Assembly: GCF_900188325.1 (NCBI RefSeq)
Contig: NZ_FZPD01000003.1
Span: 310,001-374,000 of the forward strand
Origin: Ekhidna lutea
GTDB lineage: Bacteria; Bacteroidota; Bacteroidia; Cytophagales; Cyclobacteriaceae
Reading direction: 5' to 3'
Length of the DNA stretch: 64,000 nt
This document shows, in pieces, positions 1 to 64,000 of this stretch. Under the pieces are notes generated by a model, which ran no database searches, was not told the DNA's origin, and was given only the letters and a program-made list of their open reading frames with translations. Position 1 is the stretch's first letter. Each line of letters begins with the position of its first letter. The position numbers and the translations under genes were made by a program.

Positions 1-380
1 TACAGCTGTCTAAAACGAGGAAAATGGCAGATATGCTTTTCAAGGCCGCTGGTCATGCAAATGTTGGTAGTGAAATACTTACCGAGGTTGCTACTCTCCA
101 AAGTGAATTAGGGAAGCTGGACACTGAACTTAATGGCAATCCAGCGAAAAACCAGATAGGTGAAAGGAGTAAACCAACCATCGGATCAAGATTATTTGCA
201 TTGAACAGAGGGATAACTACATCGACTTACGGTCCGACAGAAACACATAAAGAAACGATGAGGATTATAAAGGATCAATGGGCGAATATGATGGCCAGGT
301 TAGAAACTCAGCGAATCAAAGCACAAAGTATTGCTGATAAAGTGGTAGAGGCTGGTGGTTCATGGGTAGAGGGAAGATAG
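1..380 (+). CDS. C-terminal end of a VPS10/sortilin-like BNR-repeat protein (partial, 5' end outside window)
   Basis: The reading frame is open from base 3 without a stop, so this is the 3' end of a longer gene and the ATG at 24 is internal. The visible ~125 residues are helical and match the C-terminal tail typical of large Bacteroidota secreted sortilin/BNR-repeat 'glycosyl hydrolase' proteins: a segment with LNGNP, then conserved Pro/Arg positions (KPTIGSRLFALNRG), and a terminal long helix ending GGSWVEGR. The beta-propeller repeats would lie upstream of the window. The assignment rests on recall of this tail, and the catalytic activity of the family is generally unproven. Confidence 0.6.
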   Translation, partial: QLSKTRKMADMLFKAAGHANVGSEILTEVATLQSELGKLDTELNGNPAKNQIGERSKPTIGSRLFALNRGITTSTYGPTETHKETMRIIKDQWANMMARLETQRIKAQSIADKVVEAGGSWVEGR

Positions 381-390
381 TACTTATAAT

Positions 391-458
391 GTCATTGCGA
401 GTGACTAAGGAGCGGAGCAATCTTTAAAATGAGACTGCTTCGCTTTGCTCGCAGTGAC
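391..458. repeat. Palindromic dispersed repeat (gtcattgcgag ... ctcgcagtgac)
   Basis: The arms gtcattgcgag (391-401) and ctcgcagtgac (448-458) are inverted, with a second inner pair agcaatct (416-423) and agactgct (432-439). Single differences preserve pairing through G:U. It sits between the stop of the sortilin-like gene and the stop of the convergent pabB, so it could also end transcription or stabilise 3' ends. It shares the string ttgcgagtga with the element near 9411 (opposite strand). Confidence 0.6.
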
Positions 459-464
459 GTTTTA

Positions 465-1430
465 TTAAATAGCCAAATACACCTTATCCACCATCTCCTG
501 GTATTCTTTTTCAGCTTCACTAAATGAAGTTATACCTCCGCCGCTACAGAAAATGAGTTGATCTTTTTCTTTCTTAATGAAGCGGATCATCACTCCTGTG
601 TCTAATGACTCACCATCAAAATGACCGCAGATCCCAGTGTAGAAATTACGCTGGTAAGATTCCACTTGCTGAATGATTTTGATGGTTTCGGGTTTAGGTG
701 CTCCCGAGATTGAACCTGCCGGAAGAAGTTTCGAAAGGATGGTTCCCAGATTTCCTCTCCAGTTGTTAGCTAAAGTACCTTTCACCTCGGAACTCACCTG
801 CAAAAGCTTTTTGTCGTTGGTGACCAACTCGTCAATGTATCGGAATTTGGTTACTTCTACTTTTTCAGACACCTGACTCAGGTCATTCCGGATGAGGTCC
901 ACGATGGTCACATGCTCTGCTGTTTCCTTGATGTCATTTAGGATTACCTCCTCAGCATTTGGTATAATCGCATCAATAGTTCCTTTCATTGGGTAGGAGT
1001 AGATGTGATTTCCATTAATTCTGACAAAAGTCTCCGGTGAGAACACCACAAACTGATTGGGAACATGAAGCTTGTACTTCGCTTGTGAATATTGGAAGAT
1101 TTCTTCCAGACTCAGGTTGGTTTTAATCAGGGTTTCAAAAGTTAGGTTAGTGAGGAAAGAATTTCCTATGTTGATCTGATGAATGATCTGGTTGAACGAT
1201 TGTTTGAATCCCTCCAGGCTTATTGGTTTTTTCTTAAATGTCAACGGCTTTCCGTCGACTGTCGACTGTTGACCTTTAGAAAAATCCGAATCTATCTCCA
1301 GTTTAAAATTCTGCTTTTCAGAAGGCTCGATACACCACTTGTCGCCCAAAAAATCACAATAAAAAGAAAACGGCTGGCCAGCCGCTCCAAGCTCATTTAG
1401 CCTCGATATCGCCTCATTCTTTGTCAGCAT
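465..1430 (-). CDS. pabB: Aminodeoxychorismate synthase component I (chorismate-binding enzyme)
   Basis: Converts chorismate plus ammonia to 4-amino-4-deoxychorismate, the first committed step to p-aminobenzoate and folate. The 321-residue protein is the short form common in Bacteroidota and lacks most of the N-terminal domain of E. coli PabB/TrpE. The chorismate-binding core is clear: YPMKGT (146-151), DLIRNDLS (178-185), PAGSISGAPKP (237-247), then YTGICGHFD and CSGGGITSFSEAEKEYQE at the C-terminus. It is the last gene of a minus-strand run and overlaps the upstream membrane protein by 17 bases. An anthranilate synthase role is less likely because no trp genes are nearby and the protein is short. 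Confidence 0.85.
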   Translation of the reverse strand: MLTKNEAISRLNELGAAGQPFSFYCDFLGDKWCIEPSEKQNFKLEIDSDFSKGQQSTVDGKPLTFKKKPISLEGFKQSFNQIIHQINIGNSFLTNLTFETLIKTNLSLEEIFQYSQAKYKLHVPNQFVVFSPETFVRINGNHIYSYPMKGTIDAIIPNAEEVILNDIKETAEHVTIVDLIRNDLSQVSEKVEVTKFRYIDELVTNDKKLLQVSSEVKGTLANNWRGNLGTILSKLLPAGSISGAPKPETIKIIQQVESYQRNFYTGICGHFDGESLDTGVMIRFIKKEKDQLIFCSGGGITSFSEAEKEYQEMVDKVYLAI

Positions 1431-1725
1431 TCACTTTTATACCAAATCTCTTAAGCATCTTTTGCTCATACTTCCAGAAGAAGTCAAATTGACGAAAAAG
1501 GAAACCGTAGCAAAGAAGGATTACATTGTAAATAGGCAGGATCAGCACCCAGTATGAAATCTGAAACCAAAGGGGTTTAACACCATCTTCAAAAAGTAAT
1601 TGGATCAGCGGCTTCTTTATCAAAACGACGGTTGTACCTGTGCAGGCAAAAACGAGCATGATAATTACAAACTGCCAGTTGCTTTCCAGTCCCCACTTAT
1701 TTTTTAATTTTTCAATCCAGCTCAT
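1414..1725 (-). CDS. Small membrane protein of a Bacteroidota family (DUF6787-like)
   Basis: A 103-residue protein with two predicted membrane helices (about 18-36 and 53-73), a positively charged N-terminus (IEKLKNKWG) and an aromatic, basic C-terminal tail. The N-terminal KWG followed by a hydrophobic helix is reminiscent of the Bacteroidota DUF6787 proteins; that name is from memory and unverified. It overlaps the pseudouridine synthase upstream by 14 bases and pabB downstream by 17, so the three are translationally coupled. No catalytic motif is visible and the function is unknown. Confidence 0.7.
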   Translation of the reverse strand: MSWIEKLKNKWGLESNWQFVIIMLVFACTGTTVVLIKKPLIQLLFEDGVKPLWFQISYWVLILPIYNVILLCYGFLFRQFDFFWKYEQKMLKRFGIKVNADKE

Positions 1726-2395
1726 TGATAAACGCCTGAAAATCCGGCCATTTTGGTTTAGAAATAACTTTTATTGGTTCTTTTTTTATCGGATGCTCAA
1801 ACTCCAGTTTGTATGCATACAGGTCAATACTCTTATCCTGATTTGCTTTTGAAAACCCATATTTCACATCGCCCCGAATGGATGTCTTATTCTCTCGCAT
1901 TTGGATACGAATCTGGTGCGGCCTTCCTGTTTCAGGTGTGATCTCTAGCAAGGAAATTTTACTGTGAGTGGCCAGCATACGATAGGAAAGAATCGCTTCT
2001 TTGGCATTTCCCTTTGGTTTGCCGTGCGCGTGCGCTTTATTTTTTTCAAAATCCTTGTCCAGCCAGTGTCTTAATGTATGTTCAGGGTTTTTTGGCACCC
2101 CATCTACAATCGCCAAGTAGGTTTTCGTGATTGTGCGTTCTCTGAACAGCTTATTCATGCGCTCCAATCCTTTGGATGTACGAGCAAACACCACCAATCC
2201 ACCAACCGGGCGATCCAGTCGGTGACAGGGTTGACAAAACACGTTCCCCGGCTTATTATATTTTTTTCGAATGTATTCGGTAGCCCAACCAGTAAGTGTG
2301 CCATCACCGGTCTCATCTCCCTGCACTAGCCATCCGACAGGCTTCTCCACGATTAGGAGGTGATTGTCTTCGTATTTGACGATTGGTTTGTTCAT
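1712..2395 (-). CDS. RluA-family RNA pseudouridine synthase
   Basis: Isomerises uridine to pseudouridine in structured RNA. The RluA signature HRLDRPVGG is at 58-66, with Asp61 as the expected catalytic aspartate, and the C-terminal GRPHQIRIQMR motif completes the active site. At 227 residues it has no N-terminal S4 domain, as in RluA/RluC-like single-domain enzymes, so whether the target is rRNA or tRNA cannot be told. It begins 23 bases after prfC and overlaps the following membrane protein, forming the run prfC - this gene - membrane protein - pabB. Confidence 0.85.
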   Translation of the reverse strand: MNKPIVKYEDNHLLIVEKPVGWLVQGDETGDGTLTGWATEYIRKKYNKPGNVFCQPCHRLDRPVGGLVVFARTSKGLERMNKLFRERTITKTYLAIVDGVPKNPEHTLRHWLDKDFEKNKAHAHGKPKGNAKEAILSYRMLATHSKISLLEITPETGRPHQIRIQMRENKTSIRGDVKYGFSKANQDKSIDLYAYKLEFEHPIKKEPIKVISKPKWPDFQAFINELD

Positions 2396-2402
2396 ATCAA
2401 AT

Positions 2403-2418
2403 CCAGCATTCTTGCTGG
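2403..2418. other. Short perfect hairpin between prfC and the pseudouridine synthase gene
   Basis: Perfect 6-bp stem with a 4-base loop, ccagca-ttct-tgctgg, directly after the prfC stop. On the minus strand it is followed only by a weak U stretch, so it may partly terminate prfC transcription or mark an mRNA processing point rather than act as a full terminator. Confidence 0.4.
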
Positions 2419-3999
2419 TTAAAACTCACTTATAAAATGAAACTCAATGTCAGGAAAATTATCCTGAACCATCTGCAACCAGGCTTTTGATTCTGCCATG
2501 AAAACCAACTTGCCCTCTTTGTCTTTGGCAATGTGTCGTTGCTTGTCTTTAATAAAGGCGTCTAGTTTAGCGCGCTCTTTTGAGCTGATCCAGCACGCTT
2601 TATAAATGTTGACAGGCTCGAATTTAGCATTGGCACCATATTCATTGAGAAGCCTGTGCTGCAATACTTCAAACTGTAGCGCACCTACTGTACCTACCAC
2701 TTTTCTTGAGCCAAGCTCGAAAGTAAAAAGCTGAGCAAGACCCTCATCCATCAGCTGATTCAATCCTTTGTCTAATTGCTTGGATTTCATTGCGTCCATG
2801 TTGATTACTTCACGGAACATCTCAGGAGAGAACGATGGTATTCCTTTGTATAATCCTTTTTCGCCTTCACTTAAGGTATCACCGATCTTTAGATTTCCCG
2901 TGTCATATAATCCGACAATATCTCCGGGAAAAGCTTCTTCCACCGTTTCCTTTTGCTGAGCCATAAAGGCGGTGGCATTAGAGAATCGAATTTTCTTATC
3001 ATCTCTCACGTGATAGTAATTGCTGCCACGTTCAAATTTTCCTGAACACACACGCACGAATGCAATTCGGTTACGGTGCTTAGGGTCCATGTTTGCGTGA
3101 ATCTTGAAGATGAATCCGGAGAATTTCTTTTCTTCAGGACTGATTTCACGCTCTTCAGTTTCTCTGGATTTAGGTGGAGGGGCGATTTGGGTGAAGCAAT
3201 CCAGCAATTCCCGTACACCAAAATTGTTTACGGCACTGCCGAAGAAAACCGGAGCAACTTCTCCTTTTAGATATGTTTCAGCATTGAATTCATCGTAAAC
3301 GCCATTCACCAACTCGATCTCTTCGCGCAGTTCTTTCACCAAACCTTCAGGTAATCTTTTATCCAATTCCGGATCATCGACTCCTTTAATCTCAACCACA
3401 TCGTCCACTCGCTTCTGCTTGTTCGGCTCGTACAGGTTGAGGTTGTTTTCATAGATATTATAAACACCCCTCAGTGATTTCCCCATACCGATCGGCCAAC
3501 TCATGGGGCGTACTTTTATGCCTAGTTTTTCTTCAATTTCATCCAGGAGCGTGAAAGCATCTTGTCCTTCACGGTCTAGCTTATTGATAAAGCAAATCAC
3601 CGGTGTATTCCGCATCCGGCAAACCTCCATAAGTTTTTCCGTTTGCTCTTCCACGCCTTTCACACAGTCAATCACCATAATTACACTATCCACTGCAGTG
3701 AGTGTACGATAGGTATCTTCTGCAAAATCTTTGTGACCCGGAGTATCCAGGATGTTGATCTTCAACTCCTTGTATTCGAATCCCATTACGGATGTTGCTA
3801 CCGAAATACCTCTTTGTTTTTCAATATCCATCCAGTCAGAACGGGTACCTATGTCAATTTTGTTAGACTTCACAGCTCCGGCGGTTTGGATAGCCCCACC
3901 GAAAAGAAGAAGCTTTTCCGTTAGGGTTGTTTTACCCGCATCGGGGTGGGCAATGATCCCAAAAGTTCTACGTCTGCCTATTTCCTGCTCCAGCGTCAT
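2419..3999 (-). CDS. prfC: Peptide chain release factor 3
   Basis: Translational GTPase that recycles RF1/RF2 from the ribosome after termination. From the chosen start the protein is 526 residues, the family length. G1 is AHPDAGKTT (17-25), G3 is DTPGH (85-89), G4 is NKLD (139-142), followed by the RF3 domains II and III ([15 protein letters not shown] near the C-terminus). An ATG 21 bases upstream (4020) is in frame. However, a TAATTTTG -7 box at 4018-4025 places the expected transcript start downstream of it, and homologues begin MTLEQEI-like, so 3999 is preferred. Transcribed divergently from the methyltransferase gene. Confidence 0.93.
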
Positions 4000-4017
4000 A
4001 ATGATCAAATTGAGGCG

Positions 4018-4025
4018 CAAAATTA
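4018..4025 (-). promoter_or_regulatory. -7 box of the prfC promoter (TAATTTTG)
   Basis: Exact match to the Bacteroidota -7 consensus TAnnTTTG on the minus strand, about 19 bases upstream of the preferred prfC ATG. No good TTTG -33 element lies at the usual distance, so this is half a promoter by sequence. Confidence 0.5.
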
Positions 4026-4062
4026 GGCAATAGCAGGGAGCATCTAATATTCCGTAAAAAGA

Positions 4063-5718
4063 ATGATGGGTAGCCGAAAGATTAGCGATAAATTTCAGTC
4101 AGAAATTTCAAACATGAACTCAATTAAGAAAAGAAATGCAGCATACAGGAGTGAGCTTTTCAGACATCTGGATGGAATAGCTATCGCACCTGTAGCCTAT
4201 GAACTATATGCAAAAGGAATCTTTAATCACATTCTCAAAACAGGAAAAACTGATTTAGGCGATTTAGTTTCTTTATTTAAAGCAAACCCAGGGTACTTGA
4301 ATGTTGGCTTGCGCTTATTGGCAACTCAAGGTTGGTTGGAATATGATGTAGACAATGAGTCGGGCCAAATCACGGTGGGAATTAATGATAAAAGTGAGTT
4401 TGCCTTTGCAAACTTTAGTCACTATAAAGATGTGGTAGACCTCATGAAGTTTTCAGAAGGTTATCACCCGCGAAGATTTGAAAAAGAGCCATATGAGGTT
4501 TGGGAACGAATTGCCAGGAAATTTAAGGCAGGGTATTTTCAGCTTTCAGAAAATGAACAGGAAAAGGAAATTCAGGGGCAAATACTGAAGCACATCGAGG
4601 GGGTGTTGGTTGGGCCAAGTACTGTACAGTTGGGTATGGGTGGCATGTTTCATAAATACTTTATGGAAATGTCATTTAGTCCAGCGGAGTATCATAAGGA
4701 CCCTGAGAGTTTCGAACAAATCCTTGATTTCTTTAGCTTTCTTGGATGGTTTGAAAAGAAAAAGAACACCTACAAATTCACCGAGAAGGGTTTGTTCTTC
4801 GCGAAAAGATCAGCAGCGTATGGTGTCACGGTCTCTTACATCCCCACATTCAGAAAGCTGGATGAACTAATATTTGGTAATCCTGAAATACTAAAAGTCG
4901 CAGAGGGAGAGAAGGAAAAAGGAGTAGATCGTGAGATGAATGTATGGGGAAGCGGAGGAGCACATTTAGCCTACTTTGAAAAGGTAGATGACATTATCAT
5001 TGACCTGTTCAATAAGCCAATCGCTGAGCAGCCAAAAGGAATTTTGGATATGGGTTGTGGAAACGGAGCGTTCCTGATCCACATTTTTGATGTGGTTTTT
5101 CATAAAACCAAAAGAGGTAAAATGCTGGAAGAGTATCCGCTATTTCTTGTTGGTGCAGATTATAATGAAGCGGCACTTTCTGTTACAAGAGAAAACCTGA
5201 TCAATGCGGATGTGTGGGCGAAAGTAATATGGGGAGACATTGGTAATCCGGAAAGGCTAGCATCCGATCTGAAAGAGAATTACGAAATGGAATTAGAGGA
5301 TCTTTTGAATGTCCGTACGTTCTTGGATCACAACCGAATGTGGGAGGATGTAGATGAGAAAATAAATGAGACAAGCATTTCTACTGGCGCATTTGCCACT
5401 AAAGGAAGATTACTAAGTAACAATGAAGTAGAAGCCAACCTAAAAGCGCACTTTAAAAAATGGCAGCCTTATATCCGGAAGTTTGGATTGATTGTCATTG
5501 AACTCCATGGACTGGACCCTCAGCTGACTGCAGCAAATCTTGGGTCTACTGCAAGCACCGCTTATGAAGCGACTCATGGATTTTCGGATCAATACATATT
5601 AGAGTTGGATAGTTTTGATAAAGTGGTGAAAGAAGCTGGTTTAGTTATTGACGAAGAGCACAGATCCAAATTCCCTAATTCTGAATTAGCTACTGTTAGT
5701 ATTAACTACTTGAAATAA
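4063..5718 (+). CDS. Class I SAM-dependent methyltransferase with duplicated N-terminal winged-helix region
   Basis: A 551-residue protein with SAM-binding motif [12 protein letters not shown] at 327-337 and an acidic motif II near 365 ([10 protein letters not shown]). The N-terminal half appears to contain two related winged-helix-like segments, about 35-105 ([17 protein letters not shown] ... [10 protein letters not shown]) and 180-255 ([17 protein letters not shown] ... FLGWFEKKK), as in small-molecule O-methyltransferases. The segment RTFLDHNR (418-425) recalls AprA-type methyltransferase domains of polyketide systems, but no polyketide or peptide synthase is nearby, so the substrate is unknown. 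ATGs also occur at 4066 and 4114. The stop overlaps the next ATG (TAATG). Confidence 0.75.
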
Positions 5719-5912
5719 TGAGAAAACCTTTTCGATACGTTCTTTACATCATGGTTGGGTTTCTGATCTATCAGGTCATTGATTCTGGAGAAGCTGGATT
5801 CACGCACAAAGAGGTGAAGAATACACTGGTTATTGCTATGATCGCTGTGTTCGTGTTGCTTTTGATTGTTCGCGTGATAAAGCAGCGATATGATGACAAT
5901 GAGAAAGAATAA
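5718..5912 (+). CDS. Small two-helix membrane protein coupled to the methyltransferase
   Basis: A 64-residue protein whose ATG overlaps the TAA of the methyltransferase by one base, so the two are translationally coupled. Two hydrophobic segments (about 7-20 and 36-53) are separated by a short charged loop; the C-terminus is highly charged (IKQRYDDNEKE). No recognised family. The coupling suggests it could anchor or partner the methyltransferase at the membrane, which is inference from position only. Confidence 0.65.
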   Translation: MRKPFRYVLYIMVGFLIYQVIDSGEAGFTHKEVKNTLVIAMIAVFVLLLIVRVIKQRYDDNEKE

Positions 5913-5916
5913 AAAA

Positions 5917-5938
5917 AGCGGGCTATATAGCCCGCTTC
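5917..5938. terminator. Bidirectional intrinsic terminator (aagcgggcta/tagcccgctt)
   Basis: Perfect GC-rich inverted repeat directly after the 64-aa gene, with seven A on its left and a short T-containing stretch on its right. It lies between two converging genes (this operon and the TonB receptor gene), so it probably serves both. Confidence 0.8.
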
Positions 5939-5945
5939 AGCGATT

Positions 5946-8900
5946 TTAAAAACTGTACCTCAGTCCGAATTGAACTTGCCACCTGGAAAGTAATCCAGTA
6001 TCCGGGGTAAAGGTTTCTCTCAGGTTTGGATCAAAAGTGTAGGTAACATCTCCAGTTGAAGCGTCTGTACTAGCTCCGATAACCTGTGTATTGGTTGGAA
6101 ACTGTCTCACACCCCAATCAGAGCTTACAAGGTTGCCAACATTTAGAATATCTACACTGAATTGAATCTGATCACCATTATTCAAGTTGTAATCCTGAAG
6201 GATTCGCAAATCCCATCTGGAGTACCACGGACTCAATGCAGCATTTCGTCCTGCATATGACCCTCTGTTCTCACTCAAATAATCATCTTGAGCAATATAG
6301 GCTTTTAGCGCAGCTTGTTGCTGTGCAGCTGATACTGTTGTGCCATCTACAGGATTAACAGTCGCTGCAAAGTTCATTGCATCAACCTGGCTGTCTGTGG
6401 GGATGTAGATCAAGTCATTTCCAAAGCTAAATGCTCCATCATTGTTGATGTCTCCGGCATATGTATAACTAAATCTTCCACCCTGGGCATATTCAAAAAA
6501 CATGGAAATCGTTGTTCCCCACTTCTCGCTGTAGTTGAAATACTTGTTTAGGTTTCCTACGATTCTATGTTTATTTCCATAAATAGAAGGTGCCAGAACT
6601 GTTTGATTCACATCACCAAGAGCCGGATTTCTGTCGAAGGCATCACTGGTAATCTCTGCTTCAATCGAAGTAACATCCTTTGCGTCCAGATAATTATATG
6701 CAATGCTGGTGTAAAGTCCGTTTTCCCAGTTTCTTTTTACCTCAAAACTTGCATTAAAACTTCTTCCCTTATCTGTATTTGTGAAAATGTATGCGTTATT
6801 AATCTTTTGTCCATTGGTGTAGATTCGTCTATCATCGCCTGGCGCATTTAACGTTCCCTGAGGGCTGCCTCCTAAACCATAATTTCTCACCATCATTGCA
6901 TTCACATCATTCGTGTAGGCAAGATCAAGAGAAGTGACCCAGCCACCATTGTAATTTTTGTCAACGCCTAAGCTACTTCTCCAAACCTGTGGGAATTTGA
7001 AATCCCGGGCTGTCATATTATAAAAGAAACTATTCGGGTTGGCCACCTGATTTCCGATCCATACGAATGGCAAACGACCTGTGAAAAGGCCCGTTCCACC
7101 TCTTACTTGTATTTCTTTGTTTCCTTTCACATCCCAGTTAAACCCTACTCTTGGTGACCAAAGTGGGGTTTGTTTTGGTAGTTCTGTGTGATCAAAAGTG
7201 ACAGGGTTACCATCTTCATCTGTGTATACAATTGAAGGATCGTAGCAACAGCTTCTATCTATATTTTCCTGGATTTTTTCACTTGTGTCAAAGTACAGAG
7301 GAAGATCCATCCTCAATCCGATTGTCAGATTTAGTCTGCTGTTTACTGCAAATCGATCCTGTACATAGAAAGCCCATTGCCCCACATTGGTCTCTGCCAA
7401 TGCCCATGTGTCATTGGCATTGTTGGCATCAAAAACCGATTGTGAGAAATTGGCAATGTTTTCCAATTGACTAATGCCATCCGAATTGTTGGTATTCACA
7501 AAGTCCAGAAATGCTTGGACAGATGCAAATCCACCTCCAAATGATCCTCCAGGGTAGTAGTCAACGTTTCCATTGTATGGTGGCGTGACTCCAGGAATTT
7601 CAAAAGGTTCATAAACACCAAGGTTGAAAGAGTTATCAAACGAGAATTTCTCAAGGGAAGTACCAATGGTAATGGTATGATCCCCCAGGTACATATCAAA
7701 GTTGTTGGTGATCTGAAGCACATCCTGATCAAGGCGGTTGTTGATGGAGAATGGCTCATGCCCTGCTACTATGCCTCTTACTCCAAATTGATTAATATTC
7801 ACCACAGGAAATGGAGAACTGAATGGCTCTCTGCTATCATCAAATTTTGTGTAGCCAACCTGAAATTTATTGGAGAATTTATTTCCGAAAAGCGACCGAA
7901 GTTCAATCAACCCTGAGTGGATGATGTTGTTGATTTGGTAACCGGAGTTTTGAAATTGCAGAGTTGTAGCATCAGGTCCTCTTCTACCAAGTGCGGAAGG
8001 GTGTGCTGGCTTTTGTTTGGATGCATCCAAAAAGTTGTAGGTGGCTACCAATGTATGGTTAGAATTGATATTCCAATCAAGCTTGATAATACCTTTATGA
8101 TTGTTGGTTTCATGAATAAAACCGCTATAAGCGCCTGGATCATAGCCAATAGACCTAAGTGCACTCTGAACGGCGATTAGATCACTTTCGGGTATTCTGG
8201 ATTCGTTTATGGCCCCAGTTCCAGTGTTTGGAAGAAAGCTGGAGCCCAAATCATCTCTACGTTCTAGTTCTGTATTTATAAAGAAAAACAACTTATCCTT
8301 GATTACCGGTCCGCCCAGGCTGAATCCCGTTTGTAGCTGTGTAAGCTCTGGAACAAAGACCTTTTCGCCCTCTACTTTTGATCCTGTCAGAGCATCCGAT
8401 CTATAGAATCCAAAAACAGTTCCTTTGATATCGTTTGTTCCACTTTTGGTTACCGCATTTACAGACGCACCTGTAAATCCGGATTGGGTTACATCAAAAG
8501 GAGCTACAGAAACCTGAATTTGTTCAATGGCATCCAAGGAGATAGGCTGAGCATCTGTTTGCCCGCCGGGCGTTGCTGCATCCAATCCGAACGGATTGTT
8601 GAAGATGGATCCATCCAGTGAGAAGTTGTTGTACTGATCGTTTCTGCCCGCAAACGAATTGCCATCTGATGAAGGAGAAAGTCTGTAGATGTCACCAGCA
8701 GAACGGGTAATGGTTGGCATTTTTCTGATTTGCTCATTGTCAAATGCTTGCGATTCCCCAGTTCTGTCGCTATTAAAAATGCCGCCTGCCGTGACAACAA
8801 CATCTGAAAGCTCTGTTGCTTGCTCGCTTAAAGTTGCGTCAATTTCATAATTGGAGCCAAGTTTTAAGAAGATGTTGTCAACCGTAAATGACTCAAATCC

Positions 8901-9158
8901 AACATATGAAAGTGTAACCTCATAGGGTCCGCCTACTCTTAAGTTTGGTGCTGTAAATCGCCCCGATGCATTTGTGATTGTGCCGGTTTGCGTACCTGTA
9001 GGTCTGTGCTTAACAAGGACGGTGACACCAATTAAAGGCTCACCGTCTGAATCTTTTACTTCACCAGTGATTGTTGATGTTGTAACGCCCTGGCCAAAAC
9101 CCGTTAAAGAAAAACAGGCTAACCCAAGGCAGATTAGTAGTTTGGAATAAAATTTCAT
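5946..9158 (-). CDS. TonB-dependent outer-membrane receptor with carboxypeptidase-regulatory-like N-domain
   Basis: Outer-membrane beta-barrel for energised uptake of a large substrate. From the chosen start the protein is 1,070 residues: signal peptide MKFYSKLLICLGLACFSL ending GFGQ, a CarboxypepD_reg-like domain (ITGEVKDSDGEPLIGVTV ... SYVGFESF), a plug domain (NEQIRKMPTITRSAGDIYRL, YNNFSLDG) and a long barrel ending in LRYSF. The open frame extends 51 codons further upstream but that stretch has no signal peptide character. There is no adjacent SusD-like lipoprotein, so this is not a standard polysaccharide utilisation pair. The plug resembles the OmpA/Oar-like receptors of Bacteroidota and myxobacteria; the ligand is unknown. 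Confidence 0.88.
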   Translation of the reverse strand: MKFYSKLLICLGLACFSLTGFGQGVTTSTITGEVKDSDGEPLIGVTVLVKHRPTGTQTGTITNASGRFTAPNLRVGGPYEVTLSYVGFESFTVDNIFLKLGSNYEIDATLSEQATELSDVVVTAGGIFNSDRTGESQAFDNEQIRKMPTITRSAGDIYRLSPSSDGNSFAGRNDQYNNFSLDGSIFNNPFGLDAATPGGQTDAQPISLDAIEQIQVSVAPFDVTQSGFTGASVNAVTKSGTNDIKGTVFGFYRSDALTGSKVEGEKVFVPELTQLQTGFSLGGPVIKDKLFFFINTELERRDDLGSSFLPNTGTGAINESRIPESDLIAVQSALRSIGYDPGAYSGFIHETNNHKGIIKLDWNINSNHTLVATYNFLDASKQKPAHPSALGRRGPDATTLQFQNSGYQINNIIHSGLIELRSLFGNKFSNKFQVGYTKFDDSREPFSSPFPVVNINQFGVRGIVAGHEPFSINNRLDQDVLQITNNFDMYLGDHTITIGTSLEKFSFDNSFNLGVYEPFEIPGVTPPYNGNVDYYPGGSFGGGFASVQAFLDFVNTNNSDGISQLENIANFSQSVFDANNANDTWALAETNVGQWAFYVQDRFAVNSRLNLTIGLRMDLPLYFDTSEKIQENIDRSCCYDPSIVYTDEDGNPVTFDHTELPKQTPLWSPRVGFNWDVKGNKEIQVRGGTGLFTGRLPFVWIGNQVANPNSFFYNMTARDFKFPQVWRSSLGVDKNYNGGWVTSLDLAYTNDVNAMMVRNYGLGGSPQGTLNAPGDDRRIYTNGQKINNAYIFTNTDKGRSFNASFEVKRNWENGLYTSIAYNYLDAKDVTSIEAEITSDAFDRNPALGDVNQTVLAPSIYGNKHRIVGNLNKYFNYSEKWGTTISMFFEYAQGGRFSYTYAGDINNDGAFSFGNDLIYIPTDSQVDAMNFAATVNPVDGTTVSAAQQQAALKAYIAQDDYLSENRGSYAGRNAALSPWYSRWDLRILQDYNLNNGDQIQFSVDILNVGNLVSSDWGVRQFPTNTQVIGASTDASTGDVTYTFDPNLRETFTPDTGLLSRWQVQFGLRYSF

Positions 9159-9340
9159 TGATGTTGAGGTTTTTGGTTTTATCCGATTTAAATGTTTCAA
9201 CATACAATTTACTAATTCGGCTTGAGTGTAGCTAATTAAAATATCAGGATGATTAAGAATATGGTATGGTGATTGGGAAGAAGAGGGATGAGCTTTGAAA
9301 CGTTGCTTCATTACAGCTCCATATCCCCTTGGGAGGCCGA

Positions 9341-9440
9341 CCAGCAGGGTCCCGTAACATGGGAATCTAAATAATTGCCAGGATAGAGATTCCCAAGTCT
9401 CGTTCGTTCCTCACTCGCAAGAGAATACGGGAATACGAAT
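9341..9440. repeat. Intergenic palindromic repeat element upstream of dnaK
   Basis: Contains gggaatct (9361-9368) inverted as agattccc (9387-9394), then ttccc (9390-9394) inverted as gggaa (9429-9433) around the string cgttcgttcctcactcgcaa. The reverse of tcactcgcaa (9411-9420) also occurs in the repeat at 391-458, so the two elements are probably related dispersed palindromes. No gene was found on either strand in 9159-9654. Confidence 0.45.
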
Positions 9441-9547
9441 AAAATCAGCTCGAAGTGAATACCTGTCCATCTAGACCTGATTTGAAAAGCTGCCAGTTCT
9501 CTCCTAAAAATTCGATTCTACTACCATTTTTTCAGGTTTTTATAAAA

Positions 9548-9605
9548 GGTGACTATGTCACCTCTGCCAATGTGTCACAATTCTTCCTTTGGCACATCCA
9601 TTGAT
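9548..9605 (+). promoter_or_regulatory. Palindrome plus sigma54-like promoter upstream of dnaK
   Basis: A perfect 6-3-6 palindrome ggtgac-tat-gtcacc (9548-9562) is followed 27 bases later by TGGCACatccaTTGAT (9590-9605). The latter has the -24 GG and TTG of a sigma54 promoter with the required 10-base gap, but A instead of C at the second -12 base. A further gtcac half-site lies at 9574-9578. The distance to the dnaK ATG (50 bases) fits a promoter. No TAnnTTTG box was found here, unlike most genes in the window. Sigma54 use is inferred. Confidence 0.4.
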
Positions 9606-9654
9606 AATTCATAGGCGAAACTTGAATTAACGAACAAATAGATAAATCATAGTA

Positions 9655-11574
9655 ATGGGAAAAATTATTGGTATCGACTTAGGAACTACCAACTCTTGCG
9701 TGTCCGTAATGGAAGGTAATGAGCCGGTAGTAATCCAAAACAGTGAAGGACGAAGAACAACTCCATCAATCGTGGCATTTCTTGACGATGGAAAAGGAGA
9801 AAGAAAAGTGGGTGATTCTGCTAAAAGACAGGCTATCACCAATCCTCAGAATACGGTGAGCTCAGTGAAGCGATTCATGGGTAAGAAATATTCCGAAGTA
9901 AAAGAAGAAATGAAAAGTGTCTCTTACGGAGTGGAATCCGGTAGTAATGACACTGTGCGAGTGAAGATTGGAGACAGAAAATATACTCCACAGGAGATTT
10001 CTGCTATGATCCTTCAGAAAATGAAATCAACTGCTGAAGATTTCCTTGGACAGGAAGTAAAAGAGGCGGTAATTACTGTTCCAGCATACTTCAACGACTC
10101 TGAGCGACATGCGACTAAAGAAGCAGGTCAGATTGCAGGACTTGATGTAAAAAGAATCATCAATGAGCCGACAGCTGCAGCATTGGCTTACGGTCTTGAC
10201 AAAAAAGACAGAGACATGAAAATCGCAGTGTATGACCTTGGTGGTGGTACATTCGATATTTCAATCCTTGAGCTTGGTGAAGGCGTATTTGAAGTGAAGT
10301 CAACGAATGGTGATGTTCACCTTGGTGGTGACGACTTTGATGCCGTTATCATCAACTGGTTGGCAGAAGAGTTTAAGAACGATGAGAACATTGATCTAAG
10401 AAAAGATCCGATGGCACTTCAGCGATTGAAAGAAGCGGCTGAGAAAGCTAAAATTGAGCTTTCAGGATCTACTGAAACAGAGATCAACCTTCCATACATT
10501 ATGCCAGTGGATGGTGTGCCTAAGCACTTAGTAAGAAAACTAACCCGATCTAAGTTCGAGCAGCTTGCGGATGACTTGGTTAGAAGATCAATGGATCCGG
10601 TAAAAGCTGCATTGAAAGATGCTGGTTTGTCTACTTCGGACATTGACGAAGTGATCCTCGTAGGTGGTTCTACTCGAATCCCTAAGATTCAGGAAGAAGT
10701 TGAGAAGTTCTTTGGTAAGAAGCCTTCGAAAGGAGTGAACCCGGATGAGGTTGTAGCGATTGGTGCTGCGATCCAGGGTGGTGTATTGACTGGTGAAGTG
10801 AAAGATGTATTGCTTCTTGACGTAACTCCACTTTCTCTTGGTATAGAAACCATGGGTGGTGTAGCTACGAAGTTGATTGAGGCGAACACTACCATCCCGA
10901 CGAAGAAATCTGAGACCTTTTCTACAGCTGCTGACAACCAGCCATCTGTGGAAATTCACATTACACAGGGTGAGCGACCAATGGCGAAGGACAATAAGTC
11001 ACTTGGTAAGTTCCACCTGGATGGGATTCCACCGGCACCAAGAGGTGTTCCTCAGATTGAGGTGACATTCGATATTGATGCAAATGGTATCTTGAATGTG
11101 AGTGCGAAAGACAAAGGCACTGGCAAAGAGCAGAACATCCGAATCGAGGCATCATCAGGATTGACTGATGAGGAAATCGAAAAGATGAAGCAGGAAGCGG
11201 AGGCGAATGCCGAGGCGGATAAGCAAGCCAAAGAGAAGGTTGAGAAAATCAACCAGGCTGACTCATTGATCTTCCAGACTGAGAAGCAGTTGAAAGAGTT
11301 TGGCGATAAGCTTTCTGAAGGCAACAAAACTGCCATCGAAGGTGGCCTGACTAAGCTTAAAGAAGCACACGGCAAGCAAGACCTTGCAGCGATCGATGCG
11401 GCAATGGAAGAGCTAAACACTGCATGGCAAAATGCATCTCAGGAGATGTACGCTGCGCAGGGTGGTGCTGAAGGCGGACCAGAAGCTGGTGCTCAAGGTG
11501 CTGATGGAGATGCTAAAGCTGACGATGAAGTGTCAGATGTTGAGTTTGAAGAGGTAGAGGAGGAGAAGAAGTGA
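9655..11574 (+). CDS. dnaK: Molecular chaperone DnaK (Hsp70)
   Basis: ATP-dependent chaperone that folds and protects proteins with DnaJ and GrpE. At 639 residues it is full length: the nucleotide-binding domain opens [15 protein letters not shown], carries [14 protein letters not shown] and [13 protein letters not shown], and is followed by the linker [16 protein letters not shown] and substrate-binding domain. The tail is a Gly/Ala-rich stretch ending in an acidic [12 protein letters not shown]. It is monocistronic here, without grpE or dnaJ neighbours, and is closed by a strong terminator. The upstream palindrome and sigma54-like element suggest stress-responsive control distinct from the housekeeping promoters around it. 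Confidence 0.97.
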
Positions 11575-11627
11575 TAAGCCGCAAGGTTTAGCTTCAAGTT
11601 CCAAGTCTACCCTGGATATAGATTATG

Positions 11628-11657
11628 CCCCTGATGGTTTCTCGTCAGGGGTTTTTT
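11628..11657 (+). terminator. Intrinsic terminator of dnaK
   Basis: Stem cccctga (11628-11634) / tcagggg (11645-11651) with a 10-base loop, followed by tttttt. It lies 54 bases after the dnaK stop. Confidence 0.9.
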
Positions 11658-11670
11658 ATTTTTACAGCTT

Positions 11671-11907
11671 ATGGATTGGTTTAAACTCCTAATCGGAATT
11701 GCATTTACTCTACTCGGCATTATCCTGCTAATTATTGAGATAAGAGATGGAGGCTATAAAAAATTGAAGAATTGGGGTGATATAATGCTATTGTTTGGCG
11801 GAGTATTCAGCCTGATAGCAGGCATATTATATATCATAGAATCCTTATTAGTTTTCAGTGGTTTTCTTTCGCATTTTTTCCATTCGACCGATTCGTCGGA
11901 CCGCTAA
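11671..11907 (+). CDS. Small two-helix membrane protein, unknown
   Basis: A 78-residue protein with two hydrophobic helices (about 5-24 and 38-70, the second possibly split) separated by a basic/acidic loop (EIRDGGYKKLKNWGD). It begins just 14 bases after the dnaK terminator T-run. No recognised family. Its stop lies inside the inverted repeat cggaccg/cggtccg (11897-11936). The even hydrophobic pattern and codon use support a real gene, but the function is unknown. Confidence 0.55.
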   Translation: MDWFKLLIGIAFTLLGIILLIIEIRDGGYKKLKNWGDIMLLFGGVFSLIAGILYIIESLLVFSGFLSHFFHSTDSSDR

Positions 11908-12080
11908 AAACGCTAGCAAAAAAATCTTACGGTCCGCCGCTGCGGTCAAAATCAAATCCCGCCTTCCCACTTTTCAGCCCCGTGATTTTGACGCTCGCTT
12001 CTGAAGAAGCGATTAGGAGGGAGGGCAATGACAGAATGGCGAGGGTGCGTTGGGCTTAGCGAGGAAGCTTTCATTCTGTC
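11897..12080. repeat. Cluster of inverted repeats in a gene-free stretch
   Basis: Contains cggaccg (11897-11903) inverted as cggtccg (11930-11936), and gacagaatg (12030-12038) inverted as cattctgtc (12072-12080), the latter followed by a T stretch like a weak terminator. The stretch 11908-12205 is more GC-rich than its surroundings and holds no convincing gene; it looks like accumulated dispersed palindromic repeats. Confidence 0.45.
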
Positions 12081-12157
12081 TAGATTTTTGACGGGTCGCC
12101 GTTGCGATTCTTTTCATCAATGGAAAAGAAAGGCCATGCGGCCTGAGCATGAAAGTG

Positions 12158-12165
12158 TACTTTTG
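12158..12165 (+). promoter_or_regulatory. -7 box (TACTTTTG) of the RlmL-type methyltransferase gene
   Basis: Exact TAnnTTTG match 41 bases upstream of the preferred ATG at 12206. Its position downstream of the alternative ATG at 12149 argues against that upstream start. Confidence 0.5.
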
Positions 12166-12205
12166 CAGTTCATTCGAAACAAAGGCTCGAAAACTCACAA
12201 TAGCA

Positions 12206-13318
12206 ATGAAATTAACCATCAAGACACTTTTCGGATTTGAAGATATCCTCGCTAAAGAAGTAGAAGCATTAGGAGGGGAAAAGATTGAAAAAATTACGAG
12301 AGGTGTCCAATGTGAGGGCAACCCTGCCTTTTTGTATCGAGCGAATCTTTCCTTGCGAACGGCGATGAAAATTTTGGTTCCGATTTATTCCTTTCGAGCG
12401 AAGAATGAAAAGCAGCTCTATGACAAAATGATGGAGTTTGACTGGTCCAATTTTTTGGACGTGGATCAGACCTTTGCCATCGACCCTGTCATCTTTTCAG
12501 AAATATTCACACACTCCAAGTTTGTAGGACTGAAAGCCAAGGATGCCATGGTGGATCAGTATCGGAATAAATATAGAAGACGACCTTCCATCGATACCGA
12601 TAAACCGGATGTGCTTTTCAATTTGCACTGTGCCAATGATTCTTTTACTATCTCAATGGATAGTTCTGGGGCAGCATTGAATCAACGTGGTTATCGTGAG
12701 GAGGGTCATAGAGCCCCTATGAATGAAGTGCTTGCGGCTGGTATGGTCATTTTGTCTGGCTGGGATAAGAAGTCACCATTAGTAGACCCAATGTGTGGGA
12801 GTGGGACGATATTGACAGAAGCTGCCATGATTGCCATGAATATGGGGCCAAATCTGAAGCGTAAGGAGTTCGGTTTCCGCACCTGGCCCGAATACAGCCC
12901 TATCCTTTTCAACAATATAAAGAATGAAGAGCTTGGCAAGATTCGGAAGCCTAGCATGGATTTAATTGGGATTGATATTGACGACAGTGCGGTCACATTA
13001 GCTAGAAAGGCCCTGGGAAAAATAGGATTGCGAAGAGAGGTTAAAATCAAGACCATGGACTTTCGTGAGTTCAAGCCAATCAATGATGCTGGGACGATCA
13101 TAACTAACCCACCTTACGGGGAACGAATTGGAGATGATATTCTTGAGTTTTATAAGACGATGGGCGATGCGTTTAAGCAAAATTTTGTAGGATATGACGC
13201 CTGGCTCATTAGTTCTAATAAGCAGGCATTGAAGCAAATTGGGCTCAAGGATTCAGAGCGAATCAAGCTTTACAACGGTAAGTTGGAGTGCGATTTTTGT
13301 AAATATGAGTTGTATTGA
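12206..13318 (+). CDS. THUMP-domain class I SAM-dependent RNA methyltransferase (RlmL type)
   Basis: Probably N2-methylates a guanosine in 23S rRNA, as the RlmL half of E. coli RlmKL does. From the chosen start it has 370 residues: ferredoxin-like plus THUMP region (1-150, with KTLFGFEDILAKEVEALGG at the start), the conserved NQRGYREEGHRAP block, SAM motif DPMCGSGT near 194-201 and catalytic NPPYGERI near 301-308. The RlmK half is absent, as usual in Bacteroidota. An in-frame ATG at 12149 would add 19 residues that look unlike the family and would lie upstream of the -7 box. Confidence 0.85.
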   Translation: MKLTIKTLFGFEDILAKEVEALGGEKIEKITRGVQCEGNPAFLYRANLSLRTAMKILVPIYSFRAKNEKQLYDKMMEFDWSNFLDVDQTFAIDPVIFSEIFTHSKFVGLKAKDAMVDQYRNKYRRRPSIDTDKPDVLFNLHCANDSFTISMDSSGAALNQRGYREEGHRAPMNEVLAAGMVILSGWDKKSPLVDPMCGSGTILTEAAMIAMNMGPNLKRKEFGFRTWPEYSPILFNNIKNEELGKIRKPSMDLIGIDIDDSAVTLARKALGKIGLRREVKIKTMDFREFKPINDAGTIITNPPYGERIGDDILEFYKTMGDAFKQNFVGYDAWLISSNKQALKQIGLKDSERIKLYNGKLECDFCKYELY

Positions 13319-13321
13319 ATT

Positions 13322-13430
13322 TTAACCACGGAGGTCGCTAAGATTTCACAGAGAACGCTGAGGTTTCTTTTCTAACTCCAAACCCTACTTTGTTTTCTCA
13401 GCGTTTTCTCTCCGATATCTCTGTGGTTAA
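13322..13430. repeat. Dispersed inverted repeat, copy 1 (ttaaccac ... aacgctgag // ctcagcgtt ... gtggttaa)
   Basis: Outer arms ttaaccac (13322-13329) and gtggttaa (13423-13430) enclose aacgctgag (13354-13362) and ctcagcgtt (13397-13405). It lies between the converging RlmL-type gene and the histidine phosphatase gene. A related element with the same accacagag motif lies on the other side of the phosphatase gene. Confidence 0.6.
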
Positions 13431-13434
13431 AGAT

Positions 13435-13929
13435 TTAAAACTTCAGCCTCACCAACTTTCCCTCACCAACTTTATCGATCACAATGATCAGTAAGTTTGA
13501 ATAATCACTATCGTCGAACTGTTCGAATTTTTCCTCACCAAGTAGCGCATTGGCAAGTCCTGGAATGGTATTGGAATGTCCTGAAATGACAATTGTACCA
13601 CCAGCGTGTTTCTTAACCACTGACTTAAGCCATTCGTCCTTATCGCTGGGTGCATATTCCGTTATCGATAACTCTTGCTGATCCGCAATAGGCTGAAGCG
13701 TTTTCTTTGTGCGTGTAAATGGTGTTGCGTATAGCGCAGTAATGTCTTGATTCTTCAGTAAGTCCGCCAGATAGTTTGCACGTTCCATTCCTGCATCATT
13801 CAGAGGTGGATTGTCAGTCCCGTCAATTGCCTTTTCTGCATGTCTTACCAGAATGAATGTGGTTTGATTTTGCGCAAAAGTGATAATTGCGAAAGTGAAG
13901 AGGAGTATCGTTATCAGGTGCTTTTTCAT
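13435..13929 (-). CDS. Secreted histidine phosphatase (phosphoglycerate mutase superfamily)
   Basis: Phosphohydrolase using a phospho-histidine intermediate. From the ATG at 13929 it is 164 residues with a signal peptide (MKKHLITILLFTFAIITFAQ) and then the catalytic LVRHAEK (His30). The second histidine is in ISGHSNTIPG, and TPFTRTKKT supplies the arginine region. It resembles SixA-like small phosphatases but is exported, so the target is likely periplasmic or extracellular and unknown. An in-frame ATG 9 codons upstream would bury the signal peptide behind extra residues. Flanked on both sides by copies of one inverted repeat. Confidence 0.82.
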   Translation of the reverse strand: MKKHLITILLFTFAIITFAQNQTTFILVRHAEKAIDGTDNPPLNDAGMERANYLADLLKNQDITALYATPFTRTKKTLQPIADQQELSITEYAPSDKDEWLKSVVKKHAGGTIVISGHSNTIPGLANALLGEEKFEQFDDSDYSNLLIIVIDKVGEGKLVRLKF

Positions 13930-13962
13930 ACGTAGATTTTTAACCACAAATAACAAAAGAAA

Positions 13963-14002
13963 ACCACAGAGTTCTCCGAATTATTTCGGTTCACTCTGTG
14001 GT
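13963..14002. repeat. Dispersed inverted repeat, copy 2 (accacagag ... ctctgtggt)
   Basis: Arms accacagag (13963-13971) and ctctgtggt (13994-14002) with an inner stem ccgaa/ttcgg (13976-13980, 13985-13989): a near-complete 40-base hairpin between the M3 peptidase stop and the histidine phosphatase start, both on the minus strand. It could act as an mRNA stabiliser or processing site. Confidence 0.65.
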
Positions 14003-14010
14003 AAATAAGT

Positions 14011-16128
14011 TTAATTAAATCCTCTTCTTTCAAGAAGTCCTTCAAACTTTGGCTCTCTGCCCCGGAAGTTTACATACATTTCCATTGCATCCCGCGTGCC
14101 TCCTTTTGAAAGAATATGCTCCCGATAAGCATTTGCTGTTTCCTTATCGAAGAGTCCATTTTCTTTAAATGCGCCAAATGCATCTGCATCCATTACTTCT
14201 GAGTTTAAGTAGCTGTAGTAGCCTGCTGAGTATCCTTCAGGATTTGAGAATGCATGTGAGAAGTAGCCTGTTCGATACCGAGGCACGATCGCATCAATCA
14301 TCCCGATTTCATCCATCGCTGCTTCTTCAAACTCACCTGCGCCAATAGTTATTGGTTCAGTTACGGTATGGTACGCCATGTCTAAATAGGAAGCTGCCAT
14401 ATACTCTACTGTTCCAAATCCCTGATTAAACTGTCCGGCGTTTTTAATTTTCTCCACCAATTCAGTCGGCATTACTTCTCCAGTTTCATAATGGAATGCA
14501 TAAAGGGCTAACATTTCCGGTTCAAACACCCAGTTTTCCATAACCTGAGAAGGAAACTCAACAAAATCTCTAGGGGTAGAAGTACCCGAGATCGAAGGGT
14601 AGGTACATTCTGAAAGCAGGCCGTGCAGTGCATGCCCAAACTCATGAAAGAGTGTGGTTGCTTCACTTTGAGAAAGCAGGGATGGCGTATCTCCTGTAGG
14701 TTTCGTGAAATTACCAACATTCGTCACGATAGGAATAATTTTATTCCCTTCCATATTACTCTGACTTCTGTAGGTATTCATCCATGCTCCACCTCTTTTG
14801 CTACTACGATAGAACCAGTCAGACAGGTAGATGCCGATCAGCTCGCCATTTTCGTTTTTCACCGTGTAGGTCCTAACATCATCATGGTATTTTGGGATGT
14901 TTGTTTGCTCCTCAAACGTCATCCCAAACAGCTTGTTTGCTAGTATAAATGTGCCATTGATGACATTGTCTACCTTGAGATATGGACGAATCTCATTTTC
15001 ATCCAGATCGTACTGTTCTTTCTTAATTTTCTCCGCGTAATACCACCAATCCCAAGGCATGATGTCAATGTCAACCCCTTCTTTGGCAGCCATTTCTTTC
15101 ATTAAATCTCTTTCTTTTTTCGCAGCTTCTAAAGCTGCAGGCCAAACCTTGTCCAGAAGGTTATAAACTTTGTCAGGAGTATCCAGCATTCGTTGGGTGA
15201 GGACATAATCGGCCCAGGTAGAGTAACCGAGTAGCTGTGCCTTTTCAAGTCGGACGTTTGCCAATTGACGAGCCAATTCTTTGTTATCATTTTCATCATC
15301 GTTATCGCCACGATTGATATACCCTTTCTTTAGCTTCTCACGCAGTTCTCGATTAGTCGAATAGGTAATGAATGGATACAGACTTGGCCTGTGGGTGGTG
15401 AAAACATATTTTCCTTTATAGCCTCGCTCTTTTGCGGCCTCAGCACCTGCATTGATCACGCTTTCTGGAAGACCTTCCAGATCACCTTCCTCAAGGACCA
15501 TCTCAAACTTGTTGGTCTCAGCCAGCACGTTTTCTCCAAAAGCCACTGAGAGCGAGGAAAGCTGACCGTTGAGTTCACGCATTTTTGCCTGCTCTTCTAC
15601 ACTTAATGCAGCACCGGCACGAACAAATCGGGTATTGTAATTATCTAATAGTTTGGCCTGTTCGATGGTAAGATCTAACTCTTCTCTTTGATCAAACAAT
15701 GCCTTAACTCGTGCATAAAAGTCTGCATTGAGAAAAATATTATCACTGTGAGCTGAAAGTCTGGGACTTATGACTCTTGAAATTCCTTGCAGCGAGTCGT
15801 TGGTATGTGCTGAGGTGAGATTGAAAAACACATTGCTCACTTTGTTGAGCAAGTCTCCTGATTTCTCAAAAGCCGTAATCGTGTTTTCAAATGTTGGTTC
15901 TTCTTCGTTGCTGGCTATCGCATTCACTTCTTCCAGCTGTTGCGCCATCCCATCTTCGAAGGCCTGCATGTAGTGCTCATCCTTGATTTGATCAAATGGA
16001 GGAACACCGTATGGTGTTTGCCATTCCTGATAGAATGGATTTTCTGTTTGCATTTCCGTATTTTCTGATTGTGTTTGGCAACTGAATAGAGCTACAGCCG
16101 CAATCACATAAAGCAATTTTTTCATCAT
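14011..16128 (-). CDS. M3-family metallopeptidase lipoprotein (Dcp-type oligopeptidase)
   Basis: Zinc oligopeptidase that cleaves short peptides. The 705-residue protein starts with a lipoprotein signal (MMKKLLYVIAAVALFSC, lipid-anchored Cys17), so it acts in the periplasm or at a membrane face rather than the cytoplasm. The thermolysin-like zinc site FHEFGHALHG is near residue 495, with the downstream glutamate in the following segment (FVEFPSQVMENW). The rest matches peptidyl-dipeptidase Dcp, including the SRGFGTVEYMAA-like region written here as NQGFGTVEYMAA. Either of two adjacent ATGs could be the start. Stands alone between a repeat hairpin and the TRIC gene. Confidence 0.9.
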   Translation of the reverse strand: MMKKLLYVIAAVALFSCQTQSENTEMQTENPFYQEWQTPYGVPPFDQIKDEHYMQAFEDGMAQQLEEVNAIASNEEEPTFENTITAFEKSGDLLNKVSNVFFNLTSAHTNDSLQGISRVISPRLSAHSDNIFLNADFYARVKALFDQREELDLTIEQAKLLDNYNTRFVRAGAALSVEEQAKMRELNGQLSSLSVAFGENVLAETNKFEMVLEEGDLEGLPESVINAGAEAAKERGYKGKYVFTTHRPSLYPFITYSTNRELREKLKKGYINRGDNDDENDNKELARQLANVRLEKAQLLGYSTWADYVLTQRMLDTPDKVYNLLDKVWPAALEAAKKERDLMKEMAAKEGVDIDIMPWDWWYYAEKIKKEQYDLDENEIRPYLKVDNVINGTFILANKLFGMTFEEQTNIPKYHDDVRTYTVKNENGELIGIYLSDWFYRSSKRGGAWMNTYRSQSNMEGNKIIPIVTNVGNFTKPTGDTPSLLSQSEATTLFHEFGHALHGLLSECTYPSISGTSTPRDFVEFPSQVMENWVFEPEMLALYAFHYETGEVMPTELVEKIKNAGQFNQGFGTVEYMAASYLDMAYHTVTEPITIGAGEFEEAAMDEIGMIDAIVPRYRTGYFSHAFSNPEGYSAGYYSYLNSEVMDADAFGAFKENGLFDKETANAYREHILSKGGTRDAMEMYVNFRGREPKFEGLLERRGFN

Positions 16129-16171
16129 TTAGTTTCTTGGTTGGAGGTAAATTTAATTAAAGGAAATGCGC

Positions 16172-16774
16172 TCAGGAAATATCCGGGAGCTGCCACTTAA
16201 ATTTCACAGCCAGAATCCTAAACGAGGCGATGAAGAGTACCGTCGTAAGAATATTCCACCCCTGTTCAAGCCCCATACGTTGCAATACAACGTACAAAAT
16301 ACCACCGCATAAGCAGGTAAGGGCATAAATTTCTTTTCTGAAAATCAAGGGGATTTCATTGCATACGATATCCCGAATCACCCCTCCAAAAACGGCAGAA
16401 ACCATCCCCATCATAATGGCAATTACAGGATGTACTCCTATGGTAAGCGCTTTTTGTAGACCTAAAACGGTAAACACAGCGATCCCAACCGTGTCAAACA
16501 TGAAGAAAGTTCTTCTCAGTTTTAGCACTGCCTTTCCAAAAAGGAGGGAAATCAAAATACCTGACCCGATCATCGCTAGGTAGATGAGGTCTTTCATCCA
16601 TCCAACAGGTGTGCTTCCAAGCAATATGTCACGCATGGTGCCACCGCCGATTGCCGTGATTAGTCCTACAGCGGCAATGCCGAAGAAGTCCAGTTTTTTA
16701 TCACGACCGGCAAGCGCTCCGGAGATGGCAAATACCATCGTCCCAACGATATCGATGAAGTATAAGATAGTCAC
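16172..16774 (-). CDS. TRIC-family cation channel (UPF0126/YicG type)
   Basis: Predicted seven-helix membrane protein of 200 residues made of two repeats of a three-helix unit. Each unit carries the glycine-rich motif and the conserved Arg-Asp pair: GGGTMRDILLG near 42-52 and GGVIRDIVCNE near 130-140. Family members form trimeric potassium/cation channels. The start codon is GTG at 16774; a near -7 box (TACTTTCG) lies immediately upstream, giving little or no leader. It follows queG by 16 bases and is probably co-transcribed with it. Confidence 0.85.
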   Translation of the reverse strand: MTILYFIDIVGTMVFAISGALAGRDKKLDFFGIAAVGLITAIGGGTMRDILLGSTPVGWMKDLIYLAMIGSGILISLLFGKAVLKLRRTFFMFDTVGIAVFTVLGLQKALTIGVHPVIAIMMGMVSAVFGGVIRDIVCNEIPLIFRKEIYALTCLCGGILYVVLQRMGLEQGWNILTTVLFIASFRILAVKFKWQLPDIS

Positions 16775-16790
16775 GGGGCGAAAGTAACGA

Positions 16791-17714
16791 CTAATCGCCT
16801 ATTTGAATGAATTTCAAGTTGCGCTTCAACCCTTCAAACTTGGTTCGCTTTACAGCCGACTTCTTAAACACTTTTTGAAAGACCTCTTTGGTCATTTCCT
16901 GCCAATCCTGTTTTGAAAGTTCTTCCCATCCTTGAGGTTTGAATGCCGGTTCAGAGTGCGGTTTAGAAAAACGATTCCATGGACACACATCCTGGCAGAT
17001 ATCACAGCCAAAAGCCCAGCCTTCCATTTTGCTTTTGAATTCGTTGGGGATTTCATCTTTCAATTCGATTGTTAAGTATGAAATGCATCTGCTGCCATCT
17101 ACAACGTATGGTTCAGGAATAGCATCTGTGGGGCAAGCATCCTGGCATGCTGTACAGGTGCCACAATAGTCCTTCATCGGACCATCAGGTTCTAATTCGA
17201 GATCTATGATTAGCTCAGCCAAAAAGAAAAAACTGCCCATTTCTCGATTAAGCAAAAGCGAGTTTTTTCCAATCCACCCAATTCCACTTTTGGCGGCCCA
17301 GGCTCGCTCATGCACAGGTGCAGAATCCACAAATACACGTCCGTTAACCTCTCCAATCTCTTCCTGAATTTGACTCATGAAGGTTTTTAGCTTGTCCTTT
17401 ATGATGAAATGATAATCCTGTCCGTAGGCATATTTGGCAAATTTTGGGGTCTTTGTTGAGTAATTGGTTTCAGGGTAATAGTTGTAAACGAGTGAGACAA
17501 CCGATTTAGCCCCTGGGACGAGCTTGGTAGGATCAAGTCTTTTGTCGAAATGATTTTCGAGGTATCCCATTTTTCCCTGATACCCTCTATTTAACCACTC
17601 TTCTAGTTTGGGTGCTTCTTCTTTCAAAAATTCAGCTTTTGAGATACCGCAAAAGGAAAACCCAAGATCAGAGGAGAGTTTCTTTATTAGATTTTTACGG
17701 TTCAAAGCGCACAC
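16791..17714 (-). CDS. queG: Epoxyqueuosine reductase
   Basis: Cobalamin and [4Fe-4S] enzyme that reduces epoxyqueuosine to queuosine in tRNA, the last step of queuosine synthesis; queA, the preceding step, is at 56585. Two ferredoxin motifs are visible: [12 protein letters not shown] (near 180) and [11 protein letters not shown] (near 240). At 307 residues it lacks the C-terminal HEAT-like domain of the longer E. coli form. The listed start is GTG (17714), but an exact TACATTTG -7 box at 17719-17726 puts the transcript start at or just after it. Either the mRNA is leaderless or the TTG three codons in (17705) is used. Confidence 0.9.
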
Positions 17715-17718
17715 AAGA

Positions 17719-17726
17719 CAAATGTA
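17719..17726 (-). promoter_or_regulatory. -7 box of the queG promoter (TACATTTG)
   Basis: Exact TAnnTTTG match ending 5 bases before the first possible queG start codon, implying a very short or absent leader. Confidence 0.5.
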
Positions 17727-17850
17727 GTATGCAAAAAATGGTTGTTTAAAGGGTCTCTAATCTTTTATGCAAGAATTGAAAGTGGATGTGCAGAATTCGA
17801 AAAAAGGAGATGCGCACTTTTGTCTTATAGATTAATAAAAACAAAAGACG

Positions 17851-17982
17851 ATGTACAATAAATTGAAACAAGCAGAATTAGCATTGAGAGAATCGGATGA
17901 GATGATAGCAAGTGCATTTGTGATAGGTTATTATGTGATACTAACCTTTGGATTGCACAATTTCATTCAGGCAGCATATTAA
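17851..17982 (+). CDS. 43-aa single-helix membrane micropeptide
   Basis: ATG to TAA, 43 residues: a charged, helical N-terminal half (MYNKLKQAELALRESDE) followed by one hydrophobic segment (about 18-41) and a short C-terminus ending QAAY. It is followed 44 bases later by its own hairpin (18027-18048), which supports an independent transcript. A near -7 box (cacttttg, 17815-17822) lies upstream. It resembles in plan, not in sequence, the other micropeptides of this window (23730, 40831, 41077). Function unknown. Confidence 0.5.
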   Translation: MYNKLKQAELALRESDEMIASAFVIGYYVILTFGLHNFIQAAY

Positions 17983-18026
17983 AATTTAGGTAGTAGTTTG
18001 ATAGGAAGAGTGTTTCTCTTCATGCG

Positions 18027-18048
18027 CCCGGAACTGGCAATTTCCGGG
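18027..18048 (+). terminator. Hairpin terminator after the 43-aa micropeptide gene
   Basis: Stem cccggaa (18027-18033) / ttccggg (18042-18048), loop 8, followed by tgtttctt, a modest U tract on the plus strand. Confidence 0.6.
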
Positions 18049-18051
18049 TGT

Positions 18052-18207
18052 TTCTTAAAAAATTAGATGGGTTAGTAAACTAAGGCGAAAACTTCCATCT
18101 ATATCTCTGGGTATTACCGCCAGGGGTTTGATCTAATCATAATGGTGATAGGCAAGGCTAGCCTTGCGTGATAGTTGCCCCGGTTTGTGGTGAGCCGGGG
18201 TTTTTTT
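18052..18207 (+). ncRNA. Candidate structured RNA ending in a strong terminator
   Basis: No open frame, but successive potential hairpins on the plus strand: agatgg/ccatct (18065-18070, 18095-18100) enclosing ttag/ctaa; ctctgg/ccaggg (18105-18110, 18120-18125, one G:U); a perfect gcaagg-ctag-ccttgc palindrome (18152-18167); then the terminator ccccgg/ccgggg (18178-18200) with seven T. It overlaps the last bases of the converging regulator gene. It may be a small RNA, or the 3' UTR of the micropeptide transcript. It does not match 6S, SRP or tmRNA as far as I can tell by eye. Confidence 0.3.
18178..18207 (+). terminator. Strong intrinsic terminator on the plus strand
   Basis: Stem ccccgg (18178-18183) / ccgggg (18195-18200) followed by ttttttt. 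The T-run overlaps the stop of the minus-strand regulator gene at 18206. Confidence 0.85.
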
Positions 18208-20170
18208 ATTTCTTCAAAACAGGTTTATAGCCTGTGTATTGCTCAAACTGTTTTTTGAACATGGTTACGTTCGTCATACCCACAGCCTTTGCAGCATCTG
18301 TCATTGAATTCACCCTTCTGTTGTTTAAAAGATCTTCCGCAAATTGGTACCTGATTTTCTTGATGAATTCCAAAGGGGTGATTCCTAATGCATCCTTTAG
18401 GACCTTAAATAACTTTCTCTGACTGACAGCTATCTCATTCGCTAAATTTTGAACCCCTAGCATTGAATTGTCAATATTCTTGACCACCAGGGACTCTAGT
18501 TGCCTGATCATTTCTTTTCGTGTAGCCTCAGGATCAAAATGTGAGAAGGTTGCTGAAATAGTACTACCTCCATCTGATCTCTCGATCAGATTTTTTACTC
18601 GTACCCGAAGCTCTTTAGCATCAAAAGGTTTAGGTAGAACAAAATCGATTCCGCGATCCAGCGCTTTATGAAGCTGGTCTTTGTCAGCCCGACTTGAAAC
18701 AATGAGACATGGAATGTCCTTGTACCGTGTATCCTGAACCTGTTCGATAAATTCAAAGCCGTCCATTACAGGCATGGAAAGATCCGTAATGATTAGATCT
18801 ATCTCCCGCTCCTGAAGTTTATGCATGGCTTCTTCTCCATTTCTAGCTTCATGAATTCGATATTCTTTCCGTAGGAGCTCCGAAATCAATAACCTGATAT
18901 CAGGATTATCGTCTACGATTAATATCGACTTCATTTCTTCACCTTGTGGGATGGTTTCAGCTTTTTCAGTAGTCGTTTGCGGGGTGATAATTGTATTACT
19001 AAGCCATCGTTCTACAGCTTCTCCTTCTTCAGGCAGTTCTTCAATGTTTAATGGAATACTGATAGTAAAGGCGGCCCCCTGCGTTTTGCGATTTTCTGCC
19101 GTAAGGGATCCTCCATGTAGTATAACAATTTCTTTTGCGATGGCAAGGCCTATTCCCAGCCCTTCTCTTTTGTTGCTTAGCGTGTCACTGGAATAGAACC
19201 GATTAAACATTTGCTCAAGTTTAGCTGGGTCTATTCCGGGTCCCTCATCTAAAATGACTATATATAGATTCTCTTTCTCCTTTTTGCACTCAATTTCAAC
19301 TTTTGTCCCTGATTCAGCAAAGTCCAAAGCGTTTGAGACAAGGTTGTAAAGAACCTTCTCAAAGTGCCAGGTATCTAGCAATGCCCAATCCGAGTCATTC
19401 AAAGATGTCTTCAGTTCAAGAGAAACGTCCTTAGCTTCAGCGGCAGGTTTATACATAGTAATGAATTCAGCTATAAACTCATTTACCATGCACCTGGAGC
19501 GATTCAGTTGGAGCAGACCCTCATCCAATCGAATTAATTCGCGAATTTCTGTGGATAAATTATTAAGGGTTTTACTGAAGCGCTGGATGGCTTTGAGCTT
19601 ATCTATTGTGTCCAATGGGAGCACATCTTCATGTTCAACCAATAGCATATCTGTCAACCCTAGAATGATTGCTATGGGATTTTTTAGATCGTGGGAAACA
19701 TTCGCGAAAAAAGTAGATTTTGCTTTGTCTAGCTCTGACAATTTCTCATAGCTATCTCGCAGGTTTTTTTCTGTCTCTGACAAGCGAAGTACATTTTTTA
19801 TGCGTGCCTGAAACTCTAGTTTATTAAAAGGTTTTGATAAGAAATCATGTACTCCAGCTCGAAAAGACTCGGATAGATCTTCTGGCTTTTTCATCACAGC
19901 CGTGACCATAATGATGGGTATATGCGCGAGCGCTTCATCAGCCTTTACGGCCTCTACCAGGGCGTACCCATCCATCTCAGGCATCTCCCAATCAGTAAGG
20001 ATTAAGTCCGGGACATATTTTTTGGCTAGCTGCAATCCAATTTTACCATTAGGAGCTGTTAGTGCATTTTTATGCAGGCCCAGCTCTTTAAGTTCATCAA
20101 TGATAATTTTGATATTATCCGGCTTGTCATCAATAACCAGAATGCTTGTATTTGGCTTAGTTTGACTCAT
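18206..20170 (-). CDS. Hybrid signalling protein: REC - histidine kinase - REC - AraC DNA-binding domain
   Basis: A 654-residue cytoplasmic protein. Order: receiver 1 (Asp60 in LTDWEMPEMDG), HisKA with His160 (FFANVSHDLKNP), ATPase domain (NLVSNALDF near 276, GLGIGLAIAKE near 337), receiver 2 (Asp463 in ITDLSMPVMDG) and an AraC-type helix-turn-helix (about 555-654, ending TGYKPVLKK). It has no sensor or membrane segment; its gene overlaps the propeller kinase gene upstream by 14 bases, so that kinase is the obvious phosphodonor for receiver 1. Together they amount to a Bacteroides-type hybrid two-component system split in two with a second kinase module inserted. Targets are unknown. Confidence 0.85.
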   Translation of the reverse strand: MSQTKPNTSILVIDDKPDNIKIIIDELKELGLHKNALTAPNGKIGLQLAKKYVPDLILTDWEMPEMDGYALVEAVKADEALAHIPIIMVTAVMKKPEDLSESFRAGVHDFLSKPFNKLEFQARIKNVLRLSETEKNLRDSYEKLSELDKAKSTFFANVSHDLKNPIAIILGLTDMLLVEHEDVLPLDTIDKLKAIQRFSKTLNNLSTEIRELIRLDEGLLQLNRSRCMVNEFIAEFITMYKPAAEAKDVSLELKTSLNDSDWALLDTWHFEKVLYNLVSNALDFAESGTKVEIECKKEKENLYIVILDEGPGIDPAKLEQMFNRFYSSDTLSNKREGLGIGLAIAKEIVILHGGSLTAENRKTQGAAFTISIPLNIEELPEEGEAVERWLSNTIITPQTTTEKAETIPQGEEMKSILIVDDNPDIRLLISELLRKEYRIHEARNGEEAMHKLQEREIDLIITDLSMPVMDGFEFIEQVQDTRYKDIPCLIVSSRADKDQLHKALDRGIDFVLPKPFDAKELRVRVKNLIERSDGGSTISATFSHFDPEATRKEMIRQLESLVVKNIDNSMLGVQNLANEIAVSQRKLFKVLKDALGITPLEFIKKIRYQFAEDLLNNRRVNSMTDAAKAVGMTNVTMFKKQFEQYTGYKPVLKK

Positions 20171-23100
20171 GCGTTGATGTAGTGGTTAGAAATTCCGCCA
20201 ACTTTTCTTTAAACGAAGCGATTCCATTTTGATCATGTTCAGCTACCAGTTGCATCAATTGATCACATATTGGTTTAGTACTTCTACTTTTTTCTAAAAG
20301 TGAATCTATTAACTCTGACCATTTGCCAGCCTCATATACTTGTAATTCATTTATTCTTTCTGCCAGCCCATCCCAAACAAGATAGTCTTCATCTTTAAAA
20401 TTAAAGAATGTTTGATGGGTTAATAGATCACTTGCAATGCTTGCCCCCTTACTTATAATAGGAAGTGTGAACGAAAAAACACTGCCTTTACCCTTGGTGG
20501 AGTCCACTTCCATTTTTTGTCCGTGGGCATGAATGGCCATTTTACAAAATGATAATCCAAGACCCGTTGATGTTGCTCCTCCGAAGGATCGTGCATCAGA
20601 CTGCTCAAATTGCTCAAATATCTTCTTAAGATCCTGGGGGGGGATACCTTCACCATGATCCTTGATCGATATCTTGATAACATCATTGGACTCACTTGCA
20701 TGGATTTCAACCGGTGAATTGAAATGAGAGTATTTGATGGCATTCGATACCAGGTTATTTAGGACACGATGGATGAGCTGTTGATCGGCCTGAACCCTAT
20801 ATTCCCGATTCATTTTGTTCATGATTTGGATATTTCGTTCTTCTGCAACAGGTTTTAACTCATCTATAACTTCATTAATGGTTGCCGATATCGAAAAATC
20901 GGAGATATACAATTTCATTTTCGATTTTTCAAAACGCAAAACACCCAGCATGTTTTCAATCAGATTAAGCATATGCTTGCCTGATCTGTTAATTTGTTTG
21001 GTCTCCTCATTTTTTTCTCCCTCCACTCTCCTTATAATTGAGACAAGTGGATTCTTCAGATCATGGGCAACCATACTTACCAGTCCTTCTTTAAAAAACT
21101 CTAATTCCTTTTGTTTCTCAAATGCTTTTTGAAGGTCCTCATTTTTTTGTGCAATCGTTTTGGTTCTGTCTTCCACTTTTTGCTCAAGAATGACCTGATT
21201 TCTTTTTAAGGAATTGATTCTTGTACGATAGAGTGAAATGGCAATGAATATGATGAAAGAGGAAAGAGTAAAGTGAAAAGTCCATGTTTGATACCATGGT
21301 GGCGGGATATAGAAGCTAATGGTCAATCCTGCTGAATTCCAGATCCCATCACTATTTGTGCTTTTCACTTTTAAAGTATGATTGCCGTGATTTAGTGCAA
21401 AGAATTCGAGGCTATTTTGATTGTTTAATTCAAACCATTCTATATCATCATCCAGCTGGTATGCATAGGAGATATTTGATTTTAGCGCAGGATTAATCGC
21501 CGCAAATTGAAAAGTTAGTCTTTGATTATAGGGGAGTATAATTTCTTGATTGGATTGTAAGTCATATTTTTTATTTTGAATTAGGATGTTTCTTAGGGCT
21601 AATTTTGGAAAGGAGGATTGTACGGTTACATCATCTGGATTGAAATAGGTGATGCCATTTTTACCACCAAAATAAAAGCAACCCCTTTCATCACTCATGA
21701 AAGCTTCGAGGTTATAGTCGTCGCTTCCGAGCCCATCTTTAATCCGATAGTTTTTGAAAGTACTATCCATAGGATTAAAATGACTCAATCCATTATTCGT
21801 TGAAATCCAATAGGTGTCAGCATCGGTCTTTAGCATGCCCATTGTGGAATTATTGCTAAGTCCATCTTCTTCTGTAAAATGTGTAAATGTTTTTTTGTGA
21901 GGGTTAAAGTGATTTAGTCCGCCACCAAGGGTTGTCAGCCAGTAATTGTCTCCATCAGGGAACAGATGTAGTATTTTATAATTATTTAGACTTGAGTCGT
22001 TTTCGGTATCTGGAATAAATCGTTCAAATGAGTTGTTACTATAATCGTACCTGTTTAAACCTCCACCATAAGTACATACCCATAAACCACTTTCGTCTTC
22101 TAAAAATGATGTAATGTGATCATCTGATAATGAAGTGGAGTCGCCAGGAATGTTTTTTATTTGTCTGAAATCGTCAGTTTCCGGTTGATAAATATTAATT
22201 CCCTCTCCGTATGTGCCTACCCATAGATTTCCTTTGCTATCCTCATAGATAGCAGTGATAATGTTCATACTTAGTCCGTTACCTGATAGAAAAGGAGATG
22301 CGGTGTATCTTTTAAAAGTTCCTTTTTCTTTATCAAACAAGTTTAATCCACCTCCCCAGGTGCCAACCCAAAATCGTCCTTTTGAGTCTTCATACATGAT
22401 TCGAATCCAGTCGTGGCTGATACTCTCCGGGTTGGTTGGATCGTGTGTATACCTTTTAAATACAACCGGATTTTTTGATTGTAGTAGGTTTAGTCCTCCA
22501 CCGAAAGTTCCCATCCAAAGGTTGCCTGAACGGTCTTTGTACATGCTATAGACGTTGTTGTGGGAGAGCGATCTTTCATCTTGTGGGTCATGTTTCATAA
22601 GATGAAACGGGCTTTCTACAAGCTTTTGAAATCCTTTCATGTAATAACCCACATAGGTAACACCGTTGGATCCATGATGAATGGAACTTACATCATCGTC
22701 TGATAAGCTTAGAGGATCGGTAGGATTGTGATTGAAATGGTGAAAAATATTTAATTGCGGGTCAAAAATTGAGATACCCATTGTTGCACTTCCAATCCAA
22801 ATTCTTCCTTTTGCATCTTCAGAAATTGCGTTTATTCGACCTCCTAGTTTATTCGGGACTTTCGTGACAGCACGATTAAATGAATTTGTATTTGCTTTTT
22901 TGACCCACAGGCCATTTTCGCCTGTGCCAATCCAGATGTTGTCCCTGGAGTCAATAAGAATATCCCAAGCAGATTTGTTATTTGCAAGTATTCTGCTCGT
23001 TGAGTTTGTATTTGGGCTCCAATTAAAGACCCCTTTATCTTCGGAAGCGATCCAAATAGTACCTTCAGAATCCACTTCAATGTCGTTGATTTTGCAATCG

Positions 23101-23612
23101 GGGATGTTTTCAATCTTGTTAAAAGTTTTATCCTTAAACGCAAATTCGAAAAGGCCTTCACCCTCCGTTCCAACTAATAAACTTTGGTCGTTTAATTGAT
23201 TGATGGCTTTAATGGCCAATGTGGAGGCTCCTTTTTTTAGAATAAAATTTTGAAAGTTGTTCGTTTCTTTTTTGTAAAGACTCAGGCTAGCTTTTGTCCC
23301 CACCCAAAGGTTATAGGTATCGTCCTCGTAAAATGTCCAAACGGAGTTGTCTGGGATGGAAGTTGAATCGCCAAACTTATGTGTGAAAGATTCGAATTGG
23401 TAACCATCAAACCGATTGATGCCACCAAAATTGGCTATCCATAGCATATCATTGCTGTCCTGAAAAATGCTGTTTGTACTGCTTTGATTTAAGCCATCTG
23501 CCTTAACATAGGATTCAAAAGTGAATGCAGGAGGAGTTACATCTTCTTGCGCAGATATCTTGTGCATCGATATCTGGGCTGCCAAAATCAGTATAAGCCT
23601 CAGTCCTTTCAT
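20157..23612 (-). CDS. Propeller-type sensor histidine kinase (Reg_prop, Y_Y_Y, HisKA, HATPase)
   Basis: A 1,151-residue membrane sensor. Signal peptide 1-21 (ending ISAQ), about 14 repeats of the two-component-regulator propeller type from 40 to 665 (for example NLWVGT, NLWMGTFGGGLN, RFWVGTWGGGLN), a Y_Y_Y domain (about 705-770), one membrane helix (about 779-796), coiled coil, HisKA with His850 (SMVAHDLKNP) and an ATPase domain (NNLVSNAIKY 952-961, STGLGLSFCKMA). After the kinase there is a ~96-residue tail (1056-1151) in place of the receiver and AraC domains usual for hybrid systems; those are supplied by the overlapping downstream gene. Family members sense oligosaccharides, but no carbohydrate genes are adjacent. 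Confidence 0.9.
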   Translation of the reverse strand: MKGLRLILILAAQISMHKISAQEDVTPPAFTFESYVKADGLNQSSTNSIFQDSNDMLWIANFGGINRFDGYQFESFTHKFGDSTSIPDNSVWTFYEDDTYNLWVGTKASLSLYKKETNNFQNFILKKGASTLAIKAINQLNDQSLLVGTEGEGLFEFAFKDKTFNKIENIPDCKINDIEVDSEGTIWIASEDKGVFNWSPNTNSTSRILANNKSAWDILIDSRDNIWIGTGENGLWVKKANTNSFNRAVTKVPNKLGGRINAISEDAKGRIWIGSATMGISIFDPQLNIFHHFNHNPTDPLSLSDDDVSSIHHGSNGVTYVGYYMKGFQKLVESPFHLMKHDPQDERSLSHNNVYSMYKDRSGNLWMGTFGGGLNLLQSKNPVVFKRYTHDPTNPESISHDWIRIMYEDSKGRFWVGTWGGGLNLFDKEKGTFKRYTASPFLSGNGLSMNIITAIYEDSKGNLWVGTYGEGINIYQPETDDFRQIKNIPGDSTSLSDDHITSFLEDESGLWVCTYGGGLNRYDYSNNSFERFIPDTENDSSLNNYKILHLFPDGDNYWLTTLGGGLNHFNPHKKTFTHFTEEDGLSNNSTMGMLKTDADTYWISTNNGLSHFNPMDSTFKNYRIKDGLGSDDYNLEAFMSDERGCFYFGGKNGITYFNPDDVTVQSSFPKLALRNILIQNKKYDLQSNQEIILPYNQRLTFQFAAINPALKSNISYAYQLDDDIEWFELNNQNSLEFFALNHGNHTLKVKSTNSDGIWNSAGLTISFYIPPPWYQTWTFHFTLSSFIIFIAISLYRTRINSLKRNQVILEQKVEDRTKTIAQKNEDLQKAFEKQKELEFFKEGLVSMVAHDLKNPLVSIIRRVEGEKNEETKQINRSGKHMLNLIENMLGVLRFEKSKMKLYISDFSISATINEVIDELKPVAEERNIQIMNKMNREYRVQADQQLIHRVLNNLVSNAIKYSHFNSPVEIHASESNDVIKISIKDHGEGIPPQDLKKIFEQFEQSDARSFGGATSTGLGLSFCKMAIHAHGQKMEVDSTKGKGSVFSFTLPIISKGASIASDLLTHQTFFNFKDEDYLVWDGLAERINELQVYEAGKWSELIDSLLEKSRSTKPICDQLMQLVAEHDQNGIASFKEKLAEFLTTTSTHESN

Positions 23613-23729
23613 GTTGAGCTATGCCTCCCAGGTAAAGGTTCAACAAAAAAAGCAGATATTATAAGTATTTCGACGAGAATGATAATTCCAATTGTTGGTT
23701 GTTTGTAAAAACATAAAACATCAATACTT

Positions 23730-23834
23730 ATGGAATATCAGGAAGAGTCAAGATTTGCAAGAATTGCTTTAACTATAATATACTCAGTAGGCCTTGGTAT
23801 AATTGCAGCCCTGAATTTACTCGCTGTGGGTTAG
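23730..23834 (+). CDS. 34-aa single-helix membrane micropeptide
   Basis: ATG to TAG, 34 residues: a short charged N-terminus (MEYQEESRFAR) followed by a continuous hydrophobic helix of about 22 residues. It lies alone between the divergent propeller-kinase start and the converging SodC-like gene, ending one base before the latter's stop. The architecture matches the 41-aa paralogs at 40831 and 41077 (charged N-terminus, basic patch, C-terminal helix), but sequence identity is not obvious. Too short to trust without conservation data. Confidence 0.45.
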   Translation: MEYQEESRFARIALTIIYSVGLGIIAALNLLAVG

Positions 23835-23835
23835 G

Positions 23836-24432
23836 CTATCGAAGCAACTGAGAACCTAAAACCACAGTTCCGCCCGCAATTTTAGCGTTAGCATGTCCAC
23901 TCGGGTCATGGCTATGCCCGGGATCGCATTCGTTGGTAAAATCCTCTGATTTGTGGTGGATGAATAAAACTGTTCCGGAAATGTCTGAGGCATCACCTGT
24001 CCCCAAGCTCCAGAGGTCGGTTTGGATTGTGAAATTGCCACTGCCCTCTTCATCAACCTGGATATTACCAATGTCTCCGGCAAATGGCTTCAGCCACAAT
24101 CGTCCCATACTTACCGAATCACAGAAAGCAATAAATCGCCCTTTATTCCAGTGTCTGCCAGGCTCTTCTAGCGTGCCTTGATGCAAGTGCATGGCATGAG
24201 CTGTATTAGGCTCCATATTCGAAACAGAAACTTCCAGGATCGTCACTCCATCTTGATAGGTAAACGCAGCATTTCCCATCCAATCACCTTTTGTATATGT
24301 TTCTCCGTCTTCAGTACTTACCCAATAGATATCTGCTGCAGCAAAGGTTTTAGGGCCAGGATCTTTTTCATCTTTGCAGGAAAGGACTGAAAGGATAAGA
24401 GCAAATACACTGAGTAGTCTCATTATTCTCAT
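23836..24432 (-). CDS. SodC-like (Cu/Zn superoxide dismutase fold) lipoprotein, possibly copper-only
   Basis: A 198-residue lipoprotein (lipobox LSVLSC, Cys19) with a superoxide dismutase-like domain. The copper ligands of the family can be aligned: MHLHQG (two His), the bridging His in PGRHWN, and the first His of FIHHKSED. GDIGNI retains the zinc Asp. The two other zinc histidines are not found where expected: the usual RHVGD reads KPFAGD here. The likely disulfide cysteines are present (AFCDS and NECDP). This is the pattern of copper-only SOD-like proteins. A His-rich loop (CDPGHSHDPSGH) is extra. Periplasmic or outer-membrane location expected. CHRD-like alternatives are less likely. Confidence 0.7.
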   Translation of the reverse strand: MRIMRLLSVFALILSVLSCKDEKDPGPKTFAAADIYWVSTEDGETYTKGDWMGNAAFTYQDGVTILEVSVSNMEPNTAHAMHLHQGTLEEPGRHWNKGRFIAFCDSVSMGRLWLKPFAGDIGNIQVDEEGSGNFTIQTDLWSLGTGDASDISGTVLFIHHKSEDFTNECDPGHSHDPSGHANAKIAGGTVVLGSQLLR

Positions 24433-24469
24433 TGATTTATTTGATTAACAATCAACAAAAATCAAACCA

Positions 24470-25495
24470 CTAAAACAACGATCCGGTTTGTGAAGGCGGT
24501 ATTGCACCCAAATGCTTATAAGCCAACTCAGTGGCTTCTCTCCCGCGCGAAGTACGTTTTAAGTACCCCTCCTGGATAAGGAAAGGCTCATACACTTCTT
24601 CGATTGTTTCGGATTCTTCGCCGCAAGCCGTGGCAATTGTCCCGAGACCGACCGGGCCACCCTTGAATTTGTTAATAATCGTTGATAGGATTCGATTGTC
24701 CATCTCATCCAACCCATGATCGTCCACATCCAGTGCTTTCAAAGCCACTTTGGATATCTCCAGCGTGATGGCGCCATCTCCTTTGATTTGCGCAAAATCT
24801 CTGGTTCTTCGCAGTAGGTTGTTTGCAATTCGAGGGGTTCCTCTGCTTCTTCTGGCTATTTCAAAGGCAGCTTCCTCATCAATGATTGAATTCAAAATAT
24901 CAGCAGATCGACCGACAATAGTTGTTAACAGCTTTGAGTCGTAATATTCCAGTCTGGCGTTTATGCCAAATCGGGCTCTGAGTGGTGAGGTCAATAATCC
25001 GGAACGAGTAGTTGCGCCGATGAGCGTAAATGGATTTAGCTCAATCTGGACAGACCTGGCATTAGGCCCTGAATCCAGCATGATATCAATCCGATAATCT
25101 TCCATTGCCGAGTAGAGATATTCTTCTACGACTGGGTTCAACCGATGAATCTCATCAATGAAAAGCACATCATGAGGCTCCAGGTTAGTGAGCAATCCCG
25201 CAAGTTCACTTGCCTTATCCAGCACAGGGCCGGAAGTCACTTTTATATTTGACTCAAGCTCATTGGCTATGATGAATGATAGGGTTGTTTTACCCAAGCC
25301 CGGAGGACCATGAAGTAAAACATGATCTAAAGGCTCAGTCCGTTGCTTGGCCGCTTCAACAAATATTTTCAGGTTTTCAACTACCTTATGTTGTCCGGTA
25401 AAGTCAGAAAATGAAAGTGGTCGTAGCGCTTTTTCAAATTCTTTTTCCGAGGATTCCATGCCCTCCCCATCCGCTTGCAGGTAGTCTTCTCTCAT
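24470..25495 (-). CDS. ruvB: Holliday junction branch migration ATPase RuvB
   Basis: Hexameric AAA+ motor that, with RuvA, drives branch migration of Holliday junctions. From the ATG at 25495 it is 341 residues, the normal length: Walker [10 protein letters not shown] (63-71), Walker [10 protein letters not shown], sensor 1 GATTRSG, arginine finger region PLRARFG, and a winged-helix C-terminus ending in GRExTELAY-like sequence ([13 protein letters not shown]). The open frame runs 27 codons upstream, but an exact TATATTTG -7 box at 25502-25509 sits just before 25495 and excludes the longer start. Divergent from apbE. Confidence 0.95.
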
Positions 25496-25501
25496 TGGCC
25501 T

Positions 25502-25547
25502 CAAATATAACTCACAAAGCGATTGAAGCCTGATTGATTTACTTTTG
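25502..25547. promoter_or_regulatory. Divergent ruvB/apbE promoter pair
   Basis: Minus strand: TATATTTG (25502-25509), 7 bases before the ruvB ATG. Plus strand: TACTTTTG (25540-25547), 18 bases before the apbE ATG. Both are exact TAnnTTTG matches. Both leaders would be very short. Confidence 0.5.
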
Positions 25548-25564
25548 CGGCACAAAGTTTTCCA

Positions 25565-26596
25565 ATGCAAAAACAAAGACTGCTTTACTTCGGAATAGGA
25601 CTTGCACTGATTTTCATTCTTTTTTCTTATTTAAGAAAAGATGCCCAAAGGCTTCATCATATCCAGGGACAAACCATGGGCACCATCATTTATAATGTGA
25701 AATATGTGGCTAAGGAAGTTGATGGGTTGGATCAGAAAATCTCTGATGAACTGGTTGCTTTGAATCAATCACTCTCCACTTATATTCCTGATTCAGAAAT
25801 ATCCATTTTAAACAAGGAAGGCGTGTTTGATTTCAAGTCTGAATTTTTCCTGCCCGTTCTTAAGAGCAGCAAGGAAATTCATGAAAATACAGATGGAACG
25901 TTTGACCCCAGTATCGGGCCATTGGTTCAGGCCTGGGGATTTGGCCCAGATAAGCAGATCCCTTTGCTGGATTCAGCGCAGGTAGACTCACTAAAATCAA
26001 TCACAGGATTTGATAAAGTAAAGTTTAATGAAGATAGTATTTCACTACCCGCAAATTTTCAAATTGATTTCAGCGCCATTGCGAAAGGGTACGCAGTAGA
26101 CATTGTTTCAGAGTTGTTAGAAGAAAATGGAATAAACAACTACCTGGTAGAAATAGGAGGAGAGGTCAGATGCAGAGGAGTCAATGATGAAGAAAAGTCA
26201 TGGTCACTTGGGATCGAAGATCCAACTGTTTCACAGGATCAGCAGCGTTTGATGGCGATTGTTCGGTTAAAAAACAAAGCGTTAGCAACTTCAGGCAATT
26301 ACAGAAATTATTACGAAAAAGAGGGTAAAATCTATGCACATATCATTGATCCTCGAACTGGATATACTGCCAATCATAGCTTATTGAGTGCTTCGGTTTT
26401 TGCCTCAGACTGTATGTCTGCTGATGCTTATGCTACGGCTTTCATGGTATTGGGGCTGGAACGATCCAAGCAGCTCATTTCAGTTCATAACCTGGATGCT
26501 TTGCTAATTTATCGATCTGCAAATGGCTCCATTGAAAGTTTTGTATCTGAAGGAATTCGACCATTTTTGGAAATGAATAAAGCAAAAGGGAATTAA
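25565..26596 (+). CDS. apbE: FAD:protein FMN transferase ApbE
   Basis: Attaches FMN from FAD covalently to threonines of exported flavoproteins such as NqrB/NqrC and RnfG subunits. The 343-residue protein has an N-terminal membrane anchor or signal (about 6-22), then [12 protein letters not shown], the FAD-binding AKGYAVD, the [11 protein letters not shown] motif, HIIDPRTGY and the metal-site region [13 protein letters not shown]. No clear lipobox, so it is likely anchored by its N-terminal helix, facing the periplasm. No target flavoprotein gene is in the window. Separated by 45 bases from the ZIP gene. Confidence 0.92.
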
Positions 26597-26641
26597 TTAT
26601 TTGATCTTAAGGTTCACATCTACAGCCGACCGAATCCTGAT

Positions 26642-27352
26642 ATGACATTAACTGTAATCATTCTTATTGCTTGTACTTTGATGGGAGGGCTCAGTATTAA
26701 TCTGATTCCCGGAATGAAGCAAAATCTGCGATTGCCACTGATCTTCGCAGGTTCGTATCTTTTTGCCATCACGATCATTCATATCATCCCAGAGTTATTC
26801 TCAATTAGTCGTAATCCTTCTACCATCGGATTGTATGTGCTCATCGGTTTTTTCATGCAGCAGTTTCTCGAGTACTTCTCTTCAGGAGTAGAGCATGGGC
26901 ACGTGCATACGAATAAGGCCGTTTCGGTAAGCGGAAGATTTTCGATTATCATAGCCCTAATGATTCATAGTTTATTGGAAGGGACACTGCTTACGCATGA
27001 TTCACCATTCCACGAAAAGCATGAGTCATATTCGCTTCTTCTAGGGATTGTCCTGCATAAAATGCCAGCTGCCTTTGCACTCATGGCCACCATGCAGGGT
27101 TTAGGAAAACGAGCAATATATCTATTGATTTTATTTAGTCTGGCCTCCCCATTGGGAATGATACTGGGGGATTTTGTTTTACTTTCTGAAGATGCGGTAT
27201 TGGTTGTTTTTGCCATAGTATGCGGTAGCTTTTTGCATATTTCTACCACCATTTTTGTGGAGGCAAGCCCCGAGCATCACTTTGGCTTAAATAAAATTTT
27301 AATCAGCTTACTTGGTGCTGTATTGGCAATTCTGGTTGAGTTTATGGTATAG
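26642..27352 (+). CDS. ZIP-family divalent metal transporter
   Basis: A 236-residue polytopic membrane protein with about seven to eight helices. The metal path is recognisable: HIIPEL (47-52), a His-rich loop (EHGHVHT, about 84-90), HSLLEG (109-114) and LHKMPAAFAL (138-147), corresponding to the conserved HSxxDG and HExPEG sites of ZIP transporters, here with Lys in place of Glu after the second His. It likely imports zinc, iron or similar ions. It lies between apbE and a zinc-dependent phospholipase-like gene, on the same strand. A metal-regulatory site was not seen. Confidence 0.85.
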   Translation: MTLTVIILIACTLMGGLSINLIPGMKQNLRLPLIFAGSYLFAITIIHIIPELFSISRNPSTIGLYVLIGFFMQQFLEYFSSGVEHGHVHTNKAVSVSGRFSIIIALMIHSLLEGTLLTHDSPFHEKHESYSLLLGIVLHKMPAAFALMATMQGLGKRAIYLLILFSLASPLGMILGDFVLLSEDAVLVVFAIVCGSFLHISTTIFVEASPEHHFGLNKILISLLGAVLAILVEFMV

Positions 27353-27407
27353 AATAGCTCCAAGCTAATGAGTGATAATACATCATTTTTTATACCTTAA
27401 CCTTCAA

Positions 27408-28358
27408 ATGAGGGTGGTCTTATTATTCATTTCGCTACTTGTCCCCATCCTTTCTCAAAGTTGGGGCTTCTTTGCACACCAGAAAATCAACCGATTGGCT
27501 GTTTTCACTTTGCCTCCGGAAATGATGGTATTTTATAAGCAAAATATTCAGCACATCACTGAAAATGCAGTGAAGCCGGATATGAGGCGGTACGCGGTAA
27601 AAAACGAAGCTCCACGACACTACATAGATGTAGATGTATATGGAGACTCTGCTGTTTACAAAATGCCAAGATATTGGAACGAGGCAGTTGAAAGGTACTC
27701 TGAAGACACCCTTCAGGCTTATGGTATTGTGCCATATCATATTAACCGGATGTCTTATTGGTTGATCAATGCCTTTCAAAATAAAGATGCGGATCAGATA
27801 CTGCGCCTTTCTTCAGACCTGGGACACTACATCGCAGATGCAAATGTGCCACTTCATACGACTGTGAATTACAATGGGCAGTTATCTGGCCAATATGGTA
27901 TTCATGGATTTTGGGAGTCGCGATTGCCTGAGCTGTTTGCTGATAATTATGATTTACTGACAGGTAAGGCTGAATATGTAGAAAATTTGCAGCTGTATGC
28001 CTGGGATGCAGTTGTAAATGCACATGAAGCGCTTGATTCTGTGTTGATGTTTGAAAAAATGCTAACAAGGAAATATCCAGAATCGAAAAAGTATGGATAT
28101 GAAGAGCGAGGCAACACAACTATCCGGACATATTCCTATGATTTTTCATCTGATTACCATCGTAAATTAAACGGGATGGTAGAGCGACGGATGCGAGCAT
28201 CTATCAAAATGGTAGGGGACTTTTGGTTTAGCTGCTGGGTGAAGGCGGGGCAGCCGGATCTTACTGAATTACTTTCAGATGTGGAATTACGGGATTCAAT
28301 ATTTGTCGTGGATCCCAACATGAAGCTTCGAAATCATGAGGCGGGGATAGGAGAATAA
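27408..28358 (+). CDS. Secreted zinc-dependent phospholipase C / S1-P1 nuclease-like protein
   Basis: From the ATG at 27408 the protein has 316 residues with a signal peptide ending VPILSQS; cleavage there would expose Trp19, and an N-terminal Trp is a zinc ligand in this fold. Other candidate ligands follow in the usual order: FFAHQKIN (His24), HYIDVD, LGHYIADANVPLH and HGFWESRLPEL. The alternative start at 27372 would disturb the signal peptide. The fold covers phospholipases and nucleases, so the substrate is open. It converges on ilvA with only 11 bases between the stops. Confidence 0.78.
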   Translation: MRVVLLFISLLVPILSQSWGFFAHQKINRLAVFTLPPEMMVFYKQNIQHITENAVKPDMRRYAVKNEAPRHYIDVDVYGDSAVYKMPRYWNEAVERYSEDTLQAYGIVPYHINRMSYWLINAFQNKDADQILRLSSDLGHYIADANVPLHTTVNYNGQLSGQYGIHGFWESRLPELFADNYDLLTGKAEYVENLQLYAWDAVVNAHEALDSVLMFEKMLTRKYPESKKYGYEERGNTTIRTYSYDFSSDYHRKLNGMVERRMRASIKMVGDFWFSCWVKAGQPDLTELLSDVELRDSIFVVDPNMKLRNHEAGIGE

Positions 28359-28369
28359 ATGCTGGTTGA

Positions 28370-29632
28370 TTAAATCAAGATATTCAGAAGGTCTTCCTTG
28401 TGATTTAGGTATTCACCAAAAAACTTTCGTTCTTTCATTCTGCTCATCAAGAGGTCCAAATTACTTTTTTCCTTTAATTCAATCCCCACCACAGCGGATC
28501 CGGTCTCCCGAGAATTTTTCTTGGTATACTCAAAATGTGTAATGTCATCAGAAGGACCCAGGACCTCAGCTACAAACTCTTTCAGGGCTCCTGCTCGTTG
28601 AGGGAATCGTACAATAAAGTAATGTTTCAACCCCTTATAGAGCAAGGCTCGTTCTTTAATCTCTTCCGTTCGGGTGATGTCATTGTTGCTGCCACTCACT
28701 ACGCAAACCACGTTTTTCCCCACAATTTCATCCGAGAGTTGATCCAATGCCGATAGTGCAAGAGCACCAGCGGGCTCCACCACAATAGCATCTCTATTAT
28801 AAAGTTCGAGTATAGTTTCACATATTTTTCCTTCATGGACAGTCAACATTTGATCCAGTACCGAATTGCAAATCTCAAAATTCAATTCACCTACCTGCTG
28901 CACGGCAGCTCCATCAACAAATTTTTCAATTTGTTCCAGCCTGGTGTTTATACCCTTTTCGAATGAGACCGTCATAGATGGAGCTCCAGCCGGCTCTACA
29001 CCGATAATTTTTGTGTGAGGGGAAAGCGATTTGAAAACACTCCCAACTCCGGCCGCCAGCCCTCCACCACCAACGGGCAGTAGCAAATAGTCTATTCGTT
29101 CATCAGCTTGCTTAAGCAGCTCCAACCCAATAGTAGCCTGACCCTCGATGATCTTTTTATCATCAAAAGGGTGGATAAATGTGGATTTGTTTAATTCGGC
29201 ATAGGCTACTGCCCGACTTTTCGCATCATCGAAAGTGTCACCCTCCAGCCTCACATCTACATAATTCTGCCCAAACATATTCACTTGCTGAATCTTTTGA
29301 TTGGGAGTAGTGGAGGGCATAAAAATGACACCTTTGCTCTGCAATGTTGCACAAGCAAAAGCGACACCTTGGGCATGGTTTCCAGCGCTGGCGCATACTA
29401 CCCCTGAATCAAGCTGCTGCTTGGATAGTGATTTCATTTTATTCAGTGCACCACGAATTTTATATGACCTAACAAGCTGAAGATCCTCGCGCTTCAATAA
29501 AATGTTTGTTTTGAACCGTGAAGAATAATACAAGTTTGGCAATAGTGGAGTAAAGCTTACAGCACACTTAATGGATACTGCAGCTTCTTCCACATCTTCT
29601 ATTGAAGGCATATAATTCGATTTTACCTTCAT
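28370..29632 (-). CDS. ilvA: Threonine ammonia-lyase (threonine deaminase)
   Basis: PLP enzyme that turns threonine into 2-oxobutyrate, the entry to isoleucine. The 420-residue protein has the PLP lysine Lys58 in RSYKIRGALNK, the glycine loop PVGGGGLAAG and SGSNND, and one C-terminal ACT-like regulatory domain (about 335-420, starting YFIVRFPQRAGALKEF), the single-domain form. It is the last gene of the leu-ilv unit, starting 3 bases after the ilvC stop. The single ACT-like domain would be the place of isoleucine feedback inhibition. Confidence 0.93.
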   Translation of the reverse strand: MKVKSNYMPSIEDVEEAAVSIKCAVSFTPLLPNLYYSSRFKTNILLKREDLQLVRSYKIRGALNKMKSLSKQQLDSGVVCASAGNHAQGVAFACATLQSKGVIFMPSTTPNQKIQQVNMFGQNYVDVRLEGDTFDDAKSRAVAYAELNKSTFIHPFDDKKIIEGQATIGLELLKQADERIDYLLLPVGGGGLAAGVGSVFKSLSPHTKIIGVEPAGAPSMTVSFEKGINTRLEQIEKFVDGAAVQQVGELNFEICNSVLDQMLTVHEGKICETILELYNRDAIVVEPAGALALSALDQLSDEIVGKNVVCVVSGSNNDITRTEEIKERALLYKGLKHYFIVRFPQRAGALKEFVAEVLGPSDDITHFEYTKKNSRETGSAVVGIELKEKSNLDLLMSRMKERKFFGEYLNHKEDLLNILI

Positions 29633-29635
29633 GGT

Positions 29636-30682
29636 TTATGCGTTTTCGGGTCTTAAATTTCTGACCGCTGCGCCGGCACGCCACATTTCAGATTCTCTAA
29701 GCTCATTAAGCTCTTTTTCCAAACCATCACGATAGTCCGGCTTCTCATTTGATTGAATGGTTATTCGAGCTTCGTTTGCACTTGCGACACTTTCATATAG
29801 GTCTTCAAACACGGGTGCAACCGCGTCTCTGAACTTCTTCCACCAGTCCAACGCACCGCGCTGAGCTGTAGTAGAGCAGTTGGCATACATCCAATCCATG
29901 CCATTTTCAGCCACAAGTGGATAAAGAGATTGCGTAGCTTCCTCTACAGTTTCATTGAATGCCTCTGAAGGTGAATGCCCTTTACTTCTGAGCAGGTCAT
30001 ACTGCGCAGCGAAAAGCCCTTGTATTGCACCCATCAAGCTACCCCTTTCCCCTGTCAGGTCGCTATATACCTCTCGTTTGAAATCGGTCTCGAACAGGTA
30101 TCCGGATCCAACACCAATACCCAAGGCGACCGCCCTGTCTCGCGCTTTTCCTGTTGCATCCTGATGGATTGCAAATGAGGAGTTTAATCCTTTACCGGCA
30201 ACAAATAATCGTCTAAGAGACGTCCCGGACCCTTTTGGAGCCACCAAAATGACATCTACATCTGCTGGAGGAACAATGCCGGTTTGCTCATGATAAGTAA
30301 CACCAAAACCATGCGAAAAGTAAAGTGCCTTTCCCGGAGTAAGGTGTTTTTTTACCGTTGACCATTGCTGTATCTGCCCGGCATCTGAGAGCAGGTATTG
30401 GATAATGGTGCCTCGCTCGCACGCGTCTTCAATTTCAAACAAGTTCTCGCCTTCAATAAACCCGTCTGCAATCGCTTTATCCCATGACTTACCACCTTTC
30501 CTTTGACCAACTATTACGTTGAAGCCATTATCTCTTAGGTTTAAGGCCTGACCTGGCCCTTGCACCCCATATCCAATAACTGCGATGGTTTCATCTTTAA
30601 GGACTTCTCTTGCTTTTTCTAAAGGGAATTCTTCTCGGGTAACTACCTCTTCCAGTGTACCGCCAAAATCAATCTTTGCCAT
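29636..30682 (-). CDS. ilvC: Ketol-acid reductoisomerase
   Basis: NADPH-dependent isomeroreductase converting acetolactate or acetohydroxybutyrate to the dihydroxy acids in valine, leucine and isoleucine synthesis. A 348-residue class I enzyme: Rossmann loop GYGVQGPGQALNLRDNG near 38-54, GQRKGGKSW for NADP selection, and the metal-binding region SDLTGERGSLMGAIQG (Asp and Glu ligands) with a second Glu in NETVEEATQSLYP. Sits between ilvN (20 bases) and ilvA (3 bases). Confidence 0.95.
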   Translation of the reverse strand: MAKIDFGGTLEEVVTREEFPLEKAREVLKDETIAVIGYGVQGPGQALNLRDNGFNVIVGQRKGGKSWDKAIADGFIEGENLFEIEDACERGTIIQYLLSDAGQIQQWSTVKKHLTPGKALYFSHGFGVTYHEQTGIVPPADVDVILVAPKGSGTSLRRLFVAGKGLNSSFAIHQDATGKARDRAVALGIGVGSGYLFETDFKREVYSDLTGERGSLMGAIQGLFAAQYDLLRSKGHSPSEAFNETVEEATQSLYPLVAENGMDWMYANCSTTAQRGALDWWKKFRDAVAPVFEDLYESVASANEARITIQSNEKPDYRDGLEKELNELRESEMWRAGAAVRNLRPENA

Positions 30683-30702
30683 TTCTGTTTGTTTTATTCG
30701 TG

Positions 30703-31263
30703 TTAAAATTCTTTTATACTTAATGTGTTTGACTGTGAAGTTTCTAATTCGTGAATGAATGCCTCCGTTCGTCTTTTTGATTTAGAAATCGCCACTCTTC
30801 CTGAGCGAGCAAATTCAAGAATATCATAGGGTTCCAAAACCTCATATAATTCATGGGTTTCTTGCTTTGTGCCAGTTTTTTCAATCACGATCTGGTTGTC
30901 CTCAATAGCAATGATCTTGGCACCATGCTGCCTGATAAGTTTCTCAAGAAGTCCATTCTGTTGAAATACCTCTAGCGAAAGTTTATAGAGTGCGATTTCC
31001 TGATAATATATTTGGTCTTCTTCATAGAGGAATGATCCTAACACATCTACGAGTTTTCGGATTTGCTTCACCACTTTTTCTAAATCAATTTTGGTAGCAG
31101 TAGCTACAATAGTGAACCTGCTAACGCCTTTCACCTCAGTGGTAGATACATTAAGACTGTTGATATTGATCTTCCTCCGACTCAGGATTATAGTGAGTTT
31201 ATTCAAAAGACCTGGTTTATCCTCAGTTAGGACCGATATAGTATATTCTCTTTTTTCCATCAC
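30703..31263 (-). CDS. ilvN: Acetolactate synthase, regulatory (small) subunit
   Basis: Binds valine or related amino acids and activates the catalytic subunit. 186 residues: an N-terminal ACT domain (about 5-80: YTISVLTEDKPGLLNKLTII, then SRFTIVAT) and the C-terminal ALS small-subunit domain (80-170). Its ATG overlaps the ilvB stop by four bases (ATGA), so the two subunits are translationally coupled and made in step. Confidence 0.93.
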   Translation of the reverse strand: MMEKREYTISVLTEDKPGLLNKLTIILSRRKININSLNVSTTEVKGVSRFTIVATATKIDLEKVVKQIRKLVDVLGSFLYEEDQIYYQEIALYKLSLEVFQQNGLLEKLIRQHGAKIIAIEDNQIVIEKTGTKQETHELYEVLEPYDILEFARSGRVAISKSKRRTEAFIHELETSQSNTLSIKEF

Positions 31264-33008
31264 TCAAGCCTTATTTTAGAAACACAACTACCCGAAGGCA
31301 CCATTGGAAATACATTTTCTTCTTTTTCCACCACGACTTCCAGTAAGCTCGAGCCTTCTTGATTCAGCCATTTATTGAAAGCTTCATCCAGGTGATTTCT
31401 TTCTTGAACTCGTTGAGCTGGAATGCGATATCCCTCTGAGATTTTGATAAAGTCGGGGTTATCCATCTCGGTGAAGGCATACCTCTTATCGAAGAAGAGC
31501 TGCTGCCACTGACGTACCATCCCGAGAAAGCTGTTATTCAGAATTAGAATTTTTACTCCAATCTGATATTGCATGATTACGCCCAATTCTTGAATGGTCA
31601 TTTGGAATCCCCCATCCCCAATGATTGCGATGACCTGCCGCTCAGGAGTACCTATTTTGGCACCAATTGCAGCGGGCAAGCAAAAGCCCATTGTACCTAA
31701 TCCACCAGAGGTAATATGGCTTTTCAATTCATCAAATTGATAATACCTCCCCGCCATCATTTGATGTTGTCCTACATCTGTTACGATCACTGATTTGCCC
31801 TTTGTTTTTTCCGAGAGCTTGTGAACGACTTCTGCCATGGTCATCAATTTACTTTTAGGCTCCAGGGATTTTTGGACTGCTTTATCCATTTCTATTTTAT
31901 CACATGCTCGAAATTCTGCTAACCACTGTTGGTGTGAATTCTTGTTCACTAGCGGAAGCAAAGCTTTTAGTACTTGCTTTGCATCTCCAATGATTGCAAC
32001 ATCTGTAAGAATATTCTTATCAATTTCAGCAGGATCTAATTCTATATGAATCACTTTGGCCTGTTTGGCATAAGTAGTTACATCACCTGTCACACGATCG
32101 TCAAAGCGCATTCCGATTGCAATGAATACATCGCATTCATTCGTTTTCACATTTGGACCATAGTTTCCATGCATTCCGGTATAGCCCACATACAATGGAT
32201 GTTTAGTGGAAAAAGCAGATAGCCCCAGTAGGGTAGAGGCAGATGGGATGCCTGTTTTTTCAACGAACCTTTTTAATTCATCTTCCGCACCACTTAGCGT
32301 CACCCCTTGTCCAAAAAGGAGGTAGGGCTTTTTGGCTTGATTTATTAACGCAGCAGCTGCCTTCAACGGCTCTTCCCTTAGCTCTGGGTAAGGTTGATAG
32401 CTTCTTATTCTTTCACACCGTTTATAGATAAAATCGAATGATTGCTGCTGGGCATCTTTTGTGATATCGATTAATACTGGCCCAGGACGTCCTGATTGAG
32501 CGATATAAAACGCTTTTGCAAGTGCCTCAGGGATCTCTTCGGGCTTTGTTACCTGAAAATTCCATTTGGTGACAGGCATGGATATCCCAATGATATCTGT
32601 TTCCTGGAATGCGTCACTGCCAAGCAGATGACTTGCAACCTGCCCGGTGATACAAACAATGGGAGTTGAATCGATTTGAGCATCCGTAATCCCCGTGATA
32701 AGGTTTGTGGCTCCTGGCCCTGAAGTTGCGAAGCATACCCCAACTTTTCCTGAGTTTCTGGCATAGCCCTGAGCCGCATGAATGGCACCCTGCTCATGAC
32801 GCACGAGAATGTGCCTTAACTGATTTTCATAATCAAAGAGCGCATCATAGACAGGCATGATAGCACCACCTGGATAGCCGAAAATGGTTTCGACTTCTTC
32901 GTTAATGAGACATCTTAAAATAGCTTCAGAACCTGATATTCTTTCAGCTTCAACTACTTTTCCTGGATTTTCAATTAGGGCTTCCATAATTAATTGTCTG
33001 TTATGCAT
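31260..33008 (-). CDS. ilvB: Acetolactate synthase, catalytic (large) subunit
   Basis: Thiamine diphosphate and FAD enzyme that condenses pyruvate with pyruvate or 2-oxobutyrate. 582 residues from the upstream ATG; the catalytic Glu is in [15 protein letters not shown], and the thiamine-binding motif runs GDGGFQMT ... [12 protein letters not shown]. Two in-frame starts are possible: 33008, which overlaps ilvD by 19 bases, or 32987, just after the ilvD stop; neither has a clear ribosome binding site. Feeds ilvC. Confidence 0.95.
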
Positions 33009-34666
33009 CCTTGTGATGCGGATGAAACCATTTTGGCGTATTTGTAAAGGACTCCTCGTTCAACTTTCAATGAAGGAGTTTTCCATTCAGCTTTTCGTTT
33101 TTTTAGCTCATCATCACTGACCTCTAGCTGTATACTTTTTTGCTCTGTGTCTATAGTGATTGTATCTCCGGTTTTCACCAGAGCTATAACTCCCCCTTGC
33201 TGGGCTTCAGGAGCAATGTGCCCAACAACAAATCCATGTGTGCCGCCTGAAAATCTACCATCTGTGATCAACGCCACATCTTTGCCCAATCCTGCACCCA
33301 TGATTGCGGCAGTTGGCTTCAGCATTTCCGGCATTCCTGGACCCCCTCTGGGTCCTTCATAACGAATGACTACTACATCGCCTTTTTCGATTTCCCCATT
33401 CTGTATTCCATCATTTGCCGCATATTCACCATCATATACTTTGGCTTTACCAGTAAATTTTAAGCCCTCCTTCCCGGTGATTTTTGCAACCGAACCCTCC
33501 ATTGCAAGGTTGCCGTGTAGAATTTGAATATGTCCCGAAGACTTGATTGGTTGATCAATCGGGAAGATTATTTTTTGATCGAAGGAAAGGTCTGGAATAG
33601 TGGAAACATTTTGTTGTAATGTTTTACCCGTTACAGTCATGCAGCTTCCATCAATCATCCCAAGTTTGATGAGGTATTTCAAGACAATTGGCATTCCACC
33701 CATTTTATGAATGTCTTCCATTAAGTGTTTGCCGCTTGGTTTTAGGTCCGCTAAAAATGGTGTTCGATCACTGATTCTTTGAAAGTCAGACAGACTGAAG
33801 TTGATGCCAGCGGCATCTGCTATTGCAAGAAAATGTAATACCGCATTGGTAGATCCTCCCAGTACGGTTAGCAGGGTCACGGCATTTTCAATTGCAGTTT
33901 TAGTTACTATGTCGGAGGGTTTGATGTCTTTTTCCAGTAATGCCATGACACATTCACCTGCCTTTTTGCTTTCAATAGTTTTTTCTTTTCCCACTGCCGG
34001 GTTGGAGGAATTATAAGGGAGAGACATCCCCAGTGCTTCTATCGCGGAAGCCATTGTATTTGCAGTGTACATGCCACCGCATGCTCCAGCTCCCGGGCAG
34101 GCATTTTCTATCACCTGTTGATACTCGTTTTCTTCAATCTTCCCTGAGACTCTCTCACCCCAGGCTTCAAATGCCGATACGACATCCAGTTTTTTGTTAT
34201 TGACACAGCCTGAGACAATTGTCCCACCATAAACCAAAATCGATGGACGATTTAACCTTAACATGGCCATGAGTGCACCGGGCATATTTTTATCACAACC
34301 AACTACTGTAACCAACCCATCATAGCTCATACCCTGTACCACCGTTTCCATTGAGTCTGCAATGATGTCTCTGGAAGGGAGGGAGTAGCGCATACCCGAT
34401 GTGCCCATAGAAATACCATCACTAACACCAATGGTGTTGAAGATCAACCCGTTTCCACCTGTGGTATTCACACCATCCTTAACATGAAGGGCGAGATCAT
34501 TCAAATGCATATTGCACGGATTTCCCTCGAACCCAGTACTGCCAATTCCCACTAGTGGTTTTTTAAGGTCTTCCTTTGTCAGTCCAATCGCATGAAGCAT
34601 AGCCTGTGCTGCAGGTTGGCTGGGGTCCTGGGTTACTACTTTGCTGTATTTGTTTAATTCTGGCAT
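32990..34666 (-). CDS. ilvD: Dihydroxy-acid dehydratase
   Basis: Iron-sulfur dehydratase making 2-oxoisovalerate and 2-oxo-3-methylvalerate. From the ATG at 34666 (MPELNKYSK) it has 558 residues. Cluster cysteines can be seen in [21 protein letters not shown] and [16 protein letters not shown]. The C-terminal domain has [12 protein letters not shown] and [11 protein letters not shown]. An ATG four codons upstream (34678) is possible. It is the first gene after the attenuator-like leader, so ilvD-ilvB-ilvN-ilvC-ilvA should be controlled by it. Confidence 0.95.
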
Positions 34667-34688
34667 GTTTTTTTGCATTTTTAGACAT

Positions 34689-34724
34689 AAAAAAACCCTT
34701 CTCAGCGTGCTGAGAAGGGTTTTT
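34689..34724 (-). terminator. Attenuator terminator between the leader peptide and ilvD
   Basis: Near-perfect hairpin on the minus strand, cccttctcagc (34719-34709) / gctgagaaggg (34706-34696), followed by seven T. It is flanked by an A-run on the 5' side, so it may work in both directions. It lies 23 bases upstream of the ilvD ATG and downstream of the Ile/Val/Leu-rich leader, the position expected for an attenuator rather than an end-of-operon terminator. Confidence 0.88.
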
Positions 34725-34740
34725 GAATATTTTTATATCA

Positions 34741-34805
34741 ATAGTCTCCTCAGCGCATATCGTAAATGATAATGACGTTAAGAATAGAGACGATATTGAC
34801 TATGA
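34741..34805 (-). promoter_or_regulatory. Antiterminator and anti-antiterminator segments of the ilv leader
   Basis: Segment 2, gctgaggag (34754-34746), can pair with the 5' arm of the terminator, cttctcagc (34717-34709), over nine pairs with one G:U, which would block the terminator. Its 3' flank gactat (34746-34741) can instead pair with segment 1, atagtc (34803-34798), inside the leader reading frame. The leader stop codon TGA lies inside segment 2, so a ribosome that finishes the leader would mask it and favour termination. This is the 1:2 / 2:3 / 3:4 arrangement of classical amino-acid attenuators. Confidence 0.7.
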
Positions 34806-34815
34806 TGTTTTGCAC
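34750..34815 (-). CDS. ilv leader peptide (attenuation sensor), GTG start
   Basis: 21 codons from GTG (34815) to TGA (34750). After the start and Gln-Asn the residues run I-I-V-N-I-V-S-I-L-N-V-I-I-I-Y-D-M-R, so 11 of 21 are Ile, Val or Leu, the three products of the operon downstream. The frame is open for ten further codons upstream to a TAA, with no ATG, so GTG is the best start. It begins 31 bases after the leuB stop. Stalling for lack of charged branched-chain tRNAs would free segment 2 and allow ilvD transcription. Confidence 0.8.
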   Translation of the reverse strand: MQNIIVNIVSILNVIIIYDMR

Positions 34816-34845
34816 GTTCGGTTTTTCTGCTTCGATATTGTGTTG

Positions 34846-35967
34846 TTAGATGATGCAATTTAATGAAAGGTTTATTGAATCCTTATTCATATCTATTTTT
34901 CCTCCTTCTTCAATGTACCAGGCGATGGTGTCACCAACCTTGGAACAAGGGCTTGCTTCACTTTTGTCTCTCACAATGTCTTCTGTGGCAAGCTTGTGTT
35001 CCAGCGCCCAATCAACAGCCTTACGAATGGTTGAAGCTTCATGGTAAAGCTCAAAGTGATCATACATCATAGCCACGGATAGGATGGTGGCCATAGGATT
35101 GGCAATGTCCTTTCCACTCGCTTGCGGGTATGAGCCATGAATCGGCTCGAATAAGGCGGTTTTGGTGCCGACAGAAGAGGAAGGTAACATTCCCAGGGAG
35201 CCTGTAATGACACTCGACAAGTCTGATATGATATCACCAAACATGTTTTCAGTTAACACCACATCAAAGTTTTCAGGATCCTGCATCATTTGCATGGCTG
35301 CATTATCCACATACATGTATTCAACGTCAATCTCCGGGTATTCTTTGCTGATATCCTGTATGACACGCCTCCACAACCTGGAAGTTTCCAGCACATTTGC
35401 CTTATCAATCAGGGTGAGCTTCTTTCTTCTAAGAGTTGCAGCTTCAAATGCCTGATAAGCAATTCGACTGATTTCGTGCGTCGTATAATCACACGAATCA
35501 TGTGCATGCGAGCCATCTTCTGACAGGACTTTATCACCGAAATAGATACCACCGGTAAGCTCCCGATAGATCACCATGTCCACATTTTCCAGCAAATGCT
35601 CCTTAAGCGGGGAAACACCTTTTAGGATATCATAGGTTTTAACCGGCCGGACATTCGAAAACAGCTGTAGTGATTTCCGCAATTTGAGTAAGCCTTGTTC
35701 CGGCCTTACTTTCAGGTTTGGGTCGTTATCATATTTCGGATCCCCTATGGATCCCAGCAGGATAGCATCACTATTCAAGCATAAATCAAGCGTTTCATCA
35801 GGAAGGGGAGAGCCCGTCTCATCAATTGCTGATGCTCCGATAATTCCATACTTCAAATCAAAATCGTGATTGAAATACGTATTGATGGCTTGCAGGACTT
35901 TTATGGCTTGCGAAACAACCTCCGGGCCGATTCCATCTCCTGGCAATATGGTTATATTTTTTTTCAT
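34846..35967 (-). CDS. leuB: 3-isopropylmalate dehydrogenase
   Basis: NAD-dependent oxidative decarboxylase, third step of leucine synthesis. 373 residues: N-terminal MKKNITILPGDGIGPE, substrate region YRELTGGIYFG, and the metal-binding aspartates in the DNAAMQMMQDP and NMFGDIISDLSS segments, then EPIHGSYP. The last ~16 residues after GGKI are an unremarkable extension. Its ATG overlaps the leuD stop by four bases. Last leu gene before the internal ilv leader. Confidence 0.95.
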   Translation of the reverse strand: MKKNITILPGDGIGPEVVSQAIKVLQAINTYFNHDFDLKYGIIGASAIDETGSPLPDETLDLCLNSDAILLGSIGDPKYDNDPNLKVRPEQGLLKLRKSLQLFSNVRPVKTYDILKGVSPLKEHLLENVDMVIYRELTGGIYFGDKVLSEDGSHAHDSCDYTTHEISRIAYQAFEAATLRRKKLTLIDKANVLETSRLWRRVIQDISKEYPEIDVEYMYVDNAAMQMMQDPENFDVVLTENMFGDIISDLSSVITGSLGMLPSSSVGTKTALFEPIHGSYPQASGKDIANPMATILSVAMMYDHFELYHEASTIRKAVDWALEHKLATEDIVRDKSEASPCSKVGDTIAWYIEEGGKIDMNKDSINLSLNCII

Positions 35968-36539
35968 CTCTGTTGTTCAAATAGTGTGACTTCTCCCCTA
36001 AGATTTATCAGATAGTCCGTCTCATCCACGCCGTTTAATAGACATTCTTTCTTAAAAGGTGAAATGTGAAAGTTTTTTTCCAGGTTGAGAGTTGAAACTT
36101 TCACCAACTGATGTTGAAGTGAAACCTCAATTTCTGTTGCTGGCTGATCTAAAACGAGCTGCGTGATATCAGCTATAGAACGTTCATCTAATTCAACAGG
36201 CAGTATGCCGTTGTTATATGCATTGCCTTTGAAAATATCCGCGAATTGGGTGGATAAAACCACCTTGATGCCGTAATCAGCAACTGCCCACGCGGCATGT
36301 TCTCTGCTGGAGCCACAGCCAAAATTGTTACCTGCAATAAGTATCTCAGCATCTTTCCTGGCAGGATTATTCAATTCAAAATCCGGGTTAGGACTACCAT
36401 CTTGCAGATATCGCCACGCGTAGAATAAGTTCTTTCCATACCCCAAACGATCTGTCTGCTTCAAAAATTTGGCAGGTATAATTTGATCTGTGTCAATATT
36501 ATCAATAGGTAGCGGTATGGCTTTAGATCGAATGTCCAT
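35964..36539 (-). CDS. leuD: 3-isopropylmalate dehydratase, small subunit
   Basis: Swivelling domain partner of LeuC in isomerising 2- to 3-isopropylmalate. From the ATG at 36539 it has 191 residues, the family length: MDIRSKAIPLPIDNIDTDQI at the start and GNNFGCGSSREHAAWA as the active-site loop. The frame is open a further 59 codons upstream, but that is antisense-like sequence inside leuC. The ATG overlaps the leuC TAA by one base, so the subunits are coupled. Confidence 0.95.
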   Translation of the reverse strand: MDIRSKAIPLPIDNIDTDQIIPAKFLKQTDRLGYGKNLFYAWRYLQDGSPNPDFELNNPARKDAEILIAGNNFGCGSSREHAAWAVADYGIKVVLSTQFADIFKGNAYNNGILPVELDERSIADITQLVLDQPATEIEVSLQHQLVKVSTLNLEKNFHISPFKKECLLNGVDETDYLINLRGEVTLFEQQR

Positions 36540-37903
36540 TAGTTTAGAAATATGGTTGGATCTGTAATTTTCCCTGTTATCGCTGAGGCAGCAGCAGTGA
36601 GTGGACTTGCCAGTACGGTACGTGCACCTTCTCCCTGTCTGCCTTCGAAGTTTCTGTTGGAGGTGGATACACAGAGCGATCCTGCGGGAATCTTGTCTTC
36701 GTTCATCGCCAGGCATGCGCTACATCCAGGCTCACGAAACTCAAAACCTGAAGCTTCAAAGATTTTATCTAAATCCTCTTCAATAGCCTGAGAGCGAACC
36801 TTCATAGATCCGGGCACGACCCAAACATTTACATGTTCTGCTTTTTTATGGCCTTTCACCAGGTTCGCAACTGCCCGTAGGTCCTCAATTCTTCCATTGG
36901 TACAGCTACCGATGAATACATAATCCACTGACTGATCAGAGATTTGATCGTCCTGATTGAACTGCATATAACCAAGCGCTTTTTTTGTGATGTGCTTGGA
37001 AGCACTTACCCGATCAGATAGTCTGATGCCTGTATCAGGGGCAGTACCGCAAGTGACAAGCGGGTGAATGTCTGCGGCATTTAGTTTTATGGTTTTATCG
37101 AAGACGGCATCTTCATCTGTATTAAGCGAAAGCCAGGTAAATATTTTTTCTTTTGGGATTTCAACCCTGCTTGTGACATAATCAATTGTTGTTTGATCAA
37201 TTCCTATCAGTCCACCTCTGGCACCCATTTCGATGCTCATGTTGCAAACGGTCATGCGTTCTTCCATGGTGAAATTTCGAAATACATTCCCGCTATACTC
37301 TACAAAATAGCCGGTAGCACCTTCAGCACCCAGCTGAGCAATTATGTACAGTATAACATCTTTCGCTGTTACCCCTTTATTAAGTTGTCCATTTACTTCG
37401 ATGCTCATGGTTTTCGGACGAGAGAGCACTAAGCTTTGTGCTGCAAGCACTTGCTCGACTTGTGAGGTACCTATACCAAAAGCGATCGTGCCGAAAGCTC
37501 CGTGTGTCGAAGTGTGACTATCACCACATACGATTGTCATCCCAGGCTGAGTGATCCCCAGGTCCGGCCCAATGATGTGAACGATACCTTGATTTTCATG
37601 GCCAATCCCGTACAGCTCGATACCAAACTCCTCGCAGTTTTTAATCAATGAGTTTACTTGATTGGCCGATAGTGGATCTTTGATCGGTTGGTCTTGGTTT
37701 TTCGTTGGCACATTGTGGTCAGCGGTAGCCACACACTGCTGTGGACGAAAAACTTCTACACCTCTTTTTCTGAGGCCATCAAAAGCCTGAGGACTTGTGA
37801 CTTCATGCAAAAAGTGCTGGTCAATGTAAAGGACATCTAAACCATCAGCCACGTGTTTCACCACGTGTAAATCCCATATTTTGTCAAAGAGTGTCTTTGG
37901 CAT
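36539..37903 (-). CDS. leuC: 3-isopropylmalate dehydratase, large subunit
   Basis: Aconitase-family [4Fe-4S] enzyme. 454 residues with cluster cysteines in IGSCTNGRIEDLR and EPGCSACLAMN and the active-site stretch CGDSHTSTHGAFG. Its ATG overlaps the leuA TAA by one base, and its stop overlaps the leuD ATG, so leuA-leuC-leuD-leuB is a chain of overlapping genes. Confidence 0.95.
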   Translation of the reverse strand: MPKTLFDKIWDLHVVKHVADGLDVLYIDQHFLHEVTSPQAFDGLRKRGVEVFRPQQCVATADHNVPTKNQDQPIKDPLSANQVNSLIKNCEEFGIELYGIGHENQGIVHIIGPDLGITQPGMTIVCGDSHTSTHGAFGTIAFGIGTSQVEQVLAAQSLVLSRPKTMSIEVNGQLNKGVTAKDVILYIIAQLGAEGATGYFVEYSGNVFRNFTMEERMTVCNMSIEMGARGGLIGIDQTTIDYVTSRVEIPKEKIFTWLSLNTDEDAVFDKTIKLNAADIHPLVTCGTAPDTGIRLSDRVSASKHITKKALGYMQFNQDDQISDQSVDYVFIGSCTNGRIEDLRAVANLVKGHKKAEHVNVWVVPGSMKVRSQAIEEDLDKIFEASGFEFREPGCSACLAMNEDKIPAGSLCVSTSNRNFEGRQGEGARTVLASPLTAAASAITGKITDPTIFLN

Positions 37904-39057
37904 TATGCGTAAGCTTTTATGGTTTTAAATATTTTATGTAAGTGAATTGATCCCACTTTTTTGACTTGGTCAGCCACTTCTAAAAATTCTTTATAGGCGA
38001 TTTTAAGACCTTCTGGATCTAGTTCATACCCCAATTTTTTTGCGTGGTAGTTCAATGCTGCCTTACCGCTTCGGGCAGTTAGTATTATTTCTGACCCTGT
38101 CGCCCCGACAGAAGCAGGATCTATAATTTCATAAGTTTCTCGTTTCTTAATTACCCCATCCTGATGGATTCCGGATGAGTGAGAGAACGCATTTGATCCA
38201 ACAATTGCCTTATTTGGCTGAACCGGCATATTCATCATAGATGATACCGTTTTGCTAACAGATGTGATCTGTGTGGTATCGATATTGTGTGTCAAATTGA
38301 TGTGTTGATGTTGATTGATAATCATCACCACCTCTTCTAAGGAGGTATTTCCGGCACGCTCTCCAATTCCATTGATTGTACACTCCACTTGCCTGGCACC
38401 TGCCATCACCCCGGCAATGCTGTTGGCTGTAGCCAAACCAAGGTCATTGTGACAGTGTGTGGAAAGAATAGCTTTATCAATGTTTGGAACATTGTTTACC
38501 AGGAATGCTATTTTTTCAGCGAACTGTTCCGGCAAGCAGTAGCCGGTAGTATCCGGGATATTGATGATCGAAGCTCCAGCATCAATTGCCGATTCAACCA
38601 CCCTGGCAAGAAACTCATTGTCTGTCCTGCCGGCATCTTCAGCATAAAACTCAACTTCAGATACCAGGTTCCTCGCAAATTTTACGGCATGTGCACCACG
38701 ATTGATTATATCTTCATTCGTGGTATTTAGCTTATACTTTACATGAAACTCTGAAGTGCCAATCCCGGTATGAATCCTGGGGTTGACAGCACCTTTAAGA
38801 GCATTAGCAGCTACAGTTATATCTTCTTCAACCGCTCGAGAGAGTCCACAGATGGTTGATTCTTTGATGTGCCTGGATACAAGTGCAACAGACTTAAAAT
38901 CTTCGGGACTGGAAACCGGAAAACCAGCTTCGATTATATCTACTCCGAGGCTCTCCAAACGGAAGGCGACTTCAAGCTTTTCTTCACTTTTCAACTGGCA
39001 GCCAGGTACCTGCTCACCGTCTCTTAATGTGGTATCAAAAATGTGAAGTTTGCTCAT
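37903..39057 (-). CDS. leuA: 2-isopropylmalate synthase, short form without the leucine regulatory domain
   Basis: Condenses acetyl-CoA with 2-oxoisovalerate, the committed step to leucine. The 384-residue protein has the catalytic barrel ([13 protein letters not shown] at 7-19, [12 protein letters not shown] metal-binding histidines) and the linker subdomains ([12 protein letters not shown] ...) but stops at about the point where the ~130-residue C-terminal LeuA dimer/allosteric domain of 500+ residue enzymes would begin. Leucine feedback at the enzyme level is therefore unlikely by the classical route. Homocitrate or citramalate synthase is a formal alternative, made unlikely by the leuCDB context. 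First gene of the unit. Confidence 0.9.
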
Positions 39058-39075
39058 ATCAACTAAGTGCTAATT

Positions 39076-39141
39076 TTACGTGCGTGAACAAATGTGGACG
39101 TTAAGAGAGGGTTGATGAAACCTTTTATTTTGATTATTCAT
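39076..39141 (-). CDS. Possible 21-aa upstream reading frame before leuA
   Basis: ATG (39141) to TAA (39076), 21 residues, ending 18 bases before the leuA ATG. An AAGGA lies 9 bases upstream of its ATG, a good Shine-Dalgarno position. The peptide starts MNNQNKRFHQPSLN and ends VHICSRT; it has only one Leu and one each of Val and Ile, so it is not a simple leucine-counting leader, and no terminator follows. It may be a regulatory uORF or chance. Confidence 0.3.
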   Translation of the reverse strand: MNNQNKRFHQPSLNVHICSRT

Positions 39142-39208
39142 CTCTTCAAGTCCTTATAATATTTCATAACACATTAAATAACAGGCATTTAAAATCTTTA
39201 TAATTCAC

Positions 39209-40747
39209 TTGGTCAAGCAGTTATCATATCAATTATTTGAGCTAATAAAGCGGCTTACTAAGGCCGAAAAACGAAATTTTAAGCTTTATGTGCGGCGGAA
39301 CACCACAGATAAGGAGCTAGTTTCTATCAAACTTTTTGATGTGATTGACAAACAGAAACATTGGAATGACGAAAAAATTCAGCAAGCTTTTCCGTTGTTA
39401 AAAGCCAATACACTTTCCAACCATAAATCGCGGTTATATGAACAGATTCTGGTGAGTTTGAAGCTTCTTCAATCAGATGATCCCGGGATTCGGATAAAAG
39501 ATCATATCAGCTATGCAGAGCTGCTTCAAAGAAAGGGGTTTTACCTTCAAAGCCTTGCACAACTCTCAAAGGCCAAACTCATCGCTACTACCTTCAAAAT
39601 GGATATTCTTCGGTTGGAGATTGTGGAATTTGAAAAAAAGATAGAGAGCAGGTATGTGACGAGAAGCCATTCACAGCGAGCGAAGGAATTGACGGATGAA
39701 TCCTCCTTGCTGAGAAGCAAATTTTATTTTGAAGGTGCCTGGTCTGATTTGTCACTGAAGCTTTATGACTATTATTTAAAATTTGGTCATAGTAAAAGTG
39801 AAGGACAGCAAAAGAAACTTTCAGCGATGTTTAAAGAAAGTCTTCCTACTTTATCTGATGCTGGATTTGAAGACACGATTTACAAATACCAATGCTATGT
39901 TTGGTTTTACTACATTTCACAAGACTTTTCAAGGTGCTATGGGTATGCCCAAAAGTGGTGTCAGGTTTATGAAAAAAATGAAGTGCTTATAGAAAGTGAG
40001 CCTGAAATGTACATTAGAGGATTGCACAATGTACTATCTGCGCTATTCTACTGTGATGATGTGAATCGGTTTATTGAGAATCATAAGAAGCTCAAAGCAT
40101 TTACAACAAAACACCAGCATAGGTTTAATGAGAATCAGCTGATTCAGTCATTTATATATACAGAGACTGCTAATCTCAATTCATATATTGTGGAAGGAAG
40201 GTTTACTGAAGGAGCGAGGTATAGTGATGAATTTTTAGAGAAAATGAAGCAATTTGAAGGGCGTCTGGATATCCACCGAATCATGGTCTTTCATTACAAA
40301 ATTGCAAGCTTAAAGTTTGGAAGTGCTGATTTCTCCGGAGCTGTAAAACATCTGAACATCATCATTAACCACCCAAATATCTCATTAAAAGAAGACATCC
40401 AGTGTTTTGCTCGCATTCTTAATTTGATTTCGCATTATGAGCTCGGAAATGATGATTTGATTGACTTTCAAATTAAGTCAACCTACCGATTCTTATTGAA
40501 GTTGAGTGATTATCACCGCGTGCATTCAGCGATTTTCAACTTTCTTAAGAACTCAGTTTTTATGGATCGTAAAATGTTAATTCAGGATTTTAAAATATTA
40601 AGGGAAGAGTTGTTGGATATCCTAGAGGATAAATATGAACGCAGATCACTGCTGTATTTGGATTTGATTTCGTGGCTTGAAAGTAAGATATATTCAAAAC
40701 CAGTGGAGGAAATAATACAAGAAAAGAAGTTAGCCAAGAGACGATAG
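39209..40747 (+). CDS. Conserved hypothetical helical-repeat protein of Bacteroidota
   Basis: A 512-residue soluble protein with no signal peptide or membrane segment. The N-terminus (LFELIKRLTKAEKRNFKLYVRR) is the recognisable signature of a Bacteroidota hypothetical family; the rest is helical with TPR-like character (pairs of amphipathic helices, for example 105-180 and 330-420) and a basic C-terminus (EKKLAKRR). The start codon appears to be TTG at 39209, since no ATG or GTG precedes the conserved block. Divergent from leuA with 151 bases between. Function unknown; a scaffold or RNA/protein-binding role would be a guess. Confidence 0.7.
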   Translation: MVKQLSYQLFELIKRLTKAEKRNFKLYVRRNTTDKELVSIKLFDVIDKQKHWNDEKIQQAFPLLKANTLSNHKSRLYEQILVSLKLLQSDDPGIRIKDHISYAELLQRKGFYLQSLAQLSKAKLIATTFKMDILRLEIVEFEKKIESRYVTRSHSQRAKELTDESSLLRSKFYFEGAWSDLSLKLYDYYLKFGHSKSEGQQKKLSAMFKESLPTLSDAGFEDTIYKYQCYVWFYYISQDFSRCYGYAQKWCQVYEKNEVLIESEPEMYIRGLHNVLSALFYCDDVNRFIENHKKLKAFTTKHQHRFNENQLIQSFIYTETANLNSYIVEGRFTEGARYSDEFLEKMKQFEGRLDIHRIMVFHYKIASLKFGSADFSGAVKHLNIIINHPNISLKEDIQCFARILNLISHYELGNDDLIDFQIKSTYRFLLKLSDYHRVHSAIFNFLKNSVFMDRKMLIQDFKILREELLDILEDKYERRSLLYLDLISWLESKIYSKPVEEIIQEKKLAKRR

Positions 40748-40763
40748 GAGGCCATAGAGGGGT

Positions 40764-40799
40764 AAAATAAAAAAAGCCAAGGCATAGTTCTCCTTGGCT
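40764..40799 (-). terminator. Terminator after the micropeptide paralogs
   Basis: On the minus strand agccaagg (40782-40775 side) pairs with ccttggct (40799-40792 side) around a 9-base loop and is followed by TTTTTTTATTTT. It lies 32 bases beyond the stop of the 40831 gene and supports transcription of the micropeptides from the minus strand. Confidence 0.85.
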
Positions 40800-40830
40800 A
40801 GGTCAGGTCTTGCTGGTTGAAAAGACCCTT

Positions 40831-40956
40831 TTAGATTGACATAGCTATAATAGCAAGATATGCAAGGCCGAGCGATGCAAGTCTTACCAAAGTCCCAGTT
40901 TTCACAAACTTACGAGTAAGGATGGCTGGGTCTATATAGTTCACCTGTTTGTCCAT
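40831..40956 (-). CDS. 41-aa single-helix membrane micropeptide, tandem paralog B
   Basis: ATG to TAA, 41 residues. Conserved with the neighbour at 41077-41202: same length, no gap, 27 of 41 identical positions by my alignment. Shared core: NYI near 6-8, ILTRKF (12-17), KTGTLVR (19-25), then a hydrophobic C-terminal helix with SLG, AY and AI (28-41). The charged, basic N-terminal part suggests Nin orientation with one membrane helix. Followed by a strong terminator. No known family recognised. Confidence 0.7.
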   Translation of the reverse strand: MDKQVNYIDPAILTRKFVKTGTLVRLASLGLAYLAIIAMSI

Positions 40957-41076
40957 CGTTTTTTTTGTAAAAGTCCTAATCATTGAGCGAATATCATATG
41001 GGACTTACTCTTAGATGAGGCTAAGCATAATACTTAGTTTAAATAAATATATAAGGTAGCTTTTAGCTTCTGATTA

Positions 41077-41202
41077 TTAGAAAGCCATGGCTAGGATAGC
41101 AGCATAGGCAATTCCTAAAGATATTATTCGAACTAATGTGCCGGTTTTGATAAACTTACGAGTGAGAATACTGTGTTCAATGTAATTAGATTGATTTGTC
41201 AT
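41077..41202 (-). CDS. 41-aa single-helix membrane micropeptide, tandem paralog A
   Basis: ATG to TAA, 41 residues, paralogous to the gene at 40831-40956. Differences are mostly conservative (V/I, L/I, S/A), which is what selection on a protein would leave, while the 120-base spacer between the two genes shows no similar conservation by eye. N-terminal MTNQSNYIEHS, central ILTRKFIKTGTLVR, then a hydrophobic helix to the C-terminus. Lies downstream of tsf on the same strand but after its terminator. Confidence 0.7.
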   Translation of the reverse strand: MTNQSNYIEHSILTRKFIKTGTLVRIISLGIAYAAILAMAF

Positions 41203-41246
41203 AGCTTTTAGGGTTAGTAAAACGTCTAGTTTTGATTATTAACTAC

Positions 41247-41342
41247 TTATACTAATGTTTCAATAACAAGTTTATTTAGATCGATGAACGTCAATCCATT
41301 GGGTATCTGTCTTTTTATATTCTCGATGAATTGAGCATTCAT
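41247..41342 (-). CDS. Possible 31-aa small protein upstream of the micropeptide pair
   Basis: ATG to TAA, 31 residues starting MNAQFIENIKRQIPNG and ending VIETLV; amphipathic, no membrane helix. It ends 44 bases before paralog A on the same strand, so the three could form one small operon. Codon composition is protein-like but the length gives little statistical support. Confidence 0.25.
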   Translation of the reverse strand: MNAQFIENIKRQIPNGLTFIDLNKLVIETLV

Positions 41343-41380
41343 CAGGGTCCAAAACAGTGAAAATTTATTACTTCAGGCAT

Positions 41381-41410
41381 AAAAAAAGCCACCTAATTGA
41401 TTAGGCGGCT
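41381..41410 (-). terminator. Intrinsic terminator of the rplM-rpsI-rpsB-tsf operon
   Basis: On the minus strand agccgcctaat pairs with attaggtggct (one G:U) around a 2-base turn, followed by TTTTTTT. It starts 25 bases after the tsf stop. Confidence 0.9.
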
Positions 41411-41434
41411 CTATTTTTTTGAAGAATTAAAGAA

Positions 41435-42265
41435 TTATCCGATAGACACTCTTTTAAATTCTGAAACTGTTAATCCTTTTGAAATAGAATCAAGATATTG
41501 AGAAACGGATTGAGAGCTGTCCTTTACAAAAGACTGACTCAACAATGTATTCTCTTTATAGAACTTGTTAAGCTTACCCATTGCGATTTTCTCAATGATA
41601 TTATCAGGCTTGCCTTCAGCCTTGGCTTGTTCTTTTCCAATTTCAATTTCTTTTTCTACGACTGATGGATCTACACCGTCTTTATCAACAGCTACCGGAT
41701 TCATTGCAGCGATTTGCATTGCTACATCTTTTCCAGCTTCTTCTACAGAAGTACCATTCGTATTAGAAAGAGAAACCATTACACCAAGCTTTCCATTTGA
41801 GTGGATGTAAGGAACAATAGCTTCACCGGTCACAACTTCGAAAGCTTTTACTTCCAATTTCTCGCCAATTTTACCTGTCAGCTCTACGATTTTTTCACCT
41901 ACTGTCAAATCACCCAAGCTAAGGGCATTTAATGCTTCGATATTGGCAGGCTTTTGAGCGAACGCTAACTCAGCGATTTGATTTCCAAGCTGAACGAACT
42001 CATCATTTTTAGCCACAAAATCAGTTTCACAAGTAAATGCGATCAAAGCACCCTCAGTGCCAGCATCGTTGGTCTTAGCAAAAACAACACCTTCAGAAGT
42101 TTCTCTATCTGCTCTTGAAGCAGATACTTTCTGACCTTTCTTTCTTAAAAGCTCTACTGCTTTATCAAAATCACCTTCTGCCTCAGTTAGTGCCTTTTTG
42201 CAATCCATCATGCCGGCACCAGTCATTTGCCTTAATTTGTTTACGTCTTGTGCTGTAATAGCCAT
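41435..42265 (-). CDS. tsf: Translation elongation factor Ts
   Basis: Nucleotide exchange factor for EF-Tu. 276 residues with the N-terminal UBA-like domain and signature LRQMTGAGMMDCKKAL (11-26), the core TDFVAKNDEF and the C-terminal dimerisation module. Last gene of the ribosomal protein run, 108 bases after rpsB, with a hairpin in that gap and an intrinsic terminator after it. Confidence 0.97.
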   Translation of the reverse strand: MAITAQDVNKLRQMTGAGMMDCKKALTEAEGDFDKAVELLRKKGQKVSASRADRETSEGVVFAKTNDAGTEGALIAFTCETDFVAKNDEFVQLGNQIAELAFAQKPANIEALNALSLGDLTVGEKIVELTGKIGEKLEVKAFEVVTGEAIVPYIHSNGKLGVMVSLSNTNGTSVEEAGKDVAMQIAAMNPVAVDKDGVDPSVVEKEIEIGKEQAKAEGKPDNIIEKIAMGKLNKFYKENTLLSQSFVKDSSQSVSQYLDSISKGLTVSEFKRVSIG

Positions 42266-42290
42266 TTTATTTCTTGGTTTAATTTTCTAC

Positions 42291-42341
42291 AAACAAAAAT
42301 TGAACACCGAATCCCGATAGCTATCGAGGACAATGTTCAAT
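42291..42341 (-). terminator. Hairpin with U-tract between rpsB and tsf (possible partial terminator or processing site)
   Basis: Minus strand: attgaaca / tgttcaat outer stem (42341-42334 with 42306-42299) around the perfect inner palindrome cgatagctatcg (42315-42326), then ATTTTTGTTT. It has the features of an intrinsic terminator inside the operon and could lower tsf expression relative to rpsB. The inner palindrome may itself be a common dispersed intergenic element. Confidence 0.55.
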
Positions 42342-42373
42342 CTTTTTGTTAAGATTTTATGGTCTTTAGATTT

Positions 42374-43141
42374 TTACTCTGCTACTTCGGTCTTTTCGTC
42401 AGCTGCTTTTTTTGCAGCTTGCTCCTCAGTTTGAGCCTGCTCTTCCTTATCTTTCTTACGCTCAGATAATCCTTCCTCAAGTGCCTGACCTACATAGTTT
42501 GTGATCAATTTGATCGACTTGTATGCATCATCATTGCCAGGGATAGGATAATCGATCTTAGAAGGATCAGAGTTGGTATCAACAATACCAAATACCGGGA
42601 TATTAAGTTTTTGTGCTTCTGCAATCGCGATATGCTCTCGCTTGATATCCACCACAAACAAAGCAGCTGGAAGTCTATTTAGATCGGAAATTCCACCGAG
42701 AACTCTTTCCAACTTATCTTTCGCACGACTGATCATCAATCGCTCACGCTTTGCAAGGTTTTGATACGCCTCTTCCTTCATTAGTTTTTCCATGCCAGCC
42801 ATTTTTTTCAATGACTTTCTGATTGTCGCAAAGTTGGTAAGCATACCACCTTGCCATCTTTCAGTTACAAATGGCATGTTTAATCGCTGAGCTTCTTGCT
42901 CCACAACTTCCTTCGCTTGCTTCTTAGTGGCAACAAACATCACTTTACGTCCTGACCGAACAACAGCTTTCATAGCTTCAGTTGCGTCATCAAGACATGC
43001 AAGTGTTTTGTGAAGGTCGATAATGTGGATGCCATTTTTCTCCATGAAAATATATGGCGCCATGGCAGGATTCCACTTTCTGGTAAGGTGTCCGAAGTGA
43101 ACACCTGCATCTAATAGATCTTTATGTTCTAGTTTTTGCAT
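42374..43141 (-). CDS. rpsB: 30S ribosomal protein S2
   Basis: 255 residues, typical for the family, with the S2 signatures (LLDAGVHFGHLTRKWNP near 9-25, RWQGGMLTNFATI, PAALFVVDIKREHIAIAEA). The C-terminal ~30 residues are an acidic/Ala-rich extension (KEEQAQTEEQAAKKAADEK). Starts 7 bases after rpsI. Confidence 0.97.
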   Translation of the reverse strand: MQKLEHKDLLDAGVHFGHLTRKWNPAMAPYIFMEKNGIHIIDLHKTLACLDDATEAMKAVVRSGRKVMFVATKKQAKEVVEQEAQRLNMPFVTERWQGGMLTNFATIRKSLKKMAGMEKLMKEEAYQNLAKRERLMISRAKDKLERVLGGISDLNRLPAALFVVDIKREHIAIAEAQKLNIPVFGIVDTNSDPSKIDYPIPGNDDAYKSIKLITNYVGQALEEGLSERKKDKEEQAQTEEQAAKKAADEKTEVAE

Positions 43142-43148
43142 CTCAAAA

Positions 43149-43535
43149 TTATCGTTTACTGAACTGGAATCTTCTTCTTGCTTTTCTTCGACCTGGCTTC
43201 TTACGTTCCACCATTCTTGAATCTCTGGTTAAGAAACCTTCAGATTTAAGTGGGCTTCTAAACTCTGCGTCTACTTCAGTAAGCGCACGAGCGATTGCCA
43301 GTCTTGCTGCTTCAGCCTGACCGGCGGGTCCGCCACCGGTTACATTCACACTAATGTCGAAATTGCCATCCTGCTCCACTTTCGCAAGTGGCTGTTTCAC
43401 GATGGTTTGAAGGATTTCGGAAGGGAAGTAAACGTTAAGATCCTTATCGTTTACGGTTATTACACCTTTCCCACTCGTCATATAAATACGAGCTACTGAG
43501 GTCTTTCTCCTACCTATGGTATTAATTCTGTCCAT
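43149..43535 (-). CDS. rpsI: 30S ribosomal protein S9
   Basis: 128 residues with GRRKTSVARIYM at the N-terminus, GGGPAGQAEAARLAIARAL and the basic C-terminal tail ending RRRFQFSKR that reaches the P-site tRNA. Six bases after rplM, the usual rplM-rpsI pairing. Confidence 0.97.
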   Translation of the reverse strand: MDRINTIGRRKTSVARIYMTSGKGVITVNDKDLNVYFPSEILQTIVKQPLAKVEQDGNFDISVNVTGGGPAGQAEAARLAIARALTEVDAEFRSPLKSEGFLTRDSRMVERKKPGRRKARRRFQFSKR

Positions 43536-43541
43536 TCAGGT

Positions 43542-43985
43542 TTATAGTTTTACTTCTTTTGGTTTTTGAGCTGCATGCGGGTGTTCAACACCCTCATATA
43601 CGTATAAGTTTTTGAAAAGCTGTCTTCCAAGTCTGTTGATTGGAAGCATACCCTTCACTGCTTTTTCTACTAAAATTGTTGAAGACTTAGCCTTAATACT
43701 ATTAGGCGTTTCAACGCGCTGACCTCCGGGATGACCCGTGTGACGGATATATTTCTTATCAGTCCACTTACTTCCTGTTAATCTGATTTTGTCGGCATTG
43801 ATGACAATTACGTTATCACCACAATCTACATGTGGCGTGTACGATGGCTTGTGTTTGCCTCGAATCATTTTAGCAACTTCACTTGCCATTCTTCCAAGTA
43901 TCTGAGAATCAGCGTCTACGATCACCCAATTCTTCTCTACAGTTGCACTGTTTAATGATACAGTTTTAAAGCTGTTAGTATCCAA
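43542..43985 (-). CDS. rplM: 50S ribosomal protein L13
   Basis: 147 residues with the L13 signatures WVIVDADSQILGRMASEVA, GKHKPSYTPHVDCGDNVIVINA and KGMLPINRLGRQ. First gene of rplM-rpsI-rpsB-tsf. The ~50-base leader between promoter and ATG contains a small hairpin and could be a binding site for L13 autoregulation, as known for rplM leaders elsewhere; this is not proven by the sequence. Confidence 0.97.
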   Translation of the reverse strand: MDTNSFKTVSLNSATVEKNWVIVDADSQILGRMASEVAKMIRGKHKPSYTPHVDCGDNVIVINADKIRLTGSKWTDKKYIRHTGHPGGQRVETPNSIKAKSSTILVEKAVKGMLPINRLGRQLFKNLYVYEGVEHPHAAQKPKEVKL

Positions 43986-44035
43986 TTTTATATTGATTTT
44001 ATAATGTCAAAATCTATCCCCTTGAAAAAGGGACA
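43986..44035 (-). promoter_or_regulatory. rplM mRNA leader with hairpin (candidate ribosomal-protein leader)
   Basis: Minus-strand leader of about 45 bases, containing tccc / ggga arms around a short A/T-rich loop near its 5' end, then an AU-rich stretch to the ATG. Ribosomal leaders for L13 have been described in Bacteroidia; I cannot confirm a match by eye. Confidence 0.3.
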
Positions 44036-44066
44036 CAAAAATAGAAGTTTCATTTGAGAAAACAAA
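44036..44066 (-). promoter_or_regulatory. rplM operon promoter (TTTG-N19-TATTTTTG)
   Basis: Minus strand TTTG (44066-44063), a 19-base spacer and TATTTTTG (44043-44036): a complete match to the Bacteroidota housekeeping promoter consensus TTTG-N19-TAnnTTTG. The best promoter in the window. Confidence 0.75.
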
Positions 44067-44076
44067 CAGTGAGGGG

Positions 44077-44799
44077 CTAATTAAATTTTCTTAAGAGCTT
44101 GAGTAACACTGAGAAATCTTTTGGATATGGTGCCTCACCCTCAATGATTTCGCCATCCAAATCTTTAAATGCTACCTCAAAGGAGTGCAAAGCTACTCGA
44201 TTAATCATTGGTTTTTCATCTTCCCACTTTTTATAATTGAAGTTTCTTTTTAGCTCAGATAGAAATGCCGGCTCACCGCCATATCCGGGATCATTAATGA
44301 TAGGCGCTTGGTGGTGTGCTAAATGAGCTCGTATCTGGTGCATTCGACCTGTTACCGGGAAACACTTTACCAATGTGTGCTTCTTTAATATTTCCAGCGT
44401 GCTTATTAAAGTGAATGCAGGTTTTCCTGCTCTAAAATCTACCCTGGATTTTGTGGAGGTAGTTTGAAGTGGTTCGTCCGCTTCAAAATCTTCGAACTTA
44501 TGAAGGCCGTGAATGACTGCATGGTAAACTTTCTTCACCTCCCTGTTTTCGAGTTGTATCGCAAAGTTTCTATATGCTTCGGCATTTTTTGCAAAGACGA
44601 CAATGCCGGAAGTTTCTTTATCGAGTCGGTGGCAGATTTGATAATCTTCGTTTACCTCTTTAGCAAGACTGAGAAGGTTCTTGCTTTCAGCACGATCATC
44701 CAGGCTGGCAATAAATGGAGGCTTGTTGACGAGGATGTAGTTTTCATTTTGGCTGATGATCAAATCCTCAAATGTGATGTTCTTCAAGTTTTTATGCAT
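44077..44799 (-). CDS. RluA-family RNA pseudouridine synthase (second in window)
   Basis: 240 residues with the catalytic HRLDKETSG (57-65, Asp60) and GRMHQIRAHLAHH in the C-terminal part. No S4 domain is evident. It overlaps the start of... the gene order is kinase then this gene: its ATG lies 8 bases inside the 3' end of the upstream sensor kinase gene, so it is co-transcribed with the two-component pair, an arrangement without an obvious functional reason. The target RNA is not predictable. Confidence 0.85.
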   Translation of the reverse strand: MHKNLKNITFEDLIISQNENYILVNKPPFIASLDDRAESKNLLSLAKEVNEDYQICHRLDKETSGIVVFAKNAEAYRNFAIQLENREVKKVYHAVIHGLHKFEDFEADEPLQTTSTKSRVDFRAGKPAFTLISTLEILKKHTLVKCFPVTGRMHQIRAHLAHHQAPIINDPGYGGEPAFLSELKRNFNYKKWEDEKPMINRVALHSFEVAFKDLDGEIIEGEAPYPKDFSVLLKLLRKFN

Positions 44800-45871
44800 A
44801 GTCTTCTTCCTCTTCCCATCCTTCGTCCACTTTATCTATGTAATTTGCTTTGTTCAGATCGAAATAAAAGGTCGATCCTATTTTATACTCACTTTCAACA
44901 AAAATTTCAGAATCGTGACTTTCAAGGATGTGTTTCACAATAGATAGTCCCAGGCCAGTTCCTCCTTTTTCTCTGGACCTGCTTTTGTCTACTCTGTAAA
45001 ATCGCTCGAAAATACGAGAAATATCTGATTCAGGGATGCCTCGACCATTGTCCGTTACCATAATCCTGATTTTACTGTCTTCGATTTCTTTAAAACTGAT
45101 TTTGGCTTGTCCGCCATTTTTAGTGTACTTAATGGCATTGGAAATCAGATTGAGCATTACCTGATAGATACGACGATAATCTCCCCTAACTATGATCGGG
45201 TCCTTATATTTTTTGGACATTTTGAGTTCCACGCCTTTCTTCTCTGATTTCCCATCAAGCTGGTCTATAATTTCAGCGCACATCCCTCGCATATCAAAAT
45301 TTTCGAAGTGCATTTTGATTTCACCAGATTCAATTTGAGATATCGTAAGTATATCGGCAACAAGAAGATCCAGCGCATCAAGGCTTTTTGCAGCTTTCTT
45401 TAAAAATTTCTTACGAACCTCCTTATCGTTGATAGCGCCATCCAATAGCGTATGGACAAATCCCTGTGCAGCGAATATGGGAGTCTTCAATTCATGTGAG
45501 ACATCTGCAATAAACTCTCGACGGAAGTTTTCTCTTTCTTTCAACTCCTCGATCTCTTTTTCTTTGCTTTTGGCAAAGCTGGAAATTTCCCTGTTGATTC
45601 TTTTCAGGGGATTTACAGACGACATTCTCCCTTTCAAAGCCAATTCACTATCCCGTATTTTTTTTAGCGAATCATAAATCGTTTCAATTTGTCTGAAGAA
45701 CAAGAATTCGAGAACAAGGCGGACGAGAATGTAGCTGGATGAAAACGATAACAAAAATGCAATTACAATGGCAGTAGTAGTGATGTTTGGCAACAGGTAT
45801 AGAAATGCTGTGGTAATAACAGCAACGCATAGTGCCAATAAAAGTGCTATTGCTCTTGAGTTGAATTGCAT
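44792..45871 (-). CDS. Membrane sensor histidine kinase (PhoR-like)
   Basis: 359 residues: two membrane helices at the N-terminus (about 7-27 and 30-52) with almost no periplasmic loop, a linker/coiled coil, HisKA with His126 (FIADVSHELKTPIF), and an ATPase domain (NLISNAIKY, DNGRGIPESD, GGTGLGLSIVKH). The lack of an extracellular sensor suggests it detects a membrane or cytoplasmic cue or a partner protein. It starts 15 bases after the response regulator gene, its obvious partner. Confidence 0.9.
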   Translation of the reverse strand: MQFNSRAIALLLALCVAVITTAFLYLLPNITTTAIVIAFLLSFSSSYILVRLVLEFLFFRQIETIYDSLKKIRDSELALKGRMSSVNPLKRINREISSFAKSKEKEIEELKERENFRREFIADVSHELKTPIFAAQGFVHTLLDGAINDKEVRKKFLKKAAKSLDALDLLVADILTISQIESGEIKMHFENFDMRGMCAEIIDQLDGKSEKKGVELKMSKKYKDPIIVRGDYRRIYQVMLNLISNAIKYTKNGGQAKISFKEIEDSKIRIMVTDNGRGIPESDISRIFERFYRVDKSRSREKGGTGLGLSIVKHILESHDSEIFVESEYKIGSTFYFDLNKANYIDKVDEGWEEEEDYA

Positions 45872-45886
45872 ATGAGGTGACTCTGT

Positions 45887-46573
45887 TTAGTTAGCGTCAA
45901 ACTTATAGCCAACGCCTTTCACTGTCGTGATGTGATCATTGCCTATCTTTTCACGAACCTTTCTGATGTGTACATCGACTGTTCTGGCAAGCACGTATAC
46001 ATCCGTGCCCCAAATATTTTGGAGTAACTCATCTCTGCTATAAACCTTACCAGGATTCTGGGCCAGGAAGTATAATAGCTCAAACTCCTTTTTAGGAAGA
46101 GAAATTTTTTCGTCACCATTCTTTACGGTATAGCTGGTTCTGTCCACCACCAACTCCCCAATAGTAATGGTGCTTGATTCCTTTTTCTTCTTTGATTCTC
46201 TTCTGAATAGGGCGTTTATTCTACTGACGAGTGCACGCGGTTTAATGGGCTTGGTGATATAATCGTCTGCCCCCATATCAAATGCAGCTACTTCGGAGTA
46301 TTCTTCAGATCGTGCAGTGAGAAAAATAACGAAGGTATTGGCCATTTCAGGGAGCTCACGAATTTGGCGGCATGTTTCTACACCATCCTGCTTTGGCATC
46401 ATGATGTCTAATAGGATCAGGTCCGGAACAAAGCTTTTGGCTACTTCTACACCTTTAATACCATCATTAGCCGTTTTAACTTCATATCCTTCTTTACTCA
46501 GGTTGTACTTGAGCAATTCCAAGATATCAGTCTCATCGTCAACTACTAAAATTTTCTGATTGGTTTTTCCCAT
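45887..46573 (-). CDS. OmpR/PhoB-family response regulator
   Basis: 228 residues: receiver domain (Asp56 in LILLDIMMP, Lys in ITKPIKP) and a C-terminal winged helix (KEFELLYFLAQNPGKVYSRDELLQ, then VDVHIRKVREKIG). Partner of the adjacent PhoR-like kinase. Direct GGTAA repeats spaced 11 bases apart upstream (46725 and 46736) have the geometry of PhoB-type binding sites and may be used for autoregulation or for the divergent protease gene. Confidence 0.92.
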   Translation of the reverse strand: MGKTNQKILVVDDETDILELLKYNLSKEGYEVKTANDGIKGVEVAKSFVPDLILLDIMMPKQDGVETCRQIRELPEMANTFVIFLTARSEEYSEVAAFDMGADDYITKPIKPRALVSRINALFRRESKKKKESSTITIGELVVDRTSYTVKNGDEKISLPKKEFELLYFLAQNPGKVYSRDELLQNIWGTDVYVLARTVDVHIRKVREKIGNDHITTVKGVGYKFDAN

Positions 46574-46901
46574 TTTTTGTGGAGATATTGTATGATAACG
46601 TATCCTTAAATTGTTCTTTACAATTTGTTAAAATTTTAAAGCTGTTTCATTAAATAATTCAGCTTTTCATTCATTTCATTCAACGTTATTCAAAATTAGT
46701 CAGAAATCAACTGTATGTTAAAAAGGTAACAATTTGGTAAAAAATAATTACCATCCTTTTTTAGTTCTGTTGTTCAATCGGGATGCGATATAAGATTAGG
46801 TGTTAATTGAATTTTTTAATTAAATTGGGATACAAAGTACTCGGCATGCATACTATTATATGCTATTGAGTACTGTTTATTTTAACCTTAACCTAATCGT
46901 A
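46574..46901. other. AT-rich divergent intergenic region with 11-bp-phased GGTAA repeats
   Basis: No gene or terminator seen in 328 bases. ggtaa occurs at 46725-46729 and 46736-46740, 11 bases apart, followed by the inverted ttacc (46748-46752); gttaa precedes at 46717. OmpR/PhoB-type regulators bind 7-bp direct repeats with this phase, and the gene for one lies to the left. Inference only. Confidence 0.35.
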
Positions 46902-48425
46902 ATGAAACACACAAAAATCAGCGTGGTGTTGCTTGCATTGCTATTGCTTGCATGTAACGAAGAAACCCCAATCTCTCCACCCATTATTCAACAGGAGCCT
47001 ATTGCTAAAACAGTGATTGACGAAGCAATCATTTCGTCCCTACAGGATAATGATGAGTTTAACTGGAATGAGGCTTCTGATGAAATGATCTGGAGTGCCT
47101 TAATTCATGGTGATAACATTCTTACCATAGGATATCAGCCTGCTGGAGAAACTAACATCAATAGCAGAATCTCTGAAATTGACATCCGGCAAGAAGCATG
47201 GGTTACTACATCAGATGATATTATCACTGACGTTGTTCGTATTTTGGAGCGGGAAAATCAGGAGTTTAAAGAGGAAGACTTAAGCCTAAGGAAGCATGAA
47301 GTACTTCCCTTCATTGATGTTGAGGTCACCAGCCTTGAAGTTGTAAAATATCTCAGATCCCTACCAACCGTGAGATATGTAGAACCACTTGGATATGAAG
47401 TGGACTTTCCGACTGTGGAAGATGGACGTATTGAAAGCAGCAAAGGATGTAGCAATGATCCGAATTATGGCATTCCCTCGAATGACTATACAAACATTAG
47501 CCCGGGAGCCAAAGCCTCATGGCATTTGTACGCAAACAATGTTGTAAATGCATGGAATTCCAGTACTGGAAGTGGAATTGGAATAGGCCTAATTGACACA
47601 GGCATTTCGCCAAGCCAGGACAACCTTAATGGAAACTTCAATAGTGGCTATTCAAGTGGACGATATGTTCATAAATATGGATTTTATGTTAGCTCATGGT
47701 GGTGGTGGGCTAGCCCTGACGGTCCGGATGATGATTGTGGCCATGGTACTGCAATGGCCGGAGTGATGGCAGCACCTAGAAGTACAGATGGCTCATCTGT
47801 TGGTGTTGCATACAATGCGAACCTTGTAGCAGTAAGAGGTACCGGTGATGTTGTAATTAATGGTGGGAAAGAGAAAACGGGAGTAGCGGATGCACTTGTT
47901 TATTTAGGAAATAGAAGTGATGTGAAAATCATTAGTATGTCTATCGGAGATGTATTCTCTAATTCTAAAGTGGCGGATGCAGTGCGTTATGCTTATGGAA
48001 GGGGCAAATTGATTTTTGCTGCTGCAGGAACTTCTACCAGTTGGACCAATTGGTATGGGGTAATTTTCCCTGCATCTATGAGTGAAACGGTAGCGGTGAC
48101 CGGCATAAAGGAAAGTGGCTATACAAGATGTGATGTCTGTCATTCAGGCAGCAAAGTTGATTTTACAGTGATAATGGAGCGTAGCGGAACAGAAAATCAT
48201 CCGCTCTCACTGGCTATGAGCGGAAATCAACCGTCAACAGTAGGAGGGTCGTCAGTAGCTACCGCAACAGCTGCCGGTATTGCTGCTTTAGTTTGGTCAA
48301 AGAATCCAGCCCTAAGCAGGTCTCAGGTGCTTGACAAATTGAAACAAACTGCCGATCTGTATCCAAATAAGAGCTCATCATTCGGGTGGGGCACTTTGGA
48401 TGCTGCAGCTGCAGTGAATCACTGA
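46902..48425 (+). CDS. S8-family (subtilisin-like) serine protease lipoprotein
   Basis: From the ATG at 46902, 507 residues with a lipoprotein signal (lipobox LLLAC, Cys18), a ~150-residue propeptide-like region, and a subtilase domain. Catalytic Asp is in GLIDTGIS (near 232), His in DCGHGTAMAG (near 281), Ser in GGSSVATATAAG (near 451). The oxyanion Asn of the usual AAGN motif is replaced: the sequence reads FAAAGTSTSW. A WWWW stretch and paired cysteines (CDVCH) are notable. Expected at the cell surface or in the periplasm. The open frame extends 14 codons upstream without signal character. Confidence 0.85.
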   Translation: MKHTKISVVLLALLLLACNEETPISPPIIQQEPIAKTVIDEAIISSLQDNDEFNWNEASDEMIWSALIHGDNILTIGYQPAGETNINSRISEIDIRQEAWVTTSDDIITDVVRILERENQEFKEEDLSLRKHEVLPFIDVEVTSLEVVKYLRSLPTVRYVEPLGYEVDFPTVEDGRIESSKGCSNDPNYGIPSNDYTNISPGAKASWHLYANNVVNAWNSSTGSGIGIGLIDTGISPSQDNLNGNFNSGYSSGRYVHKYGFYVSSWWWWASPDGPDDDCGHGTAMAGVMAAPRSTDGSSVGVAYNANLVAVRGTGDVVINGGKEKTGVADALVYLGNRSDVKIISMSIGDVFSNSKVADAVRYAYGRGKLIFAAAGTSTSWTNWYGVIFPASMSETVAVTGIKESGYTRCDVCHSGSKVDFTVIMERSGTENHPLSLAMSGNQPSTVGGSSVATATAAGIAALVWSKNPALSRSQVLDKLKQTADLYPNKSSSFGWGTLDAAAAVNH

Positions 48426-48447
48426 AAGTATTAATTCTCTTATATAT

Positions 48448-48481
48448 AATCGTCGGGGCATTGCCTCGGCGATTTTTTTTA
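48448..48481 (+). terminator. Intrinsic terminator of the S8 protease gene
   Basis: Stem aatcgtcgggg / cctcggcgatt with two G:U pairs and a 5-base loop (48448-48474), then eight T. It runs into the stop of the converging aminopeptidase-like gene. Confidence 0.85.
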
Positions 48482-49495
48482 TTCATGATATGCTTTCATG
48501 CCCTTTATGAAGCGTTTTAAATCATTCTCATAATTGTTGATTAACATTTCTTCAAGTGAATCTTTGGCGGAGTAATACCTGAGAAAAGACATAAAGTAAG
48601 CATTATTAGGTCGCGCTTCATCGAATGCCTTGTAGTAGCGGGGATTGTGAAAATGGAGTGTATCTATTGAGTTTACGATAAGATCAATAAGTATATGTTT
48701 TTGAATTGCTTTTACTGAATCTGATTCATTTTCCAGGGTTTGATATAAAGAATCGAGGATTTGCGCTGCGTCGAGCATCTGATTGCGGAATGTTCGACTA
48801 TCATCTTCTGCCATGACATATTCAAAATATGATTCAGAATTTTTACCATATTTTTTATTCAGAAATTGAATGGCTCCTTTTTCACCAATAAAAGATGCGA
48901 GGTTTTCATTAAACTCGACATTATCCTTCACAAACAATGTGGAATGTGTTAGCTCATGAATGATCAATTCCACCAGCGAGCCTTCTGGTCGTTCCAGCAT
49001 ATTTGAAAGAATCGGATCCTTGGTCCAGCCCAATGTTGACCACCCACCCACAGGCCGAATGCGCGTATCATATCCTTTCGTTTTTAATTCGTTCATTTCT
49101 GACTTTGCATTTTCCAGGTCAAAAAAGCCTTTATAGGGAAATGAACCGAGTAAAGGGAAACTCCACATTTTTGGCTCTAAAGCGTATGCTTTGGATGCAG
49201 ATAAATTCCAAAGTAAAACCTCACCCTTTTGGTTGTAATAAGTGGTGTAGTTTGCAGACTTCTTTAAGCCCAGCTCTCCAAATGCAAAAGTGCGAACGTC
49301 ATTCACTATCTGAATTTTAATCTTGATGCTATCGGCAGCCATAGAGTCAGCAAGCACTTGTTCTATAGGTACCGTATTTAATGTAATGCGTAATTGACCT
49401 TTTGCCTGCTTGAAGCCATAAGCAATCAACTCCCAATAAATTATTAGCAGTACTATCATCAGCATCAAAATGCCCCCACTCACTTTTTTTATCAT
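48479..49495 (-). CDS. Putative membrane-anchored aminopeptidase (zinc gluzincin-like, PF10023 type)
   Basis: 338 residues: one N-terminal membrane anchor (about 6-25), then a domain with the zinc motif IIHELTHSTLF (HELTH at 180-184) and a downstream NENLASFIG (Glu198) as the third ligand. GGWSTLGWTKDPILSNM precedes it, as in bacterial proteins annotated putative aminopeptidase. Active site probably periplasmic. The peptidase activity is predicted from the motif only. Monocistronic. Confidence 0.8.
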   Translation of the reverse strand: MIKKVSGGILMLMIVLLIIYWELIAYGFKQAKGQLRITLNTVPIEQVLADSMAADSIKIKIQIVNDVRTFAFGELGLKKSANYTTYYNQKGEVLLWNLSASKAYALEPKMWSFPLLGSFPYKGFFDLENAKSEMNELKTKGYDTRIRPVGGWSTLGWTKDPILSNMLERPEGSLVELIIHELTHSTLFVKDNVEFNENLASFIGEKGAIQFLNKKYGKNSESYFEYVMAEDDSRTFRNQMLDAAQILDSLYQTLENESDSVKAIQKHILIDLIVNSIDTLHFHNPRYYKAFDEARPNNAYFMSFLRYYSAKDSLEEMLINNYENDLKRFIKGMKAYHE

Positions 49496-49567
49496 GCCAC
49501 AACTTTATTTATTGTTTATCGTAAGATACCTTGCAATACACAGTAATAGAAATAACCTTTTTCACTC

Positions 49568-49978
49568 ATGGATTTAAAAGATCACGACAACAACCTGCGC
49601 ATTATTGGTAAGATATTCATTGTAATTGGGCTCATTCTGGTGCCAATATCTATATCTACTTTCTTTTTTGTGGATATGATAAGTCATAGTGATTTCTGGC
49701 ACGAAATCAGACACTTCGAAGTGATGTTTATGGAGATACATCCGCCGCAGAATCTGCTTTACATGCTTCCAATCCTGCAAACACTTTCACTTCTTGTGTT
49801 CATTGTTTCAGGTTACGGTTTAGCGACTAAGCAAGATTGGGGCAAAAAGTTTGCGATAGTTCCTGCTGTATTATTGCTTTTTAAATTTCCGATAGGCACA
49901 GCTCTTGGTGGCTATATGATCTATGCTATTCATTATGTACCGAAAGAGGAGGTGAGTAATGGTAATGAGCCAGCTTAA
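49568..49978 (+). CDS. Membrane protein of unknown function, about four helices
   Basis: 136 residues with hydrophobic segments at about 12-33, 60-80, 92-105 and 110-125; the first loop carries several His and Phe residues (SHSDFWHEIRHFEVMF). No recognised family. It starts 72 bases from the divergent aminopeptidase gene and its stop overlaps the stop of the converging SiaB-family gene. Confidence 0.6.
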   Translation: MDLKDHDNNLRIIGKIFIVIGLILVPISISTFFFVDMISHSDFWHEIRHFEVMFMEIHPPQNLLYMLPILQTLSLLVFIVSGYGLATKQDWGKKFAIVPAVLLLFKFPIGTALGGYMIYAIHYVPKEEVSNGNEPA

Positions 49979-50589
49979 CTGTCCGTATCCTTAGCCACAC
50001 GCATCGTTAGAATAAAGAAGCAGGAGGTTTCACTGTCAGGTTCGAAATAATACTCAAATCGTGTTCCTGTCTTTTTTGCCATGTCAATGAAGCCTAGACC
50101 GGCTCCTCCGGTTTCACCAAATTCGGAGTTTGTCATCGCATCTCGATAAAGCTGTTTTACACCATCTGCATCGAGGGAATTAATATTGTCTAGAATTTCT
50201 CTTAGCGAGACAGCACTTTTAAGATCTATATTATTTCCGGTGGTTATGAAATACTCGGTTTCATTATGGCCGATAAGGAAGATGCCTTTTTTTACCAGTC
50301 CGTGTTCCAGCGAGTTGGATTCTTCATCTGACTGACTGTCTGCATGTTTGCATATATTCTGGAGTGACTCCATCATGACGTGATAGACTCGCTTAGTCAC
50401 CTTTCTGTTTTCATTGCGAACACTCAGGTCTTCAGAAATCATATCAGTTACACCTTCTATCGTGGCTTGTGTCACATTGCCCAAGTAGACCACATTCACA
50501 TTACCTTCAGTCATCATCTTCTTAAAGCTGATGATGGTTTTAAGATGTTTTAATTGATTATAAACCTGTTCGTATCCAGTATTGTCCAT
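49975..50589 (-). CDS. SiaB-family protein kinase (DUF6272-like)
   Basis: 204 residues resembling SiaB, the kinase that phosphorylates SiaC in the Pseudomonas SiaABCD diguanylate-cyclase pathway and is widespread in Bacteroidota. Visible: NRKVTKRVYHVMMESLQNICKH (as two blocks near 80-101), FITTGNNI, and the glycine-rich nucleotide-binding motif ETGGAGLGFIDMAKKTG near 157-173. There is no SiaC (DUF1987), SiaA phosphatase or GGDEF gene next to it in the window. The only same-strand neighbour is a 74-aa hypothetical gene upstream. Confidence 0.75.
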   Translation of the reverse strand: MDNTGYEQVYNQLKHLKTIISFKKMMTEGNVNVVYLGNVTQATIEGVTDMISEDLSVRNENRKVTKRVYHVMMESLQNICKHADSQSDEESNSLEHGLVKKGIFLIGHNETEYFITTGNNIDLKSAVSLREILDNINSLDADGVKQLYRDAMTNSEFGETGGAGLGFIDMAKKTGTRFEYYFEPDSETSCFFILTMRVAKDTDS

Positions 50590-50677
50590 ATAGGTTAGTT
50601 TGCTGGAAGGACAAGATAATGAAGGATTAATTGAGTTTATATAAACCAGTCCTGTTTCTCGAACTCAATCTTTGCGA

Positions 50678-50902
50678 TTAGGCACTTATTTGGGCCGGAC
50701 TAAACTCCATGGTTTCAAGACTTTTGGAAGTGGCCCATTTCTTAAGGGAATCCAGTTGATCTTCATAAATCATAACTTTATGATCAAAGGAAGATCGGGT
50801 GTGTTGAATGTCCGTTTCAATGAAGTCGATCAGTGATGTTCTGGACGGAAATGAGACTGAGTACATCAGCCCTTCATTTTTGATGAGTAAAGCGTTTGTC
50901 AT
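50678..50902 (-). CDS. 74-aa hypothetical protein upstream of the SiaB-family gene
   Basis: A soluble 74-residue protein with a beta-strand-like N-terminus (ALLIKNEGLMYSVSF) and a helical middle (SLIDFIETDIQHTRSSFDHK). No recognised family. It lies 88 bases upstream of the SiaB-family gene on the same strand, so the two may be co-transcribed; it is too short to be SiaC. Confidence 0.5.
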   Translation of the reverse strand: MTNALLIKNEGLMYSVSFPSRTSLIDFIETDIQHTRSSFDHKVMIYEDQLDSLKKWATSKSLETMEFSPAQISA

Positions 50903-51104
50903 ACATCTGGCGGTTTATATGTTTAAATAAACTCAAAAAAAGCATGCAAGTTTAGACCGTTCGATGGATGGCATGAATTTTTAGATAATCAGTGTAAGCG
51001 CGTACAAACGGATAGGTATAATGACTAGTTTTATGCCTTTTTAAAAAGTATTTATTTTTCCTAATATTTTTAGCAAAATTAATTTTTCTTCAGAACGAAA
51101 AGAC

Positions 51105-51112
51105 TATTTTTG
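51105..51112 (+). promoter_or_regulatory. -7 box of the recA promoter (TATTTTTG)
   Basis: Exact TAnnTTTG match 35 bases before the recA ATG, with a T-rich stretch but no clear TTTG at the -33 position. No LexA-type palindrome was recognised. Confidence 0.5.
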
Positions 51113-51147
51113 TCTGATTTCTAAAAAACAAAAAGAACGATACCTCT

Positions 51148-52143
51148 ATGGCTGACGCATCAGAAAAACAGAAAGCTCTCCAGATTACAATCGAAAAGCT
51201 GGAGAAGACCTATGGTAAAGGAACTGTCATGAAACTCAGTGATGAAAAAGTGATGGATGTGCCTACCATTTCAACCGGTTCTTTAAGTCTGGATATGGCG
51301 CTGGGAGTAGGTGGTATTCCCAGGGGTAGAATCATTGAGGTGTATGGTCCGGAATCTTCTGGTAAAACCACACTTGCCATGCATTGCATTGCGGAGGCTC
51401 AAAAAGCAGGAGGTATGGCGGCAATCATCGATGCGGAGCATGCTTTTGATAAGAGCTATGCGGAAAATCTGGGCATTGATACAGAGAATCTATTGATCTC
51501 TCAGCCTGATAACGGAGAGCAGGCCTTGGAAATAGCTGAACACTTAATCCGTTCAGGGGCACTGGATATTATCGTAATTGATTCGGTTGCTGCGCTAGTA
51601 CCACGTGGTGAACTGGAAGGAGAGATGGGGGATAGTAAAATGGGGCTACAGGCACGATTGATGTCTCAGGCCTTAAGAAAGCTGACTGGTACTATTAATA
51701 AGACTGGCTGCTCATGTATTTTCATTAACCAGCTTCGAGAGAAGATCGGGGTGATGTTTGGCAATCCGGAAACAACCACCGGAGGAAATGCATTGAAATT
51801 CTACGCATCGGTGCGACTGGATATTCGAAGGATCGGTCAGATCAAGGAGTCAGCTGATAATGTGCTGGGTAACCGCACAAGAGTGAAGGTGGTAAAGAAC
51901 AAAGTGGCCCCTCCATTCAAAATGGTGGAATTTGACATTATGTATGGAAAGGGAATCAGCAAGAGTGGTGAGATCATCGATATTGGTGTAGAGCTTGATG
52001 TAGTTCAGAAGTCCGGTTCATGGTTCTCCTATGACGGAAATAAGCTCGGACAGGGAAGAGATGCTGTAAAAGCATTGATTGAAGACAACCCGGAGCTGAT
52101 GGAGGATATTGAGAAAAAGATCAAGGAGAAACTGAACGGATAA
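51148..52143 (+). CDS. recA: Recombinase RecA
   Basis: ATP-dependent strand-exchange protein of homologous recombination and SOS signalling. 331 residues with the P-loop GPESSGKTT (67-75), [16 protein letters not shown], the Walker [11 protein letters not shown], the L1/L2 region ([37 protein letters not shown]) and a shorter C-terminal tail than E. coli, ending [11 protein letters not shown]. Monocistronic with its own terminator. Confidence 0.98.
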
Positions 52144-52167
52144 GAACTAATCCTTAATCGTAAAATG

Positions 52168-52196
52168 AAAGGTGAGCTGGGAGGCTCACCTTTTTT
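52168..52196 (+). terminator. Intrinsic terminator of recA
   Basis: Stem aaaggtgagc (52168-52177) / gctcaccttt (52184-52193), 6-base loop, then a T-run to 52196, 24 bases after the recA stop. Confidence 0.9.
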
Positions 52197-52263
52197 GTTT
52201 GCATCAAAAATTCTAGTTGAAAACAGAATTATATAAGTTCGAGCTTTTAATTTTTTATTGGCT

Positions 52264-54495
52264 ATGAGACAAATCAGCATCATTTCTTTACTTCTTGTAT
52301 CCTCTTTAGGATTTAATCATTGTATATTCTCACAGAGCTTAAAAGCTAAGGATGTAGAAGGTTTATGGTATGGAAACTATTACTTGACAACCGGCACCAA
52401 TTATGAGTTAATAGTCGAAATCAAAGCCTTAAGAAAATCTCAAGTAGAGGTTCAGCTGTACTATCCGTCATACTTCAATTCAAAGTACAAAGCTATTGGA
52501 GTAATTAATCAGGATAGTGTTTTGATTGGCTCGACATCAGTTACACAAGGAGTTGGTAATTTTTTAGTTGACTATGATGACCAAATGCTTTTAGCCTTTG
52601 ATGGAAGTACCTTAAAAGGAACATATCTTGTTAATGGTGAAATTTTTGCAGATGTCAGTTTAGAAAATGAGTCAGTTATTGATGAAAATCAGCGGAGTGT
52701 TTATAGAAATTTGATTAATGAATCAAATCAAAAATTCGGACAAAGTTTAGTTGGAAATGAATTGCGTTTGGATATCGATTCATTATCTCAAGTGGCCATT
52801 GAAAATGTCGCATCCTTCAACAATTTGAACGTCTCTACAATGTTGATTGAAGGTAATGTTACAGCGGGTGGTATAGAATTTCCTGCGCGAATGGAGTTCC
52901 ATATGCCTGAGTCGATGTATATAGAATTGGATTTCCAAGGTCAGAAATTCTTAAAAGTATCAAATGAAGTAATCAACTGGGAGTATGATCCTTTCAATGA
53001 TGAGTTAACTATTGATTCTTTGTCAGAGGAAACTGATAACAACAAAGCTGATAATAGCTATGATAATTTTATTGGCACACTCGCTAGTTCAATAGAAGGC
53101 GGGTTCAAAATTTCAAATGTTCAAAAATCCTTCCTAAACAAAATGGAAGCATATCGATTGACACTTGAAAAAGATAATGAAAAAAGATACTTTTCAATTG
53201 ATCCTAAAACTGCAAACCTGTTAAGACAGGAAGTTGCCGGCAAGGTTAATTCTTACGGCAATTATCAGACTTTCGAGGGAATTCCAATACCTACTTCAAC
53301 CACTGAATTTCAATCAAACGGTCAAGTGTTGGAGTTTACCTTTGACAATTTCCAATTTAATATCAGCTTAGACACCAATAAGTTGAAAATCCCTGAACAC
53401 CTAAAGGGTAAAATAAAGCCAACCAATAATCCTAATGCATATACTGATAAGGCAGGAGTGTATTTTAATGAAGGTGAATATGAGGAAGCAAAGAAGTATT
53501 ACGAGCTCGCAATAAAGAGCCAAGGAGAAGCAGGCTGGATATACCATAGAATTGGCAAATGCTCGCACAGATTAGGTTCTTACTACGAGGCAATAGGGTT
53601 TTATCAGAAAGCAATTTCAATTGATCCAGAAGATGCTGTTTACTATAATGACATGGGTCTTTCCAAATACGACTTGGGAGATTATAAAAATGCTTTAATT
53701 GATTTTGAAAAAGCGCTATCAATAGATAGTAATATGGCAGTAACACATTCGAATAAGGCTAACTCTTATTATTTCCTAAATGAAAAAGAAAAAGCCTTTG
53801 AAAGTTTTTCAAAGGCAATAGAACTTGATAGTTCTAATGCTAATTTTTACGCAAATCACGGAATAGTCGGTGTTGAAGTTGGTATCTATTCGGAAGCTAG
53901 AAATAGTTTGAAATCTGCGATTAATTTGAGTTACGATAATTCAGCTAAGATGTACAACTGGATTGGAATTTCATTTTATAGAGAAGAAGTGTATGACTCA
54001 GCTGTCATGTATTTTACTGAAGCCATTAATATTAATGATACTCAATATAATTATGTGAAAAACTTGGCGATGGCATATTATGAACTGGACAAAATGGATA
54101 AAGCTCAACTTTACTTTGAGGATGCACTTGAATTAAACAATGAAGATGATGACCTGCTTAATTATTTGGGATTAACCTTTTACAATATGGGAGATTATGA
54201 TGGAGCAAATTATTATTTTAATAAAGCGATTACAATAAATAGTAAGAATGCTACATATTATGATAATCGGGCTTATACATACGAACAACTTGGGTCATAC
54301 ACTAAAGCTATTGAGGACTTGACAACAAGTATTCAACTCTATCCGGATGATGCAGAGGTCTTTTATAGAAGAGGTCTAATTTATAAGCTTCAGCATAACA
54401 ACTTCAATGCTTGTCAAGATTTTAAGAAGGCAGCCGAAATGGAGCATGAAGAAGCAGAAGAGGCATTTAAAAATTGTAAGATATCTGATGGATAA
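52264..54495 (+). CDS. Exported TPR-repeat protein with a unique N-terminal region
   Basis: From the ATG at 52264 (a TTG two codons earlier is in frame) 743 residues with a signal peptide ending CIFSQ. Three parts: a ~110-residue beta-rich domain (about 22-135, beginning KDVEGLWYGNYYL), a second beta-rich region (about 160-365, with SLSQVAIENVASF and YIELDFQGQKFL resembling outer-membrane lipoprotein-sorting folds), and about ten TPR units (about 385-735; for example AGWIYHRIGKCSHRLGSYYE). TPR domains scaffold protein contacts. Codon use is more AT-rich than its neighbours. Function unknown. Confidence 0.75.
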   Translation: MRQISIISLLLVSSLGFNHCIFSQSLKAKDVEGLWYGNYYLTTGTNYELIVEIKALRKSQVEVQLYYPSYFNSKYKAIGVINQDSVLIGSTSVTQGVGNFLVDYDDQMLLAFDGSTLKGTYLVNGEIFADVSLENESVIDENQRSVYRNLINESNQKFGQSLVGNELRLDIDSLSQVAIENVASFNNLNVSTMLIEGNVTAGGIEFPARMEFHMPESMYIELDFQGQKFLKVSNEVINWEYDPFNDELTIDSLSEETDNNKADNSYDNFIGTLASSIEGGFKISNVQKSFLNKMEAYRLTLEKDNEKRYFSIDPKTANLLRQEVAGKVNSYGNYQTFEGIPIPTSTTEFQSNGQVLEFTFDNFQFNISLDTNKLKIPEHLKGKIKPTNNPNAYTDKAGVYFNEGEYEEAKKYYELAIKSQGEAGWIYHRIGKCSHRLGSYYEAIGFYQKAISIDPEDAVYYNDMGLSKYDLGDYKNALIDFEKALSIDSNMAVTHSNKANSYYFLNEKEKAFESFSKAIELDSSNANFYANHGIVGVEVGIYSEARNSLKSAINLSYDNSAKMYNWIGISFYREEVYDSAVMYFTEAININDTQYNYVKNLAMAYYELDKMDKAQLYFEDALELNNEDDDLLNYLGLTFYNMGDYDGANYYFNKAITINSKNATYYDNRAYTYEQLGSYTKAIEDLTTSIQLYPDDAEVFYRRGLIYKLQHNNFNACQDFKKAAEMEHEEAEEAFKNCKISDG

Positions 54496-54569
54496 AATCT
54501 TTAAATTCTGTTAAAGAAGGTGTACGGAAAAGCAGGTTTTTTATTTAATTCGTTCAAAACACTAAAATC

Positions 54570-55037
54570 ATGCACGTTCGTTTTGAGGATCATTATTTCT
54601 CAGCAGGTCTTCGCTACACATTTCTGATCATACTAAGTCCACCAATAGTTTATGTAACATTTTGGCATCAGTTTTATATTCTAGCCGGGATACTTTCAAT
54701 AGTGGTTTTTGGCCTATTAACTACAAAATATGTCACGACGATAGACAAAAAAAATAATAAGATTCATGACCAATTTCATGTCTTTTTCATTCGTACTGGT
54801 AGGACTATTGGCTATAGGCAATTACAATATATTCAAATAAGTAAAGAGCGACATACGTATAATGCAAACCAAAGGTCCAGGGATCGTACAGCAGATTTCG
54901 CATTGTATACGGGCACTTTAATGTACGATGAAAATGAATCCTTAGAGATAACCACTAAATCTGAATTTTCTTGGTTTGGTAGTGAGATGAACCGTTTAGC
55001 TGAGGAGCTACAAATTCCGATTCAAAGAAACTATTAG
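54570..55037 (+). CDS. Membrane protein of unknown function, PH-like C-terminal region
   Basis: 155 residues: two adjacent membrane helices (about 14-32 and 35-52) followed by a ~100-residue soluble beta-rich part (TTIDKKNNKIHDQFHVFFIR ... DENESLEITTKSEF) in the manner of bacterial PH/GRAM-like membrane proteins; that comparison is weak. Starts 74 bases after the TPR gene and could be in the same transcript. Confidence 0.55.
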   Translation: MHVRFEDHYFSAGLRYTFLIILSPPIVYVTFWHQFYILAGILSIVVFGLLTTKYVTTIDKKNNKIHDQFHVFFIRTGRTIGYRQLQYIQISKERHTYNANQRSRDRTADFALYTGTLMYDENESLEITTKSEFSWFGSEMNRLAEELQIPIQRNY

Positions 55038-55135
55038 CTATCACTCTACCGAAAAATCTTTAGAATCTGAGTCAGGTAAGTTCCGAATTTTTGGTAATTC
55101 TAATTGCTAGTCAACCAATTGACTACTACCAATCA

Positions 55136-56395
55136 CTACCCAGTAGTCCTAATCGCAATCACTGGATCTAATCTTGCGGCCATCAATGCAGGCACAATTC
55201 CGGAGATTACTCCAATAATTCCTGCGACTCCTAAACCGAGAACCACATTGCCGAAGGTTAGCACCAGGTCAAGCGTGCCCAGACTTAAAAGTGAGAGCAG
55301 CCACACAAGTAGTAATCCTACACCACCACCTATCAGGCTAAGGAATATAGCTTCGAAAAGGAATTGAAAGAGGATAAAAAAGTTCTTTGCACCAAGTGAC
55401 TTTTGAATGCCAATGATATTGGTACGTTCCCGAACTGAGACAAACATGATGTTGGCAATGCCGAACCCACCAACTAAAATGGAGAATCCTCCAATCGCCC
55501 AACCCGCAATACCAATCACATCGAAGGTGGACCCTATTATATTCATGATTGCATCTTGCCTGTTGACAGAAAAGTCATTTTTTTCTTTGGGTTTTAAGCC
55601 TCTTTTTGTCCTAAGGAGGCCCGTAATTTCTGCTTCCAGCTCAACCAATCCAAAATCTTCAGGAGAGCCTTTTACACTTACCAGCGTTTCTACGCCACGG
55701 TTTCTGCCTGAATAATATATTTTCTTGAATGACTGGTAGGGGATGAAGATACTTTCATCATTTCCGGTATCGCCAAAAATTCCTTCACCTTCCTCTTCCA
55801 TGACAGCAATGACAATGTATTTAAGCCCTTTGATTTTTAATTCTTTCCCAATCGCATCACCTCTCGGAAAAAGTTTCTCAGCAATCAGATGACCAATCAT
55901 GGCGACATTTTTAGCCGTATAAGACTCTGCAGCAGTAAAATATCTGCCCTCAGCCACATCGCTCGCTACATCATAGACATCCTGATGTGTATGGGCAATG
56001 CCGAAAAGCGAAACATCCGTGTAGCTGCTACTCTCATATTTGACAGTCTCCCCACCAGTCACCGCGAAAATGGTAATGCCCTCAGCGTTTTTAAGGTTCT
56101 TTTTTAGAAACTCGTACTCCTCGTAGTTGGTGTATGGACGCTTTATATATTCCCACCATGGAATATCCGGGCCAAACTCATAAGGAAAGCGACGGATGTC
56201 CAGGTTGTTTGCATCCAGGAAACTCAAACTGTCTTTAATACTTCGTTCTAATGAGTCTACCAGCGTAAACACAGCAATAATGGCAAATATTCCGATGGTC
56301 ACACCAAGTAGTGAAAGGGTGGTCCTCAGAAGATTCTGTTTCAATGCCCCCCAGGCGAATCGGAAACTTTCAATTATTAGCTTAAATATTTTCAC
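55136..56395 (-). CDS. MacB-type ABC transporter permease (FtsX superfamily), without adjacent ATPase
   Basis: 419 residues: N-terminal helix after a basic start (ALKQNLLRTTLSLLGVTIGIFAI), a large periplasmic MacB-like domain (about 45-260), then three C-terminal helices (about 285-310, 335-365, 380-405), with the coupling signature ERTNIIGIQKSLGAKNFFILFQFL and the ending LDPVIAIRTTG. Such permeases work with a MacB-like ATPase and often a MacA-like adaptor; neither is in this window. An exact TAAATTTG -7 box lies upstream (56414-56421). Confidence 0.88.
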   Translation of the reverse strand: MKIFKLIIESFRFAWGALKQNLLRTTLSLLGVTIGIFAIIAVFTLVDSLERSIKDSLSFLDANNLDIRRFPYEFGPDIPWWEYIKRPYTNYEEYEFLKKNLKNAEGITIFAVTGGETVKYESSSYTDVSLFGIAHTHQDVYDVASDVAEGRYFTAAESYTAKNVAMIGHLIAEKLFPRGDAIGKELKIKGLKYIVIAVMEEEGEGIFGDTGNDESIFIPYQSFKKIYYSGRNRGVETLVSVKGSPEDFGLVELEAEITGLLRTKRGLKPKEKNDFSVNRQDAIMNIIGSTFDVIGIAGWAIGGFSILVGGFGIANIMFVSVRERTNIIGIQKSLGAKNFFILFQFLFEAIFLSLIGGGVGLLLVWLLSLLSLGTLDLVLTFGNVVLGLGVAGIIGVISGIVPALMAARLDPVIAIRTTG

Positions 56396-56413
56396 TGGAT
56401 TGTCTTAAAAAAT

Positions 56414-56447
56414 CAAATTTAGCGAAATTGGAATGCTGTTTTTCAAA
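56414..56447 (-). promoter_or_regulatory. Promoter of the MacB-type permease gene (TTTG-N22-TAAATTTG)
   Basis: Minus strand TAAATTTG (56421-56414) with TTTG (56447-56444) 22 bases upstream, a slightly long but acceptable spacing for the Bacteroidota consensus; 18 bases before the ATG. Confidence 0.5.
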
Positions 56448-56541
56448 TAAATAGCGATCGGTCAATGATGATTTCGAGCGGTCGATACGATAAGTTGACG
56501 AGTTTAAGCTTGGATACGTTACAAACATGAAACATATTTGC

Positions 56542-56549
56542 TAATTTTG
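56542..56549 (+). promoter_or_regulatory. -7 box of the queA-ispD promoter (TAATTTTG)
   Basis: Exact TAnnTTTG match 35 bases before the queA ATG; the -33 region is not a good match. Confidence 0.5.
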
Positions 56550-56584
56550 CGCTCTTTTGATCATTAAAATAGATCCTTTTTCCT

Positions 56585-57637
56585 ATGGGAATGAAATTAT
56601 CCGAATTTAAATTCGACCTGCCATCAAGCCTTATCGCCCTGCACCCAACTGACAACCGTGACGATTCTCGTCTCATGGTTGTACACAAAGATACTGGAGA
56701 GATCGAACACAAAGTTTTTAAAGATGTGGTTGACTACTTCGGTGAAGACGATGTTTTTGTATTGAACGACACAAAAGTATTTCCTGCACGCTTGTACGGA
56801 AATAAGGAAAAAACGGGTGCTAAAATTGAAGTTTTTCTACTTCGGGAGCTGAATACCGAAATGAAACTGTGGGATGTACTTGTTGATCCGGCTAGAAAAA
56901 TACGGGTTGGGAATAAACTTTACTTTGGTGATGGTGAGCTGGTAGCTGAGGTTATTGACAACACCACAAGTAGAGGAAGGACCATTAGATTCCTGTTTGA
57001 TGGAGATCAGGAGCAATTCTATAAAATGATTGATGCATTGGGAGAAACCCCTTTGCCAAAAGAAATTAAGCGCTCAGCAGAGCCTGAAGATCGTGATCGT
57101 TTTCAGACGATATATGCGAAAAATATTGGTGCTGTAGCTGCCCCTACAGCTGGACTGCACTTCACACCTCAGCTTATGAAAAGGCTTGAGCTGATTGGTA
57201 TAGACATAGCTCCAATCACCCTTCACGTTGGGTTAGGCACTTTCCGTCCAGTGGATGTGGAGGATCTGACCAAACACAAGATGGACTCAGAAAATTACTG
57301 GGTGGAAAAACCAACAGCTGACAGAGTGAATAGAGCATTGGCTGAAAAGTCAAAAATCTGCGCAGTAGGTACTACCGCTATGAAAACGTTAGAATCTTCC
57401 GTTTCAGCGAATGGACTTCTTAAAGACAATTCCGGATGGACCGATAAGTTCATTTTCCCTCCATATGAGTTTAAAATTTGTGATGCCTTAATCACTAACT
57501 TCCACTTGCCTGAGTCTACGCTATTGATGATGGCGTCAGCTTTTGGAGGATATGATCTTATTCAGGAGGCTTACCAGACGGCAATTAAAGAGAAGTATCG
57601 ATTCTTCAGCTATGGAGATGCGATGCTAATTATCTAG
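56585..57637 (+). CDS. queA: tRNA preQ1(34) S-adenosylmethionine ribosyltransferase-isomerase
   Basis: Transfers and isomerises the ribosyl group of SAM onto preQ1 in the tRNA anticodon to give epoxyqueuosine, the substrate of QueG (gene at 16791). 350 residues: N-terminal [18 protein letters not shown], then [44 protein letters not shown] and the C-terminal [18 protein letters not shown]. First gene of a two-gene transcript with ispD. Confidence 0.96.
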
Positions 57638-57641
57638 GAAC

Positions 57642-58283
57642 TTGAAGAAATATGCCATCATAGTAGCTGGCGGAACAGGCACGCGTATGAAAAGTACCGT
57701 GCCAAAACAGTTCCTGCTGGTTGATGATGTGCCTATTATTGTTCATACAATCCGAAAATTCCAGTCTAGCAATAAAGAAATTGAGATCATTGTGGTTCTT
57801 CCTGAAGCACATATTAAAAGATGGGAGGCCATTCAGTTTCAGTTTTTTCCTGACCAGAATATTCAGACAGCCATCGGTGGTATCACCCGATCTGCTTCGG
57901 TGCTTTCGGGATTAACACTGATTCAAGAGGATGGACTGGTGGCTATCCATGATGCTGTTCGTCCGTTTGTTCACCCAGATATAATTAACGCTTCCTTTAA
58001 AGCAGCAGATGAAAGTGGATCAGGGGTTGCAGCAGTAGATTTGAAAGATTCAATTCGTGAACTGGAAGGAGCAAAATCAATAGCAAGAGACCGGTCCAAT
58101 TATGTTTTGGTACAGACTCCACAAACCTTTCGGGTATCTGCAATAAAGGCAGCCTACAAAAAGGCAGGGGCCGGGTTATTTACAGACGATGCTAGCGTAT
58201 ATGAAGCGGCAGGGAATCATGTAAGTCTTGTAGCGGGTTCATACGATAACATTAAGATTACGACACCAGAAGATTTGAAATAA
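57642..58283 (+). CDS. ispD: 2-C-methyl-D-erythritol 4-phosphate cytidylyltransferase
   Basis: Third step of the MEP isoprenoid pathway: MEP plus CTP to CDP-ME. 213 residues with the nucleotidyltransferase loop VAGGTGTRMKSTVPKQFL (8-25), IHDAVRPFV, and TDDASVYEAAG near the C-terminus. The start codon is TTG at 57642, four bases after the queA stop; no in-frame ATG precedes the catalytic loop, so re-initiation after queA is likely. Closed by a bidirectional terminator. Confidence 0.92.
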   Translation: MKKYAIIVAGGTGTRMKSTVPKQFLLVDDVPIIVHTIRKFQSSNKEIEIIVVLPEAHIKRWEAIQFQFFPDQNIQTAIGGITRSASVLSGLTLIQEDGLVAIHDAVRPFVHPDIINASFKAADESGSGVAAVDLKDSIRELEGAKSIARDRSNYVLVQTPQTFRVSAIKAAYKKAGAGLFTDDASVYEAAGNHVSLVAGSYDNIKITTPEDLK

Positions 58284-58285
58284 AA

Positions 58286-58313
58286 AAATCCGCCCTTTCT
58301 GGGACGGATTTTT
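58286..58313. terminator. Bidirectional terminator between ispD and the T9SS cargo gene
   Basis: aaatccg-ccc (58286-58295) pairs with ggg-a-cggattt (58301-58311) with a single bulge; A-run on the left and T-run on the right, between converging genes. Confidence 0.8.
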
Positions 58314-58337
58314 ATATCTACTTGTGATTTAGAATAA

Positions 58338-59519
58338 TCACTTTTTAATTACTCTGAAAGTCAGCGCATTCTTGCCATTTTCCATATCAAAAAACTTCAA
58401 CAAGTATGTGCCTGCAGGATAATCTTCAAGGTTAAGTTTGAGCTTGCCATTTTTGCCTTTCTTAAGCATTTGTGCTTGAAGAACTTTTCCATTTAGGTCG
58501 ATAAGCTGCATGCTCATTTCATTTGACAATATTTTGTCATAATCGACATGAAGTGTGCCAACGGATGGATTTGGATAGATACTAAAATCAGTGAAAAACT
58601 CGCTGGTAATCCCTAATACTAGCTCTACTTTAATTCCTTCTTCTGTTACAAATGCAGCAAGTACGAATTCATTATCAGCAACTCCTGCTTCACCAATATC
58701 AAACTGCACAAAGGAAGATTCATCAAGTGGAATTCCCGGATATTCTACAAAGAACCGATAGGTTCCCTGTGGCAGAAATCCATATTCGAACTCACCATTG
58801 TTATTGGTTTCTCCGTATGCGATCAGTTCGAATTCATCATTATCCTGACCCACTCTTCCTCCCGACCTCTTTCTCCTAAGTCCGCACTTTCTTTTTGCAG
58901 CTCTTCGTCTACCATCAATTCGACTGTTTTCCGCTTCAAAATCTTCCTCAATCGTACCCTTAACAAGACCGTCACCGGTATTTTCATTTCGAGGAGGAGG
59001 AGCCACTTCGATCCGTATTTGTGCTGTAGTATCGCTTGTTAGTACCAAAGTGTCTGCCTCATCCCATAAAAAAGCATCGCCATAGTAAGTGGCTACATAT
59101 TTTTCAGGGTCAGAGTCTACTACAGTTAAATAATCGCCATGGAAAACCGATGCAAATGAGAACGCGCCACCATTATTATCATTCACCACATCCAGGGTGT
59201 CATAATTTCCAGAGGGCTTTATTCTAAGTAGATATCCATCCACCAGCTCGGTTATCGTATTACTTCCATTAGTTATGTTAACCGATGGTACCGCTGTTTC
59301 AAGGTTTGCTGCGGGTAGTCCAATGAAAATACGCAGGTTGTCACCTTTTGGTATTTGCCCGATTTCTCCGGAAGAGACTTCTGTGGAATAATTACTTCCT
59401 TCAGAAACTCCGCCTACAACATTGGTTGTGTATCCCTGCAATGAAAGCTGACTCGTCGCTTCATGGCAAAAAACAAACACAGCCAATGGGATCAAAGATA
59501 TTTTAATCCAATTTTTCAT
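58338..59519 (-). CDS. Secreted T9SS type A cargo protein
   Basis: 393 residues: signal peptide ending EATSQ, a beta-rich N-terminal half, a fibronectin/Cna-like segment (DGLVKGTIEED ... LPQGTYRFFVEYPG) and a C-terminal type A sorting domain (from about 314, FSIYPNPSVGTLHVDYD, then LIDLNGKVLQ, YPAGTYLLKFFD) for export by the type IX system. Within the Cna-like segment is a very basic insert, DGRRRAAKRKCGLRRKRSGG (about 203-222), with a single Cys. The gene overlaps the S74 surface protein gene by four bases, so the two are coupled and probably act together at the surface. Confidence 0.85.
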   Translation of the reverse strand: MKNWIKISLIPLAVFVFCHEATSQLSLQGYTTNVVGGVSEGSNYSTEVSSGEIGQIPKGDNLRIFIGLPAANLETAVPSVNITNGSNTITELVDGYLLRIKPSGNYDTLDVVNDNNGGAFSFASVFHGDYLTVVDSDPEKYVATYYGDAFLWDEADTLVLTSDTTAQIRIEVAPPPRNENTGDGLVKGTIEEDFEAENSRIDGRRRAAKRKCGLRRKRSGGRVGQDNDEFELIAYGETNNNGEFEYGFLPQGTYRFFVEYPGIPLDESSFVQFDIGEAGVADNEFVLAAFVTEEGIKVELVLGITSEFFTDFSIYPNPSVGTLHVDYDKILSNEMSMQLIDLNGKVLQAQMLKKGKNGKLKLNLEDYPAGTYLLKFFDMENGKNALTFRVIKK

Positions 59520-62500
59520 TTGCTTGCAGCTTTGCTGTTACCTAACATCTTCATCAATTGATCCATTTCGGATCGTAATTGTTTTACTTCCTCAAGTGAA
59601 GCTTTCAAGTTGTTGTTTTCATTTTCTAATGAGGCAACTTTAGCATTCAATTCCTTGATTGCCTCAATTAACACGGCAGTCATCTGTGCATAATTCACAG
59701 CTTTCATGCCTTCGTCATTTGTATGCACGAACTCCGGATAAATCTCTTCAACCTCCTGAGCGATCACTCCAATTTGATTTCTCTGAGACATATTTTCGTC
59801 TTTCCATTGGTATGAAACACCACGCATTTTAAGCGTTTTTTCCAATGGATTTTCTAAATCGGCGATATTCTTTTTAAGTCTCCGGTCTGAAGTCTGCACC
59901 ATACCATCTGATGAGGTTAGCGTGTTTCCGGAAACATCTCCCGATGCAGAAATATTGCCATTCTGGCCATCCATACTTATTGAAGTAATAGCCAGGCTAT
60001 CTCTAAGCTCCACAAGAGATCCGCCACTTGGTCCGTTAAATGAGGTCATAAATATGGTTTCATTCACCACACCTCCATTAGCTGTATTGTAGACGGATAT
60101 CCTACCTGATGTTTCACCAGCCTGATCATCTGCGACAATCTCAATGTTCGAGCTAAAGTCTCCGGAACCATTATCATTTTGACCGAATACCTGAACAATA
60201 CCTAATTCGCTATTGTCCCACCATTGGCCTGAGACATAGACATTCCGTGTGGTTGGTCCATTCACCATCACAAGCCCACTCTTACCGGAAGGGTCTCCAC
60301 CTGCTTCATCACGATTCGAGCCAATTGCAGCTAAAAACGTTCCTTCATTGTCATAGAAGTCAGATCCACCTCTACGGTATCCAGCTGAAAACGGATTGCC
60401 GAAGACATCATTGGTGGTTGTGTAATTATTGATCAAAATCGAGTTGCCATCTGCTGTTGGATTCATTCCGTAAACATTGGCAAATGCATTTTCGCCATTT
60501 GAGGTTGTCCCTGCAAAAAATGTGGCGCGATTATACGAATTTGTAGCATCAGGACTGCTGAGCTGAATAGTTCCCCCCTCAGTACCACCTTGTAGATATA
60601 CACCTTCATTACCGGCTGCATTAAACGCTTTAATAAAGGTAGTCTCGATTGAGTCCGGGGCAATATTACCTCCTGATGAAGGTGCTAAGGGCTGACCTTG
60701 AATAAGTATTTGCTGGGCATCTATCGTTCCTGAGTTACCATCAAGGCTTATTTGTTGCGTTCCTGAAGCGTCATTGATTCTTAAAACTCCTTCATTTCCA
60801 CCAAAGAATAGCGTTCCAAAATCTGCACTATTTTGAATGGAAATTCCGCCTCCATCGCCACCATCATGGAAAAGATTTGCGGCTGATGATCCATCCGTTC
60901 TGCTGATAGAAATGGTGTTGCTTGCTGAGAGATAACCATTACCACCATCTGCAACTACCCGAATGGTGCCTAATGAATCAAGAAATTCAAGACCACCGCC
61001 TCCATTTTCGGCGTAATTACCTGAAACATAAGCAGTCAGATTACTGGATCCAGCAGCGTTATTGTTAAGACTTATATCCCCATATTCATTTATTCCATCA
61101 CCGGTTCTTCTGGTCGCAATTTGTGCTGAATTATACCACCAACCCCCTCCATCACCTACACTGCCGTATAGATTGATAGAAGATAAATCATGGTCTTCAT
61201 ATCCTTCTGATCCTATTTGAACATTTATGCTTTCGTCCCCCCAAAGTTCCAGTATCCCATTGGTGCCCGTTGGATCTGAACCTCCATCATCTTGAGCTAT
61301 TGTCAGAACTGCCTGACCACCTCCGTTGCTACGGTTTATTTCAAGTCGTGCAGTTTCCTCTGCTGAATTACCAAGTGGTGTTACCCTGAATCGACCTAAG
61401 CCGAAATTTTCCTGTGCGGAACCCTCAATGTAATATTCTGGTAGATTTCCATCAGCGAAGGAGCCTATGAGTGCTGCTCCTGAAAATGTTTCTGTGTCGT
61501 CATAGGAAACCAATTGGGCAAACCCATCATTATTGTAACCACCAAACCAGCCGACATTGGCGTGTGATTCATTATAGGTAAACAAGTTACCTCTACCATT
61601 ATTTGAAACCCGTAACTGAGCTCCTATGTTTCTTAAAGAATCGTAAAGACCCAGAAAGCCAGCATAGCCTCCTGATGCTGATCCAAGAATGACTTTGGTT
61701 GAATCATTGGCGCCATACAGAACGAGGCTTCCTGCATTGTTTGGATCGAAAAAGTTTAGGTCTGCTTTGGTTTCACCTGAATTTCCTACAACAATGACGC
61801 TTTTAGATCGAAGTGAGTCCGGTTGAAGTATGCCACCTCCGGAACCCTCTATTGGAGCTCCATCAATGAGTATCTGTTGTGCATTGATCGTACCCGTAGA
61901 GCCATCGAGCGAGATGGTTTCGACTTCTCCTACATCCCTTAATGAGATATTTCCGCCTGTTGAAACCCCATCACCACTATTAAGATTTAACGTGAATTGA
62001 GGTCCGCCCCCATCCTGAGAAGCATTTAAATTTATATTACTGATTGTGGATGTTCCTACATGCTCAGAGAAGATATTATGTGTAGTGTTCCCATAATAAT
62101 TGTATAGATCTAAACCACCTCGACGATACCCATCAGGAAGCTGACTCCCGTCAATGAATATATCTGAGGCATAAAGGTCAGCCATTATCTGTGGACCGTC
62201 ATCATTAGCATTACCACCAAATAAGGAAAGAAAGCTATTTTGTCTGGCTTGGGCGATGGTACCTGCAACAACTGCACTTTTCAAAGTACCATCTGCATTT
62301 TCTCTTCCATTCAATTGAATGTATCCACCAGTGCCTGTTCCACGATCCGTTGTGATAAATGCACCGGTTCTATCCAGAGAGTCTTTAAAAACAATCGCAC
62401 CATCATAGCCATTGTTATCCGCAAAAACATTGACTTTAGGATTATCATTAATACCTAACACTTGCACTGAGTTGCTACTGACAGTATCAATCTGAACTGG

Positions 62501-62833
62501 TCCATCAGCATAAGGAATAAATGAAGAATATAATGTGACAGGGCTGAGCGCCTCACCATTCACAGAAATATTCATTTGAACTTCAGGACTTTCTTGGAAA
62601 AGAGTGTCTGGTAAAGGCGTGCTTTCACCAAGTACTACGGAATAATACCCATCCTGCACATTTACATCAGCAATTGTTTCAGACCAGGTAGGTGAAGCTA
62701 TACTAAACTCAAAGGTAGCTAAGCCAGAGTATGGTTTCCCATTGTCAACTAGTCTACCCTGAAAAGGTAATTTTTGAGCTAATAGCGTGCCTCCAATAGC
62801 CAGGCACAGCAGAAGTGAGAAAAGTTTCTTCAT
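59516..62833 (-). CDS. Large secreted surface protein with C-terminal S74 (tail-fibre) intramolecular chaperone domain
   Basis: 1,105 residues: signal peptide (ending GGTLLAQ), an N-terminal domain (about 20-120: KLPFQGRLVDNGKPYSG), then long Gly/Asn/Ser-rich beta-repeat sequence in which a unit with SLDGSTGTINAQQILI recurs (near 313, 710 and, modified, 950), then the S74 domain from Ser982 (TSDRRLKKNI, with Lys987 five residues on as the expected catalytic dyad) and a coiled-coil tail (about 1,060-1,100). S74 domains trimerise fibres and cleave themselves off before the serine. The signal peptide and operon mean this is a cellular surface fibre, not a phage tail. Confidence 0.85.
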   Translation of the reverse strand: MKKLFSLLLCLAIGGTLLAQKLPFQGRLVDNGKPYSGLATFEFSIASPTWSETIADVNVQDGYYSVVLGESTPLPDTLFQESPEVQMNISVNGEALSPVTLYSSFIPYADGPVQIDTVSSNSVQVLGINDNPKVNVFADNNGYDGAIVFKDSLDRTGAFITTDRGTGTGGYIQLNGRENADGTLKSAVVAGTIAQARQNSFLSLFGGNANDDGPQIMADLYASDIFIDGSQLPDGYRRGGLDLYNYYGNTTHNIFSEHVGTSTISNINLNASQDGGGPQFTLNLNSGDGVSTGGNISLRDVGEVETISLDGSTGTINAQQILIDGAPIEGSGGGILQPDSLRSKSVIVVGNSGETKADLNFFDPNNAGSLVLYGANDSTKVILGSASGGYAGFLGLYDSLRNIGAQLRVSNNGRGNLFTYNESHANVGWFGGYNNDGFAQLVSYDDTETFSGAALIGSFADGNLPEYYIEGSAQENFGLGRFRVTPLGNSAEETARLEINRSNGGGQAVLTIAQDDGGSDPTGTNGILELWGDESINVQIGSEGYEDHDLSSINLYGSVGDGGGWWYNSAQIATRRTGDGINEYGDISLNNNAAGSSNLTAYVSGNYAENGGGGLEFLDSLGTIRVVADGGNGYLSASNTISISRTDGSSAANLFHDGGDGGGISIQNSADFGTLFFGGNEGVLRINDASGTQQISLDGNSGTIDAQQILIQGQPLAPSSGGNIAPDSIETTFIKAFNAAGNEGVYLQGGTEGGTIQLSSPDATNSYNRATFFAGTTSNGENAFANVYGMNPTADGNSILINNYTTTNDVFGNPFSAGYRRGGSDFYDNEGTFLAAIGSNRDEAGGDPSGKSGLVMVNGPTTRNVYVSGQWWDNSELGIVQVFGQNDNGSGDFSSNIEIVADDQAGETSGRISVYNTANGGVVNETIFMTSFNGPSGGSLVELRDSLAITSISMDGQNGNISASGDVSGNTLTSSDGMVQTSDRRLKKNIADLENPLEKTLKMRGVSYQWKDENMSQRNQIGVIAQEVEEIYPEFVHTNDEGMKAVNYAQMTAVLIEAIKELNAKVASLENENNNLKASLEEVKQLRSEMDQLMKMLGNSKAASK

Positions 62834-62902
62834 GTCAATTTGTGGTTGAAGTTTTTAAACAAAAATTAAAACCTGAACTTAGGTCTTAACTAGATGTAGT
62901 TC

Positions 62903-62922
62903 AATACCTCTTTCGGGGTATT
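62903..62922. promoter_or_regulatory. Inverted repeat aatacc-N8-ggtatt between the S74 operon and the LuxR-type gene
   Basis: A 6-8-6 palindrome followed by TTTT in the 134-base divergent intergenic region. It could be an operator for the adjacent LuxR-type regulator or a short hairpin in the 5' leader of either transcript. Confidence 0.35.
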
Positions 62923-62967
62923 TTTATCATTTGATAATTATTATATTGAGCAAAATCTGAGAGGCTT

Positions 62968-63744
62968 ATGAGAGAAAAAATAGTTGAAAACTACAGTGAC
63001 ATCTTTTCCACTTTTCAGGAGTTCAAAGGGGAATCGCTGGAGAAACACGTAGAAAAGTTAAAACAAGTTGATCAACTCATTCCTCACAGTGCTACATTCT
63101 TTTGTATTACCAATACAAGTGATCAATCTTTTGAATATGTGAGCAAAAACTTTCACCCTACGATGAAGCTACCGATCGACGAGATGTGTACTCGTGGTAT
63201 GGAATTTTGGTGGGGAAGGATGCATCCGGAAGAAATGGAAACATGGCTCCAGTCACTAAAAGACCTGATGATTTTTACCATGAGCAATATTGCGCTGGAG
63301 GATAGGCGTAGAATGACTTATACCTGGAATTACCGAGTAAAAGACGGGGAGGGGATTTATAAAAACATCATTCAGCACACTACACCTATGTTTTTTGATG
63401 ATGAGGGTAAACCCATAATAGGGCTAGCTCACTACTCCGTTTTAGAAGCACATGAAATATTACCAATTCAGGCTACAGCCAAAATCCTTAATGCCAACGA
63501 TGAATATGAAACGCTTTTTTACCAAATGTATGGAGATCAAAAGTTGTTAGTTGATGATATCTCCCATAGGGAACGGGATGTGTTGAGGTTGTTGTCATTT
63601 GGTTTTAGCAACGATGACATTTCGGATAAGCTAAATATTAGTGCCCACACTGTGAAAACGCACCGTAAAAATGTGATGACTAAGACAGGTTGTAAAAACA
63701 CCACTCAATTGGTGGCTATGTGTATCAGGCAAGGTATTATATAA
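62968..63744 (+). CDS. LuxR-type transcriptional regulator with N-terminal PAS-like domain
   Basis: 258 residues: an N-terminal ~190-residue PAS-like sensing region (ATFFCITNTSDQSFEYVSKNF, MHPEEMETWLQSL, WNYRVKDGEGIYKNIIQHTTP) and a C-terminal LuxR helix-turn-helix (about 197-250: LSFGFSNDDISDKLNISAHTVKTH in two blocks). There is no receiver domain, so the signal is probably a bound ligand or redox cue. Divergent from the S74/T9SS operon, which it may control. A terminator follows. Confidence 0.85.
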   Translation: MREKIVENYSDIFSTFQEFKGESLEKHVEKLKQVDQLIPHSATFFCITNTSDQSFEYVSKNFHPTMKLPIDEMCTRGMEFWWGRMHPEEMETWLQSLKDLMIFTMSNIALEDRRRMTYTWNYRVKDGEGIYKNIIQHTTPMFFDDEGKPIIGLAHYSVLEAHEILPIQATAKILNANDEYETLFYQMYGDQKLLVDDISHRERDVLRLLSFGFSNDDISDKLNISAHTVKTHRKNVMTKTGCKNTTQLVAMCIRQGII

Positions 63745-63746
63745 AA

Positions 63747-63768
63747 AAGCCCCAGCAAAGTGGGGCTT
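63747..63768. terminator. Terminator between the LuxR-type gene and the DUF2795 gene
   Basis: Perfect stem aagcccca (63747-63754) / tggggctt (63761-63768), 6-base loop; the A-run on the left gives a good T-run on the minus strand, so it mainly ends the DUF2795 transcript. Confidence 0.8.
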
Positions 63769-63789
63769 CTATAACATCAATGTCTTGCG

Positions 63790-64000
63790 TTAATATTCAT
63801 CTTCATTAAAAAAGAAGTCCTCTTTCGTAGGATAATCAGGCCATATCTCCTCAATGTTTTCAAAGGGCTGTCCATCATCCTCTAGTTCCTGTAGGTTTTC
63901 TACTACTTCTAAAGGAGCTCCGGATCTGATAGAATAATCGATCAGCTCATCTTTGGTGGCGGGCCATGGGGCGTCTTCTAAGTACGATGCAAGTTCTAGT
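63790..64000 (-). CDS. DUF2795 protein (partial, N-terminus outside window)
   Basis: Minus-strand frame from the window edge to TAA at 63790, 70 residues visible: begins LELASYLEDAPWPATKDELI, continues DYSIRSGAPLEVVENLQEL and ends DYPTKEDFFFNEDEY. This is the DUF2795 family of small acidic proteins, strongly conserved in Bacteroidota. Only a few residues are missing. Function unknown. The terminator at 63747-63768 lies 22 bases downstream. Confidence 0.88.
   Translation of the reverse strand, partial: LELASYLEDAPWPATKDELIDYSIRSGAPLEVVENLQELEDDGQPFENIEEIWPDYPTKEDFFFNEDEY

Follow-up and report, generated by a model that had tools for sequence, protein, structure and literature searches.

A putative isoleucine- and valine-responsive leader-peptide attenuator upstream of ilvD in Ekhidna lutea and other Bacteroidota

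The ilvGMEDA and ilvBN operons of enterobacteria are preceded by leader-peptide attenuators that sense the branched-chain amino acids, Leu included. A comparative prediction of branched-chain attenuators is said to have been made by Vitreschak et al. in 2004, with an abstract that reportedly mentions Bacteroidetes/Chlorobi. For the phylum itself, strong indications that leader peptides attenuate amino-acid operons are reported from Flavobacterium psychrophilum (PMC9723704), and small open reading frames (sORFs) reminiscent of such leaders are mentioned in a report on Bacteroides thetaiotaomicron (PMC7366714). The attenuation mechanism as such is therefore not new in the phylum (PMC9723704; PMC7366714). 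The leaders of F. psychrophilum resemble the one described below in that they come from the same phylum, lie before amino-acid biosynthesis operons and are structured 5′ regions without an Rfam match; pheA and hisG are among the structured 5′ elements named there, however, and the main text has no mention of "ilvD" (PMC9723704). Among the papers listed in a literature search there was no described ilvD attenuator from Bacteroidota, nor a description of the ilvD group, of its Ile/Val specificity or of its position inside a leu-ilv gene string.

The stretch of E. lutea DNA analysed here (64,000 nucleotides, in the following called the window) carries on its minus strand the genes leuA-leuC-leuD-leuB-(leader)-ilvD-ilvB-ilvN-ilvC-ilvA. 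In seven congeners, for which wide flanking regions were retrieved, the gene order is the same up to the ends of their contigs. We consider it highly probable (about 0.9) that the leader between leuB and ilvD belongs to a ribosome-mediated transcription attenuator, which would sense charged Ile-tRNA and Val-tRNA and thus set the passage of RNA polymerase into ilvD-ilvB-ilvN-ilvC-ilvA. With the enterobacterial ilvGMEDA and ilvBN systems it shares a short leader in which the regulated amino acids are abundant, the three pairings 1:2, 2:3 and 3:4, and a terminator before branched-chain genes. It differs from them in that Leu is not enriched, that the leader starts with GTG without a Shine-Dalgarno sequence, and that the switch lies between leuB and ilvD instead of heading the gene string.

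The genes were identified by models matched above their cut-offs, all on the minus strand: leuA, 2-isopropylmalate synthase (37903..39057, NF002086), leuC, 3-isopropylmalate dehydratase large subunit (36539..37903, NF004016), leuD, the small subunit of the same dehydratase (35964..36716, NF002458, matched over residues 57–250, the ORF starting upstream of the matched part), leuB, 3-isopropylmalate dehydrogenase (34846..35967, TIGR00169), ilvD, dihydroxy-acid dehydratase (32990..34678, NF002068/TIGR00110), ilvB, acetolactate synthase large subunit (31260..33008, TIGR00118), ilvC, ketol-acid reductoisomerase (29636..30682, TIGR00465), and ilvA, threonine ammonia-lyase (28370..29632, NF006390). 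The ORF at 30703..31263, likewise on the minus strand, had no NCBIfam match at E 1e-40; from its position we take it to be a probable ilvN, acetolactate synthase small subunit. For ilvD, the second ATG (34666) is the probable start codon, since the starts of the relatives fall there. At the other side of the leader, LeuB ends in a C-terminal tail (34846-34890) that reads SLNCII or SLNTII throughout the genus, and endings in TII, SII or NII occur in some other loci; the tail falls beyond the part of the protein matched by the leuB model (residues 4–347 of 373).

The leader frame (34815..34750, minus strand) begins 30 nt downstream of the leuB stop, comprises 21 codons from a GTG to the TGA at 34752-34750 and reads MQNIIVNIVSILNVIIIYDMR. 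Conceptual translation confirms what had been read from the letters, namely a 21-codon GTG frame with 11 Ile/Val/Leu codons (seven Ile, three Val and a single Leu among 20 non-start codons), and the frame and its start position are kept in congeners. The GTG aligns with an ATG in three of them (L126, L127 and L128), in which the frame is the same, the core NVIII is retained and the stop context is kept; among the 44 loci that passed the scan described below, 41 leaders start with ATG, two with GTG and one with TTG. Within the 20 nt preceding the GTG there is no Shine-Dalgarno-like sequence. Flavobacterial mRNAs are described, in the excerpted text, as being without Shine-Dalgarno sequences (PMC9723704). 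When both strands of the 64 kb were scanned for leaders with at least 40% Ile, Leu and Val followed at 0–70 nt by a terminator, only two sites emerged, the ilvD leader and a weaker one at 40890-40831. The latter, a second short frame rich in these amino acids with a terminator (MVRLASLGLAYLAIIAMSI, preceded by the box TAAGTTTG at 40912-40905), is likely a chance find.

Behind the leader stands an intrinsic terminator (pairing 3:4; 34724..34691, minus strand) with 15 pairs, a 4-nt loop, a U tract and an energy of −21.5 kcal/mol, which begins 25 nt 3′ of the leader stop. The region from 29000 to 40000 holds 12 terminator-like sites, against 10.2 expected; the longest stem among them is the one at 34724-34691, a rank that it shares with its own reverse-strand reading. 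The RNA from 34846 to 34686 folds with −40.8 kcal/mol (z −5.64; none of 200 shuffles equal or better). For the RNA without the terminator (34825-34725) z falls to −1.60, with 14 of 200 shuffles equally good, so most of the fold excess is due to the terminator. The antiterminator part of segment 2, GCTGAGGAG (34754..34746, minus strand), holds the leader stop codon and is complementary to segment 3, CTTCTCAGC (34717..34709, minus strand), in the 5′ arm of the terminator. This arrangement, already noticed in the sequence-only reading, is borne out by a pairing energy of −15.9 kcal/mol, which none of 100 shuffles attained.

The third pairing, the 1:2 anti-antiterminator, is best described from the minimum-energy fold and the pair probabilities. 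Its 5′ arm, segment 1 (34800..34787, minus strand), lies within leader codons 6–10 and pairs with the part of segment 2 at 34748..34737 (minus strand), 34800-34794 joining 34743-34737 and 34791-34787 joining 34748-34744; in the full RNA its mean pair probability is 0.95, that of the terminator 1.00. The pairing first proposed, 34803-34798 with 34746-34741, is indeed an exact 6-mer complement, but the fold uses the longer helix instead. Taken alone, the 1:2 helix of the window does not surpass those of shuffled sequences (p 0.16). Its counterpart in two congeners (L003 and L005) is an uninterrupted 12-mer, tcaaatatcctt/aaggatatttga.

With these parts the switch is envisaged to work as follows. 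When Ile and Val are ample, the ribosome would reach the stop codon and cover segment 2, which would leave segment 3 free for segment 4, and transcription would end at about 34689. Under a shortage of Ile or Val, the ribosome would stall on the Ile/Val codons and cover segment 1; segments 2 and 3 would then pair, the terminator would be blocked and the ilv genes would be transcribed. If the leader were not translated, 1:2 would form and the terminator would stand. That the leader is translated, that transcription terminates here and that termination responds to Ile and Val is what we infer from the arrangement. The position of the ribosome was modelled by folding transcripts ending at 34706 in which the RNA through 14 nt past the A-site codon, the assumed cover, was held unpaired. 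Under this constraint the probability of 2:3 in the window is 1.00 with the ribosome at codons 5, 9, 12, 15 and 16, 0.76 at codon 17 (the last Ile), 0.21 at codon 18 and 0.00 at the stop. Since the antiterminator is lost between codons 17 and 18, the Ile-Ile-Ile triplet of codons 15–17 (34773..34765, minus strand), with the last stall positions that leave the antiterminator free in the folding model, would form the edge of the switch. It should be noted that in the ribosome-free transcript ending just before segment 4 the equilibrium favours 2:3 (0.78) over 1:2 (0.19), and a default-off state would therefore need 1:2 to form first.

Relatives of ilvD were collected from three sources: 59 related genomes, 44 of them with a match (30 + 14 loci used); the family as a whole (390 genomes), where 361 genomes gave a match and 40 of these were fetched; and named loci, of which the best 80 of at least 591 were taken. 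This gave 184 loci, and the 161 distinct ones with at least 150 nt upstream entered the scan. In this comparison, which the sequence-only reading had proposed as a check, a leader plus terminator upstream of ilvD was found in 44 of 161 loci versus 1 of 805 dinucleotide shuffles. Passing loci make up 20 of the 78 named and 24 of the 83 others, the named ones including Flavobacterium, Aquimarina, Lutibacter, Dokdonia, Algibacter, Gaetbulibacter, Segetibacter, Saprospiraceae and one Ignavibacteriae bin. The other 117 loci did not pass, among them some (L002, L033, L035, L061 and L082) with a leader-like frame and a downstream region in which no terminator reached the criterion. Conservation in relatives, which was part of the proposed check, holds for part of the genus: five of the eight members with upstream sequence pass the scan and three fail (G007, G008 and G009), G007 failing even though a leader and a hairpin are visible by eye. 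In the three congeners L126–L128 the antiterminator and the terminator have changed together, GCTGAG/CTCAGC in the window being GTTGAG/CTCAAC there.

In G009 (3.0 Mb, locus L130) and G008 (2.7 Mb, locus L131) the leuB-ilvD junction is kept, but the leader has no clear start codon, and its terminator is disrupted or missing; the sequences suggest an apparent decay of the attenuator in these small genomes.

The hairpin could also be thought of as the mere terminator of a leuACDB operon, with the Ile/Val-rich frame a chance frame between leuB and ilvD. It does lie 3′ of leuB, inter-operon terminators are common, and the GTG start lacks a Shine-Dalgarno-like sequence in the 20 nt before it. The same arrangement, however, stands before ilvD in loci whose upstream 5 kb or so showed no leu gene (L014, L019, L025, L027 and L121), and in three congeners leuB is followed by a hairpin of its own, with a T run, besides the attenuator hairpin. 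Together with the 44 passing loci against a single shuffle, and with the swap test described next, this makes a plain leu terminator very improbable.

The pairings that define an attenuator were then judged over the 44 passing loci. When segment 2 was shuffled for comparison, the 2:3 pairing came out significant (p ≤ 0.05) at 34 of the 44 loci (mean z −2.77) and 1:2 at 23 of them (mean z −1.74); these statistics, like those of the swap test, ignore kinship among the loci. The antiterminator was not significant in 10 of the 44. Two loci, L051 and L080, with antiterminator p values of 0.74 and 0.88, are probably false positives as attenuators and are still counted in the 44. Because composition or shared motifs might produce a signal against shuffles, a swap test was run, in which each locus's segment was paired with the partners of all other loci (44 loci, 5000 permutations). 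Native 2:3 pairs were 4.3 kcal/mol stronger after centring (z −12.0) and native 1:2 pairs 4.0 kcal/mol stronger (z −8.7), and in both cases none of the 5000 permutations was as low. The native partner was the best of 44 in 11 rows for 2:3 and in 7 rows for 1:2, and it was among the top three in 27 and 18 rows, respectively. The window itself has row rank 1 and column rank 5 for 2:3, and ranks 13 and 16 of 44 for 1:2.

A further trait of the group is the spacing of the codons. Where the antiterminator is significant (34 loci), Ile/Val codons occupy the positions 15–17, 18–20 and 21–23 nt before the antiterminator in 85, 85 and 91% of cases, the position at 12–14 nt in 47%, and those at 3–11 nt in only 3–12%. 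The median distance from the last Ile/Val codon to the antiterminator is 14 nt, roughly the length of RNA that a ribosome shields 3′ of its A site. Read from the sequences, the codon spacing is a ribosome-sized ruler. It should be added that the last Ile/Val codon is fixed about equally well to the antiterminator (interquartile range 4.75) and to the stop codon (5.25). The sequence and its comparison establish the parts themselves and how they pair in many genomes, as well as their conservation and the ruler, and the three-pairing logic of the sequence-only reading is supported by the pairing counts, both swap statistics and the ruler. Its more general proposal, that the logic of enterobacterial ilv attenuation works here too, also gains support from the comparison, the swap test and the ruler, as far as sequences can speak to it.

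Which amino acids are sensed can be judged from the composition of the leaders. In 43 distinct leaders (849 residues) Ile makes up 26.7%, Val 17.1% and Leu 9.0%, whereas in the first 500 codons of ilvD from the same loci the values are 7.4, 6.7 and 8.2%, which amounts to an enrichment of 3.6-fold for Ile, 2.5-fold for Val and 1.1-fold for Leu. The shortage of Leu was not imposed by selection, because the scan weighted Ile, Leu and Val alike. At the control positions 15–17, 18–20 and 21–23 nt before the antiterminator, Leu codons account for 0, 9 and 3% (34 loci). Since the leaders are enriched for Ile and Val but not for Leu, the sensor would be one for Ile and Val. The original designation as an Ile/Val/Leu attenuator thus stands for Ile and Val and has to be given up for Leu. 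An attenuator sensing all three amino acids would agree with the one Leu codon in the window leader, with the leu genes in the same gene string, and with a Leu content of 13/104 residues in six loci with leu genes downstream versus 33/404 elsewhere; against the near-background Leu content of the leaders and the 0–9% at the control positions we regard it as improbable, albeit less so than a plain leu terminator. That the Leu content of leaders tracks the position of the leu genes is not claimed, the difference being weak (13/104 versus 33/404, with six loci on one side). A Leu-rich leader with a terminator was not seen before leuA in the window. On the strength of the sequence comparisons we hold with high confidence that the ilvD leader is a genuine, conserved, classical attenuator specific for Ile and Val, its function being predicted.

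Among the Val codons of the leaders in the 44 loci, GTC is in excess (75 of 147 versus 16.4 expected from each locus's own ilvD). Both tRNA-Val(TAC) and tRNA-Val(GAC) are present (30 loci from 33 tRNA matches, tRNA-Ile not being among them). The excess may fit selective charging of isoacceptors, as treated in the excerpt of PMC1183508, or a constraint from RNA pairing.

Another possibility is that the stem hides or exposes the initiation region of ilvD, or that a ligand-binding or T-box-type element reads the amino acids. The terminator stem ends 12 nt before the ilvD ORF start, or 24 nt if counted to the likely ATG (34666), and a short distance of 3–42 nt is found in 31 of the 44 loci, the window included, as would suit translational control. 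In the remaining 13, however, the distance is 76–297 nt, and a U run comes after the stem, as it does in terminators. As to other sensors, Rfam 15 at its cut-offs gave no match in the window, T-box and riboswitch families included, and neither a T-box nor a riboswitch was among 23 permissive matches. Of the rival explanations considered this one appears the least probable, slightly behind the plain leu terminator. In 20 of the loci, searched at the same cut-offs, the sole match was Flavo-1 in L054, away from the ilvD leader. The His_leader model (RF00514) matches the attenuator site over its full length with 42.8 bits and E 9.4e-6, below the gathering score of 49 bits, and unlike that family the site has Ile/Val codons in place of His. 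The 44 loci supply candidates for an RNA group without a match in Rfam 15 at cut-offs (window and leaders of 20 loci).

How transcripts reach the leader may differ between members of the genus. The −7 box of flavobacteria is TAnnTTTG, as given in the excerpt of PMC9723704. The 700 nt that precede the leader in the window hold no exact TAnnTTTG, and there is none on the minus strand from 40904 down to 29280; a scan for promoters of the sigma-70 type remained at chance level (22 found versus 22.8 expected). Over all passing loci the box occurs within 120 nt of the leader in 14 of 44 versus 4.5 expected. In the congeners L126–L128 it is located 45 nt before the leader, past the separate hairpin behind leuB. 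That hairpin, directly after leuB, is a second, similar one (TCCCTTCTC...GAGAAGGGA with a T run), and the box reads TAGCTTTG; hairpin and box apparently split leu and ilv into two units there. In the window, the leader may be reached by read-through of leu transcripts, or else its promoter departs from the consensus. Tentatively, and as a possibility that we would not bet on, the leader may act as a valve within an operon: transcripts started at leuA would cross leuACDB and then meet an Ile/Val-specific, Shine-Dalgarno-independent leader switch, L126–L128 with their leu terminator and promoter-like box being the other state. If this were true, the enzymes for Leu and for Ile/Val would come from one promoter, with a ratio set by the charging of Ile- and Val-tRNA. 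Natural variants with and without the promoter box, and with apparent decay in small genomes, open the mechanism to test. More generally, mRNAs of Bacteroidota are without Shine-Dalgarno sequences (as stated for flavobacteria; PMC9723704), and the ilvD leaders give a clean example of classical attenuation in this phylum, backed by comparison, which suggests a tight timing of transcription and translation there.

Two other leaders were noticed in the same genome (G000). Before hisG there is a His-rich frame, MRTQQLHHHVHHMLHSEETV (L185:1182-1244, on C7 near 431.8 kb), followed by a GC-rich terminator-like hairpin with a U run, the whole extending over L185:1182-1306, and the box TATATTTG lies just upstream (L185:1165-1172). 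Before trpE the frame MITTKTYWWWHVDNFDC, with WWW, is found on the minus strand (L186:2088-2035, on C8), with a terminator-like hairpin and U run to 1975. Both leader RNAs fold better than shuffles (z −4.06 for hisG and −5.95 for trpE). They may serve as internal positive controls, at the level of leader and hairpin only, and ilv, his and trp seem to be run by the same logic in one genome.
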